Assembly (NCBI RefSeq): GCF_017916255.1
Contig: NZ_CP072827.1
Coordinates: 4,365,501 to 4,429,500 of the forward strand
Length of the DNA stretch: 64,000 bases
Direction: 5' to 3'
Source: Streptomyces mobaraensis NBRC 13819 = DSM 40847
GTDB taxonomy: Bacteria > Actinomycetota > Actinomycetes > Streptomycetales > Streptomycetaceae
A program made the translations under genes and the position numbers. How positions within the stretch are numbered: the stretch's first letter is position 1; every line of letters starts with the position of its first letter. The notes under the pieces are model-generated. The model was not told the DNA's origin, made no database searches, and was given only the letters and a program-made list of their open reading frames with translations. This document shows positions 1 through 64,000 of this stretch, in pieces.

Positions 1-19
1 TGGGCTGACACCGGTATCG

Positions 20-63
20 CGCGCCGCGGCCCCGCACCCACTCGGGTGCGGGGCCGCGGCGCG
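20..63. terminator. Bidirectional terminator hairpin
   Basis: A perfect 20 bp GC-rich inverted repeat (20-39 with 44-63) encloses a 4-base loop. It lies just past the stop codon of the nucleotidyltransferase gene on the minus strand. There is no T-run, as is usual in Streptomyces. Confidence 0.8.
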
Positions 64-74
64 TGGTGCGGGCG

Positions 75-797
75 TCAGCCGGCGAGTTCCCGGGCCGCCT
101 CCGTCAGGTCCTTGGCGGTGTCGATGGCCCGCCAGTAGGCGCCGTGCGGCAACGGGTAGCCGGCCAGCCGCCGTTCCCGGGCCAGGCGGGGGAAGGTGGT
201 GCGCTCGTGGTCGCCGCGCTCGGGCAGCAGCTCGGCGAAGCCCGCCGAGAAGACGTAGACGCCCGCGTTGATCAGGTAGGGCGAGGGCGGGGCCTCGATG
301 AAGTCCAGGACGTGCCCGAACTCGTCGGTCTCGACCGCGCCCCAGGGGATCCGGGGCCGGGCCAGGGCGAGGGTCGCGGTGGCGTCCCGCTCGTGGTGGA
401 AGGCGGCCATCTCGCGGAGCGAGAACCGCGTCCAGATGTCCCCGTTGGTGGCGTACCAGGGCCGGTCCGGGTGGGGGAGCGAGGCGGCGGCGTGCCTGAG
501 GCCGCCGCCGCGGCCGAGCGGCTCCTTCTCGACCACCGTCGTCACCCGCAGCGGGAGGTCGGCCGACGCGAGCCACGCCTGGAGCACCTCGGCGAGGTGG
601 CCGCAGGAGACGACGGCGTCGGTGACGCCCTCGGCGGCCAGCCAGGCCAGTTGGTGGCCGATGATCGGCATGCCGGTGCCGGGGATCTCGACCATCGGCT
701 TGGGGCGGTCGTCGGTGTAAGGGCGAAGCCGTGACCCCTGGCCTCCGGCCAGGATCACGGCTTGCGCGGGTGTGGGGACGGGGTGCGTGCCGGTCAT
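75..797 (-). CDS. Sugar nucleotidyltransferase (NDP-sugar pyrophosphorylase family)
   Basis: A 240-residue protein of the NTP_transferase family, which joins a sugar-1-phosphate to a nucleoside triphosphate to make an activated NDP-sugar in the cytoplasm. The N-terminus carries the signature AVILAGGQGSRLRPYTDDRP followed by KPM, the nucleotide-binding G-x-G-x-R...KP motif. NGDIW near residue 120 is the metal-binding Asp region. It is as short as stand-alone transferases such as RmlA-like or mannose-1-phosphate types and has no left-handed helix domain. An in-frame GTG lies three codons upstream of the ATG chosen here. It is a single-gene unit ending at a strong hairpin. The sugar cannot be read from sequence. 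Confidence 0.82.
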   Translation of the reverse strand: MTGTHPVPTPAQAVILAGGQGSRLRPYTDDRPKPMVEIPGTGMPIIGHQLAWLAAEGVTDAVVSCGHLAEVLQAWLASADLPLRVTTVVEKEPLGRGGGLRHAAASLPHPDRPWYATNGDIWTRFSLREMAAFHHERDATATLALARPRIPWGAVETDEFGHVLDFIEAPPSPYLINAGVYVFSAGFAELLPERGDHERTTFPRLARERRLAGYPLPHGAYWRAIDTAKDLTEAARELAG

Positions 798-863
798 GCC
801 CCGCACGATATGCCGTGCCGCGGGGTGCGGTGCGACCGGCCGCCGCCGGGGGCGGGAGGGCCG

Positions 864-1280
864 TCAGTGGCCCTGGGCCACCCCGGAGGCGTACGAGGTG
901 TCGCAGACCGGGCGCGAGTACGCCTGGGCCTTCTTCGCGGAGTGGTACTTGGCGACGGCGGCCTGGCCGAGGACGCGGGCGATGTCGACGCAGTAACGGG
1001 CCAGCGAGGGACGGCCGTTGGTGGCGACCTGGAGGTGGGTCAGGGCCACTCCGGGGTTCTTCTCCTGGAGCTCCGTGAGCAGCTTGTCGCGCAGCACCTC
1101 ATGCGGGGCGCGGGCCCTGGCCTGGCTGGAGGCGGCGTCCGAGGACGCGGTGAGCACCTGCGACTCGGCGTTGGGCGCCGCCCACGGGACCCGGGTGACG
1201 GCGAGGGTCCCGGAGAGCACCATGACGACGGGGAGGACGAGGGCGAGGGTTCTGCCGATGCGGCGGGCGGCCTGGTTCAT
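864..1280 (-). CDS. Small exported or membrane-anchored protein, function unknown
   Basis: A 138-residue protein with a basic N-terminus (NQAARRIGR) followed by a hydrophobic segment around residues 10-30, so it is a signal-anchor or secreted protein. The remainder is hydrophilic and contains two cysteines (ARYCVDIARV and SRPVCDTSY) that could form a disulphide outside the cell. I do not recognise the family. GC3 is high and the frame is clean, so the gene is probably real. It is separated from the nucleotidyltransferase by about 65 bases, and a 14 bp palindrome lies 44 bases upstream. Confidence 0.6.
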   Translation of the reverse strand: MNQAARRIGRTLALVLPVVMVLSGTLAVTRVPWAAPNAESQVLTASSDAASSQARARAPHEVLRDKLLTELQEKNPGVALTHLQVATNGRPSLARYCVDIARVLGQAAVAKYHSAKKAQAYSRPVCDTSYASGVAQGH

Positions 1281-1323
1281 GCCGCAGATGGTAGCGAGGC
1301 GTAATGAGACCGCGACATTTAGT

Positions 1324-1337
1324 CACCCGATCGGGTG
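1324..1337. promoter_or_regulatory. 14 bp palindrome upstream of the small exported protein
   Basis: CACCCGATCGGGTG is a perfect palindrome in a relatively AT-rich stretch between the start of the exported-protein gene and the terminator of msiK. Its position fits an operator, but no regulator is adjacent and the pattern could be chance. Confidence 0.25.
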
Positions 1338-1444
1338 GCATTACCTCGGCCCTTCGGTGGGAAGGGTTGACGCCCGGGCGGCCGGACCTGGGGCGGGCGG
1401 CCCGAAATCGGTGACGCGTCCGGTTGACGGGCCGTGAGGGCCGC

Positions 1445-1470
1445 CGTGCCGCCCGCGCCGGGGCGGCACG
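1445..1470. terminator. Terminator hairpin after msiK
   Basis: A 10 bp stem (1445-1454 with 1461-1470) around a 6-base loop lies immediately downstream of the msiK stop codon on the minus strand. Further partial pairing extends the stem outward. Confidence 0.6.
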
Positions 1471-1480
1471 ACGGCGTGAA

Positions 1481-2617
<1,137 letters not shown>

Positions 2618-2679
2618 GGTGGTGGGTCCCTTCACCGGCAGGAACGTGCCGGACGATCCGAGTAGAGGGAGCGGTGCTG

Positions 2680-2695
2680 AGTGGTCCAGTCCAAT
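2680..2695. promoter_or_regulatory. Candidate DasR operator (dre-like) upstream of msiK
   Basis: AGTGGTCCAGTCCAAT agrees at 13 of 16 positions with the dre consensus A(C/G)TGGTCTAGACCA(C/G)T. It sits 63 bases upstream of the msiK start, where a promoter is expected. DasR is the GntR-type GlcNAc repressor of Streptomyces. This is assigned by motif match only. Confidence 0.45.
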
Positions 2696-2815
2696 GTGGA
2701 CGGGATGCGGTGACGGTACCTGGGGAGCGGGCCGTTGTCAGCAGGTCGCGGTCGCGAAAATTGGGGGGAGCGGCGGGGCTGTCTCCGGTTAGACTGCTTC
2801 CGCGCGCTGCCGCGT

Positions 2816-2889
2816 GCCGCCTTAGCTCAGCTGGCCAGAGCACCTGTCTTGTAAACAGGGGGTCGTCGGTTCGAATCCGACAGGCGGCT
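2816..2889 (+). tRNA. tRNA-Thr (anticodon TGT)
   Basis: The cloverleaf folds fully: acceptor stem GCCGCCT/AGGCGGC, D stem GCTC/GAGC, anticodon stem CCTGT/ACAGG with loop CTTGTAA, T stem GTCGG/CCGAC with loop TTCGAAT, discriminator T. The anticodon TGT reads the rare codon ACA. The 3' CCA is not encoded. A strong hairpin follows 20 bases downstream. Confidence 0.97.
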
Positions 2890-2908
2890 TCTTGCCGCGC
2901 ACAGCACG

Positions 2909-2932
2909 AAGCCCGGGCCTTGGCCCGGGCTT
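2909..2932 (+). terminator. Terminator of the tRNA-Thr gene
   Basis: AAGCCCGGGCC and GGCCCGGGCTT form a perfect 11 bp stem with a 2-base loop, followed by TGTTGT. It is a canonical intrinsic terminator placed just after the tRNA. Confidence 0.85.
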
Positions 2933-2936
2933 TGTT

Positions 2937-3065
2937 GTGCCCCGGTCCCGCCCTTTCACCGTTTCTTGCGGGGGCAAGCCCCCGCACCCCCGAAGCGCCC
3001 TGCGGGCTCTCCCAGAGGGGCCTGGGGGCGCAGCCCCCAGGAAACGGCGAAAGGGTGGGAAGGGG
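2937..3065. repeat. Dispersed intergenic palindromic repeat, copy A (partial)
   Basis: This stretch opens with GTGCCCCGGTCCCGCCCTTT and closes with its near-complement (GGAAACGGCGAAAGGGTGGG). It has internal inverted repeats built on GCGGGGG...CCCCCGC and CCTGGGGGC...GCCCCCAGG. The same outer modules recur near 29.1, 42.6 and 56.0 kb. This copy lacks the central module built on the CCGGACGGGC arms. It lies between the tRNA terminator and the end of the MMPL gene and may also terminate that gene. Confidence 0.75.
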
Positions 3066-3071
3066 GCGGAA

Positions 3072-5240
3072 CTACCGCCGACCGGAGTACGAGGCGTGGT
3101 CCTCGTACGAGTCCGTGCCGGCGTAGGGGGTCGGCTCCGCCTGACGCGGAGCGTCCTGGTGGCCCGGCCACCACGCCTTGTGCCCGAGCAGCGACGTGAC
3201 CGTCGGCACGAGCAGCATGGCCATCACGAACGCGGTGAGCAGGATGCCGAAGGCGACCGCGAAGCCCATCTGCTGGAGCATGGAGTTCTCGGCGAGCAGC
3301 AGCACACCGAACGTACCGGCGAGGATGATCGCCGCGGAGGCGACCGTCGGGGCCGACTGGGCGACCGCGGTGCGGATGGCCTCGCGCGGGGCCACGCCCT
3401 TGCGGACCTCCTCACGGAGGCGGGCGACCATCAGGATGTTGTAGTCCGTGCCGATCGCCACCACGAAGAGGTAGATGATGATCGGCAGCATGAACAGCAT
3501 GCCGTCCTCGCCCTTGAGGTCCTGGAACAGCCAGACCGTGGAGCCGAGGGTGGCGCCGAAGCCGAGGGCGACGGCGATCATCAGGTACAGCGGGGCGACC
3601 AGGCTGCGCAGCAGCAGGCCCAGGATCAGCATGATCGCCAGGCCGGCGACCGGGAAGACGACCTTGTAGTCGTGCTGGACGGCGTTCTCGATGTCGGTGA
3701 GGACCGCCGAGGTGCCGCCCACCAGGGCCTCGCTGCCCTTCGGGGCCGCCTGGTGCGCCGTGTCGCGCAGCTCGCCGCCGACGAGCTTGATGGCCTCGTC
3801 GTGGTTGGGCTTGGCCTTGGTGACCACGCTGAACTGGACGACGGACCCGTCCTTGCTGGGGACGGCCGGACTGACCTTGTCCACGCCCTTGACGGCCGCG
3901 AGCTTGCCGCGGAACGCCTCCAGCTCGCCCTTGTCGAGCCGTGCCCCGTCCTTCGCCTTGACGAACACCATGGCCGGGTCGGCCTGGCCGGCGGAGAAGC
4001 CCTTCTGGAGGTCCTTCATCGCCTGGACGGACTCCAGCTTGTCGGGCAGCTGGCTGTCCATGTCCCACTGCGACTTGAAGCCGAAGGCGCCGACCGCGAG
4101 GACGGCGAGCACCACCGTGGAGAGCGCCGCCACGATGCCCGGGCGCCGGGAGACCAGGCCGCCGACCGCGTTGGCCGTGCGGTTCTTCGGGGTCTTCTTC
4201 CACGCCTTGGACGGCCAGAACGCCTTGGTGCCGAGCAGCGAGAAGACGGCGGGGACCAGCGTCAGGGCGGCGATCAGGGTCACGCCCACGGCGATCGCCA
4301 GGGACGGGCCCAGGGCCTTCATCATGCCCATCGTGGACAGCAGCAGGGCCAGGAACGAGGCGATGACCGCGCCGGCGGCGGAGGCGATGGTCTCGCCCAC
4401 CCGCGCGACCGCCTCGGCCAGGGCCGTCTTGGGCTCCTCACCCTTGCGCAGCAGCTCGCGGTAGCGGAACAGCAGGAAGAGGATGTAGTCGGTGCCCACG
4501 CCGAAGAGCACCACGATGAGGATCGGGGTGACGCTGGCGTCGGCCTTCAGCCCGCCGACGTCGGCCGCCGTGCCGATGAGGCCGTTGGCCACCGAGGTGA
4601 CGAGCAGGATGATCAGGACCGGCAGGATGGCGATGAGCGGGCTGCGGAAGATGGCCAGCAGCAGCACGATGATGAGGACCAGCGTGGCCATCATGATCAT
4701 GCCGTCGGTGTCGCCGGACTGCTCCTTGGAGTCGAGGTTGGACGCCGCCGAGCCGGTGACGCCCAGCTTCAACTGGGTGCCCTTCAGCAAGGGTTTGGCG
4801 TCCTTGCGGAGGGACTTGATCGACTCCATGACGGTGTCGTCCGACCAGTTCTTCTCACCGGAGTAGATGTTGGCCAGGGCTATCTCGCCGTTGGGCGAGA
4901 CCGCTTCCGGCCCGGTCGTCACCTTGGATATCTTCTTGTAGTGCTTGTCCTGGAGGGCGGCGGCGACCTTCGCCACGTCCTGCTTGTCCTGGGCGGTGAG
5001 CTTCCCCCCGTCGGAACGCTTGAAGACGCCCACGGCCGCGGCCTGTTCGTCCTGGGGGAACGCCTTCTCCTGGACCTTGCCCGCCTGCACGGACTCGTAG
5101 TGGGACGGAAGGAACTCCGCCTGGTCCGTGGTGGACTTCAGACCCGGCGCCAGGACACCGAGGGCCACGGCTGCCACGACCCAGGCCAGGATCGTGAGCC
5201 AGGGCCGGTGGACGGCGAACCGCCCGACTCGTCGGAACAT
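3072..5240 (-). CDS. MMPL-family (RND superfamily) membrane transporter
   Basis: A 722-residue polytopic membrane protein of the MMPL/ActII-3 type, expected to export lipids, antibiotics or other hydrophobic compounds using the proton gradient. An N-terminal membrane helix (residues 13-35) precedes an extracellular domain. Two related membrane halves then follow, each carrying the GTDY signature (FGVGTDYILFLLFRYRELL and IGTDYNILMVARLREEV), as expected for the duplicated RND fold. The ATG at 5240 (MFRRVGRFAVHRP) has AAGGGGGAG upstream. The longer frame to 5357 is a non-coding extension. The C-terminus is short, polar and tyrosine-rich. A perfect palindrome lies about 115 bases upstream and may bind a regulator encoded elsewhere. 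Confidence 0.9.
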   Translation of the reverse strand: MFRRVGRFAVHRPWLTILAWVVAAVALGVLAPGLKSTTDQAEFLPSHYESVQAGKVQEKAFPQDEQAAAVGVFKRSDGGKLTAQDKQDVAKVAAALQDKHYKKISKVTTGPEAVSPNGEIALANIYSGEKNWSDDTVMESIKSLRKDAKPLLKGTQLKLGVTGSAASNLDSKEQSGDTDGMIMMATLVLIIVLLLAIFRSPLIAILPVLIILLVTSVANGLIGTAADVGGLKADASVTPILIVVLFGVGTDYILFLLFRYRELLRKGEEPKTALAEAVARVGETIASAAGAVIASFLALLLSTMGMMKALGPSLAIAVGVTLIAALTLVPAVFSLLGTKAFWPSKAWKKTPKNRTANAVGGLVSRRPGIVAALSTVVLAVLAVGAFGFKSQWDMDSQLPDKLESVQAMKDLQKGFSAGQADPAMVFVKAKDGARLDKGELEAFRGKLAAVKGVDKVSPAVPSKDGSVVQFSVVTKAKPNHDEAIKLVGGELRDTAHQAAPKGSEALVGGTSAVLTDIENAVQHDYKVVFPVAGLAIMLILGLLLRSLVAPLYLMIAVALGFGATLGSTVWLFQDLKGEDGMLFMLPIIIYLFVVAIGTDYNILMVARLREEVRKGVAPREAIRTAVAQSAPTVASAAIILAGTFGVLLLAENSMLQQMGFAVAFGILLTAFVMAMLLVPTVTSLLGHKAWWPGHQDAPRQAEPTPYAGTDSYEDHASYSGRR

Positions 5241-5353
5241 GGTGTGGAGCTCCCCCTTGGAATTGCGTGGATCTATCGGAACACTGAGTGGATACTGATC
5301 GGGTGGTGCACGGGTTCGACGCGGCCCGGCGGAGGGTACGGATGTCCGAACGG

Positions 5354-5374
5354 GCATCCCTACGCTAGGGATGC
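5354..5374. promoter_or_regulatory. Perfect palindrome in the MMPL/M24 divergent promoter region
   Basis: GCATCCCTA-cgc-TAGGGATGC has 9 bp arms and a 3-base spacer. It lies between the divergent MMPL transporter and M24 peptidase genes, nearer the transporter. The length and symmetry resemble a TetR or PadR operator, but no regulator gene is adjacent. Confidence 0.45.
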
Positions 5375-5437
5375 TCTTTACCTGGGTCCAACGATTACTC
5401 GAGGAATCAGGGGAAAATCGGTCCTGGGGTGGGGTCG

Positions 5438-5457
5438 TCTCCTCCCCTCGGAGGAGA
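5438..5457. repeat. Short inverted repeat upstream of the M24 peptidase
   Basis: TCTCCTCC and GGAGGAGA form an 8 bp stem with a CCTC loop about 65 bases before the peptidase start. It could be an operator or a 5' UTR hairpin. No further evidence is available. Confidence 0.3.
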
Positions 5458-5520
5458 GGCGTCTCACCCGTGGGGTAGAGATCACCTGCCGAACGCCTCC
5501 ACCCGGATTACGCTGCCCCC

Positions 5521-6657
5521 ATGGCGATCACGTCGATGGAAGCGTCCTCCCGCCCGCTGGGCCCGGAGCACTACGCGGCCCGGATGGAGCGCGCGGCCCG
5601 CTCCGCCGCCCAGGCCGGCATGGCCGGACTGATCATCGCGCCCGGCCCCGACCTGGCCTGGCTCTGCGGCTACCACCCGCCCGTCACCGAACGTCTCACC
5701 GCGCTGGTGGTGACCCCCGGCCGCAGGACGCTGCTGCTGGTCCCCGAGCTGGAGCGGCCCGACGCGGAAAAGGCGCCCGGCGCCCCGGCGTTGACCGTCG
5801 TCGGCTGGCGGGACGCCGAGAACCCCTACGACGCGCTCGCCGCGCACCTCGAACCGCAAGGCCGCTACGGGGTGTCCGACAACACCTGGGCGCTGCACCT
5901 GCTGGCCTTCCAGCGGCTGCGCCCCGGCGGGGCCCACGCCGCCCTGACCGAGGCGCTGCCCATGCTGCGCGCGGTCAAGGACGGGTACGAGGTCGAGCGG
6001 CTGGCGGCGGCGGGCGCGGCGGCCGACGCCACGTACGAGGAGATCGTCCGGCTGCCGTTCGCCGGGCGGCGGGAGCGCGAGGTGGCCGCCGACCTGGACC
6101 GGCTGCTGCGCGAGCACGGCCACCAGCAGGTGGACTTCACCATCGTCGGCTCGGGTCCCAACGGCGCCAATCCGCACCACGAGGCGGGGGACCGGGTGAT
6201 CCAGGACGGCGACATGGTCGTGATGGACTTCGGCGGCCTGATGGACGGTTACGGCTCCGACACCACCCGTACGGTGCACGTCGGGGAGCCGGGTGCCGAG
6301 GAGCGCAAGGTCCACGACCTGGTCCGGGAGGCGCAGCAGGCGGCGTTCGAGGCCGTCCGGCCGGGGGCCGCCTGCCAGGACGTCGACCGGGCCGCCCGCC
6401 AGGTGATCGCGCGCAACGGCTACGGCGAGTACTTCGTCCACCGGACGGGCCACGGGATCGGCGTCACCACGCACGAGCCGCCGTACATGGTCGAGGGCGA
6501 GCACCTGACGCTGGTGCCGGGGATGTGCTTCTCGATCGAGCCCGGGATCTATCTGCCGGGCCGGTTCGGGGTGCGGATCGAGGACATCGTGGTCTGCACG
6601 GAGGACGGCGGGCGGCGGCTGAACACGACGGGCCGGGAGCTGCTCGTCGTGGCGTGA
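5521..6657 (+). CDS. M24 family metallopeptidase (Xaa-Pro aminopeptidase-like)
   Basis: A 378-residue cytoplasmic enzyme with a creatinase/prolidase layout: an N-terminal creatinase-like domain (to about residue 150) and a C-terminal pita-bread peptidase domain. All five metal ligands of the M24 fold are visible: Asp in VMDFGG (about 236), Asp in YGSDTTR, His in RTGHGIG (about 309), Glu in FSIEPGIY (about 339) and Glu in RIEDIV (about 353). It should remove N-terminal residues ahead of proline from short peptides. It is divergent from the MMPL gene and convergent with the MFS gene, whose stop codon is only 8 bases away. Confidence 0.9.
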   Translation: MAITSMEASSRPLGPEHYAARMERAARSAAQAGMAGLIIAPGPDLAWLCGYHPPVTERLTALVVTPGRRTLLLVPELERPDAEKAPGAPALTVVGWRDAENPYDALAAHLEPQGRYGVSDNTWALHLLAFQRLRPGGAHAALTEALPMLRAVKDGYEVERLAAAGAAADATYEEIVRLPFAGRREREVAADLDRLLREHGHQQVDFTIVGSGPNGANPHHEAGDRVIQDGDMVVMDFGGLMDGYGSDTTRTVHVGEPGAEERKVHDLVREAQQAAFEAVRPGAACQDVDRAARQVIARNGYGEYFVHRTGHGIGVTTHEPPYMVEGEHLTLVPGMCFSIEPGIYLPGRFGVRIEDIVVCTEDGGRRLNTTGRELLVVA

Positions 6658-6665
6658 CGCCGGTC

Positions 6666-8222
6666 CTACGGGCGGGTCCGGCGCGGCTCCCGTTCCGTCC
6701 GGGTCCCGCGGGGGCCGCCCTCCGGCGCCCGGTCGCCGTGGCGCGGGGCCGGGGCCGTGATCACCAGCCAGGCCACCGCCGAGGCGGCCAGCATGATCAC
6801 CGAGGCCCAGGCCAGCCCGACGTGGAAGCCGTGCACCACCCCGTCCTTGACGATCGCCGAGCGCGCCGCCGGTGTCACCGGCCCGGTGGCCGCCGCCGAT
6901 TTCAGGTGCGCGGCGACGTACGAGCCGGTGGTGGCGGTCGCGATGGTGTTGAGCAGCGCGGTGCCGATCGAACCGCCCACTTGCTGGCAGGTGTTGACGG
7001 TGGCGGAGGTGACGCCGGAGTCGTTCGGGTCGACGCCCTTCGTCGCGGTGTCCATCACCGCCACGAAGATCAGGCCCAGGCCCAGGCCGAAGAGGATCGT
7101 CGACGGCAGGACGTGCACCGCGTAGTCCGCCCGCACCGGCAGGGACGTCAGCAGGAACAGCGCGACGGCCGCCAGCAGCGTCCCCGGCGTGATCAGCAGC
7201 CGAGGCGGCAGCCGGTGCAGCAGCCGGGAGGCGATCTGGGTGCTGGTGACGATGATCGTGGCGGACATCGGCAGGAACGCCAGGCCGGCCTCGACCGGCC
7301 GGTAGCCGAGGACGAGCTGGAAGTAGTACGTCATGTACAGGAACATCCCGAACATGGCGATCACGGCCAGGCCCAGCGTCAGGAACGCCCCCGCCCGGTT
7401 GCGGTCGCGGACGACGCGCGGCGGCAGCAGCGGGTGGCGGGCCCGGGTCTGCCACCAGCCGAACAGCGCCAGCAGCGCCACGCCGCCGACCAGCAGGGTG
7501 AGCACCCGGGGGCTGTCCCAGCCGTGCGGTTCGGCCTCGCTGCACCCGTAGACGACGGCGACCAGGCCCGTACAGGCCAGGAGGACGCCGCGCAGGTCCA
7601 GCCGGGTGCGCCGTTCGGGGCGGTGGTCGTGCAGGGCCCACAGGCCGCCGGCGAAGGCGATGAGGGCGATCGGGGCGTTGACGTACATGCACCAGCGCCA
7701 GTCCAGGTACTCGGTGAGCAGACCGCCCGCGAGCAGTCCGACGGCCGAGCCCGCGCCCGCGATGCCGCTGTACACGCCGAACGCCTTGCCGCGCTCGCGC
7801 GGGTCGGTGAACGTCGTCGTGAGCAGGGAGAGCGCGGAGGGCGCCAGCAGGGCGGCGAAGACGCCTTGCAGCGCCCGCGCGCCGAAGAGCTGCCAGTCCG
7901 TGTGCGCGGCGCCGCCCAGTGCCGAGGCGACGGCGAAGCCGATCAGCCCCGCGAGGAAGGTCCGCTTCCGGCCGACCAGGTCCGCGATCCGGCCGCCGAG
8001 CAGCAGCAGCCCGCCGAAGGCCAGGGTGTACGCCGTGATCACCCACTGCCGGTTGGTGTCCGACATCGACAGGTCGCGCTGGGCGGACGGGAGGGCGATG
8101 TTCACGATCGTCGCGTCGAGGACGACCATCAGCTGGGCGAGGCCGATGAACACCAGGCCCCACCAGCGGCGGGGGTCGGTGGCGGGGGAGGCGGCGGTGA
8201 TCGGTTCGGATGTGGGGCTCAT
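6666..8222 (-). CDS. DHA2-type MFS drug exporter (14 TM)
   Basis: A 518-residue MFS protein of the EmrB/QacA type, predicted to have 14 membrane helices and to export drugs or toxic metabolites by proton antiport. Family features include the motif C-like segment (GIAGAGSAVGLLAGGLLTEY) and the helix 2-3 loop ADLVGRKRTF (motif A, G-x-x-x-D-x-x-G-R-K/R). It also has the antiporter-type opening RRWWGLVFIGLAQLMVVLDA with TIVNIALP. The C-terminal tail is basic and disordered (RHGDRAPEGGPRGTRTER). The ATG is preceded by AGGTTCCGCG only, a weak site. No regulator gene is adjacent. Confidence 0.9.
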   Translation of the reverse strand: MSPTSEPITAASPATDPRRWWGLVFIGLAQLMVVLDATIVNIALPSAQRDLSMSDTNRQWVITAYTLAFGGLLLLGGRIADLVGRKRTFLAGLIGFAVASALGGAAHTDWQLFGARALQGVFAALLAPSALSLLTTTFTDPRERGKAFGVYSGIAGAGSAVGLLAGGLLTEYLDWRWCMYVNAPIALIAFAGGLWALHDHRPERRTRLDLRGVLLACTGLVAVVYGCSEAEPHGWDSPRVLTLLVGGVALLALFGWWQTRARHPLLPPRVVRDRNRAGAFLTLGLAVIAMFGMFLYMTYYFQLVLGYRPVEAGLAFLPMSATIIVTSTQIASRLLHRLPPRLLITPGTLLAAVALFLLTSLPVRADYAVHVLPSTILFGLGLGLIFVAVMDTATKGVDPNDSGVTSATVNTCQQVGGSIGTALLNTIATATTGSYVAAHLKSAAATGPVTPAARSAIVKDGVVHGFHVGLAWASVIMLAASAVAWLVITAPAPRHGDRAPEGGPRGTRTEREPRRTRP

Positions 8223-8339
8223 CGCGGAACCTCGCGGCCATGGGGTGCGGAAGCTCTCGGATCAGCCTAGGCGCTGGGGGTGCCGGCCGCCTCTTGAGGC
8301 ACCTGGGCCCCATGGGACCCGCCGGTCGTCACCCGCGCG

Positions 8340-8837
8340 TCACACGCGCGGGAAGCGGCTCTGGAGCGTCCAGACGACCGGGTTGTCCGCCAGGCCCTCG
8401 TGCATGTCGGAGAGGTCGGCGATCAGGTCGTGCAGGAAGTCCCGGGCCTCCCGGCGGAGCGCCCGGTGGTCGAGGACGAGCGGGGGCTCGTCGGCGGGGA
8501 CCCAGTCCGCGGTGACCTCCACCCAGCCGAAGCGCCGCTCGAAGAGCAGGCGGTCGCTGGACTCGGTGAAGTCCAGTTCGGCGTACTGCGGGGCGGCCGA
8601 CCGGGAGCCGCGCGGGTCGCGGTCCAGCTCCTCGACGATGTCGCACAGCGCCCAGGCGAAGTCCAGCACCGGCACCCATCCCCAGGCTGTGGACAGCTCC
8701 CGGTCCTCCTTGGTGTCGGCGAGGTAGACGTCGCCGCAGAAGAGGTCGTGCCGCAGGGCCCGGACGTCGGCGGTGCGGTAGTCCGTCTGCGGCGGGTCGG
8801 GGAAGCGGCGGGAGAGCGAGTAGCCGAGGTCGATCAC
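8340..8837 (-). CDS. Uncharacterised cytoplasmic protein, 165 aa
   Basis: A soluble acidic protein with no signal peptide or membrane segment, rich in Trp and Asp (STAWGWVPVLDFAWALCDIV, RRFGWVEVTADWVPADE). The tail RREARDFLHDLIADLSD is a likely amphipathic helix. The motif-like pattern suggests a conserved actinobacterial family of unknown function. I do not assign one. It is a single-gene unit on the minus strand between the MFS exporter and the M4 protease, whose terminator separates them. Confidence 0.65.
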   Translation of the reverse strand: MIDLGYSLSRRFPDPPQTDYRTADVRALRHDLFCGDVYLADTKEDRELSTAWGWVPVLDFAWALCDIVEELDRDPRGSRSAAPQYAELDFTESSDRLLFERRFGWVEVTADWVPADEPPLVLDHRALRREARDFLHDLIADLSDMHEGLADNPVVWTLQSRFPRV

Positions 8838-8858
8838 GTCCCCGATGGTGTCACGACG

Positions 8859-8892
8859 CCCGTGCCCCCGGCGCGGCGGCCGGGGGCACGGG
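8859..8892 (-). terminator. Terminator of the M4 metalloprotease gene
   Basis: A perfect 13 bp stem (8859-8871 with 8880-8892) built on CCCGTGCCCCCGG encloses an 8-base loop. It lies 25 bases beyond the stop codon of the minus-strand protease gene. Confidence 0.75.
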
Positions 8893-8916
8893 ATGCGGTC
8901 CGATCGTGCGGTGGGA

Positions 8917-10527
8917 CTACTTGACGTTGATGGCGGACCAGGCCGCCGCCACCGCCTTGTACTCCGCGCTGTTGTTGCCGTAGAGCGACGCGGCGGCGTT
9001 CAGGGTGCCGGTGCGCGCCTTGGCGTAGTTGGTGTTCGAGGTGAACTGCGTGGTCAGCGCCTTGTACCAGATCTTCTGGGCCTTGTCCCGGCCGATGCCG
9101 GTGACCTTGGACCCGTCGGCGGTCGGGCTGTCGTAGTCCACGCCGTTGATCGTCTTCTTCCCGCTGCCCTCGGAGAGCAGGTAGAAGAAGTGGTTGGCCG
9201 GGCCGGACGAGTAGTGGACGTCCACCCCGCCGATGCCGGAGTACCAGCTGTCCTTGGACTTGCCGTCCTTGCTCGGCTTGTCCATGTAGCGCAGCGGCTT
9301 GCCGTCGCCGTAGATGTTGATCTTCTCGCCGATGAGGTAGTCGCCCACGTCGGTCTTGTTGTTGGCGTAGAACTCGACGGCGGTGCCGAAGATGTCGCTG
9401 GTCGCCTCGTTGAGGCCGCCCGACTCGCCGCTGTACACGAGCTTGGCCGTGGCGGCGGTGACGCCGTGGCTCATCTCGTGGGCCGCCACGTCGAGGGCGG
9501 TGAGCGGGTTCTTGTTGTTCTGGCCGTCGCCGTAGGTCATGCAGAAGCAGGAGTCGGACCAGAAGGCGTTCACGTAGCTGTTGCCGTAGTGGACGCGGGA
9601 GTAGGCGGCCTTGCCGTCGTTGCGGATGCCGTTGCGGCCGAAGACGTTCTTGTAGAAGTCCCAGGTCACGGCCGCGCCGTAGTGCGCGTCGACACCGGCC
9701 GTCTGCCGGCCGCCGCCCCAGGTGTCGGTGCTGTTGGTGAACAGCGAACCGGTGCCGGACGTCCCCTGGTTGAGGTCGTACGTCTTGTGGCCGCCGCGCG
9801 CGCCGTCGTTGAGCTGGTACTGGGAGCCCGACTTGGTGGTGGTCAGCGGCACGGTGCCGCTGTAGGTGCTGGTGCCGGTACCGGTCTCGATGGCCTCGTA
9901 CTGGTACAGCTTCTTGCCGGACGCCGCGTCGGTGATCACGTGCAGCTCGCTCGGGGTGCCGTCCTTCTGCACGCCCGTGACCACGGTCTCGTACGCCAGG
10001 ACCGGCTTGCCCTGCGCGGCCCAGACGACCTTGCGCGGCGCCTGGCCGTCCGCCTTGGCGGTCTTCTGGTCGGCGGCGGCGCTCAGCGCCGACTTCTTCG
10101 CCGCGGCCGGGGCCAGGGAGGCGTCGGTCGAGGGCAGGGCTATGGTCGCGTCGTTCGCCTTGGTGACCGAGCGTCCGGCCTTCGCCTCGTGGACGATCAG
10201 GTCGCCGCCGAGCACGGGCAGCCCGTCGTAGGTGCGCTCGTAGCGCGTGTGGACGGTGCCGTCGGCGTCCTTGACGACGTCGCGGGCGATCAGCTTCTCC
10301 TTGCCGCTCAGGCCGATCTTGGCGGCGGTCGCCGACGCGCCGCTCTGGGCCTCCTGGATGGCGGCGGTGCGCTGGCTCGCGGAGAGCGTCAGTGGCAGCC
10401 CTCCGCTGTCACGGTCACCCGAGGCGCTCGCGCTGCCCGTCTGCACGCCGACGACGACCATGGCCGCGGAGGCGACGAGGGCGGCGGCACGCAGGGCCGT
10501 GGTGCGGGGGGTGGCGGTGAGTCTCAA
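8917..10527 (-). CDS. Secreted M4-family (thermolysin-like) metalloprotease
   Basis: A 536-residue preproenzyme. The signal peptide spans residues 1-35 (RTTALRAAALVASAAMVVVG, cleavage near SASA). The FTP/PepSY inhibitory propeptide runs to about residue 215, followed by the peptidase M4 catalytic and C-terminal domains. The zinc motif HEMSH (near residue 347) and the third ligand in GGLNEATSDIFG are both present. The tail WYKALTTQFT...YGNNSAEYKAVAAAW is typical of the M4 C-terminal domain. It degrades extracellular protein, as expected for a saprophyte. The start is TTG at 10527 behind AGAGGAGA. The upstream ATG at 10653 has no site and would bury the signal peptide. Confidence 0.93.
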   Translation of the reverse strand: MRLTATPRTTALRAAALVASAAMVVVGVQTGSASASGDRDSGGLPLTLSASQRTAAIQEAQSGASATAAKIGLSGKEKLIARDVVKDADGTVHTRYERTYDGLPVLGGDLIVHEAKAGRSVTKANDATIALPSTDASLAPAAAKKSALSAAADQKTAKADGQAPRKVVWAAQGKPVLAYETVVTGVQKDGTPSELHVITDAASGKKLYQYEAIETGTGTSTYSGTVPLTTTKSGSQYQLNDGARGGHKTYDLNQGTSGTGSLFTNSTDTWGGGRQTAGVDAHYGAAVTWDFYKNVFGRNGIRNDGKAAYSRVHYGNSYVNAFWSDSCFCMTYGDGQNNKNPLTALDVAAHEMSHGVTAATAKLVYSGESGGLNEATSDIFGTAVEFYANNKTDVGDYLIGEKINIYGDGKPLRYMDKPSKDGKSKDSWYSGIGGVDVHYSSGPANHFFYLLSEGSGKKTINGVDYDSPTADGSKVTGIGRDKAQKIWYKALTTQFTSNTNYAKARTGTLNAAASLYGNNSAEYKAVAAAWSAINVK

Positions 10528-10886
10528 CTCTGTCTCCTCTGAGGGGGGTTGCGGGCGGCACGGGGTGTGAGCGGCCCGCTGGTGGTGAGAGGTGCAGGAG
10601 CGAATGGAGGAGAGCGTGCCAGCAACTGACCGTTTTTGACAGGGGCGCAACAAGGATGTGATCTGCTGTTATCTAAAAGGGGTCAGTTCCGGTCGGAGTT
10701 CAGAGTTTGGGTTTAGAAAAGGCAGAGTTGGGGCTGTAGTGGCGCGAGTGACACCTGTGACGTGTCGCGAAGCCCCGCCGGGGAAGGGGAGTTCGGGGGG
10801 ATTTCGCCCCACCTGCCGAGCCCCTGCCGGATGGCTCGGCGGCGCCGCGGGGACGACCGCGGCCGGGCCCGGACGAAGGAGGCGGA
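10528..10886. promoter_or_regulatory. Divergent promoter region, protease / acetyltransferase
   Basis: About 360 bases without a gene. The centre (about 10625-10730) is unusually AT-rich for this genome and holds promoter-like pieces such as TTTTTGACAGG and CTGTTATCTAAAAGG. Both divergent genes presumably start transcription here. I found no clear operator or RNA gene. Confidence 0.4.
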
Positions 10887-11444
10887 GTGCAGGTCAGGAC
10901 CTACGCGGAGGGGTGCGTTCCGGCGGAGTTGGCCGCCCGGGCGGACGCGCTGCGCGCCCAGGTGTGGGCCGGCGGCGGACCGCCCGACCCGGCGCTGCGC
11001 CCGGTCGCGATGCTCCTCGTCTCACCCGAGGGCGAGGTGGCGGCGGCGCTCGACGTCCTGACGAAGGAGATCGAGCACGAGGGCGCGCGCTACCGCGCCG
11101 CCGGGCTGAGCGCGGTCGTCACCGACCGGGCCCGGCGGGGCCGTGGGCACGGGCGGCGGCTGGTGGCCGCCGCCCGGGAGTGGATCGCCGCGGACGGGGC
11201 GGACATCGGGCTGTTCACCTGCGACCGGCCGCTGCGGCCCTTCTACGAGAGCGCGGGCTGGGAGGCGCTGGAGGGCACCGTCCTCGTCGGCGGGACACCG
11301 GGTGATCCGTTCCCGAGCGATGGTCCGGGATTCGACAAAGTCACCATGGCCGGATTCTTCACCGCCCGGGCGCGGCGGGCGGCGGGGTCGTTCCGGGGGC
11401 GCCGGATCGGTTTGTACCCCGGGGAGATCGACCGGTTGTGGTGA
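10887..11444 (+). CDS. GNAT family N-acetyltransferase
   Basis: A 185-residue acetyl-CoA-dependent transferase. The acetyl-CoA pyrophosphate loop is visible as VTDRARRGRGHGRRL (R-x-x-G-x-G/A), followed by the helix LVAAAREWIA. FYESAGWEAL is the motif B strand-helix region. The layout, with a C-terminal segment ending GLYPGEIDRLW, is reminiscent of aminoglycoside 2'-N-acetyltransferases, but the substrate is not established. It starts with GTG at 10887, 4 bases after a perfect AAGGAGG. The stop codon lies in the first unit of a small tandem repeat, and a strong hairpin follows. Confidence 0.85.
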   Translation: MQVRTYAEGCVPAELAARADALRAQVWAGGGPPDPALRPVAMLLVSPEGEVAAALDVLTKEIEHEGARYRAAGLSAVVTDRARRGRGHGRRLVAAAREWIAADGADIGLFTCDRPLRPFYESAGWEALEGTVLVGGTPGDPFPSDGPGFDKVTMAGFFTARARRAAGSFRGRRIGLYPGEIDRLW

Positions 11445-11484
11445 GCGCGTTCGCTGGTGAGCGCGTTCGTTGGTGAGCGCGTCC
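11439..11484 (+). repeat. Three tandem 16 bp units at the end of the acetyltransferase gene
   Basis: The unit TGGTGAGCGCGTTCGY is repeated nearly three times (11439, 11455 and 11471). The first copy includes the TGA stop of the acetyltransferase gene. The array ends directly at the terminator hairpin. Confidence 0.7.
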
Positions 11485-11486
11485 AT

Positions 11487-11535
11487 ACACGCACGCACCG
11501 GACGGGCGTGATCGGCCCGTCCGGTGCGTGCGTGT
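11487..11535. terminator. Bidirectional terminator between convergent genes
   Basis: A perfect 21 bp stem (11487-11507 with 11515-11535) encloses a 7-base loop. It is placed between the acetyltransferase (+) and the small antitoxin-like gene (-), so it can serve both. Confidence 0.9.
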
Positions 11536-11560
11536 ACGGGGGAGGGAGCGGCGGGGCGCC

Positions 11561-11749
11561 CTACGGCTGCCCGTCCGTGGGCGGCCGGTTGCCCAGCTGC
11601 TCGTCGATCTTCCGCTGGGCGGCGTCGACTTGGCTCTGGTACTTGTTCCCGGTCTTGGCATCGAAGGCGTCACCGGCCTTGTCGACACCCTGCCGGGCGG
11701 TGTCCTCGTGGCCCTTGAGCAGACCCTTGAGCTTGTCGAGCATGGACAT
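11561..11749 (-). CDS. MT0933-type small antitoxin-like protein
   Basis: A 62-residue highly charged protein (MSMLDKLKGLLKGHEDTARQ, then GVDKAGDAFDAKTGNKY). It matches the pattern of the actinobacterial MT0933/Rv0909 antitoxin family: a short amphipathic helix, then K/G/D-rich repeats around DKAGD and KTGxKY. No partner toxin is adjacent, and many Streptomyces members are solitary and may act as stress or CsbD-like proteins. A perfect AAGGAGG lies 6 bases before the first ATG, so this start is preferred to the second ATG two codons in. It shares the 11487-11535 terminator. Confidence 0.8.
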   Translation of the reverse strand: MSMLDKLKGLLKGHEDTARQGVDKAGDAFDAKTGNKYQSQVDAAQRKIDEQLGNRPPTDGQP

Positions 11750-11876
11750 GGGCGTCCTCCTTACGCATGCCTGACCTACCCAGGATCACCGCATTCGCCC
11801 CGGTCCGCACTCCGGCGGCGGTGGCGGGCGCCGTATCCGTCGGGCCCGTCCGTCCCGTGTCCGCCGCCCGCGTCCG

Positions 11877-12161
11877 TCAGCGCCCGCCCCAGGGCACGTC
11901 GCCCGACCGGTCCTCGGGTCCGATCGTCGGGTCGAGGAGCGACTCGTACGACCCCGTTCCCCGGCAGTGCCGGCACTGGCCCGTGCGGTGCACGGTGTCG
12001 GCCGGGCCGCGGAACGGGTCGGGGCCGGGGTTGTGGGCGAGCACGCGGGGGACGAAGCCGGATCCCTGGCACCAGTGGCAGACCGGGTGCGGACGGTGGC
12101 CGTCCGCGTCGTCGTCGCCGGGCTCGGGGGCGGGCTCCTGGGGTTCCTCGCTGTCGGCCAT
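11877..12161 (-). CDS. Small zinc-knuckle protein with two CxxCxGxG motifs
   Basis: A 94-residue acidic protein starting MADSEEPQEPAPEPGDDDAD. It carries two DnaJ-type cysteine motifs, CHWCQGSG and CRHCRGTG, separated by about 30 residues, so it likely binds one Zn through four cysteines. There is no J-domain. Such single-finger proteins are usually thought to help protein folding or nucleic-acid binding, but its function is unknown. The start is uncertain. In-frame ATGs at 12218 and 12308 would lengthen it, the latter overlapping the next gene, and none has a clear ribosome site. GC3 supports coding from at least 12161. Confidence 0.6.
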   Translation of the reverse strand: MADSEEPQEPAPEPGDDDADGHRPHPVCHWCQGSGFVPRVLAHNPGPDPFRGPADTVHRTGQCRHCRGTGSYESLLDPTIGPEDRSGDVPWGGR

Positions 12162-12279
12162 CGCGTCCGATGATGACGCCGGGGGGCCCGGCCGTCCCGG
12201 GAAGGGGAGGCGTTTCATCCGTACGGGGAGCCGCGGGGACGGCCCGGACTGCCGTGAAGAGGGCCGCAGGCACCGCGCC

Positions 12280-12753
12280 TCAGTGGAACTGCCCGGGCTC
12301 GTAGTCACCGGCCGGCTGCCGGGTGATGATGTTCAGCCGGTTCACCGAGTTCATGAAGGAGACCAGCACGGCCAGGGCGGTGAGCTGTTCCTCGTCGTAG
12401 TGCTCGGCGGCCTTCGCCCACACCGCGTCGCTGACGCCCGTGGCGGCGTCCGCGACCCGGGTCCCTTCCTCCGCCAGCTCCAGCGCGGCCCGTTCGGCCT
12501 CGGTGAAGACCGTCGCCTCCCGCCATGCCGCGACCAGGTTCAGCCGCACCGGAGCCGCACCCGCGGCGGCGGCCTCCTTGGTGTGCATGTCGATGCAGAC
12601 GGCGCAGCCGTTGATCTGGCTCACGCGCAGCGCCACCAGCTCCTGCGTCTCGGCGGGCAGCGGCGAGTCCTTGAGCGCCCGGCCCACCGCCATGAACTGC
12701 TTCATGATCTTTCCGGCGGTCGGGCTGGCGAAGTAGTCCAGTCGCGCGTTCAT
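12280..12753 (-). CDS. Carboxymuconolactone decarboxylase / AhpD-like protein
   Basis: A 157-residue all-helical CMD-family protein. The AhpD-type active site is INGCAVCIDMHTKEA, with the redox CxxC pair followed by the proton-relay His, around residues 50-62. This predicts alkylhydroperoxidase or thiol-oxidoreductase activity rather than true carboxymuconolactone decarboxylation. The ATG at 12753 is preceded by GGAGGAGC. Earlier in-frame starts would read through the tandem repeat in the promoter region. It is a stand-alone gene whose promoter contains two copies of a 15 bp repeat. Confidence 0.87.
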   Translation of the reverse strand: MNARLDYFASPTAGKIMKQFMAVGRALKDSPLPAETQELVALRVSQINGCAVCIDMHTKEAAAAGAAPVRLNLVAAWREATVFTEAERAALELAEEGTRVADAATGVSDAVWAKAAEHYDEEQLTALAVLVSFMNSVNRLNIITRQPAGDYEPGQFH

Positions 12754-12775
12754 GGCGTGCTCCTCCGTCGTCGTC

Positions 12776-12805
12776 GGTGACTTCACCCTTGGTGACTTCA
12801 CCCTT
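12776..12805 (-). promoter_or_regulatory. Tandem 15 bp repeat upstream of the AhpD-like gene
   Basis: GGTGACTTCACCCTT occurs twice head to tail, 22 bases before the start codon. GGTGACTTCACC is itself nearly palindromic (GGTGA..TCACC), so these may be two regulator sites in the promoter, or a repeat overlapping -10 and -35. Confidence 0.45.
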
Positions 12806-13085
12806 GAGACGAGGCGGCCGGGCACCCTGTGACACGAGCGGATGTGATCCACGCCCCACGCCCCGCTGCCGCCGAGCGGTTCCGGGGGGGTGCCCCTATC
12901 TGTTTCGTCAACCCTGGCGGGGCTGGTTCGTAGGGGTTCGTGCTGGTTTTCGGGAACGTCCCGCGAAGCGGGATGTTCCCGGCGGCTCGGGTGCGGTGCG
13001 GGCAGGGCGGTGGCCGGCGTGGCGGGGGTGGCCGTGCCGGTGACGGGATGGAGCGGGCTGGAAGAGGCAGGGGGTGGGGTGGGTG
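12806..13085. other. Gene-free stretch at the IS110 right boundary, with a strong hairpin
   Basis: No credible gene was found. At 12888-12915 the sequence resembles the right end of the neighbouring IS110 element (compare 14571-14595: GGGTGCC-Y-CTAT...TTTCGTCAA). At 12951-12981 a 14 bp stem (CGGGAACGTCCCGC / GCGGGATGTTCCCG with one G-T pair) closes a GAA triloop. The region is either the long right end of IS110 copy 1 or the relic of a third copy. Confidence 0.4.
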
Positions 13086-14300
13086 TCAGGCAGCGAGGTC
13101 GAGGGCGCGGGGTTCGTAGAGGGTGCCGTTGCGGATCATCGCGTGGATGACGTTCACGCGTTGCCGGGCCAGGCGGAGGATCGCCTGGGTGTGAGTCTTG
13201 CCGCGGGTTCGCTGGCGGTCGTAGTAGATCCGCGAGGACGGGTCGCTCTTGCAGCCGGTCGCGGCGAACGCGGCCTGGAACAGGGCGCGTTTGAGGAGCC
13301 GGTTGCCGCGGTGGGGAGCGTGCTCGCCGCGGATGGAGGTGCCCGAGGACTTCGTTGCGGGGGCGAGTCCGGCGTAGGAGGCGAGGTGTCCGGCGGTGGG
13401 GAAGCCGGTGCCGTCACCGATCGCGACGATCACCGCGGCGGTGGTCCTGACGCCCATGCCGGGCAGGGACGTCAGGAGGTGGAAAAGAGGGAGGGCCTCC
13501 AGCAGGGCGGCGATCTCCTGCTCGGTGGCCTGTCGCTGGGTGTGGGCGGCGGCGAGCTGAGCGGCCAGGCCCGGAACGATCAGCGCGGACGCCTCGGTGC
13601 CGGGAACGACGAGAGTCTGCTCGGCCAGCGCGTCGGAGATCTCCCCGGCCAGCTGCTTCGCCTTGCGCGAGCCGTGCGCTTTGAGCAGGGCCTCGCAGCG
13701 GGCCCGGCCGAGTCTCTTCAGCTTCGCCGGGGAGCCGTGCCGGGCCAGGAGGGCTTGGACGTAGGGGTAGGCCAGGCGCGGGCCGAGCACGCGTTCCAGG
13801 GAGGGGTGGATCTGGGAGAGCAGGCCGCGCAGCCGGTTGGTGGTGCGGTTCACCTCGCCGGCCAGGTCGTTGTCGTAGCCGGTGAGCATGGTCAGCTCGG
13901 CCAGTACCTCGTCGTCACGGTCCACCGCGCGCAAGGTGTGCGGCATGGTCCGGGCGGTCTCGGCGATCACGAACGCGTCGCGGGCGTCTGTCTTGGCCTC
14001 ACCGGGATGCAGGTCGGCGGCCCGCCGCATCGACAGTCCCGGCAGGTAGGCCACCCGGCACCCGCTCGCGCGGGCCACCGTCAGCGGCAGCGCGCCGATG
14101 TTGGCGACCTGGTCCACGATCACCAGGACGGTACCGAACTTCGCCACCAGCTTGGTGAACAGCTCCAGCAGTTTCGGCTCGGTGTTGGGCAGCCGCTTGT
14201 CGTGCACGGTCCTGCCGTCCCCGGTCCGGCCGTGGGCGTGGTGGAACTCCTTGCCCAGGTCCAGGCCGAGGAAGAGATCTGTCGCGGTCGTGTCGACCAT
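13086..14300 (-). CDS. IS110-family transposase (DEDD/Tnp20), copy 1
   Basis: A 404-residue recombinase. The N-terminal RuvC-like DEDD domain has its first Asp in FLGLDLGKEFHHAH and the D-x-x-D pair in AKTDARDAFVIAE. Where the second acidic residue is usually Glu, it has Asp (LVIVDQVANIGALP). The C-terminal Tnp20 domain contains the serine motif SYAGLAPATKSSGTS, then GEHAPHRGNRLLKRALF. It cuts and joins DNA via the Ser, guided by a bridge RNA in characterised IS110 members. The start MVDTTATD aligns with the start of copy 2. A longer frame to 14357 has no support. It appears intact. Confidence 0.92.
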   Translation of the reverse strand: MVDTTATDLFLGLDLGKEFHHAHGRTGDGRTVHDKRLPNTEPKLLELFTKLVAKFGTVLVIVDQVANIGALPLTVARASGCRVAYLPGLSMRRAADLHPGEAKTDARDAFVIAETARTMPHTLRAVDRDDEVLAELTMLTGYDNDLAGEVNRTTNRLRGLLSQIHPSLERVLGPRLAYPYVQALLARHGSPAKLKRLGRARCEALLKAHGSRKAKQLAGEISDALAEQTLVVPGTEASALIVPGLAAQLAAAHTQRQATEQEIAALLEALPLFHLLTSLPGMGVRTTAAVIVAIGDGTGFPTAGHLASYAGLAPATKSSGTSIRGEHAPHRGNRLLKRALFQAAFAATGCKSDPSSRIYYDRQRTRGKTHTQAILRLARQRVNVIHAMIRNGTLYEPRALDLAA

Positions 14301-14572
14301 GTGCGCGTGCCCCTCGCCACTCGTCTCCCCAACTCCCGGCCGTCCCTGCGGCACCACACGCCGGCAACCACGTTACGCAGACATGCCACCCGTGAAGCGG
14401 TCCGGCATTGCGCCGAACCAGAGTGGTCGTCAGGCCCCTCATCAGCGGTCAAGCGGTGCCCCGAAGCCCGGCGGCAACACCCCCCAGGTCATGTACTTCG
14501 ACAGGGGGCACACAGCCATACCGAGCCCGGGGGCCAGGCGCCCCGTTGCGGGGCCACGGAAAAGGTAACGGG
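14301..14572 (-). ncRNA. Candidate bridge RNA region of IS110 copy 1
   Basis: This is the non-coding left end, upstream of the transposase and on the same strand. Four blocks are conserved with copy 2 although the rest diverges: one near 14369-14392, the short CATTGCGCC block, CCTCATCAGCG, and the hairpin block 14478-14510. The last pairs CCCCC with GGGGG around an 18-base loop (AGGTCATGTACTTCGACA). Conservation of structured non-coding sequence at this position is what is known for IS621-type bridge RNAs, whose loops pair with target and donor DNA. Exact RNA ends are unknown. Confidence 0.55.
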
Positions 14573-14589
14573 TGCCTCTATGTCTTTCG

Positions 14590-15792
14590 TCAAGCGAGGC
14601 GGGGGGTTCGGGGTTCGTAGAAGGTGCCGTCGCGGAGCATCGCGAAGAGCACGCTGATGCGGTGCCGAGCGAGGCGGAGAAGGGCCTGTGTGTGGGTCTT
14701 CCCTCTGGCCCGGCACTTGTCGTAGTAGGTGCGGGAGGAGTGGTCGTGCAGGGCGGCGAAGGCGGATAAGAACATCGCGCGTTTGAGCTGGCGGTTGCCG
14801 CCTCTGGGCGCGTGTTCGCCGTGGATCGAGGTGCCCGACTGCTTCGTGGCGGGGGCGAGGCCGGCGTAGGAGGCGAGGTGGGCGGCGGTGGGGAAGCTGG
14901 TGCCGTCGCCGACGGTGACCAGCAAGGTGGCGGCGGTCCTGACCGCGATCCCCGGCATCGAGGTCAGGACCTTTGAAAGAGGGTGGGCCTCCAGCAGGGT
15001 GCTGATCTGGGCTTCCAACGCCCGGCGCTGTTCGTGGACGGCGGCCAGGGAGCGGGCCAGGGACGGGAGCACGACGTCGAGGGTGCCGGTCCCGGGAACG
15101 ACGACGGTTTGTTCGTCGAGTGCGTCGAAGACCTCGTTGATCAGCCGCTCGGCCATGCGCGGGGCCTTGGGTCGCACCAGCTCGACGAGCCTGCGGCGTC
15201 CGGCTTTCCGCAGGGCCTGCGGGGAGCCGTAGCGTTCGAGCAGCCAGGTGACGGCCTGGTGGTCGAGCCGGGGCCCGAGGACTCGTTCCAGGGACGGGTG
15301 GAACTGGGTGAGCAGGCCGCGGATCCGGTTGGAGGTGCGCGTGGCCTCGGCGGCGAGATCCTGGTCGAAACCCACCAGCACGGTGAGCTCGGCGGTGACC
15401 TCATCCGTCAGCTCCAGCGAGCGCAGGGTGTGCGCCATCGTGCGGGCGGCGTCCGCGATCACCGCGGCGTCCTTCGCGTCGGTCTTCGCCTCGCCCGGGT
15501 AGAGGTCGGCGATCCGCCGCATCGCGAGTCCGGGCAGGTAGGCGACCTTGCAGCCGGTGTCGCGGGCGACTGTCAGAGGAAGGGCTCCGATGGAGGCGGG
15601 CTGGTCCACGATCACCAGGACGGTGCCGAACTTCGCGGCGAGCTTGTCGAAGACGGCCCGCAGTCTGGGTTCGTTGTTGGGCAGTTGTTTGTCGAAGACT
15701 TTCTTGCCGGCCGGGGTGAGCCCGTGGCCGTGATGGGCGCTCTTGCCGACGTCCAGGCCGAGGAAGACGCCCACGTCTTCGGTGTCGATCAC
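14590..15792 (-). CDS. IS110-family transposase (DEDD/Tnp20), copy 2
   Basis: A 400-residue relative of copy 1. Its first Asp is in VFLGLDVGKSAHHGHG, Asp sits again at the usual Glu position (LVIVDQPASIGALP), and the D-x-x-D is in AKTDAKDAAVIAD. The serine motif is SYAGLAPATKQSGTS, with GEHAPRGGNRQLKRAMF following. The C-terminus FYEPRTPRLA parallels LYEPRALDLAA of copy 1. The chosen start is GTG at 15792 (IDTEDVGVFLGLDVG), aligned with the copy 1 start. The ATG at 15849 would extend into the conserved non-coding leader. It is intact, so the element may be active. Confidence 0.9.
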   Translation of the reverse strand: MIDTEDVGVFLGLDVGKSAHHGHGLTPAGKKVFDKQLPNNEPRLRAVFDKLAAKFGTVLVIVDQPASIGALPLTVARDTGCKVAYLPGLAMRRIADLYPGEAKTDAKDAAVIADAARTMAHTLRSLELTDEVTAELTVLVGFDQDLAAEATRTSNRIRGLLTQFHPSLERVLGPRLDHQAVTWLLERYGSPQALRKAGRRRLVELVRPKAPRMAERLINEVFDALDEQTVVVPGTGTLDVVLPSLARSLAAVHEQRRALEAQISTLLEAHPLSKVLTSMPGIAVRTAATLLVTVGDGTSFPTAAHLASYAGLAPATKQSGTSIHGEHAPRGGNRQLKRAMFLSAFAALHDHSSRTYYDKCRARGKTHTQALLRLARHRISVLFAMLRDGTFYEPRTPRLA

Positions 15793-16050
15793 CGTGCCCC
15801 CACTCGTCGTTGCGGTGCCGGCCTGTGCGTCGGGGCCGTTCTCGCGCATCCACGTTATGCAGACCTGCCGCCCGCGAACGATCGGGCATTGCGCCTGATC
15901 AGGCGGTGGTCGGGCCTCTCATCAGCGTCTCCGACGGCACCCCTCGGGCCCGGTGACACCACCCCCCAGGTCATCGACTTCGACAGGGGGCAACAGTCAT
16001 GCCGGGCCCGGAGGCCAGCGGCCCTCTTGCAGGACCAGGGAGAACATAAC
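15793..16050 (-). ncRNA. Candidate bridge RNA region of IS110 copy 2
   Basis: The non-coding left end carries the same blocks as copy 1: CACGTTATGCAGACCTGCC (from 15851), CATTGCGCC, CTCATCAGCG, and the hairpin block near 15960-15991 with CCCCC and GGGGG around the loop AGGTCATCGACTTCGACA. The loop differs from copy 1 in two positions (ATGTAC to ATCGAC). That is the kind of change expected if the two RNAs guide to different donor or target sequences. Ends are not defined. Confidence 0.55.
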
Positions 16051-16101
16051 GGGGCGGGCGCGGAGCGCGAAGCCCCCTCCGGCGGAAGGGGGGCTTGGGT
16101 T

Positions 16102-17385
16102 CTAGTGGTCGTCGCAACACCCCAGCTCAGGGGATGCGATGGACTTCAAGATCCGTGAGAGCCGCAGGGAACAGGGCCCACGGAAGCTGCACCGGGAACG
16201 GGAGGAATACTTCCGGCTCGTGCAGCTGGGATTCGGTAACGCGGAGGCGAGCCGACGCGTAGGTGTCAACCCTCGGACCGGCCGTGAGTGGCGCAACGGC
16301 CGGCCCGAGGGCCGCAGGAAGCCGCCGAGGCTGCCCGCACACGCTGTGCGGGCGCCCTCGCTGTCGTCCCGGTACCTGACCGAGACCGACCGGATCCACA
16401 TCGCCGACCGGCTGCGGGAGAAGGCATCGGTGCGGGCGATCGCGGCCGAGCTGGGCCGCAGCCCCTCCACGGTCAGCCGCGAGATCCGCCGCAACCGCCA
16501 CCCCGTGGGCGGGCAGTACCGTCCCCACGCTGCCCAGGCCCGCGCCGATGCCCGCCGGCCCCGCCCCAAGCAGGGGAAGATCGCCCGCAACCCGGCACTC
16601 CGGGACTTCATCCAGCGCCACCTGAGACGGCGGTGGAGCCCGGAACAGATCTGCAACGCTCTGCGGGCACAGTTCCCGAACCGGCCGGAGATGCACGTGG
16701 TCCACGAAACCGTCTACCAGGCCCTCTACATCCAAGGACGCGGCGAACTGCGCCGCGAAGTGGCCCGCTCCCTGCGAAGCGGCCGGGCCATGCGCAGGCC
16801 ACAGCGCCAGGCCGCCTCGCGCCAGCCGCGCTTCACCCACCCCATGGTCATGATCAGCGAACGCCCCGCCGAGGCCGAGGACCGGGCGGTGCCCGGCCAC
16901 TGGGAAGGCGACCTGATCATCGGCAAGGACAGCGGTTCCGCGATCGGCACCCTGGTCGAGCGCGCCACCCGCTACGTGATGCTGGTCCATCTGCCGGACG
17001 GCCGCGGTGCCGAGCAGGTCCGCGACGCGCTCCAGGAGACCGTGCAGCGGCTTCCCACCCACCTGAAACGGTCCCTGACCTGGGACCAGGGCAGCGAGAT
17101 GGCCGCCCACCACGCTTTCACCATCGCCACTGATGTCCCGGTCTACTTCTGCGATCCCGCCAGCCCCTGGCAGCGCGGCTCGAACGAGAACACCAACGGC
17201 CTCCTGCGGCAGTACTTCCCCAAGGGCACCGACCTGTCCGCCCACAGCCGTGAAGACCTCGACGCCGTCGCAGCCGAGCTCAACGGCCGCCCACGCAAAA
17301 CGCTCGGCTGGGAAACCCCAGCCGAGCGCCTGCATAAACTGCTTGCGGCCTGATCAACACGACCACGTGTTGCAACGACCCCTAG
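16102..17385 (+). mobile_element. IS30-family insertion sequence
   Basis: A single transposase gene is flanked by imperfect inverted repeats. The left end reads GGTCGTCGCAACAC from 16107. The right end, read inward on the other strand, is GGTCGTTGCAACAC (17367-17380). CTAG stands outside each end (16102-16105, 17382-17385). It may be target duplication or part of the repeat. The element is about 1.28 kb and looks intact. Confidence 0.85.
16139..17353 (+). CDS. IS30-family DDE transposase
   Basis: A 404-residue transposase. The N-terminal helix-turn-helix regions (EYFRLVQLGFGNAEASRRVG and VRAIAAELGRSPSTVSREIR) bind the inverted repeats. The C-terminal DDE/RNase H domain has the first Asp in GHWEGDLIIG, the second in LTWDQGSEMA and the Glu in RGSNENTNGLLRQYFPKGTD, all hallmark IS30 motifs. 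It starts at ATG 16139 inside the left end and stops 27 bases before the right inverted repeat. No frameshift or stop was seen, so it should be functional. It is inserted next to terD without interrupting a gene. Confidence 0.95.
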   Translation: MDFKIRESRREQGPRKLHREREEYFRLVQLGFGNAEASRRVGVNPRTGREWRNGRPEGRRKPPRLPAHAVRAPSLSSRYLTETDRIHIADRLREKASVRAIAAELGRSPSTVSREIRRNRHPVGGQYRPHAAQARADARRPRPKQGKIARNPALRDFIQRHLRRRWSPEQICNALRAQFPNRPEMHVVHETVYQALYIQGRGELRREVARSLRSGRAMRRPQRQAASRQPRFTHPMVMISERPAEAEDRAVPGHWEGDLIIGKDSGSAIGTLVERATRYVMLVHLPDGRGAEQVRDALQETVQRLPTHLKRSLTWDQGSEMAAHHAFTIATDVPVYFCDPASPWQRGSNENTNGLLRQYFPKGTDLSAHSREDLDAVAAELNGRPRKTLGWETPAERLHKLLAA

Positions 17386-17445
17386 AAACCGCCGGGGCCG
17401 GAGGGGGCTTCGTACGCGTACGGCGGCTCAGCGGCGAGCGGGTCC

Positions 17446-18021
17446 TCAGACGTTGACGCCGAAGTCCTGGGCGATGCCCTGGAGGCCGGACGCGTAACCC
17501 TGGCCGACGGCGCGGAACTTCCACTCGGCGCCGTTGCGGTAGAGCTCGCCGAAGACCATGGCCGTCTCGGTGGCCGCGTCCTCGCTCAGGTCGTAGCGGG
17601 CGATCTCGGCGCCGCCGGCCTGGTTGATGATGCGGATGTAGGCGTTGCGCACCTGGCCGAAGTTCTGCGAGCGCGCGGTGGCGTCGTAGATGGAGACCGG
17701 GAAGACGATCTTGTCGACGTCGGCCGGGAGAGCGGCCAGGTTGACGTTGATCTGCTCGTCGTCGCCCTCGCCGGCGCCGGTGGTGTTGTCACCGGTGTGC
17801 ACGATGGACTGGTCCGGAGTCTGCTTGTTGTTGAAGAAGACGAAGTGGGCGTCCGAGTAGACCTTGCCGCTGGGGTTCACCGCAATCGCGCTCGCGTCGA
17901 GGTCGAAGTCCGTGCCCGTGGTGGTGCGGACGTCCCAGCCGAGGCCGACGGTGACGGCGGTCAGGCCCGGGGCCTCCTTGGTGAGGGAGACGTTGCCGCC
18001 CTTGGACAGGCTTACAGGCAT
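17446..18021 (-). CDS. terD: TerD-family stress / tellurium-resistance protein
   Basis: A 191-residue TerD/TerE-like protein, a calcium-binding cytoplasmic fold. The opening [20 protein letters not shown] is family-typical. FDLDASA and the later [14 protein letters not shown] supply the acidic calcium-site residues. Streptomyces carry many copies linked to stress, sporulation and membrane-associated complexes, and resistance to tellurite is not proven for each. The ATG at 18021 follows AAAGGGAT. The longer frame to 18069 lacks a site. Its downstream terminator seems to have been disrupted by the IS30 element. Confidence 0.93.
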
Positions 18022-18236
18022 GGGGGTGATCCCTTTCTCGTCGACTCGCGGACCGCGTGCTGCTGCCACGCGGTCCCGTCACCCGGGATAACGCCGACGA
18101 CGGGGGGCGGGGTTCCATCCCGCTTTACTTTCTTTACCACTTTCTGACGACGGGTCGGGGCGGCGGCCCCCGCCCATGGCGCGGAGCGGGGCAAATCGAG
18201 GTGACGCGGGCGGACCGGGCGGGGGACGATGGGGGC

Positions 18237-18665
18237 ATGTCCGGTCCCCACGTCATCCGCGGTGCCGTCAGCCTGCCCGAGGCGGAACTCGTCTGGCGCT
18301 TCTCGCGCTCCTCCGGGCCGGGCGGGCAGCACGTCAACACCAGCGACAGCCAGGTGGAGCTGCGCTTCGACCTCGCCGCCACCGAGGCCCTGCCCGCGGT
18401 GTGGAAGGAGCGCGCCCTGGAGCGGCTCGCGGGCCGGCTGGTGGGCGGGGTGGTGACCGTACGGGCGTCGGAGCACCGTTCGCAGTGGCGCAACCGGGAG
18501 GCGGCGGCCGTCCGGCTGGCCGCGCTGCTGGCCGAGGCCACCGCGCCGCCGCCGAAGCCGCGGAAGCCGACGCGCATACCGCGCGGCATCAACGAGCGGC
18601 GGCTGCGGGAGAAGAAGCAGCGCGCGGAGACGAAGCGGGGGCGCTCCGCGCGGGACTGGCGCTGA
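18237..18665 (+). CDS. arfB: ArfB-type ribosome rescue peptidyl-tRNA hydrolase
   Basis: A 142-residue class-I release-factor-like protein (ArfB/YaeJ/ICT1). The catalytic GGQ is in SGPGGQHVNTSDSQVELRFD near residues 30-35. The basic C-terminal tail (RIPRGINERRLREKKQRAETKRGR) is the element that threads into the empty mRNA channel of stalled ribosomes. It frees peptides from ribosomes lacking a stop codon, as a backup to trans-translation. The ATG at 18237 gives the standard length. The upstream in-frame sequence is promoter. The last five codons lie in the first of three 23 bp tandem repeats. Confidence 0.92.
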   Translation: MSGPHVIRGAVSLPEAELVWRFSRSSGPGGQHVNTSDSQVELRFDLAATEALPAVWKERALERLAGRLVGGVVTVRASEHRSQWRNREAAAVRLAALLAEATAPPPKPRKPTRIPRGINERRLREKKQRAETKRGRSARDWR

Positions 18666-18715
18666 CGTCCGCGCGGGACTGGCACTGACGTCCGCGCGGG
18701 ACTGGCACTGACGTC
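18647..18715 (+). repeat. Three tandem 23 bp repeats at the 3' end of arfB
   Basis: CGCGCGGGACTGGCRCTGACGTC is repeated exactly three times (18647, 18670 and 18693), with one base variable. The first copy encodes the ArfB C-terminus and its stop codon. The other two repeat that stop region downstream, so slippage there leaves the protein unchanged. Confidence 0.85.
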
Positions 18716-18741
18716 CGCGTCGGGCGCGACCCGGCGCGCGC

Positions 18742-19293
18742 TCACGACAGGTGCCGGTACCGCCCCTTGAAGTACGTCAGCGGCCCGCTCTCCGTCGTCG
18801 AGGCGGCGGCCTTCAGGACGCGCCCGATGAAGAGGGTGTGGTCGCCCGCGACCACTCGCTGTTCCGTCCGGCACTCCAGGACCGCGAGGGCGCCCCGGAC
18901 GAGCGGGGAGCCGGAGAGCTCGCCGCGGTCGTGCGGGAGGTCCTCGAAGAGGAGCCGGTCGCTGACCCGTCCCTTCATCGCGAACCGTCCGGCGACCTGC
19001 CGCTGGCCTTCGGCGAGCAGGGACACCGCCCAGAGGGGCTGTCGGGCGAGCAACTCCTCCATCCGGGAGTCGTTGCGAACGCTCACCATCACGAGGGGTG
19101 GGTCCAGGGATACGGAGAGGAACGCCGTCGCCGTCATGCCGACGTCCTCGCCGCGCGGGCCGTCGTCGGGGTCGTGCGCGGTCACCAGGACCACGCCCGC
19201 CGCCAGGCGGGCGAGGGCGGCGCGGAATTCCTCGGCGGTCACACCGTCAGCATGCGGTATGCGGGCCTCGGTGGGCGAAGTCGTCTGCAACAC
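18742..19293 (-). CDS. Flavin reductase-like FMN-binding protein
   Basis: A 183-residue protein of the flavin_reduct family (split-barrel FMN binding). Family features include FRAALARLAAGVVLVTAHD, GMTATAFLSVSLDPPLVMVSV (the FMN phosphate loop) and the C-terminal GPLTYFKGRYRHL. Such enzymes use NAD(P)H to reduce FMN for a partner monooxygenase or act alone. No partner is adjacent. The start is uncertain. GTG 19293 is chosen because the domain begins soon after, with GTG 19302 as an alternative. The upstream region is shared with the divergent cyclase gene. Confidence 0.85.
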   Translation of the reverse strand: MLQTTSPTEARIPHADGVTAEEFRAALARLAAGVVLVTAHDPDDGPRGEDVGMTATAFLSVSLDPPLVMVSVRNDSRMEELLARQPLWAVSLLAEGQRQVAGRFAMKGRVSDRLLFEDLPHDRGELSGSPLVRGALAVLECRTEQRVVAGDHTLFIGRVLKAAASTTESGPLTYFKGRYRHLS

Positions 19294-19565
19294 ACGACGC
19301 ACGCTAGCCGCCCGTGACGAACCACTGCATCGGGCTGCGGGACCAGGACCCTCTTGGTAATGGGGACTAGGCCCTCCGTAGTCCCGCGGACATCGGGACG
19401 GTTTCCCGGCTCGCTGCTCGTTCACGTGTTCGCACCGCCTCTGACCTCGTCGATCTCCTCACGAAATCCCGGATTGGGTGCCGAAAAACGCGGCAGGCTC
19501 TGCCTTATTTGCGGACCAGAAACGTAGGACGACTGCGAACGCAAGGTAAGGGGCGTCGTTACGCA

Positions 19566-19583
19566 CTGTGACATGAGTCACAG
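19566..19583. promoter_or_regulatory. Palindromic operator upstream of the diguanylate cyclase gene
   Basis: CTGTGACatgaGTCACAG has perfect 7 bp arms and a 4-base spacer and lies 121 bases before the cyclase start. It fits the Streptomyces Crp motif GTG-N6-GNCAC exactly and also contains BldD-like half-sites (GTGA/TCAC). BldD is a known regulator of cdgB in Streptomyces. The motif alone cannot decide between them. Confidence 0.55.
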
Positions 19584-19703
19584 AAGGCCCTATTTGTTGA
19601 CCCTGTGTACCGAGTTGTCAGCTCCCTGTGATTCAGTGGCCGTGTAATCGGACGACAAGAAAATCTGGAGAGTCGCTGTCGAGGTCTCGGGGGAGAGCGA
19701 GCT

Positions 19704-21578
19704 ATGGACACCGAGTCGGAGCCGTATGTGCGTCTGACGACCCTGCGGCAGGTTCACCAGGCGGTGGCGGATCTGAACACCGCCCGCAGCCTCGCGGACA
19801 CCTTGCAGACCGTCGCGGAGGGCGTGGTGAACGGGCTCGGCTACGAGCTCGCGGCGGTCAACCTGGTCCGCCCGGACGGTGACCTCGTGGTCGCCGCCGT
19901 CGCCGGGAGCGCGAGTGCCGAGGCGTTCCTGTCCGGCCGGGTCGGTTCGCGGGTGTCCTGGGAGCGCCGGCTCAGCATGGGCGAGCGCTGGGGCGAGCTG
20001 CGCTTCATCCCGTACACCGAGGGCTGGGTCCTCGACGACGACGACGTCCCGCAGTGGCGCACCACCGGCCCCGCGCCGCGCTTCCCCGACGAGTGGCACC
20101 CCATGGACCGCCTCCTCGCGCCCATGTACTCGGCCGGTTCGGCCGGCGGCGAGCTGCTCGGCGTGATCTCCGTCGACCGGCCGCGCAACGGCCGCCGCCC
20201 CGGCGCCTGGGGCCGCGAGGCGCTGCAGATGTACGCGTTCCAGTCCGCGATCGCGATCAGCAACGCCAAGCTGCGCGCCAACATGCAGCGCGCCCTCGTC
20301 CGCCTGGAGCGCGAGCAGCAGGCGCTGCGCGCCAGCGAGGAGAGCTTCCGGCAGGCGTTCGAGTACGCGCCCAGCGGCATGGCCATCGCCGAGCTCGGCG
20401 GCGACCAGCACGGGCGGCTGCACCGCGCCAACGACGCCCTCTGCCGGCTGCTGGGCCGGTCGGCCTCGCAGATGCGCCGCTACTCGTTCTCCGACCTCGT
20501 CCACCCCGAGGACATCGGCACGCTGCTCCGCACCTCCGCCGAGGGCGGCCGGGCCGAGCTGCGGCTGCGCCGCCGGGACGACACGTTCGTCTGGGTCTCG
20601 CTGCGCAACTCGGTGGTCGCCGACGCCGCCGAGGGGCCGCGCTACCTGCTCACCCACGTCGAGGACATCGAGGACCGCAAGCGGCACGAGCTCCAGCTCG
20701 CCCACCGCGCCAGCCACGACTCCCTCACCGGCCTCCCCAACAGCGCCGAGTTGCGCGCCCGGCTCAGCAGCCGGCTGTGCAGCCGGCCGCCCGGCAGCGA
20801 GCCGCAGCACGCCACGGCCGACCACGGGCCGTTCGGGCGGCTGGAGGGCTTCGACGAGGTCGTGGGCGTCGGGGACCCCTTCGGAGGCCCGTTCGGCGAG
20901 CCGCTGGGCATACCGGGCGGCATACCGGGCGGCCCGGGGAGCGTCCCGGGCGGTGACGGCGCGTACGGGCACGACCGCGCCCCGGACCCGCTCGCCGACG
21001 AGCGACCACCCGGCGGCTACCGGCCGGGCGACTACGCCGTCGGGGACTACGGCATGGCCGACTACCCGGCGGGGGCGGGGGCGGGCGACTACGGAGCGGC
21101 TTACTCCGGCTCCGGCGGCTACGACCACCGCGACCACCACGTGCACACCGTCCCGCTCGACGAGGACAGCGACGAGAGCGAGAAGGGCCTCGCCGTCCTC
21201 TTCTGCGACCTGGACGGCTTCAAGTCGATCAACGACCGCTTCGGGCACCACACCGGCGACGCGGTCCTGATCGAGGTCGCCCGGCGGCTCAGCAGCGGCG
21301 TCCGCGACGGCGACACCGTGGCCCGGATGGGCGGCGACGAGTTCGTCGTCCTCGCCGACGGCCTCGGCCGCGCCGACGCGGAGGACCTGGCGGTCCGGCT
21401 GCGCAACGCGATCATCCCGCCCATCCGGGTCGACGGCCGGGCGGTGCGCGTGGGGGCGAGTTTCGGCATCGGCTGGGCGGGCTGCGGAATGTCCGCCGAC
21501 GAGGTGCTGCGCTCCGCCGACCAGCGGATGTACGTCGAGAAGCGGTCCCGCGCCCGGGCCGGTCGGCGGGCCGGGTGA
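19704..21578 (+). CDS. cdgB: Diguanylate cyclase, GAF-PAS-GGDEF (CdgB-like)
   Basis: A 624-residue soluble cyclase that condenses two GTP into c-di-GMP, which in Streptomyces holds back development through BldD. A GAF domain spans residues 15-175, a helix (ANMQRALVRLEREQQALRAS) leads into PAS/PAC at about 205-325, and GGDEF at about 335-620. The active site MGGDEF (near 541) and the inhibitory site RDGD five residues before it are intact. Oddly, about 130 residues rich in Gly, Pro, Asp and Tyr split the GGDEF domain between SLTGLPNSAEL and LAVLFCDLDGF. The ATG follows GGGGGAGAG. Domain order and context agree with CdgB. Confidence 0.9.
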   Translation: MDTESEPYVRLTTLRQVHQAVADLNTARSLADTLQTVAEGVVNGLGYELAAVNLVRPDGDLVVAAVAGSASAEAFLSGRVGSRVSWERRLSMGERWGELRFIPYTEGWVLDDDDVPQWRTTGPAPRFPDEWHPMDRLLAPMYSAGSAGGELLGVISVDRPRNGRRPGAWGREALQMYAFQSAIAISNAKLRANMQRALVRLEREQQALRASEESFRQAFEYAPSGMAIAELGGDQHGRLHRANDALCRLLGRSASQMRRYSFSDLVHPEDIGTLLRTSAEGGRAELRLRRRDDTFVWVSLRNSVVADAAEGPRYLLTHVEDIEDRKRHELQLAHRASHDSLTGLPNSAELRARLSSRLCSRPPGSEPQHATADHGPFGRLEGFDEVVGVGDPFGGPFGEPLGIPGGIPGGPGSVPGGDGAYGHDRAPDPLADERPPGGYRPGDYAVGDYGMADYPAGAGAGDYGAAYSGSGGYDHRDHHVHTVPLDEDSDESEKGLAVLFCDLDGFKSINDRFGHHTGDAVLIEVARRLSSGVRDGDTVARMGGDEFVVLADGLGRADAEDLAVRLRNAIIPPIRVDGRAVRVGASFGIGWAGCGMSADEVLRSADQRMYVEKRSRARAGRRAG

Positions 21579-21744
21579 CCGGCCGGTAGCCCCCGCGCCA
21601 GGGCGTGCCCCTTGCCGCACGGGGTAGGCTGCGCCGATGCGGCACCGCCGCCGGACCGTGGTGGCCGAACCGGCCTCGACAGCCGCGGATCCGGTACACG
21701 AACGTGGGTGCCGGACGGCACATTCACGTGGGGAGTGACAGGGG

Positions 21745-22671
21745 ATGACGGCCGGTAACAACGGCAACGGCAAGCCGGAGGACGAGGACCCGTTCGGTTA
21801 CCTGTACCGCTCGGAGGGCGGCGACCAGGGCACCGACGCGGCTGCGTCCGCACCGCAGCCCGGCGTCCCCCGCACGTCGTACAACCAGGTCCGGCCGGTC
21901 GGCTCACGCCAGTACACGCCGCAGCAGGGCGGCGGTACGTACGGCGCGGGCATGCCCGCCCCCCAGCAGCCCACCCCGCACTACGCCGCCCCGGAAACCC
22001 TCCCCGGCGGCGCCCCCCGCCACCCGGGCCCCCCGCCCGGCGCTCCCGGCCCGCAGCGCCCGAAGCGGCGCGGCCTGCTCATAGCCGCGATAGCCGTGGT
22101 GGTCGTGGTCGCCGGCGGCATCGGCGCGGCGGTGTACGCGAACCAGGGCGACGGGGACGACGGCAAGAACAACACGGCGCAGCAGACGCCGTCGGGCAAG
22201 CCGTCGGAGAGGCCGGAGAAGAAGGACGGTAAGGACGACGAGAAGAAGCCGTCCAACAAGCCCGTCCTGGACCTCGACCGGTCCGCCGCGTCCCTGCGTC
22301 TGGGCGGTGGCGCGTCCACGGCCAAGAGCGTGAAGGGGGCGCCGTCGGAGGGGGGCGTCTACGTCGTCATGAAGCCGGGTGCTTCGATCGAGTGGAACGA
22401 CGTGACGGTCAATGGCGAGGGCCGCTACACGGTATGGCTCGACTACGGCGCGCCTGGCGGGGACGTGGCCGGCACGCTGTGGATCAATGGGGAGAAGCTG
22501 ACCACCGCGAAGCTGAAGAGCTGGTCCGGAACCGACTGGTCGCACACCTTCAACTGGGTTTCGTTGAAGGGCGGCAAGAACGACATCAAGCTGACGTGCG
22601 ACTCGGGGAACTGCAACGCCAACGTTGCCCGGATCAGGGTGTTCCCGGGAGAGGTTTCGAAGGCTCCTTAG
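21745..22671 (+). CDS. Membrane-anchored protein with carbohydrate-binding-like domain
   Basis: A 308-residue type II membrane protein. It has a long Pro/Gln/Gly-rich cytoplasmic region (1-105), a basic stop (PKRRG) and one membrane helix at about 109-130. A Lys/Glu/Asp-rich linker then leads to an extracellular beta domain at about 180-305 (GVYVVMKPGASIEWNDVTVN, GRYTVWLDYGAPGGDVAGTL). The beta domain resembles CBM6/CBM35 modules, so it may bind cell-wall or environmental polysaccharide, but no catalytic domain is attached. A Cys pair (LTCDSGNC) suggests a disulphide outside. The GGGGATGACG start is clear. It is convergent with the XRE regulator gene. Confidence 0.75.
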   Translation: MTAGNNGNGKPEDEDPFGYLYRSEGGDQGTDAAASAPQPGVPRTSYNQVRPVGSRQYTPQQGGGTYGAGMPAPQQPTPHYAAPETLPGGAPRHPGPPPGAPGPQRPKRRGLLIAAIAVVVVVAGGIGAAVYANQGDGDDGKNNTAQQTPSGKPSERPEKKDGKDDEKKPSNKPVLDLDRSAASLRLGGGASTAKSVKGAPSEGGVYVVMKPGASIEWNDVTVNGEGRYTVWLDYGAPGGDVAGTLWINGEKLTTAKLKSWSGTDWSHTFNWVSLKGGKNDIKLTCDSGNCNANVARIRVFPGEVSKAP

Positions 22672-22706
22672 CCGCACCCGGAACTTGGTGGCATCGTGCG
22701 TCGCGG

Positions 22707-23579
22707 TCAGGCTTCTTTGAGCAGGCGGTTGATGAAGTCGCGGGATGTGGCTATATCGAGGGCCTGCTCGCGGAGGTAGTTGAACGCCGTGTCGTAGCGC
22801 ACGGTGTGCGTGTCCTCCTCCAGGTAGAAGGACGTCGTCAGCGGTTCGATCGCCACGACCGGCTGTCCCTCGTCGAAGTGGAAGACGGTGTAAGCGCCGC
22901 TGACACTAGTGTGTGCGCCAGCGGCGAACGGGATGACGCGGACCTCTACGTTCGGCATCTCCGAAGCATCCAGCACTCGCTTGAGCTGCTCACGGAGTAC
23001 TCCGGCTGCTCCCACTCGGCGCCTCAGGCATGCCTCGTCGAGCACGCAGCGCATCATGAGCGGCGGCACGGACGCGTCGCCGGACCGGCGTTGTACCAGG
23101 ACCTGCTGCCGCTTCATGCGCAGCTCGGCGAAGGTTCTCTCCTGGCGGGCGGTGTACCAAGCGCAACTGCTCTCGATGACGGCGCAGGCGTAATCCCTTG
23201 TCTGGAGCAAGTCCGGAACAGTCAGTGCTGCGTAGGCGTCGGCCTGGCTCGCCAGGTCTTCGAGCTCGATGAGGTCGGCGAGAGAGTCGTGGATGACATC
23301 ACCGTATTGAGTGAACAAGCCCTTCCGGCGGTTCGCCTCGGCCAGCTTCTCAAGTTTCCGGAGCTCCGCGATCCGCGCTTCGTCCTCAATGCCGTACACG
23401 CTGAGGAATTTGTCGAGGTTGGCGCGTAGCTTGCCGTTCTCGATCTTGCTCAGGCTCGGTGAACCCGAGATGCCGAGCAACTTGACGGCTTGCGCGAGGC
23501 TCAGGCCGGCCCGGATCCGCATGGTCCGCAGCTCCGCCCCGAGTCGTCGACGCATCAGGGTGGGCGTGGCGTCCGTCAA
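22707..23579 (-). CDS. XRE regulator with DUF5753 sensor domain (Scr1 type)
   Basis: A 290-residue DNA-binding protein. The N-terminal XRE helix-turn-helix (LRTMRIRAGLSLAQAVKLLG then SPSLSKIENGKL) is followed by the DUF5753 domain (QYGDVIHDSLADLIELED, PDLLQTRDYA, ERTFAELRMKRQQVL) typical of Streptomyces BldB/Scr-linked regulators. These usually pair with a small DUF397 protein, but none lies next to it here. Instead two small genes are divergent. The start is TTG at 23579, 4 bases after GGGAGGTGATCA, an almost perfect anti-16S match. The longer ATG frame has no site. Confidence 0.9.
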   Translation of the reverse strand: MTDATPTLMRRRLGAELRTMRIRAGLSLAQAVKLLGISGSPSLSKIENGKLRANLDKFLSVYGIEDEARIAELRKLEKLAEANRRKGLFTQYGDVIHDSLADLIELEDLASQADAYAALTVPDLLQTRDYACAVIESSCAWYTARQERTFAELRMKRQQVLVQRRSGDASVPPLMMRCVLDEACLRRRVGAAGVLREQLKRVLDASEMPNVEVRVIPFAAGAHTSVSGAYTVFHFDEGQPVVAIEPLTTSFYLEEDTHTVRYDTAFNYLREQALDIATSRDFINRLLKEA

Positions 23580-23745
23580 ATGATCACCTCCCGATTCACG
23601 GCGCCCGACGATACGGCAACCGTCAGCCTCTGTACGCCAATTCACTCTTTGGGGCCAAGTGTGAAAATGCAACGTTGCAGCGGGGATGTGCGGTACCCCA
23701 AGGTGGTTCTCAGGCGCAGGTTCAAGCCACCTGGGGGTGTGCGCA

Positions 23746-24066
23746 GTGACATACAGAGCAGGCAGCTACATGGTCGACGTCCGCGACGGCCGGCTGGCTC
23801 AGGTGGCGGAGGCCGCCGACGGCCTGGTCCGCGTACGGAGCCTGAACGGCGGCGGGGAGCCGTGGACCGTCCCGCCCACCGCCCTCCGCCTCGCGACCCG
23901 GGAGGAGCGGCAAGCGGCCGGGCTGCGCCCGTACCAGACCGGGTGCGACGAGTGCGCCGCGCTCGACGTGGTCAGGAAGGCGGCCGGGGGCGGGGACGCC
24001 ACCGCCGCCGTGTACACGCACTGGATCGTGGCGCACTCCGCGTCCGCGATGGGGAGGGGCAACTGA
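23746..24066 (+). CDS. Small conserved Streptomyces protein next to XRE regulator
   Basis: A 106-residue soluble protein (TYRAGSYMVDVRDGRLAQVA) with a short beta-rich N-terminal half (VVDVRDGR...VQVR-like pattern) and a Cys-x-x-Cys pair (TGCDECAAL). The C-terminus ends in VYTHWIVAHSASAMGRGN. I recognise the type as a common companion of DUF5753 regulators but cannot assign a function. GTG 23746 is chosen because of GGGGGTG upstream, with ATG 23770 the alternative. Its stop overlaps the next start (ATGA), so the two genes are translated together. Confidence 0.65.
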   Translation: MTYRAGSYMVDVRDGRLAQVAEAADGLVRVRSLNGGGEPWTVPPTALRLATREERQAAGLRPYQTGCDECAALDVVRKAAGGGDATAAVYTHWIVAHSASAMGRGN

Positions 24067-24335
24067 TGCGAGCCGTAGGACGCTTGATCCGCCACTGCGG
24101 GCACCGCTCCGGCTGGGAGCGGGCCGCAGGCGAGGAGCGCTGTCGCGACTGCGGTGCCCGCCGCTTCACGGACTACGCCGCGCTGCTGATGCCGGAACGC
24201 CCGGTGGCGGCGGCCACCCCACCACCCCGCGACCCGACCCGCGCGGACCGCGCGGCCGCGGCCCTCATCGCGCACGGGCTGCACCGCCTGAGCCGCTGGG
24301 GCACCAGCGCGGCCACCTGGCGGCTGGCCGTCTGA
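24066..24335 (+). CDS. Small zinc-ribbon-like protein (tentatively DUF6255)
   Basis: An 89-residue protein starting at the ATGA overlap with the preceding gene. CGHRSGWERAAGEERCRDCG provides three cysteines and one His in the pattern of a small zinc finger. The following ARRFTDYAAL is conserved in proteins that I recall, without certainty, as DUF6255. The C-terminal half is helical (RADRAAAALIAHGLHRLSRW). It is probably co-regulated with the preceding gene by the divergent XRE protein. Function unknown. Confidence 0.65.
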   Translation: MRAVGRLIRHCGHRSGWERAAGEERCRDCGARRFTDYAALLMPERPVAAATPPPRDPTRADRAAAALIAHGLHRLSRWGTSAATWRLAV

Positions 24336-24364
24336 CAGCGTCGCGGCGGGCGAATACGGGCCGG

Positions 24365-24490
24365 GTGATCAAGGCCACATCGGCTGACCCGGGTGCCGTA
24401 CGATCGCTGTGCTGCGGCATTGATGCGGCAGGGCGATTGGAAGCGCACGCGCTGGAGTGGTATCAGGAGCGGGAAGGGCGTAGTTGGTGA
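24365..24490 (+). pseudogene. Remnant of an antitoxin gene
   Basis: The 3' part of an open frame reads RLEAHALEWYQEREGRSW and stops with TGA. The GTG of the toxin-like frame overlaps that stop (GTGA), the arrangement expected of a toxin-antitoxin pair. The 5' part (from GTG 24365) does not form a recognisable DNA-binding domain, so the gene is truncated or decayed. Confidence 0.45.
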
Positions 24491-24765
24491 GCTACGCGTA
24501 CCGCGTCGCGTAGACCCCTGAGGCGCGTGCCGATCTCGTCAAGCTGGATGAACAGCTTGCGAAGACCGGCAGTGCCGGGATTTCCGCCGAGATCGCCCCT
24601 GCCCCTTACGGGGGCTTGTCAGTGCCACGGCCCATGGGCGGGGGTGAGTGGGACCGAACGGCTTTGGTCGCCATGTCGGCCGTTCGCTATGTCGTTTCGG
24701 ATGGGGAGGGCGTCGACCCGCCGACCATCACCATCGTGCGCGTCATCAACCGGGGAGCGTCCTGA
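24487..24765 (+). pseudogene. RelE/ParE-like toxin gene with an in-frame stop
   Basis: Reading from GTG 24487 gives SYAYRVA, then TAG at codon 9 (24511-24513), then an uninterrupted 83-codon frame beginning TPEARADLVKLDEQLAKTGS and ending VRYVVSDGEGVDPPTITIVR followed by VINRGAS and a stop. The opening TPEARADL and the closing beta strands match RelE/ParE proteins. A single stop codon has therefore disabled the toxin, which probably made loss of the antitoxin tolerable. GGGAAGGG upstream would have been its ribosome site. Translation from an internal start cannot be excluded. Confidence 0.65.
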
Positions 24766-24768
24766 CCT

Positions 24769-25629
24769 TCAGGCTGCGGTGCGTGGCCCGGCCAGAGCGT
24801 GCAGGAACCGCTCCACCGTCGCCGCCATCGCCTCCCGCGCGGGAGCGAGGTAGCGGCGGGGGTCGACCGTCGACGGGTGCGCCTCCAGGAAGGCGCGGAC
24901 GGCGCCGGTGAAGGCGGTGTTGAGGGCCGTGCCGACGTTTACCTTTCGGATGCCCGATGCCACCGCGCGGCGGAGTTCGGCGTCCGGGACGCCTGAGGAG
25001 CCGTGGAGGACGAGGGGGACGGGGACGGCATCGCGGAGTTCCGTGATCAGCGGGTGGTCCAGGGTCGCCGTGCGGGTCGTCATCGCGTGGGTGCTGCCGA
25101 CCGCCACCGCCAGGGCGTCCACGCCCGTGTCGGCGACGAACGCCGCCGCTTCCGTCGGGTCCGTGCGGACGCCGGGGGTGTGGGCGTCGCCCGGTTTGCC
25201 GCCCACGCGGCCCAGTTCGGCTTCCAGCCAGAGGCCGCGCGCGTGCGCCCAACGCGCCGCTTCCGAAGTCGCCTTGACGTTGTCCGCGTAGGGGAGCGCC
25301 GACGCGTCGTACATGACCGACGAGAAGTCGTGCGCGCTCGCCGCGTGCAGGAGGTCCACCGATTCGACGTGGTCGAGGTGGAGGGCCAGTGGGACGGCGG
25401 AGGCGCGGGCGACGGCCGCGGTGGCGGAGGCGATCGGGGCGAGGGCGCCGCCGTGGAACTTCACGGCGTTCTCGGAGAGCTGGAGGACGGCCGGGCGCCC
25501 GGCCGCCTCCGCGCCGGCGGCGATGGCCTCCGCGTGCTCGACGGTGATGACGTTGAACGCGGCGACGGCCGCGCTCGCGGCGCCTGCGGCGCCGGGGGCG
25601 AGGAGGTCGGCGGTACGGGCCAGGGGCAT
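24769..25629 (-). CDS. Class II ketose-bisphosphate aldolase (tagatose/fructose type)
   Basis: A 286-residue zinc aldolase that cleaves a ketose-1,6-bisphosphate into DHAP and glyceraldehyde-3-phosphate. Catalytic and metal residues are seen in ALHLDHVES (Asp86, zinc His87). AVGSTHAM supplies a further zinc His, and HGSSGVPDAEL and KVNVGTAL form the phosphate-binding and final His/Asn region. The short length and AELGRVGGKPGD loop fit the GatY/KbaY group. The neighbouring PfkB kinase, NagA-type deacetylase and SIS isomerase suggest tagatose-1,6-bisphosphate as substrate. The ATG at 25629 follows GGGAG. Confidence 0.88.
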   Translation of the reverse strand: MPLARTADLLAPGAAGAASAAVAAFNVITVEHAEAIAAGAEAAGRPAVLQLSENAVKFHGGALAPIASATAAVARASAVPLALHLDHVESVDLLHAASAHDFSSVMYDASALPYADNVKATSEAARWAHARGLWLEAELGRVGGKPGDAHTPGVRTDPTEAAAFVADTGVDALAVAVGSTHAMTTRTATLDHPLITELRDAVPVPLVLHGSSGVPDAELRRAVASGIRKVNVGTALNTAFTGAVRAFLEAHPSTVDPRRYLAPAREAMAATVERFLHALAGPRTAA

Positions 25630-25800
25630 CGGCTCAACTCCCGTGCGCGAGCGGGCGCGGGCCGCCACGACGTCCCGTCGTCCTGTCTGCTGGTGGGTGG
25701 GGCGCTGTCGATGGGGGCGGGGGTGCGTGGTCCGTTCGGGGCGTCGGAACCGTCGCGCGGGCGCGGGCGTCGCGGACGGCCGTCCCGCCCCGCACGAGAC

Positions 25801-26733
25801 TCACACCGTCACCACCTTCACCAGCGGCAGCGCCGCCTCGTACGCGTCCGCGTCGAACTCGCCCGCCACCGGGGCCCGGACCGTCGCCGCCGAGACGGCG
25901 ATCGCGCGGCGGAGGCGGTCGGGCCAGGGGAGGCCCTCCAGCCAGGCGGACAGGAGGCCGGCCACGGCGGAGTCGCCGGCGCCCGTCGGGTTGCCCTTGA
26001 GGCGGGCGGGTGGGGTGGCGCGCCAGGTGCCGTCGGGGGTGATGGCGAGCATGCCGTCGGTGCCGAGGGACGCGGCGACGGCGTGGGCGCCCCGGCGGCG
26101 GGCGTCGAGGGCCGCGCGGACGGGGTCGGTGGAGCCGGTGAGGGCGGCGAGTTCGGCGGCGTTCGGCTTGACGATGTCGGGGCGGGCCGCGACGCCGCGT
26201 CGCAGGGGTTCGCCGGAGGTGTCCAGGAGGACGGGGATGTCGCGGGTGCGCGCCTGGCGGATCAACTGCGCGTAGGCGCCCACCGGGACGCCCGGCGGGA
26301 GGCTGCCGCACAGGGCCACTGCCCGGGCGTCGTCCAGGAGTTGGGCGTAACGAGCCGTGAAGGCCGCCCACTCCGCCGCGGTGATCGCCGGGCCGGTCTC
26401 GTTGAGCTGGGTGGTGTCGCCGGTGCTCGCGTCCACGACGCCGACCGTGCGGCGGGTGGAGCCGGCGATCGGGACGAGGGCGTCGGTCAGGCGGCCCGCC
26501 GTGTCGGCGGCCGTCGTGGCCAGGAGCGTGCGGAGGGTCTCGCCGGTCGGGCCGCCCGCGAAGCCCGTGACCGTGGTGGCGTGGCCCAGCCGGGCCAGCA
26601 CCCGGGAGACGTTCAGGCCCTTGCCGCCCGGCCGTTCGACCGCCTCGGCGACGCGATGGGAGGTGTGGGGACGCAGCCGGGGGACCCGGTAGGTCAGGTC
26701 GAGCGCGGCGTTGAGCGTGACCGTGAGGATCAT
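25801..26733 (-). CDS. PfkB-family 1-phosphofructokinase / tagatose-6-phosphate kinase
   Basis: A 310-residue sugar kinase of the LacC/FruK group. The substrate-binding start (ILTVTLNAALDLTYRV), GGKGLNVSRVLARLG and the ATP/anion-hole signature NPTGAGDSAVAG with catalytic Asp254 are all present. It should phosphorylate fructose-1-phosphate or tagatose-6-phosphate to a bisphosphate, handing it to the aldolase 170 bases downstream. The ATG at 26733 has GAGAGAGG upstream. The longer open frame to 26886 is not supported. Among its neighbours, the tagatose role seems more coherent than fructose metabolism, since no fructose PTS is nearby. Confidence 0.87.
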   Translation of the reverse strand: MILTVTLNAALDLTYRVPRLRPHTSHRVAEAVERPGGKGLNVSRVLARLGHATTVTGFAGGPTGETLRTLLATTAADTAGRLTDALVPIAGSTRRTVGVVDASTGDTTQLNETGPAITAAEWAAFTARYAQLLDDARAVALCGSLPPGVPVGAYAQLIRQARTRDIPVLLDTSGEPLRRGVAARPDIVKPNAAELAALTGSTDPVRAALDARRRGAHAVAASLGTDGMLAITPDGTWRATPPARLKGNPTGAGDSAVAGLLSAWLEGLPWPDRLRRAIAVSAATVRAPVAGEFDADAYEAALPLVKVVTV

Positions 26734-26858
26734 CGGCGCCTCTCTCGGACCGGTCCGCGGGGACCCAGTGGGGACACGATTGCGCGAGCGATCATGCCAA
26801 AACAGCGGCGGCAGGCCCAGTCCCCGGACCTGCCGCCGTTCCCCAAGGAGAGGACGAA

Positions 26859-28013
26859 TCAGCGCACTTCGGGGCGGACCAGCCATTCGCCCTTGCGCAT
26901 GACGCCGACGAGTTCGAACGCGCCGTCGAGGACGACGAGGTCGGCGTCCTTGCCCGGTTCCAGGGAACCGACGCGGTCGGCGACGCCCAGCAGCCGGGCC
27001 GGGTTGGCGGACAGGGCGGCGACCGCGTCCTCGACCGGCAGCCGGTCGACGGTCACCGCGCGGCGGAACGCCGTGTCCAGGGTGAGGGTCGAGCCGGCGA
27101 TCGAACCGGCCGTCGGGCCGTCCGCGATGCGCGCGACCGCGTCCTTCACCTCCACCCGCATCGGCCCCAGCGCGTACATGCCGTCGCTCATGCCCGCCGC
27201 GCCCATCGCGTCCGTCACGAACGCGACCCGGTCGGCGCCCGCGCGGGCGAACGCCAGCTCCAGGACGGCCGGGTGCAGGTGCGTCCCGTCGTTGATCAGC
27301 TCGACGGTGACCCGCTCGTCCTCCAGCAGCGCCGCGATCGGCCCGGGCGCGCGGTGCAGCAGCGTGGGCATGGCGTTGAAGAGGTGGGTGGCGACGGTCG
27401 CGCCCGCCTCGATGGCGTCGAGCGTCGCCTCGTACGTCGAGTCCGTGTGGCCGACGGCCGCGACGACGCCCAGGTCCGCGAGCATCCGGACGGACTCCAG
27501 GCCGCCGGGCAGCTCGGGGGCGAGGGTCATCATCCGGGCCGTGCCGTGCGCCGCGTCGACGAGCTTGCGGACGTCGGCCGGGTCCGGGTCGCGCAGCAGC
27601 TCCGGCTGGTGGGCGCCGCAGCGGTGCGGGGAGATGAACGGGCCCTCGAAGTGGACGCCCGCCAGGTCGCCCTGCTGGGTCAGCTCCGCGAGGACGGCCG
27701 CCTGCCGGGCGAGGTCGTCCAGGTCGCCGGTGACGGTGGAGGCCACCATCGTCGTCGTGCCGTGCGCGCGGTGCGCGCGGACCGCCGTCAGGGCCTCCTC
27801 CGGGTCGCCGGACGAGAACGAGGCGCCGCCGCCGCCGTGGACGTGCATGTCCACGAAGCCGGGGACGATCCAGTGGCCGGTCAGGTCCCAGGTCGGCGCC
27901 TCCTCGGCGGCGTCCGCGACGACGCGGGTGCCCTCCACGGTGACGCGGCCGTGCTCCACCACCCCGGTCGGCAGCACGACACGGGCGCCGTCGAGAACCG
28001 TTCGTTCGACCAT
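26859..28013 (-). CDS. nagA: N-acetylglucosamine-6-phosphate deacetylase
   Basis: A 384-residue amidohydrolase that deacetylates GlcNAc-6-P (or GalNAc-6-P). Metal and catalytic residues are complete: HVH (57, 59), Glu123 in HFEGPF, His189 in VGHTDS, His210 in ATHLFNAM and Asp268 in FVTDAMGA. PGFVDMHVHG marks the amidohydrolase start. Its ATG overlaps the nagK stop by one base (TGATG), so both are translated from one mRNA. From memory, nagKA is a DasR-controlled unit in S. coelicolor, and a dre-like site precedes it here too. The frame extending to 28460 is only overlap with nagK. Confidence 0.94.
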   Translation of the reverse strand: MVERTVLDGARVVLPTGVVEHGRVTVEGTRVVADAAEEAPTWDLTGHWIVPGFVDMHVHGGGGASFSSGDPEEALTAVRAHRAHGTTTMVASTVTGDLDDLARQAAVLAELTQQGDLAGVHFEGPFISPHRCGAHQPELLRDPDPADVRKLVDAAHGTARMMTLAPELPGGLESVRMLADLGVVAAVGHTDSTYEATLDAIEAGATVATHLFNAMPTLLHRAPGPIAALLEDERVTVELINDGTHLHPAVLELAFARAGADRVAFVTDAMGAAGMSDGMYALGPMRVEVKDAVARIADGPTAGSIAGSTLTLDTAFRRAVTVDRLPVEDAVAALSANPARLLGVADRVGSLEPGKDADLVVLDGAFELVGVMRKGEWLVRPEVR

Positions 28014-28990
28014 CAGGCGGATACCTCCGTGGATTCCGTGGGTGCCGTGGATGTTGTGGCTGCCCGGGCGGCCAGCAGGTCCCGGGCGAGCAGGCCCGCG
28101 CCCAGGCAGCCGGCGGTGGCCCCGAGGGCCGCCGGGACGATGAGGGGGAGTTTCTGGAACGTGAGGCGCTCCGCGACGGCGGCGCGCAGCGGGCCGAACA
28201 GCGTTTCGCCCGATTCGGCCAGCCCGCCGCCGACGATCAGCGTACGGGGGTCGAGCAGCGTCAGCCCGACGACGAGGCCGTCGGCGAGCGCGTCCACCGC
28301 CTCCTGCCAGACGCGGTGGGCGCGGGGGTCGCCGGCCTCGACGGCGCGGGCGCAGGCGGCGGCGTCGGCCGCCGGGTCGCCGCTCGCGGCGGCCCAGGCG
28401 CGGCCCACGGCGGCGGCCGACGCGAGCGTCTCCAGGCAGCCGCGGCCGCCGCAGCCGCATTCCGGGGCGTCCGGGCCGCGGCGTACGGCGATGTGGCCGA
28501 TCTCCCCGGCCGAGCCGTTCGCGCCCTCCTCGACACGGCCCTGGATGCCGATCGCGCCCGCTATGCCGGTGCCGAGGGCCACGAAGAGGAAGCGGTCCGC
28601 GCCGCGGCCGGCGCCGAGCCTGCCCTCGGCGAGGCCGCCCGTCCTGACGTCGTGGCCCAGGGCCACGGGGGTGCCGCCGAGGCGGCGGCTCAGGAGGTCG
28701 CGGAGGGGGAGGTCGCGCCAGCCCAGGTTGGCGGCGTAGACGGCTGTGCCGGTGGTCGTGTCCACTACGCCCGGGACGGCTATGCCTGCCGCTGCCGGGG
28801 GCTCGCCGAACTCCTTCTCGGCCCGGTCGCGGAGTTCTTCGGCCAGGTCGAGGATGCGGGTGACCACCGCGTCCGGGCCCTGGTCGCGGTCTGTGGGGCG
28901 GAGGGTTTCGTGGACGAGGGTGGTGTCCGCGCCCATGAGGGCGGCTTTTATCCCGGTGCCGCCCACGTCGAGGGCGATGACATGTTTCAC
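28013..28990 (-). CDS. nagK: ROK-family N-acetylhexosamine kinase
   Basis: A 325-residue ROK kinase that phosphorylates GlcNAc or a related amino sugar at O6 in the cytoplasm. The phosphate loop is ALDVGGTGIKAAL. The catalytic Asp is in LGHDVRTGG, and the zinc motif is GHIAVRR...CGCGGRGCLET with three cysteines and a His. There is no N-terminal helix-turn-helix, so it is an enzyme and not a NagC-type repressor. It is the first gene of the nagK-nagA unit and is preceded by a DasR-like operator 27 bases before the start. Confidence 0.93.
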   Translation of the reverse strand: MKHVIALDVGGTGIKAALMGADTTLVHETLRPTDRDQGPDAVVTRILDLAEELRDRAEKEFGEPPAAAGIAVPGVVDTTTGTAVYAANLGWRDLPLRDLLSRRLGGTPVALGHDVRTGGLAEGRLGAGRGADRFLFVALGTGIAGAIGIQGRVEEGANGSAGEIGHIAVRRGPDAPECGCGGRGCLETLASAAAVGRAWAAASGDPAADAAACARAVEAGDPRAHRVWQEAVDALADGLVVGLTLLDPRTLIVGGGLAESGETLFGPLRAAVAERLTFQKLPLIVPAALGATAGCLGAGLLARDLLAARAATTSTAPTESTEVSA

Positions 28991-29017
28991 CCGGACAGTT
29001 TCGCGCGTGGGGGTGGG

Positions 29018-29033
29018 AAAGGTCTAGTCCACT
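29018..29033. promoter_or_regulatory. DasR-responsive element (dre-like) upstream of nagKA
   Basis: AAAGGTCTAGTCCACT matches the dre consensus ACTGGTCTAGACCACT at 13 of 16 positions, including the core GGTCTAG-CC. It sits 28 bases before the nagK start, overlapping the expected promoter. DasR binding here would repress the genes until GlcNAc-6-P or GlcN-6-P accumulates. Confidence 0.75.
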
Positions 29034-29070
29034 GTTCGACGGGTGCGGGATGGGGGCGCCTGCGGCGGGC

Positions 29071-29275
29071 TGTGCCCCGGTCCCGCCCTTTCACCGTTTC
29101 GTGCGGGGGCGAGCCCCCGCACCCCCGAAACCGCGCTCCGCGCGGTTGTCCTCAAACGCCGGACGGGCTGGATAGTCAGCCCGTCCGGCGTTTGAGGACG
29201 AGCGGCGGAGCCGCGAAAGGGGGGTCTGGGGCGGCAGCCCCAGGAAACGGCGAAAGGGCGGGACCGGGGCACCCT
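29071..29275. repeat. Dispersed intergenic palindromic repeat, copy B (full length)
   Basis: A nested palindrome of about 205 bp. The outer arms are GTGCCCCGGTCCCGCCCTTT and its complement, with intermediate GCGGGGGCGAGCCCCCGC and CGCGCTCCGCGCG hairpins. The central stem is a perfect 23 bp (29148-29170 with 29177-29199) built on GTCCTCAAACGCCGGACGGG. It fills the space between nagK and the SIS gene and touches the SIS gene's stop codon. Confidence 0.9.
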
Positions 29276-30180
29276 CAAACGCCGAGCACCACACTCCGGG
29301 TCAGCCCCCGCGGCCGGTCCGGGTCCAGCCCCCGCGCCTCCGCCACCGCCACCGCGACCCGCTGCGCCCGGACGAGCTCGGCCAGTGGGTCACTCGGCGC
29401 GTGGACGAACGTTCCGCCGGCCGCCGTCACGGCCTCCTCCAAACCACCCGGCACCGGCCCGAAACCCCACGTCACCCGCCCCGCACCGGCGATGGCCACC
29501 GGCCCGTGCCGGTACTCCATCGCCGGATACGCCTCCGTCCAGGCCCCCGCCGCCTCGCGCATCTTCAGCGCCGCCTCCTGGGCCACGCCGTACGCCCAGC
29601 CCCGCCCCAGGAACGACCACTGCGAAGCGGAGAGCAGCGCGGCGGGCAGCGGCTCCGCGACGGCGGTGGCCGCCTCGTCGGCGGCCCGCAGCACCGCTTC
29701 CCTCCCGCCGGGGAGGGCGGCCCGCAGCAGGGCCAGGGCGGTCGTCGCGAACCTCGTCTGGACGACGGACTCCTCGTCCGCCCAGTCCAGCACCGCGAGC
29801 GCGTCGGCCGCGTCCCGCACCGGCGTGGCCGGGTCGGCGGTGAGCGCCAGCAGCGGCGCGGTGCCGCGGAGGGCGGCGAGCAGGTCCAGGACCTCCGTCG
29901 TGGTGCCGGAGCGGGTGATCGCCACCACCCGGTCGTAGCGGCGGGCCGTGGGGAACTCGGACGCGGCGAACGCGTCCGTCTCGCCCTCGCCCGCCGCCTC
30001 GCGCAGGGCCGCGTACGCCTGCGCCATGAACCAGCTCGTGCCGCAGCCGGTGACGGCGACGCGCTCGCCGGGCCGGGGCAGTCCCTCCGTGGCCGGGACG
30101 GCGTCCGCGGCCCGGCGCCAGCAGGCGGGCTGGGTGGCGAGTTCCGCCGCAGTGCGCGAGGTGGTGGGTGGTACGGCCAT
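29275..30180 (-). CDS. SIS-domain sugar isomerase (AgaS/GlmS-C-like)
   Basis: A 301-residue protein with two SIS folds, the sugar-phosphate isomerase half found in GlmS and AgaS, without a glutaminase domain. Motifs include TGCGTSWFMAQAY and ITRSGTTTEVLDLLAAL in SIS-1, and LGRGWAYGVAQEAALKMREA with AYPAMEYRHGP in SIS-2, which carries the catalytic Glu/Lys/His set. It probably isomerises and deaminates an amino-sugar phosphate from NagA into a ketose phosphate. The ATG follows AAGGAG. It is divergent from the sugar-binding lipoprotein gene and codirectional with nagKA. Confidence 0.85.
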   Translation of the reverse strand: MAVPPTTSRTAAELATQPACWRRAADAVPATEGLPRPGERVAVTGCGTSWFMAQAYAALREAAGEGETDAFAASEFPTARRYDRVVAITRSGTTTEVLDLLAALRGTAPLLALTADPATPVRDAADALAVLDWADEESVVQTRFATTALALLRAALPGGREAVLRAADEAATAVAEPLPAALLSASQWSFLGRGWAYGVAQEAALKMREAAGAWTEAYPAMEYRHGPVAIAGAGRVTWGFGPVPGGLEEAVTAAGGTFVHAPSDPLAELVRAQRVAVAVAEARGLDPDRPRGLTRSVVLGV

Positions 30181-30454
30181 GACCTGGGCTCCTTACGGTG
30201 TGCGTGAGCGATCCGTGAGTGATCCGTCCGTGTCCCACCGTGGATAGCAGCCCGCCGCCCGGAGGGGGAAGGGCGAGGCCGGAGCGAGCCCCTGTTCGAA
30301 GAGCCTTTAAGGTGGCGCGGGAGAACGTGCGGAGCCTGTGGCTCCCGCGGCCCCCACCGGGCAGGCCGTCCGCATCACGGCCGGGGACGCGCGCAGGGGC
30401 ACGGCACGGGCACGGCACGGTCACACGGGTCACAATCACAAGGGCGGAAAGCAA

Positions 30455-31741
30455 GTGCAGCGGCGGCGGTTCTTGAGTCTCTCGGCGGCGGGTGCCGCGA
30501 CGGCGGCGATGGTGCCCGCACTCTCGGCGTGCGGGAGCGGAGGTCCCGGGGGCGGCAAGAAGACGCTGCGCCTGGTCGCCGCCGAGTACGGCGACGGCAA
30601 GCCGGAGAACAGCTCCAAGAAGTACTGGGACTCGGTCGCCCGGACCTTCATGGGTGACCACAAGGGCGTCAAGGTCGAGGTCGAGGTCTACAGCTGGACC
30701 GAGGTCGACAAGAAGGTCGCCGACATGGTCGCCCAGGGCAACGCCCCGGACGTCGCGCAGATCGGCGCGTACGCCGACTTCGCCGCCGCCGGCAAGCTCT
30801 ACAGCGCCGACCAGCTGCTCTCCATATCCACCCAGGCCGACTTCATCGCGTCGATCGCCCGCGCGGGCGAGGTGCACCGGACGCAGTACGGCCTGCCGTT
30901 CGTCTCCTCCACCCGACTGCTCTTCTGCAACGAGACGCTGTTCCGCAAGGCCGGGATCATCAAGAAGCCCGAGAGCTGGGCCGAGGTCCAGACCGCCGCG
31001 ACGAAGCTGAAGGCCGCCGGGGTGAAGATCCCGTTCGGGCTGCCGCTGGGTCCCGAGGAGGCGCCCGCCGAGACCATGCTGTGGATGCTGGGCGGCGGCG
31101 GTGGCTACACCGACAAGAACGGCAGCTACACCATCCGCTCGCAGCAGAACGTCCGGACGTTCGAGTGGCTGCGCGACGAGCTCGTCGGCAAGGAACTCAC
31201 CGGCCCCGGCAACCCCGCCCGTACCAACCGCCAGGACCTCTTCGACGCCTTCTGCAAGGGCCAGGTCGGCATGCTCCACGGCCACCCCAGCCTGATGCAG
31301 CAGGCGGAGGCGGCCGACATCAAGTACGAGATGATCCCGCTCCCCGGTATCGACGGCAAGGCGAAGTCGACGATGGGTGTCGCCGACTGGGTCATGGCCT
31401 TCAAGACCGCACCCCGCAAGGAGGTCGGCCTCTTCCTGGACTTCCTCTACGGCACCCAGACCGTGCTCGACTTCACCGGCAAGTACGACCTGCTGCCGGT
31501 GACCACGTCCGCCTCCCGGCAGATGCGCAAGGACGACTCGAAGCGGTCGAAGAAGCTGCGGCCGTTCCTGGACCCGCTGCCCCAGGCCGAGTTCTACCCC
31601 GCCGACAAGACCTCCTGGGCCAAGGTCAGCAAGACCATCAAGGAGAAGATCGGCGGCGTCGTGCAGAAGGGCGCCGACGTGGCCGGCATCCTCGACGAGA
31701 TCCAGCGCGAGGCCGACTCCACGGACGGCGTGGCGCGCTAG
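30455..31741 (+). CDS. Sugar ABC transporter substrate-binding lipoprotein
   Basis: A 428-residue extracellular solute-binding protein, family 1. The N-terminus carries a twin-arginine motif (QRRRFLSLSAAG) and a lipobox (LSAC), so it is a Tat-exported lipoprotein. The body has sugar-binding landmarks such as NAPDVAQIGAYADFAAAGKL, YGLPFVSSTRLLFCNETLF and DLFDAFCKGQVGMLHGHPSL. No permease or ATPase gene is adjacent. MsiK, or another importer's permease, must complete it. GTG 30455 puts the export signal at the very N-terminus, unlike the ATG frame at 30338. Its location opposite the SIS gene suggests an amino-sugar ligand. Confidence 0.88.
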   Translation: MQRRRFLSLSAAGAATAAMVPALSACGSGGPGGGKKTLRLVAAEYGDGKPENSSKKYWDSVARTFMGDHKGVKVEVEVYSWTEVDKKVADMVAQGNAPDVAQIGAYADFAAAGKLYSADQLLSISTQADFIASIARAGEVHRTQYGLPFVSSTRLLFCNETLFRKAGIIKKPESWAEVQTAATKLKAAGVKIPFGLPLGPEEAPAETMLWMLGGGGGYTDKNGSYTIRSQQNVRTFEWLRDELVGKELTGPGNPARTNRQDLFDAFCKGQVGMLHGHPSLMQQAEAADIKYEMIPLPGIDGKAKSTMGVADWVMAFKTAPRKEVGLFLDFLYGTQTVLDFTGKYDLLPVTTSASRQMRKDDSKRSKKLRPFLDPLPQAEFYPADKTSWAKVSKTIKEKIGGVVQKGADVAGILDEIQREADSTDGVAR

Positions 31742-31813
31742 GTACGGAGGCGGGCGGGGCCTGGGGGACGGAGGCCGTCCGGGCCCTTCCCGCCGTCGCC
31801 TACGCTGGACCGC

Positions 31814-32047
31814 ATGGAAGACAGGCCCCTCTCCGAGCGGGACGTGGCCGTGCTCGCCCTCGAACGGCGGTCGTGGCCCGGCCCCGGCGCCAAGGAACGG
31901 GTCGTGCGGGAGCGGCTCGGCATCACGCCCACCCGCTACTACCAGCTCCTCAACGCCCTGCTCGACGATCCCCGGGCCCTGGCCCACGACCCCGTCACGG
32001 TCAACCGGCTGCGCCGGCTGCGCGAGGCCCGGCGGGCCCGCCGCTGA
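31814..32047 (+). CDS. DUF3263 family small DNA-binding-like protein
   Basis: A 77-residue protein that fits DUF3263 closely: SERDVAVLALERRSWPGPGA, then ERLGITPTRYYQLLNALLDD and DPVTVNRLRRLREARRARR. The YYQLLNxLLDDP segment looks like a helix-turn-helix recognition helix. The family is nearly universal in actinobacteria and has no proven function. It is a single gene between the sugar-binding lipoprotein and otsB, both in the same direction. Confidence 0.9.
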   Translation: MEDRPLSERDVAVLALERRSWPGPGAKERVVRERLGITPTRYYQLLNALLDDPRALAHDPVTVNRLRRLREARRARR

Positions 32048-32147
32048 CCGGCGGACGTACGTCCCGCCCGGAACCCCACTTCGTGAACCCCTGAGGAAAT
32101 CGGGAAGCGCCCGACTCGACGGCGCGCGCCTGGGTAGGGTCGTCGGC

Positions 32148-33041
32148 ATGGGCAGCCACCCCCTTCCGGAACCCGTGACGTCCGCCGGGCGCGAGGGCCT
32201 CGCCGCGCTCCTCGCCCGGCCCCGCCGCGCGATCGTCGCGCTGGACTTCGACGGGACGCTCGCCGAGATCGTCCCCGACCCCGAACGCGCCCGGGCGCAC
32301 CCCGCGGCCGTCCCCGCCCTCGCCCGGCTCGCGCCGCACCTCGACTCGGTGGCGGTGATCACCGGCAGACCCGCCGGGGTCGCCGTCCGCTACGGCGGCT
32401 TCGCCGGGGTGCCGGGCCTCGAACGCATGGCCGTGCTCGGCCACTACGGCGCCGAACGCTGGGACGCGGCCACCGGCACCGTCCGCTCACCGGCCCCGCA
32501 CCCGGGCATCGCCGCCGTCCAGGCCGAACTGCCCGGCGTGCTCGACGCGTCCGGCGCCTGGCACGGCACCTGGGTCGAGACCGCGCCCATCGAGAACAAG
32601 GGCGGCCGGGCCGTCGCCGTCCACACCCGCCGCGCCCCCGACCCGCAGGGCGCCTTCCGGGCGTTGGAGAAGCCGCTGGCCGAACTCGCCGCGCGGCACG
32701 GGCTGATCGTCGAGCCCGGGCGGCTGGTGCTGGAGCTGCGCCCGCCGGGCATGGACAAGGGCGTCGCCCTCGCCGACCACGTCCGCGCCACCGGCGCCGA
32801 CTGCGTCCTCTACGCCGGGGACGACCTCGGCGACCTGGCCGCCTTCGACGCGGTGGAGCGGCTGCGCGCCGACGGCCTGACCGGCGTCCTGGTGTGCAGC
32901 GGCAGCACGGAGGTCACCGAACTGGCCGAGCGGGCGGACCTGGTGGTGGACGGTCCCAAGGGTGTGGTGGCGCTGCTGGAGGCGCTGGCGGACGCGGTGA
33001 CGGGTGAGGCGGGCGGCGGGACGGGCGGGGCCGAGGACTGA
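32148..33041 (+). CDS. otsB: Trehalose-6-phosphate phosphatase
   Basis: A 297-residue HAD-superfamily phosphatase that makes trehalose from trehalose-6-phosphate. Motif I is ALDFDGTLAEI (nucleophile Asp33, acid Asp35), motif II is VAVITGR, motif III is the MDKGVAL Lys, and motif IV is YAGDDLGDLAAF. OtsA lies about 1 kb downstream on the opposite strand, so the two pathway genes are convergent rather than an operon. An in-frame tail (GEAGGGTGGAED) is low-complexity. Confidence 0.92.
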   Translation: MGSHPLPEPVTSAGREGLAALLARPRRAIVALDFDGTLAEIVPDPERARAHPAAVPALARLAPHLDSVAVITGRPAGVAVRYGGFAGVPGLERMAVLGHYGAERWDAATGTVRSPAPHPGIAAVQAELPGVLDASGAWHGTWVETAPIENKGGRAVAVHTRRAPDPQGAFRALEKPLAELAARHGLIVEPGRLVLELRPPGMDKGVALADHVRATGADCVLYAGDDLGDLAAFDAVERLRADGLTGVLVCSGSTEVTELAERADLVVDGPKGVVALLEALADAVTGEAGGGTGGAED

Positions 33042-33140
33042 CGCGTCCGCGGACCCGTTCCCTTTCCCTCGTGCGCTCACGCCCTCGTACCTGTCCCGAC
33101 CCCCGTCCGTCCGCTCGGCACCGTCCGCCGGGGCGTCCTC

Positions 33141-33905
33141 TCAGCCGTCGTCCGCGTCGGCCCCCTCCCGGCGCCCCTTCCCGTCGTCCTTGACGCCGAC
33201 CGCCGCCAGCGCGGTCGTCCAGTCCCGGGCGATGGCCTGCTGCGCCTTCCGCAGGTCCGCCTTGCCCGAGCAGATCGCGTTCTTCAGTTTGGTCTCGACG
33301 ACGTCCTTGGGGTTGTTGGGGCCCGCGCCGTCCTTGTGGCCGGGGGAGGGCGGCTCGACCCACAGGTTGCGCGGGTCGTTGGGGTCGCCGCCGAGCTGGA
33401 GGCTGATGAGGTGGTCGTACTCGGCCTCGCGCAGCGACTTCTTGTAGCCGTAGGAGGCGGCGTTGGCGGTCTTCTCGCGATTCGTGATGTTCGTGGGCGG
33501 CCTGATGTCCTTGGTGTAACCGGCGCGGCAGATCGTCGTCTTCAACGTGTCCGGGGTGACCTTGGGATTGGTCGCCCCGGGGGTGCACTTGGGGTCGGGC
33601 AGCGGCTCCTTGGCCGCGGTGTAGCGGTAGGCGCACGTACCGGGAGCGGGCTGCTTCTGCACGGTGTACGAGGACTGGGGGCCCGGCCCGGCCGGCACCG
33701 ACCCGTCGCCGGACCCGGCGGAAGGGGCCGGTCCGCCGGGCGCGGCGGACCCGGAGGGCGAGGCCGTGGCGGAGGCCGCGGCCCCCTTGTCGGCCTTGGC
33801 GTCCGACTTCCCGTCGTCGGAATCGGACGAACAACCGGTCGTGGTCACGGCGAGGACGGCGGCCGTGGCCGCCGCCAGGGCGGCCCAGCGCGGTGCGATC
33901 GACAT
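33141..33905 (-). CDS. Lipoprotein with HNH-like (DUF1524-type) domain
   Basis: A 254-residue lipoprotein. The signal peptide ends at the lipobox TTGC (Cys25), followed by a disordered Ser/Gly/Pro/Asp stretch to about residue 80. A domain with YDHLISLQLGGDPNDPRNLW (His, Asn and hydrophobic spacing of HNH nuclease-like folds) follows. Two Cys pairs likely form disulphides. It would act at the outer face of the membrane, perhaps as a nuclease for environmental DNA, but the catalytic metal site is incomplete by eye. It is convergent with otsB. Confidence 0.75.
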   Translation of the reverse strand: MSIAPRWAALAAATAAVLAVTTTGCSSDSDDGKSDAKADKGAAASATASPSGSAAPGGPAPSAGSGDGSVPAGPGPQSSYTVQKQPAPGTCAYRYTAAKEPLPDPKCTPGATNPKVTPDTLKTTICRAGYTKDIRPPTNITNREKTANAASYGYKKSLREAEYDHLISLQLGGDPNDPRNLWVEPPSPGHKDGAGPNNPKDVVETKLKNAICSGKADLRKAQQAIARDWTTALAAVGVKDDGKGRREGADADDG

Positions 33906-34016
33906 GCCCCATGACTACCCGCCCGCACCGCTCGTCAGCCGGGCGGCCGAAGCACACCGGCGCGCACGGGAGTCCGCCACACGCCCCGCAGCCCCTCCCG
34001 CCCCTGCCCTCCGGCG

Positions 34017-35483
34017 CTACAACGCCCGCAGCGCGTCCAGCTGTTCGACGAACCAGCGCGCCGGCGGCAGCGCCGTCGCCGCCGCGGCCAGCCGCTTCGA
34101 CCGGTCGGCGCGCTGCCCGGGGTCCATCAGCAGCGCCTCGTGCAGGGCGCGGGCGGTGGCCTCGACGTCGTACGGATTGACGACGATCGCGTCCGCGCCC
34201 AGCTCCGCCGCGGCCCCCGCCTCCCGCGAGAGCACCAGCGCGCAGCCGTCGTCGGAGACGACCGGCACCTCCTTGGCGACCAGGTTCATCCCGTCGCGGA
34301 TCGGGTTGACCAGGGCGACGTCCGCCATCCGGTACGCCGCGAGGGAGCGTGCGAAGTCGTCCTTGACGTGCAGGGCGACCGGCCGCCACCCGGGCGTCCC
34401 GAACTCCTCGTTGATCCGCTCGGCGACGCGCTCGACCTCCGCCGTGTAGTCGCGGTAGACGGCCAGGTCCTGCCGGGACGGGTACGCGAACGCGATGTGC
34501 ACGACGCGCTCGTGCCACTGCGGGTGGTCCTCCAGGAGCCGCCGGAAGGCGTGCAGGCCGCGGACGATGTTCTTCGACAGCTCGGTGCGGTCCACGCGGA
34601 CGATCGTCCGGCGGCCGGGCCCGACCTGCTCGCGCAGCGCGGCCATCCGCTCCTCGACGTCCGGGCGGTGGGCGCGCTCACGCAGGAAGGCGGCGTCCGC
34701 GCCGAGGCCGTGGACGCCGAGCAGGGTCGTCCGCCCGTCGAGGCGCACGGCCGCCGCCGTCCCGTCGTCCGCGCGGACGATCTCCGCGCCGAGGACGTCC
34801 GCGCAGCAGGCGGCGAACGCGTCGGCCCAGCGGCGGGTGAGGAACGCCGCGCGGTCGCCGCCCAGGACGCCGCGCAGCACCTGCGCGGCCACGTCGTCGG
34901 GGAGCAGCCGGTAGTACTCCGGCGGCGCCCAGGGGGTGTGCGAGAAGTGGCCGATGCGCAGGTCGGGGCGGCGCTCGCGGAGCAGGGCCGGGACCAGCGT
35001 CAGGTGGTAGTCCTGGACGAGCACCACGGCGCCCTCGGCGGCCTCCTCGGCGAGCGCGTCCGCGAAGGCGGCGTTGTACGTCTCGTAGGCGGCCCACTGC
35101 TCGCGGAACCCGGCGTCGAAGACGGGCTCCAGGGGCGTCTGGTAGAGCAGGTGGTGGACGAACCACAGCACCGAGTTGGCGATGCCGTTGTACGCGGCGG
35201 CGAAGGTCTCGGCCGGGACGTCGAGCATCCGCACGCCGTATCCGCCGGTGTCGGCCGGGTCGAGCCGGCGGCCCGCGCGGCGGGCGGCGAGCCGGTCGCC
35301 CTCGCCGAGCGCGGCGCAGACCCACACCGCGCCGGAGTCCGTACCGATGGCGCTGAGGCCGGAGACCAGGCCACCGCCGCCCCGGCCGGAGGTCAGGGTG
35401 CCGTCCTCGGCGACCCGGTAGGAGACCGGGCCGCGGTTGGACGCGACGACGATGGGGGCGTTCTGCACGTGCTCAGCGACCAT
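34017..35483 (-). CDS. otsA: Trehalose-6-phosphate synthase (GT20)
   Basis: A 488-residue GT20 glycosyltransferase that joins UDP- or GDP-glucose to glucose-6-phosphate. Conserved elements are VVASNRGPVSYR and GRGGGGLVSGL near the N-terminus, VQDYHLTLVPALLRERRPD, the HTPWAPPEYYRLLP segment, the FAYPSRQDLAVYRDYTAEVE region and VNPIRDGMNLVAKE with VLSREAGAAAEL at the nucleotide-sugar site. ATG 35483 is used. An in-frame TTG 33 bases upstream is the only alternative. It is in the same direction as gpgS, with 67 bases between them. Confidence 0.93.
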   Translation of the reverse strand: MVAEHVQNAPIVVASNRGPVSYRVAEDGTLTSGRGGGGLVSGLSAIGTDSGAVWVCAALGEGDRLAARRAGRRLDPADTGGYGVRMLDVPAETFAAAYNGIANSVLWFVHHLLYQTPLEPVFDAGFREQWAAYETYNAAFADALAEEAAEGAVVLVQDYHLTLVPALLRERRPDLRIGHFSHTPWAPPEYYRLLPDDVAAQVLRGVLGGDRAAFLTRRWADAFAACCADVLGAEIVRADDGTAAAVRLDGRTTLLGVHGLGADAAFLRERAHRPDVEERMAALREQVGPGRRTIVRVDRTELSKNIVRGLHAFRRLLEDHPQWHERVVHIAFAYPSRQDLAVYRDYTAEVERVAERINEEFGTPGWRPVALHVKDDFARSLAAYRMADVALVNPIRDGMNLVAKEVPVVSDDGCALVLSREAGAAAELGADAIVVNPYDVEATARALHEALLMDPGQRADRSKRLAAAATALPPARWFVEQLDALRAL

Positions 35484-35550
35484 GACGCGAGCCTTGCCAC
35501 GCCGCCATCCGCTCAAACGTACGCCTCCCCCTGTCCGCGTACCCGTACCC

Positions 35551-36498
35551 CTACGCCGCGCGGTGCCGCGCGTACTCCGGGACCTGGGTCATCGGCGGGC
35601 GCTCCTCGGTGTCCACCGGGTACGTCCGCGGGACGAAGCCCTCCGCCGTGCGCTCGAACTGGGTCAGCTCCGGGCGGACCAGCGGCTCGCGGCCCAGCCG
35701 CAGCTGGGCGGTGCGGTAGATGGCGGCGGCCATCCGGCCCAGCGCCCGTCCGTCCTGGTGGCGGTGCTTGCGCACCCCGACGTCGACCTGGGCCAGCGCG
35801 TCCAGGCCCACCGTGTGCAGCGCGTCGACGAGCAGGCCGAGCTCCACCCCGTAGCCGACGGGGAACGGCAGCCGCTCCAGCAGCGAGCGCCGGGCCGCGT
35901 ACTCGCCGCCCAGGGGCTGCACGAAACCGGCCAGTCGCGGCCAGTGCAGGTTGAGCAGCGGGCGGGCCACCAGCTCCGTCACCCGGCCGCCCTGGCCCGC
36001 CGCCTCGCCCAGCGGGCGGTCGTACATCGCCTTGACGAAGTCCACGTCCGGGTCGGTCAGCAGCGGGCCGACGATCCCGGAGACGAAGGCGGACGAGAAG
36101 TCGCGCAGGTCGGCGTCGATGAAGCAGACGACGTCGCCGGAGGTCACCAGCAGGGACCGCCACAGCACCTCGCCCTTGCCGGGGACGGCGGGCAGGCCGG
36201 GGAGCACGGCGTCCCGGTGCTCGACCCGGGCGCCGGCCGCGGCGGCGACCCGGGCCGTGCCGTCCGTCGAACCGGAGTCGAGCACCACCAGCTCGTCGAC
36301 GAGCGGCACCTCGTCCGTCATGAGGTCGCGGCGGATCGCGGCGGCGATGTCCCCGACCGTGGCCTCCTCGTTCAGCGCGGGCAGGACGACGCTGACCGTG
36401 GTGCCCGTCGCGCGCTTCGCGGCGAGCAGCCGGTCGAGCGGGCGGTCCGCCGCGGTCCAGGACCGCCGGGACAGCCAGCGCTCCACCTCTTCCAGCAC
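35551..36498 (-). CDS. gpgS: Glucosyl-3-phosphoglycerate synthase
   Basis: A 315-residue GT81 glycosyltransferase that makes glucosyl-3-phosphoglycerate, the precursor of glucosylglycerate and, in mycobacteria, of polymethylated polysaccharides. The GT-A signatures are VSVVLPALNEEATVG, VVLDSGSTDGT and the metal-binding FIDADLRDF. KAMYDRPLGE, LVARPLLNLHWPRLAGFVQP and VGYGVELGLLVDA are all typical of GpgS. The start is GTG 36498 with GAGGAG upstream. The neighbours otsA and otsB make this a compatible-solute block. No GpgP phosphatase was seen nearby. Confidence 0.92.
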   Translation of the reverse strand: MLEEVERWLSRRSWTAADRPLDRLLAAKRATGTTVSVVLPALNEEATVGDIAAAIRRDLMTDEVPLVDELVVLDSGSTDGTARVAAAAGARVEHRDAVLPGLPAVPGKGEVLWRSLLVTSGDVVCFIDADLRDFSSAFVSGIVGPLLTDPDVDFVKAMYDRPLGEAAGQGGRVTELVARPLLNLHWPRLAGFVQPLGGEYAARRSLLERLPFPVGYGVELGLLVDALHTVGLDALAQVDVGVRKHRHQDGRALGRMAAAIYRTAQLRLGREPLVRPELTQFERTAEGFVPRTYPVDTEERPPMTQVPEYARHRAA

Positions 36499-36663
36499 GT
36501 GAACGACTCCTCGCTTGTCACCGGTGTGTTGGTCCGTCTCGCGGTGCGGACCGGCCCTCTCGCCGTGCCGCACCTTCCGATACAGTCTTGAACAACGCGG
36601 AGCGCGCCCGTATGTCGGGGGTGCCGCGCGCACAAACGCCTGGGCCCCGCCCAGTGCCATACC

Positions 36664-36796
36664 GCTCATCCAGAGGGGCAGAGGGACACGGCCCGTTGAA
36701 GCCCCGGCAACCCTCCAGCCGGTCTCCTAGTGAGGCTCCCGGCGGGGAAGGTGCCAATTCCGTCTCGTGGCGAGGTTCGCCACGGGGAAGATGAGG
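36664..36796 (+). promoter_or_regulatory. SAM-I (S-box) riboswitch upstream of the thrC-like gene
   Basis: The characteristic S-box order is present. The P1 strand CTCATC (36665-36670) pairs with GATGAG (36790-36795). AGAGGGGCAGAGGGACACGG and the GAAGCCCCGGCAACC core follow, then a P3 hairpin, GGAAGGTGCCAATTCC, and a P4 hairpin (TCTCGTGGCGAGGTTCGCCACGG-type arms). The likely gene ribosome site (GGAGAAAGG) lies directly behind P1, so binding of S-adenosylmethionine could block translation. An ATG inside the 3' P1 strand (36791) is in frame with the gene. Confidence 0.93.
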
Positions 36797-36814
36797 AGAA
36801 AGGGCCTCGCCTCC

Positions 36815-38083
36815 ATGGCTGTGCAAGCCGTCGAACGCGCTACTTCCTTCGGTCCCGCCGTCGCGCTGTCCTGCCGCGAGTGCGGCGAGCGCGTCCCCCT
36901 CGGACCGGTCTTCGCCTGCACCTCCTGCTTCGGCCCGCTGGAGGTCGCCTACGAGCTGCCGCTCGGCGACCCCGAGGGCCTGCGGCGGCGCATCGAGTCC
37001 GGCCCCGCGAACATCTGGCGGTACGCGCCGCTGCTGCCCGTCCCCGCCGACGTCGCCTCCCGGCCCAACCTCCGGCCCGGCTTCACCCAGCTGGTCCGGG
37101 CCGACAACCTCGCCCGCGAGCTGGGCGTGACGGGTGAACTGCACGTCAAGGACGACTCCGGCAACCCCACCCACTCCTTCAAGGACCGCGTCGTCGCGGT
37201 CGCGGTGGAGGCGGCGCGCGCCTTCGGCTTCACCACCCTCTCGTGCTCCTCGACCGGCAACCTGGCCGGCGCGGTGGGCGCGGCGGCCGCCCGCGCCGGG
37301 CTCCGGTCCTGCGTCTTCATCCCACACGACCTGGAGGCCGGCAAGGTCGTCATGGCCGCCGTCTACGGCGGCGACCTCGTCGGCATCGAGGGGACGTACG
37401 ACGACGTCAACCGCTTCTGCTCGGAGCTCATCGGCGACCCGCTGGGCGAGGGCTGGGGCTTCGTCAACGTCAACCTGCGCCCCTATTACGGCGAGGGTTC
37501 CAAGACCCTCGCCTACGAGATCTGCGAACAGCTCGGCTGGCGGCTGCCCGACCAGCTCGTCGTCCCCATCGCCTCCGGCTCCCAGCTCACGAAGATCGAC
37601 AAGGGGCTGCGGGAGCTGATCGCCCTCGGGCTGGTGGAGGACCGCCCGTACCGGATCTTCGGCGCCCAGGCGGAGGGCTGCTCCCCGGTCTCCCGCGCCT
37701 TCAAGGACGGCCAGGACGTGGTGCGCCCGGTCAAGCCCGACACGATCGCGAAGTCCCTGGCCATCGGCAACCCGGCCGACGGGCCGTACGTGCTCGACAT
37801 CGCGCGGCGCACGGGCGGTGCCGTCGAGGACGTCACGGACCCGGAGATCGTGGACGCGATCCGGCTGCTCGCCCGTACGGAGGGCATCTTCGCGGAGACG
37901 GCCGGGGGCGTGACGGTGGGCGTGACGCGGAAGCTGCTGGAGGCGGGGGTGCTGGATCCCTCGCTGACGACCGTGGTGCTGAACACCGGGGACGGGCTGA
38001 AGACGCTGGACGCGGTGGCGGCGGGGCCGTCGGTGACGATCCGGCCGAGCCTGGGGGCTTTCCGGGAGGCGGGGCTGGGGTAG
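36815..38083 (+). CDS. thrC: Threonine-synthase-like PLP enzyme under SAM riboswitch control
   Basis: A 422-residue fold-II PLP enzyme. The N-terminal zinc ribbon has C20-x2-C23 and C35-x2-C38. The PLP lysine is K123 in GNPTHSFKDR, followed by the pyridoxal phosphate loop STGNLAGAVGAAAA, and TGDGLKTL lies near the C-terminus. Conventional annotation is threonine synthase acting on O-phosphohomoserine. The S-box in front and the sulfur-carrier gene behind both point to sulfur amino acids, so it may instead place sulfur on phosphohomoserine. ATG 36815 has GGAGAAAGG upstream. ATG 36791 in the riboswitch is an in-frame alternative. Confidence 0.9.
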   Translation: MAVQAVERATSFGPAVALSCRECGERVPLGPVFACTSCFGPLEVAYELPLGDPEGLRRRIESGPANIWRYAPLLPVPADVASRPNLRPGFTQLVRADNLARELGVTGELHVKDDSGNPTHSFKDRVVAVAVEAARAFGFTTLSCSSTGNLAGAVGAAAARAGLRSCVFIPHDLEAGKVVMAAVYGGDLVGIEGTYDDVNRFCSELIGDPLGEGWGFVNVNLRPYYGEGSKTLAYEICEQLGWRLPDQLVVPIASGSQLTKIDKGLRELIALGLVEDRPYRIFGAQAEGCSPVSRAFKDGQDVVRPVKPDTIAKSLAIGNPADGPYVLDIARRTGGAVEDVTDPEIVDAIRLLARTEGIFAETAGGVTVGVTRKLLEAGVLDPSLTTVVLNTGDGLKTLDAVAAGPSVTIRPSLGAFREAGLG

Positions 38084-38182
38084 GGGGAGCGGCCCCGGTC
38101 CCTCCCCCCAGAGGAGGCGCCCCCAACGGGCTGAATCGTGCACCCACGCACCACACCACTCACAAGAAAGCAGAGCACCCCC

Positions 38183-38458
38183 ATGAGCGTCACCGTCCGC
38201 ATCCCCACCATCCTCCGCACCTACACCGACGGCCGCGCCGAAGTCCCCGCCCAGGGATCCACCCTTTCCGAGGTGATCGGCGACCTGGAGAAGAACCACC
38301 CGGGCATCGCCGCCCGCCTCCTCGACGACGCCGGCAAACTGCGCCGCTTCGTCAACGTCTATGTCAACGACGACGACGTCCGCTTCGAGGGCGGTCTGAC
38401 GGCGGCGACCCCGGACGGCGCGGGCGTTTCGATCATCCCGGCGGTGGCGGGCGGCTGA
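38183..38458 (+). CDS. MoaD/ThiS/CysO-like sulfur-carrier protein
   Basis: A 91-residue ubiquitin-fold sulfur carrier. SVTVRIPTILRTYTDGRAEV opens the beta-grasp, NVYVNDDDVRFEGG is the central strand-loop and the protein ends exactly in VSIIPAVAGG. The terminal Gly-Gly is what MoeB-like enzymes adenylate and convert to a thiocarboxylate. The gene lies 99 bases after the thrC-like gene and before a strong terminator, so both are in one transcript from the SAM riboswitch promoter. It likely donates sulfur for homocysteine or cysteine synthesis. MoCo or thiamine roles are less likely here. Confidence 0.9.
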   Translation: MSVTVRIPTILRTYTDGRAEVPAQGSTLSEVIGDLEKNHPGIAARLLDDAGKLRRFVNVYVNDDDVRFEGGLTAATPDGAGVSIIPAVAGG

Positions 38459-38489
38459 GCGTCCGGGAGGCAGGAGTCGCGCAGAACCG

Positions 38490-38526
38490 GGAATCGCCCC
38501 GACCGCTAAGCGGACGGGGCGATTCC
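38490..38526 (+). terminator. Terminator after the sulfur-carrier gene
   Basis: A perfect 12 bp stem, GGAATCGCCCCG (38490-38501) with CGGGGCGATTCC (38515-38526), encloses a 13-base loop. It ends the riboswitch-thrC-carrier transcript. Confidence 0.85.
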
Positions 38527-38872
38527 GTCTGTTGAAGCGCGATACAGTTGTGGCGTTCCCCCTCCGGTGTCAGAGCCGAACGCATATGAGAACCCGTCAA
38601 GTTGCGCGCGAATTACGCGCGCGAATTGTCGGGTTGGCTGGCCTATGTCCGGCCCGACTTGCCCTGGAACATCCCCTGTTGGGTGGTTATCGACGCTCGG
38701 CGACGCCGGTATTTCTCGTCCGTCTGACCTGTTGCAGACGGCATCCGTGCAGATACATTCAGCCGCGGTCGACGCGTTCCGGCGCACACCCCTCGGTGTC
38801 ACAAGGGGTGAGGTCTGACCCGGGTCCGCGAAGTGCGGTCCTGCGCAAGGGCCAGTAATAGGGGAGTTAGGC
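38527..38872 (+). promoter_or_regulatory. Long leader/promoter region of the cold-shock gene
   Basis: About 346 bases without a confident gene and with noticeably lower GC than its surroundings. It includes two copies of GCGCGCGAATT near 38605-38632. An 83-codon frame (38567-38818) is open but uses TTA and poor GC3 codons, so I treat it as non-coding. A long 5' UTR is normal for cspA-type genes, where it acts as an RNA thermosensor. AGGGGAG before 38873 is the ribosome site. Confidence 0.5.
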
Positions 38873-39076
38873 ATGGCTCAGGGCACCGTCAAGTGGTTCA
38901 ACGCGGAGAAGGGGTACGGCTTCATCGCGGTCGACGGTGGTGCGGATGTTTTCGTCCACTACAGCGCGATTCAGATGGACGGCTACCGCACCCTGGAAGA
39001 GGGGCAGCGGGTCGAGTTCGAGATCTCGCAGGGCCAGAAGGGACCTCAGGCCGACATGGTGAAGGTGACCGCCTGA
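38873..39076 (+). CDS. Cold-shock protein (CspA family)
   Basis: A 67-residue single OB-fold RNA chaperone. Both nucleic-acid motifs are visible: KGYGFIAV (RNP1) and DVFVHYSAI (RNP2). The ORF begins [18 protein letters not shown] and ends MVKVTA, the standard length for Streptomyces ScoF-type proteins. It melts mRNA structure at low temperature or during growth. It stands alone between a long leader and a strong terminator, with groEL in the same direction 495 bases downstream. Confidence 0.96.
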
Positions 39077-39111
39077 CCGCGGCGCATCGACCACCGATCG
39101 CTCAGTCTGCC

Positions 39112-39145
39112 GAAGGGGTCCGCACCGGGAGGTGCGGACCCCTTC
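39112..39145 (+). terminator. Terminator of the cold-shock gene
   Basis: A perfect 15 bp stem (GAAGGGGTCCGCACC with its complement, 39112-39126 and 39131-39145) has a 4-base loop, 35 bases past the stop codon. From here to 39384 I see no gene or RNA, only GC-rich spacer. Confidence 0.9.
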
Positions 39146-39384
39146 GTCGTGCCCGGCCGTGACGTCCGGCCTTGCCGTGCCCGGCTTCGTCGCGTCCGGT
39201 CGTCCGGTCACCCGACCGGGCCGGCGGCGCGGGGAGTGCGCCCGGGTCCGACGGGGAAGGGTCTCCGGGGTGCCTCCGGGATGACCTCCGGGACGACCCG
39301 GAGGAGTCTCCGGAATCCGTTCGAAACAAGGCCCGGAACCCCTCCGGGACGGTGTCCGGGACCACCCCGGTCTTCGGAGGGACG

Positions 39385-39411
39385 CTTGCACTCGGAGGTG
39401 CCGAGTGCTAA
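39385..39411. promoter_or_regulatory. CIRCE element 1 (HrcA operator) upstream of groEL
   Basis: TTGCACTC and GAGTGCTAA are separated by 9 bases, close to the CIRCE consensus TTAGCACTC-N9-GAGTGCTAA. The left arm has one changed position. HrcA binds CIRCE to repress groE genes until heat shock. Confidence 0.85.
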
Positions 39412-39419
39412 TCATTGGC

Positions 39420-39446
39420 TTAGCACTCTCCGAGTGAGAGTGACAG
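39420..39446. promoter_or_regulatory. CIRCE element 2 (HrcA operator) upstream of groEL
   Basis: A perfect left arm TTAGCACTC, then 9 bases, then the degenerate right arm GAGTGACAG. Its left arm is 8 bases after the right arm of element 1, so the two operators are almost contiguous. The inner pair GAGTGCTAA/TTAGCACTC also forms an inverted repeat. Confidence 0.75.
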
Positions 39447-39463
39447 ACTTGGACCGTCGGTGA

Positions 39464-41194
<1,731 letters not shown>

Positions 41195-41229
41195 GCCGAC
41201 CCGGCTCACCAGTCCCGAGGCAGACGGAC

Positions 41230-41266
41230 CGAGGGCGGCATCCCCATCACGGGGATGCCGCCCTCG
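41230..41266. terminator. Shared terminator of groEL and the PTS gene
   Basis: A perfect 16 bp stem (41230-41245 with 41251-41266) with a 5-base loop. groEL ends upstream on the plus strand. The minus-strand PTS gene stops at 41247, so its TGA straddles the loop and its last codons are encoded in the stem. Confidence 0.9.
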
Positions 41267-42587
41267 GGCGTTTCCTGGGGAAGCCGAAGAAGTACGTGGC
41301 GAGGAAGCCGGCCGCGTACCCGACCAACAGCCCCGCCGCGTACACCACTACCGCCTCGACCGGCCCTTGGTCCCCTCTCAGCAGTGGGAACAACGCCCAG
41401 CCGGAGGGTCCGATCGCCGTGGCGCCCACCGTGCCGCCCCCGCCCTGCGCCATGAAGCCCACGAACCCGCCGCCGAAGGCGCCTCCCACACAGGCCGTCG
41501 CGAAGGGCCGCCCCAGCGGCAGCGAGACCCCGTAGACCAGCGGCTCGCCGACGCCCAGCAGCCCGGCCGGAAGGGCCGAACGCACCGTGCGCCGCACCGA
41601 GATGTCATCCGGCAGCCGCAGGTAGACAGCGACCGCCGCTCCCACCTGGCCCGCGCCCGCCATGGCGAGGATCGGCAGCAGGACCGTGCTGCCCCGCTCG
41701 GCGATCAGGGTGGCGTGGACCGGGATCAGCGCCTGATGCAGCCCCAGCATCACCAGCGGCAGGAACAGCCCGCCGAGCACGAACCCGGCCACGGCACCCC
41801 CGTGCGACAGCAGCCAGTCCGCGAACCACCCCACCGCGCTTGACGCTTCACCCGCCGCCCACATCAGCCCGTACAGCGTCGCCAGTCCCGGCAGCAGCAC
41901 GGTGAGCGTGGGAGTGACCAGGACGTCCAGCGCCTCGGGCACGACGCGCCGGCACCCCCGCTCCACGGCCACCGCCAGCAGCGCCGCGGCCAGCGCCCCG
42001 AGGACTCCGCCCTGCCCGGGCGTCAACCCCCGTCCGAACACCTCCACTTGCGCCAGCCCGGGCCAGACGGCCACGGCCGCGACGGCGCCGCCGAGGACCG
42101 GCGTGCCGCCGAACTCCTTCGCCGTCCGGTACCCGACGAAGACGCCGATCAGCGACATGAACCCGGACGCGACGGCGTTCAACGCCGGCACGAGGGCGGG
42201 CGCCCACCGGAGGTTGGCGAGCAGGCCGGCGAGGCCGGCGATGACGCCGCAGCCGATCAGGGCGGGGATGAGGGGGACGAAGATCCGGGTGACGCGGCGG
42301 AGGGTTTGCCTGGTGGGGGCGGCGGTCCGCGCCTGGCGTTCGGCACGGAGGGCCGCGGCCACCCGGGTGACCGTCCCCGGGCCCAGGACCACCTGGACGG
42401 CCGTGCCGTCCATGACCACTCCGAGGACGCCGGGTGTGGCCCGGAGTTCCGCCGACCGGACGAGGGCGGGGTCCACGACGTCCACGCGGAGGCGGGTCAT
42501 GCAGTGGGTGACGGAGCGGAGGTTGGCGGGGCCGCCTAGGAGGGGGAGGAGGAGGGTGGGGGTGAGGTGGGGGTGCTCGGTGGGCAT
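41247..42587 (-). CDS. PTS EIIBC component, MurNAc/sucrose type (MurP-like)
   Basis: A 446-residue phosphotransferase permease. The EIIB domain (residues 1-85) has the phosphorylated Cys29 in SVTHCMTRLRV. The EIIC domain has about 10 membrane helices, with substrate-loop segments such as GYRTAKEFGGTPVLGGAV, LHQALIPVHATLIAE and GLLGVGEPLVYGVSLPLGRP. Uptake with phosphorylation yields a 6-phospho-sugar. With murQ and an RpiR regulator upstream, MurNAc is the likely substrate. The EIIA domain is absent and must come from a separate Crr-type protein. The start lacks a clear ribosome site. Its end lies in the groEL terminator loop. Confidence 0.9.
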   Translation of the reverse strand: MPTEHPHLTPTLLLPLLGGPANLRSVTHCMTRLRVDVVDPALVRSAELRATPGVLGVVMDGTAVQVVLGPGTVTRVAAALRAERQARTAAPTRQTLRRVTRIFVPLIPALIGCGVIAGLAGLLANLRWAPALVPALNAVASGFMSLIGVFVGYRTAKEFGGTPVLGGAVAAVAVWPGLAQVEVFGRGLTPGQGGVLGALAAALLAVAVERGCRRVVPEALDVLVTPTLTVLLPGLATLYGLMWAAGEASSAVGWFADWLLSHGGAVAGFVLGGLFLPLVMLGLHQALIPVHATLIAERGSTVLLPILAMAGAGQVGAAVAVYLRLPDDISVRRTVRSALPAGLLGVGEPLVYGVSLPLGRPFATACVGGAFGGGFVGFMAQGGGGTVGATAIGPSGWALFPLLRGDQGPVEAVVVYAAGLLVGYAAGFLATYFFGFPRKRPRAASP

Positions 42588-42630
42588 GGGGGATGTGTGC
42601 CACGTGGCGGTGCCGTTTGTAACGGGTGGG

Positions 42631-42830
42631 GTGCCCCGGTCCCGCCCTTTCACCGTTTCTTGCGGGGGCCGGCCCCCGCACCCCCTGAAACCGCGCTCCG
42701 CGCGGTTGTCCTCAAACGCCGGACGGGCTGATTCCAGCCCGTCCGGCGTTTGAGGACGAGCGGCGGAGCCGCGACAAGCGGGGTCTGGGGCGGCAGCCCC
42801 AGGAAACGGCGAAAGGGCGGGACCGGGGCT
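42631..42830. repeat. Dispersed intergenic palindromic repeat, copy C (full length)
   Basis: About 200 bp, nearly identical in design to copy B: the outer GCCCCGGTCCCGCCCTTT arms, the GCGGGGGCCGGCCCCCGC hairpin, the CGCGCTCCGCGCG hairpin, and a central stem built on GTCCTCAAACGCCGGACGGG with an ATTC loop. It sits inside the presumed operon between murQ and the PTS gene. Confidence 0.9.
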
Positions 42831-43768
42831 CACCTCTCCCGCGCCGCCTCCAGCGCCGCCCGCAGATGACCCCCGGCCTCTTCCAGCAGCCGGCCGGCGG
42901 TGGCGGCGTCCACCCCACTCAGCAGCACCAGGATCGCGTGCTTCACCTCTCCGCCCGTGGCCGTCAGCGCCGCCTCGATCTCGGCGTCGTCCGCCCCCGT
43001 CGCGAGCGCGACGATGTGCCGGGAACGAGCCCGCAGCTTCGCGTTCGAGGCGCGGAGGTCGACCATCAGGTTCCCGTACGTCTTGCCGAGGCGGATCATG
43101 GTGATGGTCGAGATCATGTTGAGGACGAGCTTCTGGGCGGTGCCGGCCTTGAGGCGGGTGGAGCCGGTGAGGAGCTCGGGGCCGACGACGACCTCGATGG
43201 GGTGGTCGGCGGCGGCGCCCAGCGCGGAGTTCTCGTTGCAGGAGAGGCCGACGGTGAGGGCGCCGGCCGCGCGGGCCCGGGTGACCGCGGTGACGGCGTA
43301 CGGGGTGCGGCCGGAGGCGGAGACGCCGACGACCGTGTCGTCGGGGGTGAGGCCGAGCGCGGCGAGGTCGGCGGCGGCGGCCTCCGCGTCGTCCTCCGCG
43401 CCCTCGACGGCCGTCAGCAGCGCCTCCGGGCCGCCGGCGATCAGTCCGACCACCCGGCCGGGCTCGGTGGCGAACGTCGGCGGGCACTCGCTGGCGTCCA
43501 GCACCCCGAGCCGTCCCGCCGTGCCCGCGCCCGCGTAGACCAGCCGGCCGCCGCGGGCCATCCGTTCGGCGGTCGCGTCGATGGCGGCGGCGATGGCGGG
43601 CAGCCGGCCGGCGACGGCGGCGGCGACCGTCGCGTCGTCGGCGTTCATGACGGTCGCGATGTCCAGGGTCGGCAGCCGGTCGATGTCCGCCAGCTCGGGG
43701 CGGAACGCCTCCGTGGTGAGGTGCGCGAGCTGGGCGCGGAGGGCGTCCAGGGCGGGGGTCGACGGCAT
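42830..43768 (-). CDS. murQ: N-acetylmuramic acid 6-phosphate etherase
   Basis: A 312-residue SIS-fold etherase that splits MurNAc-6-P into GlcNAc-6-P and D-lactate. Family signatures are LPTLDIATVMNADDATVAAAV, the sugar-phosphate loop VYAGAGTAGRLGVLDASECP with catalytic Glu, and SASGRTPYAV. KAGTAQKLVLNMISTITMI is a hallmark of MurQ. The product feeds the NagA reaction encoded 15 kb away. It is 21 bases after rpiR in the same direction, clearly cotranscribed. The stop codon abuts repeat copy C. Confidence 0.95.
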   Translation of the reverse strand: MPSTPALDALRAQLAHLTTEAFRPELADIDRLPTLDIATVMNADDATVAAAVAGRLPAIAAAIDATAERMARGGRLVYAGAGTAGRLGVLDASECPPTFATEPGRVVGLIAGGPEALLTAVEGAEDDAEAAAADLAALGLTPDDTVVGVSASGRTPYAVTAVTRARAAGALTVGLSCNENSALGAAADHPIEVVVGPELLTGSTRLKAGTAQKLVLNMISTITMIRLGKTYGNLMVDLRASNAKLRARSRHIVALATGADDAEIEAALTATGGEVKHAILVLLSGVDAATAGRLLEEAGGHLRAALEAARER

Positions 43769-43789
43769 GGTGGCCTCGCTCGGTCTCGG

Positions 43790-44740
43790 TCAGCGCGGGT
43801 CGGGCCGCGCGGCGTGGCGGTGGACGAGTGCCTCGTAGGAGGCGGAGAGGGCGGGCGCGGCCCGCTCGTAGGTCCGCTGCGCGACGCCGATGAACAGGCA
43901 GTCCACGACCAGCAGCTGGCTGGTCCGGCTGGACATGGCCGCCGGGCGCAGTTCGCTCTCCCGGGCCGTGGACGTGGCGAGGACGTGGTCGGCGTACTGG
44001 CCGATGCCGCCGGCCGGGTCGCCGGTGACGGCGACGGTGGTGGCGCCGTGCTCGAAGGCGACCCGCAGCGGTTCGACGACGTCGGTCGTCCGGCCGGAGT
44101 GGGTGATGGCGATGGCGACGTCGCCGGAGCGGAGCTGGACGGCGTTGGTGACGGCGAGGTGCGGGTCGGCGGGGGCGTGCGCGATCACGCCGATGCGCAG
44201 CAGCTTCTGGACGAGGTCCTGGCCGACGAGGTTGGACGCGCCGATGCCGTAGACGTCGACGCGCCGGGCGGCGGCGACCGCGGCCACCGCCGCCTCCAGG
44301 GCGGTGGTGTCGAGCCCGGCCGCCGTGTCGGCCAGGCACTGGGCCTCGTCGTGCGCGAGCTTGGCGACCACGCTCGGCAGCGGATCGTCCACGGCGATGT
44401 CCGCGGTGACCGCCGGGGCGCGGCCCGCCGCCCGCTCCGCGGCCAGGGCGGCGAGCGCGAGGCGCAGCTGGCGGTAGCCGGGGTAGCCGAGCACGCGGGC
44501 GGTGCGGACGACGGTGGCCTCGCTGGTGCCGGTGCGCTGGGCGAGTCCGGTGACGGTCAGGGCGGCGGAGCCCGCCGGGTCGGCGACGAGGGCGTCGGCG
44601 ACCCGCCGCATGGAGCGGGTCATGGTCGGCGCGAGCGTACGGGCCTTGGCGGCGAGCGCGCCGGGAACGGGCGGGGTGACGGGCCTGTGCAGCGGCGGTG
44701 GGAGACGGCGTTCGGCGCTTTCCTTCGGATCGCTGCTCAC
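43790..44740 (-). CDS. RpiR/MurR-family transcriptional regulator
   Basis: A 316-residue regulator with an N-terminal RpiR helix-turn-helix (MRRVADALVADPAGSAALTV, GTSEATVVRTARVLGYPGY) and a C-terminal SIS domain that senses a sugar phosphate (VDVYGIGASNLVGQDLVQKL, AITHSGRTTDVVEPLRVA). It should sense MurNAc-6-P and control rpiR-murQ-PTS. The start is GTG 44740 (SSDPKESAERRLP). The 15 bp palindrome at 44745-44759 is only 4 bases before it, so transcript start, operator and start codon almost coincide and the mRNA may be nearly leaderless. Confidence 0.9.
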   Translation of the reverse strand: MSSDPKESAERRLPPPLHRPVTPPVPGALAAKARTLAPTMTRSMRRVADALVADPAGSAALTVTGLAQRTGTSEATVVRTARVLGYPGYRQLRLALAALAAERAAGRAPAVTADIAVDDPLPSVVAKLAHDEAQCLADTAAGLDTTALEAAVAAVAAARRVDVYGIGASNLVGQDLVQKLLRIGVIAHAPADPHLAVTNAVQLRSGDVAIAITHSGRTTDVVEPLRVAFEHGATTVAVTGDPAGGIGQYADHVLATSTARESELRPAAMSSRTSQLLVVDCLFIGVAQRTYERAAPALSASYEALVHRHAARPDPR

Positions 44741-44744
44741 CCGT

Positions 44745-44759
44745 TGAAAGGTATTTTCA
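44745..44759. promoter_or_regulatory. Palindromic operator for the RpiR regulator
   Basis: TGAAAGGTATTTTCA has 5 bp arms around a 5-base spacer. It lies between divergent rpiR and the 120-residue gene and has the TGAAA...TTTCA form common for RpiR/MurR operators. The AT-rich setting suggests it overlaps promoters of both genes. Confidence 0.6.
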
Positions 44760-44803
44760 GCCGGATGTGCCGTCAACCTTTCGCGTCCCGGACAATGGTG
44801 CAC

Positions 44804-45166
44804 ATGGAGCTCGAACAAGCACTGCACGCGGCCCGGGCGCTCGTCCTCGACGACCTGACCGCCGGGGGCGTGGCCGAGCCGGACGTGGTCTCGCTGGTCG
44901 AGGACGCGGTGGCCGGCCGGCGGTGGTGGGTCGAGCAGTGGCCGGAGGGCGTGTCGTTCGTCGCCGGGCTGATCGCCCAGGACGTCCAGGACGCGCTGCT
45001 GGAGCGGCATGGCCGCTGGCCGCTGTGCCCGGTCTGCACGGACTCCGGGGACCCGCACGCCCTGGAGGTCGAACCGGAGCTGGGCCCGGACCCGCACTGG
45101 GCCTGTACGAAGCAGGCGGTGATCGTGGCGCCCGTCGGGCATCTGGCGTCGGCCCTGCGCGGCTGA
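44804..45166 (+). CDS. Conserved small protein with CPVC motif, function unknown
   Basis: A 120-residue acidic protein (MELEQALHAARALVLDDLTA). It has a helical N-terminal half and a Cys-containing C-terminal half: LCPVCTDSGDPHALEVEPEL then DPHWACTKQAVIVAPVGHL, suggesting a mononuclear metal site of CxxC plus Cys/His. I recognise no characterised family. An in-frame ATG lies 9 bases upstream. The following DUF4031 gene starts 46 bases after the stop, so the pair is probably an operon. Divergent from rpiR. Confidence 0.7.
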   Translation: MELEQALHAARALVLDDLTAGGVAEPDVVSLVEDAVAGRRWWVEQWPEGVSFVAGLIAQDVQDALLERHGRWPLCPVCTDSGDPHALEVEPELGPDPHWACTKQAVIVAPVGHLASALRG

Positions 45167-45212
45167 CGGCGGCCCGGCCGGGACGGCGGAGCGTGGAATC
45201 GAAGGCGATCGG

Positions 45213-45488
45213 GTGACGCTTTACATCGACCCGCCGCAGTGGCCGGGGCACGGCCGTATGTGGTCGCACCTGGTGAGCGACGTCAGCTTCGACGAGCTGC
45301 ACGCCTTCGCCGCCCGCATGGGCCTGCCCGGGCGGGCCTTCGACGGCGACCACTACGACGTGGCGGCGTCCTCGTACGCGGAGGCGGTGCGGCTCGGCGC
45401 GGTGGAGGTGCGGAGCCGGGACGTGGTGCGGCTGCTGAGGGCGGCGGGGCTGCGGAGGCGGAAGCGGCCGGGGGCGCGTCCGGGGTGA
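45213..45488 (+). CDS. DUF4031 family protein
   Basis: A 91-residue protein matching DUF4031: TLYIDPPQWPGHGRMWSHLV, DELHAFAARMGLPGRAFDGD then HYDVAASSYAEAVRLGAVEV. The conserved Asp/His residues (DPPQWPGHG, DGDHYDV) suggest a metal or phosphate site, but no activity is known. It starts with GTG, with GAAGG upstream. The C-terminus is basic (RRRKRPGARPG). It is probably cotranscribed with the preceding gene. Confidence 0.88.
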   Translation: MTLYIDPPQWPGHGRMWSHLVSDVSFDELHAFAARMGLPGRAFDGDHYDVAASSYAEAVRLGAVEVRSRDVVRLLRAAGLRRRKRPGARPG

Positions 45489-45561
45489 GTCCGATGGGGT
45501 GAGGGGGCGTGCCCGGGCTGAGGTCCGGCCGGGGGAGGGGCGCGCCCGGTGCGGGCCCGCG

Positions 45562-46269
45562 CTACGTGGTGAGCAGCGCGAGCTCCGTCGTGAGGTTGTG
45601 CCGGGCGGCGCGCTCCCACCGCTCGTACCCCCGCGGGGTGCGGAACAGCCGCGGCAGGTCGAGCAGTTGGCGCAGGACGGCCGCGCGGCCGGCCCGGAAC
45701 GCCTCGTCCGGTACGAAGCCGTACTCCTGGCGCACCTCCGCCGCGTAGGTCGCGTACGCCTCGGGCGAGCCGCCCAGGACGGCGAGATCGGCGTCGCACA
45801 GCAGCTCGCCGTTGCGGTCGCCGGGGGCCGGGTCGTGGCCGACGGTCAGCAGGACGAGCCGGACGACCTCGGCGGTGACGTCCTCGGGCATCCCCAGTTC
45901 CGCCAGGGCGCGGCCCGCGAGCCGGGCGCTGCGCTCCTCGTTGGTGGAGCGTTCGGGCAGGTAGACGGCGTCGTGGAACCAGGCGGCGAGCCGGACGGCG
46001 GCGAGGTCGCGGTCCGTTTCCGCATGCTCGGCGAGTTCGTCGACGCGGTCGAGGACGGCGGTGAGGTGGGCGGTGGTGTGGTAGCGGCGCTGCGGCTCCG
46101 ACCAGCGGGTGAGCAGGTCGGCGGCGTAGCGGGCGGGGTCCGGGCCGCCGGATTCCGGATGGTGGGTTTCGGGGCCGTCGGAATCCGGGTGGTCGGACTC
46201 TGGGCCGCGGGCCGTGCGGACGGCGTCGGCCCAGCGGGCTTCGAGGGACGGGTCGGCGGAGGTGGCCAT
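45562..46269 (-). CDS. HD-superfamily predicted metal-dependent phosphohydrolase
   Basis: A 235-residue HD-domain protein. The metal ligands are in RYHTTAHLTAVLDRVDEL (His), AAWFHDAVY (His-Asp) and the later CDADLAVLGG Asp. The final region GFVPDEAFRAGRAAVLRQLL is typical of the COG4339-type family, whose substrate is unknown. A run of PESDHPDSDGPETHHPESGG near residues 23-43 is encoded by short degenerate DNA repeats and appears to be an insertion in the N-terminal helix. ATG 46269 is chosen. The longer frame to 47082 is antisense to cutC and spurious. Confidence 0.85.
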   Translation of the reverse strand: MATSADPSLEARWADAVRTARGPESDHPDSDGPETHHPESGGPDPARYAADLLTRWSEPQRRYHTTAHLTAVLDRVDELAEHAETDRDLAAVRLAAWFHDAVYLPERSTNEERSARLAGRALAELGMPEDVTAEVVRLVLLTVGHDPAPGDRNGELLCDADLAVLGGSPEAYATYAAEVRQEYGFVPDEAFRAGRAAVLRQLLDLPRLFRTPRGYERWERAARHNLTTELALLTT

Positions 46270-46335
46270 GGGGCCATTGTGGGGGAATCGAGGGGTCTGC
46301 TTCCTCGGCGGGCGCCGGTGTGGCACCCTTGTTAC

Positions 46336-47034
46336 ATGTCTAGACCAATTCTCGAAGTGATCGCGCTGGACGCGGCGGACGCGGTGGCGGCGCGGACCGG
46401 TGGGGCCGACCGGTTGGAACTGGTCAGCGACATGGCGGCCGACGGCCTGACCCCCTCGCTGGAGACCTTCGCGCGGGTGCGGGAGGCCGTCGACATCCCC
46501 GTCCGCGTGATGCTGCGGTCCTCCGACGGCTTCGGGGCCGGCGGCGCGGCGGAGCTCGACGCGCTGTGCGCCGCGGCGGGGGCGCTGCGGGCGGAGGGCG
46601 CCGAGGAGTTCGTCCTCGGGTTCCTCGGCGAGGACGGGCGGGCGGACCTCGCCGCCGTCGACGCGCTGTGCGACGTGATCGGGCCGGACGCCCGGTGGAC
46701 GTTCCACCGGGCCATCGACCGGGCCGCGGATCGGGACGCGCTGCGGAAGCAGCTGGCCGATCGGCCCGGTCTCGACACGTATCTGACCGCCGGGTCTCCT
46801 TCCGGTGTGGACGACGGGCTCGCCACGCTGCTGGCCGAGGCGGCGCGGGGGGACGAGCCCGGGTACGAGCCGCGGATCCTCGTGGGCGGCGGGCTCAAGT
46901 TGAAGCATGTGCCGGTGCTGTTGGAGGCCGGTATCGACGGGTTCCACATCGGTGGGGCGTCCCGGCCGGGGGGTTGGGACGCGCCGGTGGATGTGGCGGC
47001 GGTGCGGGCTTGGCGTGAGGTGCTCGGGGGGTAG
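46336..47034 (+). CDS. cutC: CutC family copper homeostasis-like protein
   Basis: A 232-residue TIM-barrel protein of the CutC family. Signatures are LEVIALDAADAVAARTGGAD, RLELVSDMAADGLTPSLETF, VRVMLRSSDGFG, TFHRAIDRAAD and the closing GGGLKLKHVPVLLEAGIDGF with HIGGAS. The role of CutC in copper handling is disputed, and its enzymatic activity is unknown. ATG 46336 directly follows GTTAC with little leader, and the divergent HD gene starts 67 bases away, so promoters overlap. It ends close to repeat copy D. Confidence 0.9.
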   Translation: MSRPILEVIALDAADAVAARTGGADRLELVSDMAADGLTPSLETFARVREAVDIPVRVMLRSSDGFGAGGAAELDALCAAAGALRAEGAEEFVLGFLGEDGRADLAAVDALCDVIGPDARWTFHRAIDRAADRDALRKQLADRPGLDTYLTAGSPSGVDDGLATLLAEAARGDEPGYEPRILVGGGLKLKHVPVLLEAGIDGFHIGGASRPGGWDAPVDVAAVRAWREVLGG

Positions 47035-47046
47035 GCGGGGTGGGGG

Positions 47047-47156
47047 TGCCCCGGCCCCTCCCCCAGAGGGGGGCACCCCCACTTCGCCGTTCCCTGGGGC
47101 TGCGCCCCAGCCCCCTGAGCGCGGCTTCGCCGCTCGTCCTCACACGCCGGACGGGC
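47047..47156. repeat. Dispersed intergenic palindromic repeat, copy D (partial)
   Basis: A half-length copy: GTGCCCCGGCCCCTCCCCCAG, CCTGGGGCTGCGCCCCAG, CGCGGCTTCGCCGC, then GTCCTCACACGCCGGACGGG. The right half is missing because the central module is followed directly by coding sequence. The stop codon and final codons of the MFS gene (ending RLVSPSGV) lie inside it. Confidence 0.75.
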
Positions 47157-48327
47157 TGACCAGCCGCGTTTCCTCCGCGGCCTGCGGGCGGGGCGGCCGC
47201 CGGACCGTCCCCAGCGTGACGGCCACCGCGCCCGCCATCGCCACCACCGACACCACGGGGAACCACCGCCCCCCGAGCACGTCGATCGCCGTGCTCCCCA
47301 CCACTCCCGCCGCCGCCAGCCCGAGGTAGAGCGCGCTGCTGTTCAGCGACATCAGCAGGGGTGCGCTCGGCGGATCGACGGAGACCAGGCGGTGCGGCAG
47401 GGCGACGGCCATCGACCAGCCGACGAGCGGGCTGACGGCGGCGTAGCAGAGTGCCCCGGGCATCGAGCCGGAGAGCAGCGGCAGGGCCCCGTACGCGAGC
47501 GCCCCGAGGACACCACCGGTGAGCAGGACCGCGCGGACGCCCAGCCGGTCGACGAGCCGGCCGCCCAGCCAGTTGCCCGCCATCGATGCGAGGCCGGACA
47601 CCAGCAGGATCAGCGAGAGCCGGTCCTGGTCGCCGCCCGTGGCCGGGCGGACCGCCGTCGCCAGGTAGATGTAGACGGAGTTGACGGCGACGAAGACGAG
47701 GAACGTCGTGAACGTCCCCGCGATCACTTGGCGGTTGCGAAGCGGCGCCAGGCGTTCCCGTATGCCGGGTGCGGCCGTCGCGGTGGGCAGGTCGCGCAGC
47801 AGCGCGGCGAGGCCGGCGAGCGCGGCGCCGCCCAGGGCGGTGACCAGCCACATCGTCCAGCGCCAGTCGGCGCGTCCGAGGTAGGCGCCCAGGGGGACGC
47901 CGAGCACGGTGGCCACGGTCATGCCGCCGAGCACGGTGGCGATGGCGCGCCCGCGCCGCTCCGGCGGGACGAGGGTGGTGGCGACGGCGTTGGCCGTCGG
48001 GGTGTAGAGCGCGGCGCCGGCGGCGGCGAGGATCCGGGTGGCGAGCAGTGTTCCGTAGCCCGGGGCGAGCGCGCTGAGCGCGTTCGCCAGCGTGAAGACC
48101 GCGAGCGCGGTGAACAGCACCCGCCGCCGGTCCCAGCGCGCGGTCACCGTGGCGAGGACGGGCGCGAGGAGCGCGTAGGCCAGGCCGAAGACGGTGACGA
48201 GCTGTCCGGCGGCGGCGAGGGAGGTGTCCAGGTCGTCGGCGATGCCGTCGAGGATGCCGGTCATGACCATGGAGTCGGTGCCGACGGCGAACGCGCCGAG
48301 GGCGAGCAGGAACAGGCGGAGACGCAC
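47140..48327 (-). CDS. MFS transporter (DHA1, Cmx/AraJ-like, 12 TM)
   Basis: A 395-residue exporter of the chloramphenicol/arabinose-efflux-like group. It has about 12 membrane helices, with ATVTARWDRRRVLFTALAVF as motif A and GRAIATVLGGMTVATVLGVP as the antiporter motif C region. The start is GTG 48327 with GGAAGGA upstream. It is divergent from an ArsR-type regulator gene across a 145-base region containing an AT-rich inverted repeat, so it is likely repressed by that regulator. The last 8 or so codons derive from repeat copy D, so the C-terminus may have been changed by its insertion. Confidence 0.88.
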   Translation of the reverse strand: MRLRLFLLALGAFAVGTDSMVMTGILDGIADDLDTSLAAAGQLVTVFGLAYALLAPVLATVTARWDRRRVLFTALAVFTLANALSALAPGYGTLLATRILAAAGAALYTPTANAVATTLVPPERRGRAIATVLGGMTVATVLGVPLGAYLGRADWRWTMWLVTALGGAALAGLAALLRDLPTATAAPGIRERLAPLRNRQVIAGTFTTFLVFVAVNSVYIYLATAVRPATGGDQDRLSLILLVSGLASMAGNWLGGRLVDRLGVRAVLLTGGVLGALAYGALPLLSGSMPGALCYAAVSPLVGWSMAVALPHRLVSVDPPSAPLLMSLNSSALYLGLAAAGVVGSTAIDVLGGRWFPVVSVVAMAGAVAVTLGTVRRPPRPQAAEETRLVSPSGV

Positions 48328-48373
48328 GGGAGTCCTTCCGGGCAGTTCCGGGCAGGTAAGGTTGGACGTGCGT

Positions 48374-48393
48374 CAAACAATAGAGATTGTTGG
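48374..48393. promoter_or_regulatory. AT-rich operator between MFS and ArsR genes
   Basis: AACAAT-agag-ATTGTT (48376-48391) is a perfect 6 bp inverted repeat with a 4-base spacer, in a strikingly AT-rich patch. TCAAAC is repeated on both sides. It is well placed for ArsR-type repression of the divergent exporter. Confidence 0.6.
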
Positions 48394-48472
48394 ATGACTG
48401 TCAAACGGAAATGGCGGCCGGGCGGGCCTCAACTCCTGTGAAGCGGCGCCCCTGTGACGGAAGGTGGGAACG

Positions 48473-48865
48473 GTGACGACTGTGGAGGGAGAGCTGCTGC
48501 CGCAGCCCGACGCCGAGGACATCCGGCTGGAGAAGGTCCTCAACGCGCTGGGGGACCCCGTCCGCCTGCACCTGTTCCGCGCCTTCGCCACCGACGAGCA
48601 GTGCGACTGCGACGGCGCCCGTCTCGGCCTCGGCCACCTGCACAAGTCGACGCTCTCGCACCACATGCGCGTCCTGCGCGAGGCCGGAGTCACCTCTACG
48701 CGCGCGGTCGGCCGCAACCGCCACGTCGCCCTGCGCCGCGCGGACCTCGACGCGCGCTTCCCGGGGCTGGTCGACGCGTTGCTGGCGGCGGGCGGGGAGG
48801 GCGGCGGCGCGGCGGACACCGGAGCCGGTGGCGAGGCGGGCGCCGGGGCCGGCGGAGCCGGGTGA
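48473..48865 (+). CDS. ArsR-family HTH transcriptional regulator
   Basis: A 130-residue winged-helix repressor. The recognition helix region is HLHKSTLSHHMRVLREAGVT and the wing is STRAVGRNRHVALRR. A Cys pair in ATDEQCDCDGARLG lies before the recognition helix, where some family members bind metal. The divergent MFS gene makes exporter control its probable job. The C-terminus is a disordered Gly/Ala tail. GTG 48473 follows GGAAGGTGGG. GTG 48464 is an alternative. Confidence 0.87.
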   Translation: MTTVEGELLPQPDAEDIRLEKVLNALGDPVRLHLFRAFATDEQCDCDGARLGLGHLHKSTLSHHMRVLREAGVTSTRAVGRNRHVALRRADLDARFPGLVDALLAAGGEGGGAADTGAGGEAGAGAGGAG

Positions 48866-48898
48866 CGGCTGCCGGCCCGGGTGCGCCGCCCCCGCCGC

Positions 48899-50020
48899 CT
48901 ACTCGGGCCGCCCGTCCTGGGCGACGGCGGCGATCAGGCCCTGGATCGGGTCCTCGCCGTCCTCGCCCCCGCCGATCGCGGCGGCCTCGGCGCTGCGCGG
49001 GAACATGGCCCGCTCGTACGCGGTGAGCGCGGCCTCGACGTCGCCCGGGTGCGCGGCGAGAGCCTGGCCCAGCTCGGCGCCGTCGAGCATCGCCAGGTTG
49101 GCGCCCTCGCCGTTCGGAACCGCGAGGTGGGCGGCGTCACCGAGCAGGGTCACCCCCGGCACCCGCTCCCAGCGGTGTTCGGCCCGCAGGGCGTAGAGGG
49201 GGCGCAGGACCGGCGCGACGTCGCTGTCCGTGATCAGCGCGGTGAGCTCCGGCGCCCAGCCGTCGAACTCCCGCGCGATCCGCTCGGTGGCCGCGGCGGC
49301 GTCGGTGAAGTCGATGCCGGCGAACCACTCCAGCGGCTCGACCACGCCCACGTAGGCGTGCAGCGTGTCGCCCTTCTCCCGGTGCGCGAAGATCTCCCGG
49401 CCCGGCTTGGCCGCCATCATCGACCCGCCGCCGACCGTCTTCGCGACGGCGGCGTGCCGGGTGTCGGCGTCGTACAGGTAGGTCTCGACGACCGACCGGC
49501 CGCTGTACTCCGGTTCGGCGGCGGAGAGCAGCGGGCGGATTCGCGACCACGCGCCGTCCGCGCCGACCAGCAGGCTCGTCACGACGGTACGGCCGTCGGC
49601 GAACGTCACCTCGTGCCGGCCGTCGCCGAGCGTACGGGCGCCGGTGACCTTGTGCCCCCACCGGACGGTCCCGGCCGGGAGCGAGTCGAGCAGCATCCGC
49701 CGCAACTCGCCGCGCTGCACCTCGGGGCGGCCGCCCGTGCCGTCGTCGACCTTGTCGAACAGCACGGTCCCGTCCGGCGCGAGCACCCGCATGGCCTGGC
49801 GGCCCTCCAGGACGAGCCCCCGGAACTCGTCCGTCAACCCGGCCGCCTCAAGGGCGATCTGACCGTTGTAGTCGTGGATGTCGAGCATTCCGCCCTGCGA
49901 ACGCGCGGCCGGGGAGGACTCCGCCTCGTAGACCGCCGACGGTATGCCGTGGACGTGCAGGACGCGGGCGAGCGCGAGTCCGCCGAGACCGGCGCCGATG
50001 ATCGTCACTTCGGTAGCCAT
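48899..50020 (-). CDS. FAD-dependent monooxygenase (PHBH / TetX-like)
   Basis: A 373-residue class A flavoprotein monooxygenase. The FAD Rossmann motif is VTIIGAGLGGLALARVL near residue 5. The DG-type motif region is LLVGADGAWSRIRPLL, and the second FAD contact is VTLLGDAAHLAVPNGEGANL. It uses NAD(P)H and oxygen to hydroxylate an aromatic or polyketide-like compound. The overall layout resembles TetX/aromatic hydroxylases, with no substrate identified. ATG 50020 has GGAAGG upstream. The reading frame extension to 50317 is unsupported. Promoter sequence must lie in the 300 bases before the repeat array. Confidence 0.88.
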   Translation of the reverse strand: MATEVTIIGAGLGGLALARVLHVHGIPSAVYEAESSPAARSQGGMLDIHDYNGQIALEAAGLTDEFRGLVLEGRQAMRVLAPDGTVLFDKVDDGTGGRPEVQRGELRRMLLDSLPAGTVRWGHKVTGARTLGDGRHEVTFADGRTVVTSLLVGADGAWSRIRPLLSAAEPEYSGRSVVETYLYDADTRHAAVAKTVGGGSMMAAKPGREIFAHREKGDTLHAYVGVVEPLEWFAGIDFTDAAAATERIAREFDGWAPELTALITDSDVAPVLRPLYALRAEHRWERVPGVTLLGDAAHLAVPNGEGANLAMLDGAELGQALAAHPGDVEAALTAYERAMFPRSAEAAAIGGGEDGEDPIQGLIAAVAQDGRPE

Positions 50021-50324
50021 GGGGATGCCTTCCTGATCGTGACCCGCCGGGCGGACTCCCCGGCGCATCACGCCGGGAGCGCCGCCCCGGTGGGCCGGGA
50101 CGCTGTGATGCTGGTGACCGGCGCCGATGACGACCGGCTCCGACCGCTCCAATGTCCCTTCGCCCACCGACAGACGGCCGACAGCCCACCGACCGCCACC
50201 GGTCGCCCCCGACAATCGGCCGACGGGGGGAACGGACGGGTTTGTCGGTGCGGCACGCTCGACGCGGTGCGCCCGGGCGGGCGGTGCGGGGGCCGCGCGT
50301 GAGGGGGCGTCACTCAAGGACGGC
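50021..50324 (-). promoter_or_regulatory. Upstream region of the FAD monooxygenase gene
   Basis: About 300 bases without a gene, containing the probable promoter. CCGGTGGGCC...GCGGCGGGC-like segments and several CCACCG repeats are seen (CGACAGACGGCCGACAGCCC), but there is no clean operator and no adjacent regulator. Beyond 50325 it passes into the degenerate repeat array. Confidence 0.3.
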
Positions 50325-50735
50325 GCCCGGGTGCGTCACCCGGCCGCGTCGCCGGGGCGGGGCCGCGCGGGCGCGTCAGCCGGGTGCGCCAGCCGGGCGC
50401 TTGACCCCGGGCCCGTCATCTGGGCGGGTCCGCGCGAGTGCGTCAGCCGGGCGGGTCACGCGGGCCCGTCGCCCGGGCCCTCGCCTCGGGCCCTGCGCCC
50501 GGGCGCGCTACCTGAACGCGCCAGCCGGGCGCTTCAGCCGGCCGCGTCACCCGAGTGCGTCAGCCGGGCAGGTCCCCGCGAACGCGTCAGCCGGGCGCCT
50601 CACCCCGGTCCCGTCACCCGGCCGCGCCGCCCGAGTGCGTCAGTCGGGCAGGTCCCCGCGAACGCGTCAGCCGGGCGGTTCATCCTGGGCCCGCCACCCG
50701 AGTGCGTCAGCCGGGCGGCGCCCGGGTGCGTCACC
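50325..50735. repeat. Degenerate short tandem-repeat array
   Basis: About 410 bases are built from variants of GCGTCAGCCGGGCGG and GTGCGTCACCCG, most units near 15-18 bases. Exact longer repeats also occur: GCAGGTCCCCGCGAACGCGT appears near 50570 and near 50646. Frames are open in several directions only because the repeat lacks stops. The array is next to the helD/helR stop and upstream of the monooxygenase gene. Confidence 0.85.
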
Positions 50736-52809
50736 CCAAAGCCGTCGGCAGCGGCTGCGCGTGCAGCACTGTCAGGCCGGAGACCGCTCGGGTGAGGGCC
50801 ACGTACAGCCGTCGCAGGCCGGTGCGTTCGTCCGGTTCGCCGGTGACGATGGCGGTGGGCTCGTCGAGGACGACGTGGTCGTACTCCAGGCCCTTGGCGA
50901 GGGAGGCCGGTACGAGGGTGAGGCGGGCGTCGGCGGTGGTCTCCTCGCCCGGGGCGAGGTGGGGGAGGCCGGCGTCGGCGAGGGCCGTGGCCAGGGCGGG
51001 GATCCGGGCGTCCGCCGCGATCAGGCCGATGGAGCCCTCGCGGCGGAGCGCGGCGCGGCAGGCGGCGACGACCGCGTCGTCCAACGCGTCGGGCCCGGCG
51101 ACGGCGCGTACCGCGAAGTCGCCGGCGGCCTCGCGCACCGACGTCGCCTCGGACAGGCCGGGGGCGATGGCGGGCAGCAGCCGCGACGCGTAGGCGATCA
51201 CCTCGCGGGGGACGCGGAAGCCCTGCGTCAGCTCCTCGACGGCCGCGTCCGGCTTGCCCAGATGGGCGAGCGCCTCGCGCCAACTCGCCGTCGCCCACGG
51301 GGTGGTGCCCTGCGCGATGTCGCCGAGGACGGTCGCCGAACCGGTGGTGCAGCGGCGGCCGACCGCCCGGTACTGCATGGGGGACAGGTCCTGCGCCTCG
51401 TCCAGCACCACATGCCCGAGCGACGGCGTCCGCTGGACGAGGTCCGCCGCCTCGTCGATCAGCACCGCGTCCGCCGCCGACCACTTGGCCGTCCGCACGC
51501 TCCGCGCGGGCTTCGCCCACAGCACGGCCCGCTGTTCGTCCTCCGTCAGCAGGCCCGCCGCGTGCTCGGCGAGGAACTCCGGCTCGGACAGCAGCCGCAG
51601 CACCAGCTTCGCCGGGTCGACGGCCGGCCAGACGGCCTTGACCGCCGCCTTCACGGCGGGGTTGCGGGCCACCGCGTCCTGCACCCGGTCGTCCGGCGCC
51701 TCGCCCGCCTGCTCCATCCGGACGAGCACGGCGTGCGCGATGCGCTGCGGCAGGGCCTCGCGGGCGGCGCCGTAGCGGATGTCGCGGGCGAGGAGTTCAC
51801 GGACGATCTCCTCCACCTCGTACGCCGGGACGCGCCAGCGCCGCGAGCCGCGCACGACGACCACCGGGTCCACCGGCATCGTCACGCCCGAGCGGACCGC
51901 GCGCCGCAGTACCTCCGCCATCCGGGCGTCGCCCTTGACCGTCGCCGCCTCGGCGGAGTCCGTCCCGCGCACCTCCACGTGCGCGACGAGGTCGTCCACC
52001 GTGGCCTGCGCGACGTTCAACTCGCCCAGGGCGGGCAGTACTTGCTCGATGTAGCGGAGGAAGGACCGGTTCGGCCCGACGACCAGCGTGCCGGTGCGGG
52101 CGAGCCGCTCGCGGTGGGCGTAGAGCAGGTACGCGACGCGGTGCAGGCCCACCGCCGTCTTCCCGGTGCCGGGCGCCCCCTGGACGCACACCGTGCCGCC
52201 GATCCCGGCGCGGACGATCTCGTCCTGTTCCGGCTGGATCGTCGCGACGATGTCCCGCATCGGTCCGACGCGCGGGCGCTCGATCTCCGCCTGGAGCAGC
52301 GCGCTCGCCCGCTCGGTGCCCGACGCGTCCGTCAGGTCCTCGTCCTCGTACGCCGTCAACTCGCCGCCGGTGTACCCGAAGCGGCGCCGCCGCCCGACGC
52401 CCAGCGGCTCCTTCTTCGACGCCCGGTAGAACGGCTGCGAGACGGGTGCGCGCCAGTCGACGACCATGGGATCGCCGTGCGCGTCGTGCACGTGCCGCCG
52501 CCCGATGTAGAACCGCTCCTCGCCGCCGCCTTCCCCCGTCGCGTCGGCCGGCGCCTCCTCGTAGTCGAGCCGCCCGAAGAAGAGGGGGGCGTGCGCGAGA
52601 TCGGCGAGCGCCGTGATGCGCTCCTCGATCTGGCGGTTCAGGACCTCCGCGTTGACCCAGTTGGCCGTGACGTCCTTGATGTCGAGCGCCTCGACGTCCT
52701 CCCGCATCGCGCGCAACGCGGCCCGGGAGGCCGCGAGATGGGCCCGCTCACGGGCGAGCGGGTCTTCGTGACGGCTGTCGGACTGCTGGTCGGGGGCGTG
52801 CGCGGGCAC
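50731..52809 (-). CDS. HelD/HelR-like RNA polymerase-associated ATPase
   Basis: A 692-residue UvrD/Rep-like SF1 ATPase of the HelD group. Walker A is QGAPGTGKTAVGLHR near residue 210, motif II is HVVLDEAQDLSP, and later motifs are EELTQGFRVP and KGLEYDHVVLDEP with LYVALTRAVSGL. The N-terminal coiled-coil (LARERAHLAASRAALRAMRE) and inserted domain distinguish it from DNA helicases. These proteins pull stalled RNA polymerase from DNA and, as HelR, can protect it from rifamycins in some Streptomyces. No rifamycin-associated promoter element was recognised upstream. GTG 52809 follows GGAGG. Confidence 0.88.
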   Translation of the reverse strand: MPAHAPDQQSDSRHEDPLARERAHLAASRAALRAMREDVEALDIKDVTANWVNAEVLNRQIEERITALADLAHAPLFFGRLDYEEAPADATGEGGGEERFYIGRRHVHDAHGDPMVVDWRAPVSQPFYRASKKEPLGVGRRRRFGYTGGELTAYEDEDLTDASGTERASALLQAEIERPRVGPMRDIVATIQPEQDEIVRAGIGGTVCVQGAPGTGKTAVGLHRVAYLLYAHRERLARTGTLVVGPNRSFLRYIEQVLPALGELNVAQATVDDLVAHVEVRGTDSAEAATVKGDARMAEVLRRAVRSGVTMPVDPVVVVRGSRRWRVPAYEVEEIVRELLARDIRYGAAREALPQRIAHAVLVRMEQAGEAPDDRVQDAVARNPAVKAAVKAVWPAVDPAKLVLRLLSEPEFLAEHAAGLLTEDEQRAVLWAKPARSVRTAKWSAADAVLIDEAADLVQRTPSLGHVVLDEAQDLSPMQYRAVGRRCTTGSATVLGDIAQGTTPWATASWREALAHLGKPDAAVEELTQGFRVPREVIAYASRLLPAIAPGLSEATSVREAAGDFAVRAVAGPDALDDAVVAACRAALRREGSIGLIAADARIPALATALADAGLPHLAPGEETTADARLTLVPASLAKGLEYDHVVLDEPTAIVTGEPDERTGLRRLYVALTRAVSGLTVLHAQPLPTALG

Positions 52810-53133
52810 GGCATGGCCTCCAGGGCGGGGGGCGGTGGGCGTACGGTACGAGCGAGGAGGCCGGCCGGTTTCCGTCCGGGCGGCGGCGCTCCCGGGACAC
52901 GCGGCGGGAGGCGGAAGTCCGCGATTCTACGGACGGGGGCGGGGCGGCGCCAATGAATTTCCGCGCGCCCCTGATGCGCTCCCGGGGTGCCCCCGAGGTA
53001 CCCCGGGGCGGTTCTCAGGGTCGGAGTCCGTCTCCCGTAGGGGTCGGCATGATCCCTGAGTCGTACGGCGGGCCGCCCGCGTTTACACCGCCAGAGCGAT
53101 GTCCGGCGGACCCGCGGAACCCATCATGGACAC
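52810..53133. other. Intergenic region between HelD-like and small-protein genes
   Basis: About 320 bases. No gene, RNA or convincing operator was found. It contains the divergent promoters of the HelD-like gene and the 53-codon gene. Confidence 0.4.
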
Positions 53134-53295
53134 ATGACCACCGCAGGGATCACCTCAGCCGCCCAGGGCGCCGAGCACGGCGCCTCCACCGCCCTCTCCC
53201 ACGCCTTCCGCGCCCTCAAGGTGTTCGCCGGCACGGCCGTCAGCGTCGTCCTCCTCGGCCGCTTCGAGGGGGAGGAAGCGCTGGTCAAGCGCTGA
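53134..53295 (+). CDS. 53-residue small protein, function unknown
   Basis: A short frame starts ATGACCACCGCAGGG and encodes MTTAGITSAAQGAEHGASTA, followed by LSHAFRALKVFAGTAVSVVL and LGRFEGEEALVKR. Almost every codon ends in G or C, as in true Streptomyces genes. It contains a short hydrophobic stretch (VFAGTAVSVVLLG) that may contact membrane, with an acidic/basic tail. It is convergent with the RelE-like gene, whose stop codon is 11 bases away, so it is unlikely to be a normal upstream antitoxin. The family was not recognised. Confidence 0.6.
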   Translation: MTTAGITSAAQGAEHGASTALSHAFRALKVFAGTAVSVVLLGRFEGEEALVKR

Positions 53296-53306
53296 CGGGC
53301 GGCGTC

Positions 53307-53588
53307 TCAGTCCTCCACCAGGAGGATGTCCGCGTCGTCGGGGATGCGCAGCGCGACCAGCAGCAGCCGCCCGCGGGACACCATGTACTCCGCGACGATC
53401 CGCGAGGTGAGACGGATCTCCCGGTCCTGCTCGCCGGCCCCGACGGGACGGGACAGCTCGGTGTAGGGGACCCTCGCCAGTAGATCCACGGCCTTCTCGA
53501 AGGAGGCCCTGCGCGCCGGGTCGAGACGGTCCCGCTCGCGCGCCGCCTGTTCGGTGTACAGCACCTCGTGGAGGTCCTGGTGGGGCAC
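53307..53588 (-). CDS. RelE/ParE-like toxin-fold protein
   Basis: A 93-residue basic/acidic mixed protein. VLYTEQAARERDRLDPARRA looks like the N-terminal helix of RelE/ParE, and a central helix (FEKAVDLLARVPYTELSRPV) follows. Beta strands EIRLTSRIVAEYMVSRGRLL and LVALRIPDDADILLVED come last. This strand-helix-strand layout is that of RelE/ParE RNases or gyrase inhibitors, although catalytic residues cannot be confirmed. No antitoxin gene precedes it, so it is either solitary or paired with the convergent 53-residue protein. Function therefore remains uncertain. Confidence 0.6.
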   Translation of the reverse strand: MPHQDLHEVLYTEQAARERDRLDPARRASFEKAVDLLARVPYTELSRPVGAGEQDREIRLTSRIVAEYMVSRGRLLLVALRIPDDADILLVED

Positions 53589-53733
53589 TGTTCCCTCCGC
53601 GCCTCGACCGATGCTGCGGCCAGGCTACCGAGCGGAGCCCCGTCTTCGGGCGTACTCGCCTGAGTACCGCTACCCCCGCGGATTGAGTACCCGACCCGAT
53701 CCGCCGGCCGCCGCCCGCCGATGGAATGGCGGT

Positions 53734-54129
53734 ATGACAACCACCACCACACGAACCCCTTCAGCCGCCCCCGCCACCGGCCGGTTCCGCCGGCTGGCAC
53801 ACCGGACCGACCGGCGGCTCGGCGCGCGGGACGAACACTGGGCGAAGGGCCCCGCCGTCGTCTCCCTCCTCGCTCTCCCCGCGCTGCTGTGGTACGCGTT
53901 CGGCGACGGGTTCCTGATCTTCGACGACGGTCCGCTGGCGGCCGTGCTGTTCGCCGGAGCCCTCGCCCTGGCGGTGGCGTGGCTGCTGCCGCACCGGGAG
54001 TCGATGCGGTCCGCGCGCCTCACCTTCGCGGTCACCGCGGTCACCCTGATCGTGCTGCCGGTCGTGCTGACCGTCGTCACGGTGGTGGTCGTGGTCTTCG
54101 GCTTCGCCCTCGCCTCGGGGCCCGCCTGA
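53734..54129 (+). CDS. Small membrane protein, about 3 TM
   Basis: A 131-residue protein with a Thr/Pro-rich basic N-terminus (TTTTTRTPSAAPATGRFRRL). Three hydrophobic segments follow: about 42-58 (VVSLLALPALLWYAF), 68-86 (LAAVLFAGALALAVAWLL) and 95-125 (TFAVTAVTLIVLPVVLTVVT...). I do not recognise the family. The ATG is preceded by TGGCGGT, a weak site. It is convergent with the XPB-like helicase gene, 19 bases apart. Confidence 0.7.
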   Translation: MTTTTTRTPSAAPATGRFRRLAHRTDRRLGARDEHWAKGPAVVSLLALPALLWYAFGDGFLIFDDGPLAAVLFAGALALAVAWLLPHRESMRSARLTFAVTAVTLIVLPVVLTVVTVVVVVFGFALASGPA

Positions 54130-54148
54130 CGCCTGCCCCGCCGGAGCC

Positions 54149-55798
54149 TCAGGCGTCGTCCCCCGCCAGCAGCTCGTCCGCGTCCACGATCCGGTACGCG
54201 TACCCCTGCTCCGCCAGGAACCGCTGCCGGTGGGCCGCGAAGTCCTGGTCGATCGTGTCGCGGGCGACGACCGAGTAGAAGCGCGCCTCGTGCCCGTCCG
54301 CCTTCGGGCGGAGGACGCGGCCGAGCCGCTGGGCCTCCTCCTGGCGGGAGCCGAACGTGCCGGAGACCTGGATGGCGACGGTCGCCTCCGGCAGGTCGAT
54401 GGAGAAGTTCGCGACCTTCGACACGACGAGCACCGAGATCTCGCCCTGCCGGAACGCGTCGAACAGCTTCTCGCGCTGCGCGTTGCTCGTCTCGCCCTTG
54501 ATGACCGGCGCGCCCAGGTGCTCGCCCAGCTCGTCGAGCTGGTCGATGTACTGGCCGATGACCAGCGTCTGCTCACCCGCGTGCCGCCGCACCAGCGCCT
54601 CGGTGACCTTCCGCTTCGTGGCCGTCGTCGCGCAGAAGCGGTACTTCTCCTCCGCCTCGGCCGTCGCGTACGCCAGCCGCTCCCCGTCCGTGAGGTTGAC
54701 GCGGACCTCGACGCAGTCCGCGGGCGCGATGTACCCCTGCGCCTCGATCTCCTTCCACGGCGCGTCGAACCGCTTCGGCCCGATCAGCGAGAACACGTCC
54801 GACTCCCGCCCGTCCTCCCGGACGAGCGTCGCCGTCAGCCCGAGCCGCCGCCGGGCCTGGAGGTCGGCGGTGAACTTGAAGACCGGCGCGGGCAGCAGGT
54901 GCACCTCGTCGTAGACGACCAGGCCCCAGTCGCGGGAGTCGAACAGCTCCAGGTGGGGATAGATCCCCTTCCGCTTGGTGGTCAGCACCTGGTACGTGGC
55001 GATGGTGACCGGGCGGATCTCCTTCCGCGTCCCGCTGTACTCGCCGATCTCGTCCTCGGTGAGCGACGTCCGCTTCACCAGCTCGTGCTTCCACTGCCGG
55101 GCGGAGACCGTGTTCGTGACGAGGATCAGCGTCGTCGCCTTGGCCTCGGCCATCGCCCCGGCCCCGACCAGCGTCTTCCCCGCGCCGCAGGGCAGTACGA
55201 CGACGCCGGAGCCGCCGTGCCAGAAGCCGTCGACGGCCTGCCGCTGGTACGGGCGCAGCGCCCAGCCGTCCTCGCGCAGTTCGATCGGGTGCGCCTCGCC
55301 GTCCACGTACCCGGCCAGGTCCTCGGCGGGCCAGCCCAGCTTCAGCAGCGCCTGCTTGATCTGGCCGCGCTCGGACGGGTGCACGGCGACGGTGTCGGGG
55401 TCGATCCGGGTGCCGACGAGCGGCTTGATCTTCTTCGACCGCAGGATCTCCTCCAGCACCGGCCGGTCCGTGGTCTCCAGGACCAGCCCGTGCACGGGGT
55501 GCTTCACCAGCCTCAGCCGGCCGTAGCGCGCCATCGTCTCGGCGACGTCCACGAGCAGCGCGTGCGGCACGGGGTAGCGGGAGTGGCTGACGAGCGCGTC
55601 GACGACCTGCTCGGCGTCGTGCCCGGCCGCCCGCGCGTTCCACAGGCCGAGCGGCGTCACCCGGTAGGTGTGCACGTGCTCGGGGGCGCGCTCCAGCTCG
55701 GCGAAGGGCGCGATCGCCCGGCGGCAGGCTTCGGCCTGCTCGTGGTCGACCTCCAGGAGGAGCGTCTTGTCCGACTGGACGATCAGCGGTCCGTTCAC
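54149..55798 (-). CDS. XPB-like DEAD/DEAH-box DNA repair helicase
   Basis: A 549-residue SF2 helicase of the bacterial XPB/ERCC3 group. The N-terminal domain (residues 1-130) is followed by two RecA folds: VVLPCGAGKTLVGAGAMAEA (Walker A, near 206), VVYDEVHLLP (DExH), LGLTATLVREDGRESDVF (motif III and the XPB RED-type loop), and QEEAQRLGRVLRPK (motif VI). A final segment, SVVARDTIDQDFAAHRQRFL, completes it. It probably opens DNA for nucleotide excision repair or transcription-coupled repair. GTG 55798 follows AAGGACGG. The 3 kb away WYL-containing gene shares its N-terminal domain, implying partnership. Confidence 0.93.
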   Translation of the reverse strand: MNGPLIVQSDKTLLLEVDHEQAEACRRAIAPFAELERAPEHVHTYRVTPLGLWNARAAGHDAEQVVDALVSHSRYPVPHALLVDVAETMARYGRLRLVKHPVHGLVLETTDRPVLEEILRSKKIKPLVGTRIDPDTVAVHPSERGQIKQALLKLGWPAEDLAGYVDGEAHPIELREDGWALRPYQRQAVDGFWHGGSGVVVLPCGAGKTLVGAGAMAEAKATTLILVTNTVSARQWKHELVKRTSLTEDEIGEYSGTRKEIRPVTIATYQVLTTKRKGIYPHLELFDSRDWGLVVYDEVHLLPAPVFKFTADLQARRRLGLTATLVREDGRESDVFSLIGPKRFDAPWKEIEAQGYIAPADCVEVRVNLTDGERLAYATAEAEEKYRFCATTATKRKVTEALVRRHAGEQTLVIGQYIDQLDELGEHLGAPVIKGETSNAQREKLFDAFRQGEISVLVVSKVANFSIDLPEATVAIQVSGTFGSRQEEAQRLGRVLRPKADGHEARFYSVVARDTIDQDFAAHRQRFLAEQGYAYRIVDADELLAGDDA

Positions 55799-55887
55799 GT
55801 ACGTGTCCGTCCTTCCGTGGGGCCGTCCGTCCTTCTGTGCGGCCAAACGTCCAGTGTGCCTCATCCGCCGGGGGCGGCGGGGGGTGG

Positions 55888-56099
55888 CGGGAGAGGCCCC
55901 GGACCCCGCTTGTCGCGGCTTCGCCGCTCGTCCTCAAACGCCGGACGGGCTTGATTTCGCGCCCGGGCGCACGATTCAGCCCGTCCGGCGTTTGAGGACA
56001 ACCGCGCGGAGCGCGGTTTCGGGGGTGCGGGGGCTTGCCCCCGCAAGAAACGGTGAATGGGGGTGCCCCCTCTGGGGGAGGGGCTGGGGCACCCTTCCC
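55888..56099. repeat. Dispersed intergenic palindromic repeat, copy E (inverted, near full)
   Basis: The modules are those of copies B and C, but in the opposite order and with a 26-base loop in the central stem. CGCGGCTTCGCCGC comes first, then GTCCTCAAACGCCGGACGGG, its complement, the CCGCGCGGAGCGCGG hairpin and the GCGGGGGCTTGCCCCCGC hairpin. GGGTGCCCCCTCTGGGGGAG closes it. It fills the region between the helicase and the RHH gene. Confidence 0.88.
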
Positions 56100-56130
56100 C
56101 CACCATCCCTAGCTTGCTAGCATCCTAGCC

Positions 56131-56316
56131 ATGCCCGCCGACCGCCAGGTGAAGCAGTTCAACGTCTACCTGCCCACCGACCTCATCCGAGAGGTCAAAC
56201 ACCACGCCGTCGACACCGAACGATCGCTCTCCTCGATCGTCGAGACGGCCCTGACCGAGTACTTCCGGCGCCTCACGGACGCGGACGCGGACGCCGGGGA
56301 GGGGGATGCGCGATGA
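56131..56316 (+). CDS. Ribbon-helix-helix (CopG-like) small DNA-binding protein
   Basis: A 61-residue protein. The beta strand [11 protein letters not shown], then helices [19 protein letters not shown] and [13 protein letters not shown], match the ribbon-helix-helix fold of CopG/ParD/Arc. The acidic tail is unstructured. Its TGA overlaps the next gene's ATG (ATGA), so the two are translationally coupled. It probably controls this short operon. There is no toxin in the unit, so antitoxin function is not implied. Confidence 0.85.
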
Positions 56317-56678
56317 CGACCGACGGGATCGAGGGGTTCCTCGTCGAGACCCGCAACTACGGGGCGACCGCCGCGTTCTGGAAGTCGCTGGGCTTCGAGA
56401 GCGTGCTGGAGACCGATCACGGCTCCGGGCAGTGGCGGCACCCGGCCGGAGGGCCGTACGTGTTCATCGTCGAGCAGCACGAACGGGAGCTGGTGACAAG
56501 GCCCGTGCTCACCGTCGCGGACGCCGACGCGTTCGCGCCCGCGCGTACGCCGGAGTTCGCCCAGCCGTTCACGCCGACGCACTGGGGCGTGCGGCAGGCG
56601 CTGGTCCTCGACCCCGACGGGCGGGCCGTCGCTCTTGAAGCGCCGCTCCCGGACGGCCACGGAGAGCACCATGGGTGA
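56313..56678 (+). CDS. VOC-family (glyoxalase/bleomycin-resistance-like) protein
   Basis: A 121-residue beta-alpha-beta-beta-beta VOC protein. The strand-helix pattern [20 protein letters not shown] and [20 protein letters not shown], with YVFIVEQH and [17 protein letters not shown], is family-typical. A metal or ligand site may be formed by the His and Glu in these strands. It may bind or inactivate a toxic small molecule, or serve in enzyme catalysis. It starts at the ATGA overlap and itself overlaps the methyltransferase start by 8 bases, so it is part of one operon. Confidence 0.87.
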
Positions 56679-57531
56679 GCCGCGGCGCGCCGTCCCCGAC
56701 CACACCGCCGTTCGCGTCGCCCTCTGGCGCGCCCTGCACGTGCGGGCCGACGCGCCGCCGCATGTGCTCGGCGACGAGATCGGGCTGGAGCTCGCCGACC
56801 CCGGGCCCGGCTGGCGGGAGCGCGGCGACATGACCATGCCGGGCGTCGCGGGCGTCCGCGCGTCCGTCGTCGCCCGTGCCCGGTTCGTCGAGGACCTCGT
56901 CGCCGAGCGCGTCGCCGAAGGCGGAGTGACGCAGTACGTCATCCTCGGCGCGGGCCTGGACACCTTCGCCCAGCGGCGCCCCGAACCGGGCGCGTCGATC
57001 AGGGTGTTCGAGGTGGACCAGCCGGGCACGCAGATGTGGAAGCGGCGGCGCCTGGCCGAGCTCGGATACGCGACGCCGCCCTGGCTGACCTTCGTGCCCG
57101 TCGACTTCGAGGCCGGCGACTCGTGGTGGGAGCGGCTCACGGCCGCCGGGTTCGACCGGGGCGCGCCGGCGGTCGTCGCGTCGACCGGCGTCAGCATGTA
57201 CCTCAGCCACGAGGCCAACGTCGCGACGCTCCGGCAGGCCGCCGCGCTCGCGCCGGGTTCCGCGTTCGCGTCGACCTTCCTCCCGCCGCTCGACCTGCTC
57301 GAACCGGAACAGCGGCAGGTCCAGGAGATGTCCATGCGCAACGCCGCCGCGTCGGGCACCCCGTTCGTCAGCCTCTACGCGCCCGAGGAGATGCGGCGGG
57401 CGGCCCTGGAGGCCGGGTTCGCGAAGGCCGCCCACGTCTCGCCGGACGAACTGGCCGAACGGTACTTCGCCGGCCGCCCCGACGGTCTGCGCCCGCCCCG
57501 GGCCGAGCAGTTCCTCGTCGCGGAGGTGTGA
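56671..57531 (+). CDS. SAM-dependent methyltransferase (LCMT/PPM1-like)
   Basis: A 286-residue class I methyltransferase of the leucine carboxyl methyltransferase-like group widespread in Streptomyces and mycobacteria. The SAM-binding loop is QYVILGAGLDTFAQRRPEPG, with the acidic end of strand 2 in RVFEVDQPGTQMWKRRRLAE. FVPVDFEAGDSWWERL and VASTGVSMYLSHEANVATLR follow. The substrate is not known and could be a secondary metabolite or lipid. ATG 56671 has GGAGAGC upstream and is translated while the VOC gene is still ending, completing the RHH-VOC-MTase operon. Confidence 0.88.
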   Translation: MGEPRRAVPDHTAVRVALWRALHVRADAPPHVLGDEIGLELADPGPGWRERGDMTMPGVAGVRASVVARARFVEDLVAERVAEGGVTQYVILGAGLDTFAQRRPEPGASIRVFEVDQPGTQMWKRRRLAELGYATPPWLTFVPVDFEAGDSWWERLTAAGFDRGAPAVVASTGVSMYLSHEANVATLRQAAALAPGSAFASTFLPPLDLLEPEQRQVQEMSMRNAAASGTPFVSLYAPEEMRRAALEAGFAKAAHVSPDELAERYFAGRPDGLRPPRAEQFLVAEV

Positions 57532-57543
57532 CCCGCCGGCCGG

Positions 57544-60213
57544 TCACACGGCGTGCTCCTCCGCCAGCTCCGCCACCCCCGTGACCCGGTGCAGCGCGAA
57601 CGTCCGCACCTCGTCCGTCGTGTGGTCGTACGCCGTGACGTAACCGCCCTCCACCCGTACGGGCGCGATCACCCGCTGGCTCGCCGCGCCCTCCGCGTTG
57701 ACGTAGCCCATCCACACGGCCGCGCCGGTCAGGACGGCCGCCTGCATGGTGGCCAGGGTTTCGGCGGGCGTGGTGCGGGGCAGGGCGGCGGCGCCCGTCG
57801 CGGCCGGGGCCCGGTCCTCTGCGGCGGGGGACGGCTTGCGTTCTGCGGTCGCGGCGCGGTCGCCGGCGCGGACGGCCCGGACGGCGGCGGCGAGCAGGGT
57901 GTCGTCGGGCGCGGGCGGGCCGTCGGGGACGGGCGCCGGGGGCGTACGCGGCGGGGTGCGGTGCGCGTCGGCGCGCGTGACCAGGACGTCGCCCTCCGCC
58001 GACTCCGCCGCCGGCGCGTACCCCATCGCCCGCAACCCCTCCAGCAGCGCGTCCGGCGCGGCCTGGGCCGCGAGCACGGTCGGCGCGAGGCGGCGCAGCC
58101 GCAGGGCGGCCGAGCGGCGGTCGGCGAGGATCTCGGCGAGCGTCGCCTCGTCGTCGCAGCGCAGGTACGACGAGGCCGCGCCGACGCGCAGCCGGCCGTG
58201 GCGGCGGGCCACGTCCTCGACGAGGTAGACGAGCGGCTGGGGCAGCGGGGTGCGGGAGTGCTCGGTGAGGAAGGCGAGGATGTCGGACGCCGACTGCCCG
58301 GCGTCCAGCGCCCGCCGCACCGAGTCCGGCGTGAAGCGGTACACCGTGGCGCCGCCCTTGGACTCGATGTCCGCGAGCACGGCGAGCCGCTGGGCGAGCG
58401 GGCGGTGCAGCGGGCCGGGTGCGACGGCGGTGAGGTCGGCCTGGACGAGGACGTGGTCGAGCGGTTCGGGGAGGAGCGGCGCGAGGGCGGCGGCGGCCGC
58501 GCTCTCGGCACTCTCCCCGCGGGCGGCGGTGGCGTCGGCCGGGCGGGTGCCCGCGCCAGGCGAGGGGGTCGCCGCTGTTTTCGACAGCAGGACGCGGCCG
58601 GGGGTGGAGAGGGCGCCGCGGCCGGTGACGCCGAGGAGTTCGGCCTCGGCGAGTGCCCAGCGGGCGAGCCGGGACCGCAGGTTCTCGTGGGCGGTGCCAG
58701 AGGGGTTGGCGGGGCCGGATGACGTTGCCGGGCCGGTTGAGCCCGCAGCGCCTGCCGGACGGGCCGGTCCCGCGAAACCCGCCGACTCGGTCGATCCGGC
58801 GGGGCCGGCGGCCCCCGGCGCACCGGGGGAGCGCGGCGGGCGCTCCCACGCCAGGCGCGCGAGCAGCGCGTCGGCGGGGACGGCCGCCCCCGCCGGAAGG
58901 TCGGCGAGCAGCGTGAGGACGCGGCGCCGCACCTCGGGCGCGGGTGACCGGTCGAGGTCCGGCCCGAGCGCCGACAGGGTGCGCCCCTTGGCGTCCCTGG
59001 TGCCCGCGAGGCCGGGGGTACGGGTGGTGGCGAGCCACGCGCCGGCCAGCCACGCCCAGCGCTCGGCGGCGGGCAGGTCCAGCCACTCGTCGTACGCGGG
59101 CGTGGGGACGTACCGTTCGTCCACGTCCCCATCGGAGGCCAACAGGCCCGCCGCATAGGCGAGTTCGACCCAGAACGCGGCGACGGGACCCGGCACGTCG
59201 AGGACGGTCGACGCCCGCTTGAGGTCGCGGACGCTGAGCCCGCCCGCGCGCAGCACCAGCGGGCCGGCCGTCTCCCAGTCCGACAGCAGTTCCTCGACGG
59301 CGGCCGGTGCGCCGAACGCCTGCCCGGCCGCCGTCGCGTCCACCGTTTCCGGCGCGTACGCGGTGACGGGCGCCGGCGCGGGCGCCTCCGGCTCGGGCGT
59401 GCGGTGCGCGCGCCCGCCGCGCAGGTGCAGCGCCGCCTCCCGGGGCAGGACGACGCCGCCGGGCCCGGTCGGCAGGAGCAGCCCCCGGTCCAGCAGCCAG
59501 CGCAGGTGGGGGGCCGGTTCGGCGGTCACCGTGCCGTACGGCGGCCCCCAGGCGAGTCGTTCGAGGACGGCCCGCGCGCCCTCGGGCGCCCGCGCCAGCA
59601 ACGCCGCCATCCGGGCGCGGTCCTCGAACAGCTCCGTCAGCGCGGCGACCGCCGTCACCGGATCGTGGGTGGTGGGCAGCCCGGCCGCCTCGATGATCTT
59701 TTGCAGCCGTCCGGGTGACATCCCGGCCGTGGCCTCGGCGACGGTCGGGCCCAGCCCGGTGGCGGAAGGCCGGCTCGCGGACGGTGCCAGCAGCTCGCGG
59801 GCCGTACGGACCAGGCGGAGCCGGTCGTCCCCGCCCCACACCAGCGCCTGCCGCCGCAGCTCCGCGACGGCACGCGGCAGCTCGGCCGCGACGCGCGGAT
59901 CCGTCGGTTCGTCGCCGGTCATGAGGCCGGCCAGCCGCTCGTAGGGGCACGGGTCCGGCGCCACGGCCAGCGCCTCCGCGACCTGGAGCACGAACCGGTC
60001 CAGCCGGTCCAGCGCCCGCGCCACGGACGCGCGCGTCGCCGCCCGCGTGGCGAGCTGGGTGAGGTCCCCCGGCACCGGGTTCACCAGGTCGGGCCGCGCC
60101 CGCAACAGCTCCGCCAGCGCCTCGTCGGGCCGCGCCCGCAGCTCCTCGGCGAGGGTGCGCGGTCCTCCGCCGGCCCTGCCGCCGCCGCTGCCGGTCTCCC
60201 GAGAAGTGGTCAT
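57544..60213 (-). CDS. XPB-N-terminal-domain and WYL-like protein, possible helicase partner
   Basis: An 889-residue protein annotated elsewhere as helicase C-terminal-domain protein. Winged-helix-like segments span residues 1-470. A Gly/Pro/Ala/Ser linker of about 45 residues (GAPGAAGPAGSTESAGFAGP) lies near 465-510. A domain homologous to the N-terminus of the XPB-like helicase covers about 590-710 (VLVQADLTAVAPGPLHRPLA, TVYRFTPDSVRRALDAGQSA, PLVYLVEDVARRHGRLRV). The C-terminus is a WYL-like ligand domain (VWMGYVNAEGAASQRVIAPV, TAYDHTTDEVRTFALHRVTG). No Walker motifs were seen, so it is not an ATPase. ATG 60213 is the start. Confidence 0.82.
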   Translation of the reverse strand: MTTSRETGSGGGRAGGGPRTLAEELRARPDEALAELLRARPDLVNPVPGDLTQLATRAATRASVARALDRLDRFVLQVAEALAVAPDPCPYERLAGLMTGDEPTDPRVAAELPRAVAELRRQALVWGGDDRLRLVRTARELLAPSASRPSATGLGPTVAEATAGMSPGRLQKIIEAAGLPTTHDPVTAVAALTELFEDRARMAALLARAPEGARAVLERLAWGPPYGTVTAEPAPHLRWLLDRGLLLPTGPGGVVLPREAALHLRGGRAHRTPEPEAPAPAPVTAYAPETVDATAAGQAFGAPAAVEELLSDWETAGPLVLRAGGLSVRDLKRASTVLDVPGPVAAFWVELAYAAGLLASDGDVDERYVPTPAYDEWLDLPAAERWAWLAGAWLATTRTPGLAGTRDAKGRTLSALGPDLDRSPAPEVRRRVLTLLADLPAGAAVPADALLARLAWERPPRSPGAPGAAGPAGSTESAGFAGPARPAGAAGSTGPATSSGPANPSGTAHENLRSRLARWALAEAELLGVTGRGALSTPGRVLLSKTAATPSPGAGTRPADATAARGESAESAAAAALAPLLPEPLDHVLVQADLTAVAPGPLHRPLAQRLAVLADIESKGGATVYRFTPDSVRRALDAGQSASDILAFLTEHSRTPLPQPLVYLVEDVARRHGRLRVGAASSYLRCDDEATLAEILADRRSAALRLRRLAPTVLAAQAAPDALLEGLRAMGYAPAAESAEGDVLVTRADAHRTPPRTPPAPVPDGPPAPDDTLLAAAVRAVRAGDRAATAERKPSPAAEDRAPAATGAAALPRTTPAETLATMQAAVLTGAAVWMGYVNAEGAASQRVIAPVRVEGGYVTAYDHTTDEVRTFALHRVTGVAELAEEHAV

Positions 60214-60366
60214 TCTGCTAACGGTACCGGGTGGAGGCGGCGGGGGCGGTGGGCTGCGGTCGCCTCTTCGACGCGCGTGTGTGCGTGCGTGCGGCGTGGG
60301 TGGTTTCCACGGCTTCCGCCGTGCTGCCGGGGAGCGGGTGGGCCGGTCCGCTCGTGGCGGTCGCGT

Positions 60367-60465
60367 CCTGCTGGTCCTGCCGGTCCTGCTGGTCCTGCTG
60401 GTCCTGCTGGTCCTGCCGGTCCTGCCGGTTCTGCCGGTTCTGCCGGTTCTGCCGGTCCTTCCGGC
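60367..60465. repeat. Tandem array of 9 bp units upstream of a membrane protein gene
   Basis: Ten perfect-period units of CCTGCTGGT / CCTGCCGGT / TCTGCCGGT (60367-60456), plus one degenerate unit. It is open in all frames (one reads Gly-Pro-Ala), but there is no ribosome site before it. The 60214-60710 stretch otherwise holds no gene, only the promoter region of the genes on both sides. Confidence 0.88.
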
Positions 60466-60710
60466 CGGTGGGCGAGGCCGTCCGAGTGGTGGGGAGCCGG
60501 GATGGGGGCGACGCCGTTCTCGGCGGCAGCGGTCGGACGGTGGCGTGCCGCTGCCGCGCGGTGTGCGCGACCGGGACCGAACGGAGCTCGCCCCCCGCCG
60601 TTCGCCCACCCGGGCGCCCCCGGCCGTTCTCGCGGACAGCCGGGGGAGGACCGGGTACCGTCGTTCGGGCAGCGGCGAGGCGTCGGAGGTCATCGGGGAG
60701 CTTGGGGGAC

Positions 60711-61853
60711 GTGGTGGGGATCGAGAGCGATCAGCTCGTCTACGACTACCTCAGCAAGGTGGGCGACATAGCCCAGCGGCGGTCCCTCACGTCCGGGGAC
60801 CGGATGCGTCTGGTCACCCGGCTGCGTACGGAGATCGAACGGCGGCGGGCGGTCGAGGGCGCCGACACACCGGCCGCCGTGCGCCGCATCCTCGACGGGC
60901 TGGGCACGCCCGACGAGGCGGTGACCGGCGCGGGCGGCACCGGTGGTGCGGACGGGGCAGAGGCAGGGCGCGCGGGCCGTGTCCCCGCGCAGCGCGGTGA
61001 GTCGGGCGCGGGCGCGGGAGCCGGCGCGGGAGCCGGCGCGGGGGCGCACACGGCCGCCGGGACGGGCGCGGTGCGCTTCCCCGACGCGGGAGCGCCCCCG
61101 CACCTCGCCACGGAGGAGGAGCTGCGGGGCCCGTCCACTCCCGCCGGCGCGGCGGACGAGTGGTGGTGGGTGGAGCGGAGCCCCTTCGACGCGGTCGGCG
61201 GAGGGGCGGGGACCGGCGGAACGGGGACGACCCACGGTTTCACGGGCGGCATAGAGATCCCGGACATGCTCAAGCCGCCGCCCGGCCCTGAGGAACTCGC
61301 CCGGCAGCAGGCGGAGGCGGCGGCCGGTGAGCGTTCCGGCGACGCCCTCCGGCCGCCGGCCGGCGTCGGCGAGCAGGCACCGGCCGGGCCGGGGTCCGGG
61401 CCGGGCGCCGCCGGAACCCGCCGCCGTTTCCCGTTCCGCCGCGCGGGCGGTACGGCGGGCGCGGGAGGCGTGCCCGCCGCGGAGGGCACCGGCGCGGCGG
61501 GGGGTGCCGCGGGCACCATCCCGATCAGCCCGATGCTCGCCCTCGTGGCGATCCTGCTCGTCGCCGGCGCGGTGCTCGGGCAGTTGCTCGTCATGGCCGC
61601 CGGCTGGGCCCTCGCCTACATCACGCGCAGGCTCACCCAGGCCGAGTCCAAGTGGGCCGTGATGGGCGTCCCCGGCCTGGCGGCGGGCGCCGCCCTGGTC
61701 TGGCTCTGGGGGCGCCTCGAACACCGCTGGGGCGACCCGATAGCCCAGGGCGAACTGGGCGCCGCCCTGGCCGACACCTTCCCGGTCGTCGTCCGGGTGG
61801 CCGCCGTCGGCTCGGCGCTGTTCGTCCTGTGGCGGGCCCGCCGCCCGGGGTGA
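60711..61853 (+). CDS. Membrane protein with HAAS/permease-prefix-like N-terminus
   Basis: A 380-residue membrane protein. The N-terminal helical region IESDQLVYDYLSKVGDIAQR and RLRTEIERRRAVEGADTPAA, with RRILDGLGTPDEAV, resembles the HAAS/permease_prefix (DUF1700-like) signalling domain that partners PadR regulators. A long disordered Gly/Ala/Pro region follows (with GAGAGAGAGAGAG and DEWWWVERSPFD), then about three membrane helices at 285-375. GTG 60711 is the likely start behind GGGGGAC, with GTG 60714 equivalent. The upstream frame to 60231 is repeat sequence. No PadR gene is next to it. Confidence 0.72.
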   Translation: MVGIESDQLVYDYLSKVGDIAQRRSLTSGDRMRLVTRLRTEIERRRAVEGADTPAAVRRILDGLGTPDEAVTGAGGTGGADGAEAGRAGRVPAQRGESGAGAGAGAGAGAGAHTAAGTGAVRFPDAGAPPHLATEEELRGPSTPAGAADEWWWVERSPFDAVGGGAGTGGTGTTHGFTGGIEIPDMLKPPPGPEELARQQAEAAAGERSGDALRPPAGVGEQAPAGPGSGPGAAGTRRRFPFRRAGGTAGAGGVPAAEGTGAAGGAAGTIPISPMLALVAILLVAGAVLGQLLVMAAGWALAYITRRLTQAESKWAVMGVPGLAAGAALVWLWGRLEHRWGDPIAQGELGAALADTFPVVVRVAAVGSALFVLWRARRPG

Positions 61854-62299
61854 CGCGAGCCGTCCCGACGGCGCCGTGGCTACGGCTACGGGTGTTGGGG
61901 CGGACGGGCGTCGGTGCGACGGGAGTTGGGGCCGGTCCGGGTGGCGTCGCGGCTTCCGCCCCCGGACGCAACGGGCGACAGCGGCCTGCCGGGCCGCTGG
62001 AACCACGCCGACGGACGTCGAGCCGGGGGAGCCGATCCGGCCCGTCACCCTCACGCCGAGGGATGCGGCGCCCGGTGCCGTAGGGCGGGAGCGTCCGCGC
62101 GCCCCGGTGCGGGCGTTCCGGGCCGGATCCGCCGACCGCTTCCTCCGTGCTTCTCAAGGAGCGTTCCTCTCCCCCACGCGGGTGAGCCGTTCCGTCCTCG
62201 GGACGGACGTGCCGCCCCCGCCCCCACGGGGATCTTCGAACCGTCCGGGCACCGCCACCGCATCGGCGGTCAGCGTACGGCCAGATCAGGAGGATCCCC
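61854..62299. other. Intergenic region without recognisable features
   Basis: About 446 bases. Open frames here lack starts with ribosome sites and show no coding bias. A promoter for the following membrane protein must be near its 3' end, and AGGAGGATCC at about 62288 is that gene's ribosome site. No RNA or terminator was identified. Confidence 0.5.
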
Positions 62300-62962
62300 A
62301 TGACTGCTCGCGCCCGCAGGGCGGGACCGCACGGCCGGACGGCGGCGGGCGTACCCCGCTGGGCCGTGTGGGCCGCGTACGCGACCTCGTTGACGGCTCT
62401 GCCCGCCGGGCTCTGGCGGATCCTGAGCGTCGATTTCCGCGTGCCGCTGATGGAGGTCGCGCCGGACGCCGACCCGCCGCCGGCCTGGTTCGGCGGCGAG
62501 TGGTGGTACGTCATCGCGTTGAGCGCGGTCAGCGAGGCCCTCGCCTTCCTGGCGGTCGGCCTGGTCAGCGAGTGGGGCGAGCGGTGGCCGCGATGGATCC
62601 CGCGGCTGGGCGGCCGCCGGATACCGATCCTCGCGGCGGTCGTCCCCGCCGGCCTGGGCGCGACGGTGAACACCCTGCTCTGGCCGTACGCGATGACGAT
62701 GATCAGCCTCGGCCACAAGGTCGACGGGTCCGGGGCCGCGGGCTTCGGCACGCACGGCTGGCGGGAGGCCGTCTTCTACGGTGCGTACTGGCCGCTCGCC
62801 GCGTGGGGGCCGCTGCTCGGGATCCTCACCGTGCACTACTACCGACGGCGCCGGGCCGCCGAGTCCGTCGGAACGGAACCCGTCATGACCGGTCAGTGTC
62901 AGGGCGACCGGCAGCCGAGCCGGATGATGCGAGCGGGCCACACGGTGAAGACGCCGAGGTAG
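62300..62962 (+). CDS. Membrane protein, about 4 TM, function unknown
   Basis: A 220-residue protein with hydrophobic segments at about 20-40 (WAVWAAYATSLTALPAGLW), 70-90 (WYVIALSAVSEALAFLAVGL), 108-130 (IPILAAVVPAGLGATVNTLL) and 155-178 (FYGAYWPLAAWGPLLGILTV). A charged cytoplasmic tail follows. I recall similar proteins in many actinobacteria with no assigned role. The ATG is 7 bases after AGGAGGATC, an unmistakable site. It is convergent with the acetyltransferase gene. Confidence 0.8.
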   Translation: MTARARRAGPHGRTAAGVPRWAVWAAYATSLTALPAGLWRILSVDFRVPLMEVAPDADPPPAWFGGEWWYVIALSAVSEALAFLAVGLVSEWGERWPRWIPRLGGRRIPILAAVVPAGLGATVNTLLWPYAMTMISLGHKVDGSGAAGFGTHGWREAVFYGAYWPLAAWGPLLGILTVHYYRRRRAAESVGTEPVMTGQCQGDRQPSRMMRAGHTVKTPR

Positions 62963-62991
62963 CGGACGCGGCCGCGCGCTACGTCCCTCCC

Positions 62992-63618
62992 TCAGGACGC
63001 GTTCGGGTCCCTCCGCATGCACCAGGTGCGGGGGCCGTCGTCCGGTAGGCGTACGTCGGCCGTCACCCTGAATCCGAGCCGCTGGTAGAAGCGGACGTTC
63101 CGTTCGGTGGAGGTCTCCAAGTACGCGGGGTGTCCGGCGCGTTCGGCGGCCTCCAGGCCGGGGGACAGGACGGCGGCGCCGATTCCGCGGCCCTGATGGG
63201 CGGGGTCCACGCCGACGGTGGCCAGGAACCAGGCGGGCCCCTGCGGCCGGTGCGGTTCCAGCGCGCGTTCGGCGGACTCGAAGGCGGCGGCGCGGTCACC
63301 CGCCAACTCGGCGGCAGCGGGAGCCACTTCGGCGAAGGCGGGTCCGGGGTCCCGCTCGGGCGTGGTCCACACCGCGACGGCGACGGCACCCTCGCCTCCC
63401 GCCTCCTCCGTCACCCACACCCGCCCGTACGCCATGCCCACCCGCTCCAGGAAGAGGCTCTGGAAGCGACGGATCCGGTCCTCGTGATCGTCGGCGGCGA
63501 CGATGTGCCGGGTGAAGGGGTAGTCGGCGAACGCGCGGGTGAGAGTTCGGACGGACGAGGGCACGTCCCGCGAGGTGGCGGGGCGTACGAGGCGAGTGGG
63601 CTGTGTGTGGTGTGACAT
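62992..63618 (-). CDS. GNAT family N-acetyltransferase
   Basis: A 208-residue acetyltransferase. The N-terminus RLVRPATSRDVPSSVRTLTR leads to the acetyl-CoA loop VGVDPAHQGRGIGAAVLSPG (Q-x-x-G-x-G/A), and YLETSTERNVRFYQRLGFRV is the C-terminal substrate region. The substrate could be a small amine or antibiotic. No neighbour clarifies this. ATG 63618 is preceded by a poor site, and longer upstream frames are only promoter sequence. It is divergent from the secreted protein gene at 63843. Confidence 0.88.
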   Translation of the reverse strand: MSHHTQPTRLVRPATSRDVPSSVRTLTRAFADYPFTRHIVAADDHEDRIRRFQSLFLERVGMAYGRVWVTEEAGGEGAVAVAVWTTPERDPGPAFAEVAPAAAELAGDRAAAFESAERALEPHRPQGPAWFLATVGVDPAHQGRGIGAAVLSPGLEAAERAGHPAYLETSTERNVRFYQRLGFRVTADVRLPDDGPRTWCMRRDPNAS

Positions 63619-63842
63619 GTCCGGGGAACGGCCGGGAAGCGACGGACCGTTCCCGTGAAGTGAGGGATTCCCGCGGTCCGCTCTCCGCTTGGCGCGCGGT
63701 GAGGACGCGCGGACGCGGCGGGTGTCCGACGGGTCCGGGTCCGGTACCGGCCAACTCCCGTACCGCACTGGGGGACCGCCGCATCGGCGACTAGCGTCGG
63801 CTCGCGCAACGACCAACCCGGCATCCAGGCAAGGGAGGAACC

Positions 63843-64000
63843 ATGAACATCCGCCCCCGTGTCGCGGTCGTCACCGCCTCACTGGCCCTCGCGGGCGGAG
63901 CGGTGGCAGGGTTCGCGGCACCCGCGTCCGCGTCGGTCGTGGAGGCCGCCGCGACGCCCGCCGCGACCGTCCCTTCCGCCACCGGCGGATCGGGCTTCAC
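63843..64000 (+). CDS. Start of a secreted protein (runs off the window)
   Basis: An open frame begins MNIRPRVAVVTASLALAGGA, continuing VAGFAAPASASVVEAAATPA and TVPSATGGSGF to the last base. The basic N-terminus, hydrophobic core and ASA-type cleavage site form a Sec signal peptide ending near residue 31. GGGAGGAACC lies just before the ATG. The product cannot be identified from this part. Confidence 0.8.
   Translation, partial: MNIRPRVAVVTASLALAGGAVAGFAAPASASVVEAAATPAATVPSATGGSGF

Follow-up and report, generated by a model that had tools for sequence, protein, structure and literature searches.

A putative metM-metO operon downstream of a SAM-I riboswitch in a Streptomyces-type genome and its relatives across Actinomycetota

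The locus described here, from a Streptomyces-type genome, is very probably a metM-metO operon, which would form homocysteine from O-phosphohomoserine and a sulfur-loaded carrier protein. It is located in the window, that is, the whole stretch of 64,000 nucleotides that was analysed. In the proposed mechanism, MoeZ would adenylate the Gly-Gly end of the carrier MetO, leading to a thiocarboxylate; MetM, a paralogue of threonine synthase, would bind O-phosphohomoserine made by ThrB and eliminate the phosphate; and addition of the carrier sulfur at C-gamma would yield the homocysteine from which methionine is made. Plentiful SAM would shut the operon through the SAM-I riboswitch, the base stem of which abuts the ribosome-binding site, suggesting control at translation; both the sign and the mode of regulation are predictions for this species. 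The parts of the operon, their order, their conservation and the presence of a separate true ThrC can be read from the sequences; the roles of MoeZ and Mec and the C-gamma chemistry are what we infer.

The MetM system is already known since 2024, when a Streptomyces MetM was reported to convert O-phosphohomoserine to homocysteine (Hasebe et al., 2024, Appl Environ Microbiol 90:e01247-24, as presented in the accessible part of PMC12172450), so that the finding is a correct rediscovery. The proposal of the earlier note, made from the sequence of this locus, that the apparent ThrC may use O-phosphohomoserine and a carrier thiocarboxylate to make homocysteine is thus supported by that report on Streptomyces albulus MetM and MetO, so far as the source was available, and by gene content. 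The useful extensions are the phylum-wide link between the SAM-I riboswitch, MetM and the carrier, the separation of MetM from ThrC, a compact gene cluster in another genome (L232), and carriers with blocked ends. An incomplete literature search found neither the phylum survey, nor the separating residues, nor the extended carrier ends, and no paper besides PMC12172450 that deals with MetM/MetO; the accessible part of PMC12452182 contains nothing on this operon.

Table 1. Features of the metM-metO operon (window coordinates), the mec-cysO-cysM cluster of the same genome and the L232 cluster (coordinates of that locus)
Feature	Position	Strand	Evidence or remark
SAM-I (S-box) riboswitch aptamer	36663..36797	+	RF00162, 79.7 bits, E 4e-17
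P1 3' strand GATGAGGA leading into Shine-Dalgarno-like AGAAAGG	36790..36803	+	predicted translational expression platform
metM-like gene, 422 aa, putative O-phosphohomoserine-dependent homocysteine synthase	36815..38083	+	predicted function
metO-like gene, CysO-family ubiquitin-like sulfur carrier, 91 aa	38183..38458	+	PF02597
Strong stem-loop 3' of metO	38490..38526	+	-32.7 kcal/mol, z -4.5
mec-cysO-cysM cluster	G000:C1:2804271-2806008	-	genome scan
Whole L232 cluster (genome G435)	79-5983		thiocarboxylate sulfur pathway in one run
L232 TauE-family permease			first gene of cluster
L232 Prok-JAB (JAMM) protease	878-1306
L232 ThiS domain fused to CysM-type enzyme	1296-2447
L232 MetM	2483-3730
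L232 ThiS-family CysO/MetO-like carrier	3746-4030		end GGETDV
L232 ThiF-family E1	3975-4835
L232 NIL-domain protein, then PP-loop-type protein			after E1

The leader, taken for an S-box aptamer in the earlier note, matches the Rfam family RF00162 well above its gathering score (79.7 vs 44.4 bits, E 4e-17) and is the single SAM-I match in the whole host genome (7.57 Mb, one contig), located 5' of metM. The metM start codon (ATG at 36815) lies 17 nt 3' of the aptamer end, and 99 bases separate metM from metO. The fold-II PLP enzyme with a zinc ribbon that had been proposed is confirmed by the PALP fold (PF00291, E 8.7e-66) and a four-cysteine ribbon made of two CxxC pairs, as is the 91-residue ubiquitin-like protein with a Gly-Gly end by its ThiS domain (PF02597) and its C-terminal AVAGG. 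The claim of a terminator holds in part: a very stable hairpin follows metO, but it has no T-run, is for this reason absent from the terminator scan, and is perhaps a U-less transcription terminator. Elsewhere in the window there are an msiK RNA motif (2620-2677 on the minus strand; RF01747, 50.2 bits) and a tRNA gene (2816-2889 on the plus strand).

MetM scores above the TIGR00260 thrC cut-off, and its SFKDR motif holds K123, which, by analogy with the family, is presumably the PLP lysine. The cysteines of the two CxxC pairs (C20, C23, C35 and C38) are invariant in all 81 aligned proteins, the MetM of this genome included; a match of this zinc ribbon to NinF was below the cut-off and was rejected. 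MetM is 36% identical to the ThrC of its own genome, and in a tree of 93 proteins, the root of which is not known, MetM (66 rows) and ThrC (26 rows) are found on separate sides with support of 99/99 and 100/100, such that the window protein does not group with the ThrC proteins of hom-linked thrC genes. Two ThrC rows (L174 and L177) with too few columns were dropped from the tree, and most column counts use 26 of the 28 ThrC rows. At least 12 alignment columns are fixed differently, some with one exception, between these 26 rows and the MetM proteins of 55 loci from outside the genus (hereinafter the deep set). These include V126-V127 after SFKDR in MetM vs GM in ThrC, L150 after STGN vs T, the phosphate loop A253-S254-G255 vs GNA, and R222 and Y225 vs N and R, with further separating columns at K260, E174, G365 and T397; positions 364-365 read GG in MetM and SA in ThrC. 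We take the separating columns to be located within or close to the loops that bind PLP and the substrate in ThrC, so that an altered outcome from the same substrate appears plausible. The residue H120, which looked specific for MetM in Streptomyces, is present in just 32 of the 55 deep MetM proteins and was discarded as a marker. With the ThrC entries 2zsj, 6cgq, 1uim and 2d1f, MetM shares the fold family, the PLP lysine and, as predicted, O-phosphohomoserine as the substrate, whereas it differs from them in the separating residues and in its place on the opposite side of the tree. A third threonine-synthase-like gene of this genome (G000:C1:5868527-5869369; L023, L113) has a zinc-ribbon-like start; its product (L023) falls below the TIGR00260 cut-off and forms a very long branch.

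The best solved relative of MetO is 3dwg_C (4.7e-30), which we take to be the CysO chain. MetO is 58% identical to the CysO of its own genome and thus shows both features of the CysO family, namely similarity to CysO and a C-terminal Gly-Gly; the window carrier is paired with MetM rather than with CysM, and a cysO-cysM-mec cluster is present elsewhere in the genome. The window MetO ends exactly in GG. By comparison, residues after GG are found in 38 of the 79 MetO proteins from named loci (L032-L111, within the best 80 of at least 587 loci), a single Cys (GGC) in 36 of these, AV in one and AR in one. Similarly, 14 of the 44 carriers of the deep set extend past GG, two of them by a 14-residue tail, and the CysO of the genome studied here is encoded with a GGAR end. 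Such residues should therefore have to be trimmed before the E1 can act, and the Mec protease would be the obvious candidate for trimming the extended ends. The incomplete literature search revealed no mention of MetO ends extended past Gly-Gly.

The genes that would support this route are encoded elsewhere in the genome. A second operon with thrC, hom-thrC-thrB (hom and thrB being named by sequence and place), is located at about 5120501-5124371, so that the single thrC that would speak against the proposal of the earlier note was not found. The homologues of MoeB and Mec that the same note expected are present as one MoeZ and a single Prok-JAB/Mec-type JAMM protease, the latter next to CysO and a CysM-type enzyme. 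The genome encodes four ThiS-family carriers, and its one MoeZ and one Mec probably act on CysO as well as on MetO. Another protein with a ThiF domain (G000:C1:4963593-4964285, L014) obtains no NCBIfam name at E 1e-20 and could be another E1. No match to MetX was detected in the genome at E 1e-5 (among 14 control genomes, the search was positive in 7, without once exceeding its cut-off) and none to MetA/HTS (positive in 8 of 14 control genomes); against the proposal, a CGS/CGL-type enzyme is present, and another homocysteine route is therefore possible by gene content. This enzyme (4725719-4726837) is one of two full-length Cys/Met-metabolism PLP enzymes and scores above the cut-off of the cystathionine gamma-synthase model PRK07811; together with the cystathionine beta-synthase that is also encoded, it suggests reverse transsulfuration.

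The scan for MetM relatives matched at least 594 stretches, at least 587 of which encoded a relative, and the best 80 (79 from Streptomyces and one from Streptantibioticus) were used; judging from these relatives, the genome is taken to belong to Streptomyces. In 79 of these 80 named Streptomycetaceae loci, metO directly follows metM on the same strand, and in the remaining one (L034) the contig ends 73 nt after the gene. The aptamer core GGTGCCAA precedes the first ATG at least 55 nt downstream by 61-67 nt in all 80 loci, and all 12 leaders from this set that were submitted to Rfam match RF00162. Because the core spacing is kept in 80 of 80 and the carrier is the next gene in 79 of 80 of these best loci out of at least 587, the arrangement of riboswitch, metM and metO is not due to chance. 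At any genome position, SAM-I was detected in 197 of 199 genus genomes, as one copy in each positive genome apart from G097, G102 and G108, which have two; the genomes without it are G001 (79% complete) and G072 (98% complete, 1140 contigs). MetX-like genes are present in 59 of the 199 genomes at E 1e-30, five of these by weak matches only and none above the curated cut-off. With MetX-like genes missing in the other 140 and MetM labelled as threonine synthase, homocysteine synthesis looks like a gap in the genus.

Control of the operon in Streptomyces is, judging from the leaders, most likely translational, since there is no space for an intrinsic terminator between the aptamer base stem and the ATG. 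The 3' strand of P1, GATGAGGA, is present in all 81 leaders with an ATG 13-19 nt downstream, a spacing on account of which a transcriptional terminator platform was rejected; its 5' partner CTCATC, with AGAG within the next 4 nt, is found in all 81 as well, and the Shine-Dalgarno-like AGAAAGG of the window starts at the last aptamer base. This reading agrees with the accessible part of PMC1262725, according to which the base stem of a riboswitch in Actinobacteria overlaps directly with the start of translation. As the strands of the P1 stem are invariant, they provide no covariation test; when the leader was folded with P1 and without it, neither an on/off difference nor an exposure of the Shine-Dalgarno sequence was clear. 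A candidate ON-state hairpin, GAGG/CCTC around the Shine-Dalgarno sequence, was set aside, its arms being near-invariant in the leaders listed, hence without covariation, and its folding unclear.

Leaders from outside the genus bear on the sign of the regulation. Of the 46 deep leaders, 14 have, according to a script, a terminator-like hairpin with a T-run 3' of the aptamer (a raw count without a shuffled control, in which L213 is doubtful as its hairpin overlaps the aptamer). In five of the 46 (L196, L202, L230, L236 and L239, all of the single family f27), the P1 strand is complementary over 7-9 bases to the 5' arm of the terminator, a pairing that would be as in the classical S-box off-switch. 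SAM-I riboswitches are known as a family in which SAM represses. Taken together, the hairpins and the pairing in these leaders and the behaviour of the riboswitch family imply that SAM should repress metM, a logic that fits methionine and not threonine, as the earlier note had argued. SCO4293 is presumably the S. coelicolor orthologue of metM. Binding of ArgR has been reported upstream of this putative threonine synthase gene (PMC3293853, accessible part) and may be a second control layer at the operon. In S. lividans, the 2021 reannotation has a SAM riboswitch before SLIV_16930-SLIV_16925 and files it under 'threonine biosynthesis' (PMC8079986, accessible part).

Across the phylum, a MetM-type match at E 1e-70 is present in 139 of 396 Actinomycetota genomes, namely 12 of the genus (this genome included), 2 from elsewhere in the class and 125 from other classes; the 257 genomes without a match at this threshold include at least 20 of the same class as the window. 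The deep set was drawn from 55 of the 127 positive genomes outside the genus, with completeness of at least 96%; a further nine genomes that were as complete, one of which has 7% contamination, did not enter the set. Of the 55 deep loci, 46 carry SAM-I upstream on the strand of metM (the weakest match has 44.6 bits and one aptamer is cut by the contig end), and two of the nine loci without a riboswitch (L218 and L242) have no upstream sequence. A CysO/MetO-like carrier follows on the same strand in 44 of the 55, with a 4-nt overlap between the metM stop and the carrier start in 12 of these 44. In the other 11, a carrier was not detected downstream by tblastn at E 1e-6, nor was a small ORF ending in Gly-Gly within 900 nt; two of the contigs extend for no more than 85 and 751 nt beyond the gene. 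Nine of the 11 have the riboswitch. Eight loci (L188, L197, L210, L216, L217, L223, L224 and L238) combine SAM-I and MetM with no recognised carrier in about 3.4 kb downstream; here, the carrier must be encoded elsewhere or be too diverged, or else sulfide must be used.

True ThrC loci provided the control. Among the 30 best-scoring thrC-family loci, two were MetM and 28 ThrC; hom is adjacent in all 28 of the latter, a carrier in none of them (flanks of 1.5 kb), and no riboswitch was found in the 20 that were scanned. The SAM riboswitch and the carrier thus go with MetM and not with ThrC. In 55 of 56 genomes, this genome among them, a second thrC-family match exceeds the cut-off. The exception is G464, where the single match is of the MetM type, with riboswitch and carrier (L235), so that this MetM may have to make threonine as well as homocysteine.

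At L232, the genes of the putative pathway, including the E1 and a JAMM protease, are encoded in one cluster (Table 1), and no riboswitch was found at this locus. The nearest relatives of the L232 MetM in a protein search (72-75% identity) are mostly metagenomic proteins, and the names given are mostly Omnitrophica, suggesting that this MetM type exists also outside Actinomycetota.

Several other readings of the locus have to be weighed. According to database annotation, MetM would be a second, redundant threonine synthase, and the cotranscribed carrier would serve another pathway. MetM does score above the TIGR00260 thrC cut-off, all names shown among its 120 best database relatives are threonine synthase, and a cyanobacterial homologue has threonine synthase activity in vitro (PMC12172450, accessible part). 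Nevertheless, the true thrC sits with hom and thrB across a well-supported branch, the SAM riboswitch and the carrier accompany MetM and not ThrC, and the 12 or more columns by which the 26 ThrC rows differ from the 55 deep MetM proteins, several of them in the PLP loops, are hard to reconcile with redundancy, which we regard as very improbable. We assign an equally low probability to the CGS-type enzyme (4725719-4726837) being the main homocysteine maker from phosphohomoserine, as in plants, with MetM in a minor role. The score above the PRK07811 cut-off and the failure to find MetX or MetA that would supply acyl-homoserine are compatible with that scenario, but metM carries the genome's single SAM-I riboswitch, the cystathionine beta-synthase suggests reverse transsulfuration, and in S. 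albulus it is MetM that prevents methionine auxotrophy (PMC12172450, accessible part).

An unlikely, although more credible, possibility is that MetM makes homocysteine from O-phosphohomoserine with free sulfide, the carrier being an accessory or belonging to CysM, thiosugar or cofactor pathways. Na2S was used to mimic MetM activity (PMC12172450, accessible part), and the 11 of 55 deep loci in which no carrier was found include eight with a riboswitch and at least 3.4 kb of sequence after the gene. Sulfide alone would leave unexplained why the carrier adjoins metM in 79 of the best 80 of at least 587 loci and in 44 of 55 deep loci, with the 4-nt stop/start overlap in 12 of these 44, and why an E1 and a JAMM protease share the MetM cluster in L232.

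Among the characterized systems, MetM/MetO of S. albulus is the closest by description: it likewise comes from Streptomyces and comprises an upstream SAM riboswitch, a ThrC-like homocysteine synthase and a carrier gene, and no difference from the present operon is known, the likeness being one of description and not of sequence. The S. albulus MetO reportedly works as a thiocarboxylate, and metO is said to adjoin metM. The accessible part of PMC12172450 cites the sulfur-carrier gene metO, places a SAM riboswitch upstream of metM (Hasebe et al., 2024) and mentions MetM homologues in cyanobacteria. One of these, from Microcystis, is 51.6% identical to S. albulus MetM, is encoded next to a metO-like gene and shows threonine deaminase along with threonine synthase activity in vitro; according to the authors, it was not seen to act fully as MetM in cells (PMC12172450, accessible part). 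Given that this homologue makes threonine, a side activity of MetM, or a dual role in G464, is possible. CysO/CysM/Mec of Mycobacterium tuberculosis resembles the present system in a carrier of the same family and a fold-II PLP enzyme, with one Mec-type protease and MoeZ here; it differs in that the product is cysteine, and the genome studied here has its own cysO-cysM-mec cluster in addition. A protein thiocarboxylate route to homocysteine is reportedly used by Wolinella succinogenes, where the enzyme is said to be of the MetY type (fold I) and the substrate an acyl-homoserine; the likeness to the present system lies in the thiocarboxylate and the product, whereas a ThrC-type fold-II enzyme and phosphohomoserine would be employed here. 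This HcyS/HcyD/MetY system goes back to Krishnamoorthy and Begley (2011), cited in the accessible part of PMC5764234.

Beyond the operon itself, a broader reading can be offered tentatively, as one that may well prove wrong: MetM/MetO might be an ancient homocysteine synthase, widespread in Actinomycetota, found also in lineages such as Omnitrophota and mislabelled 'threonine synthase', which shares its E1 and JAMM protease with CysO, and Mec might both cut a carrier-homocysteine conjugate and mature the carriers in many species. Mec is known to cut the CysO-cysteine product, which has the same GGC end. Since roughly every second MetO protein from the best 80 of at least 587 Streptomycetaceae loci has a blocked end, mostly GGC, Mec might be needed for the maturation of MetO in many species.

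The split between ThrC and MetM provides a good pair for studying how one PLP fold picks the addition of water vs sulfur. MetM is recognisable by its place in the tree, the separating residues, the riboswitch and the carrier, and in this way would fill the homocysteine gap in many Actinomycetota. Acidimicrobium ferrooxidans has been listed among the organisms without a known homocysteine pathway (Price et al., 2018; PMC5764234, accessible part), and MetM is a candidate for the homocysteine enzyme of this organism.
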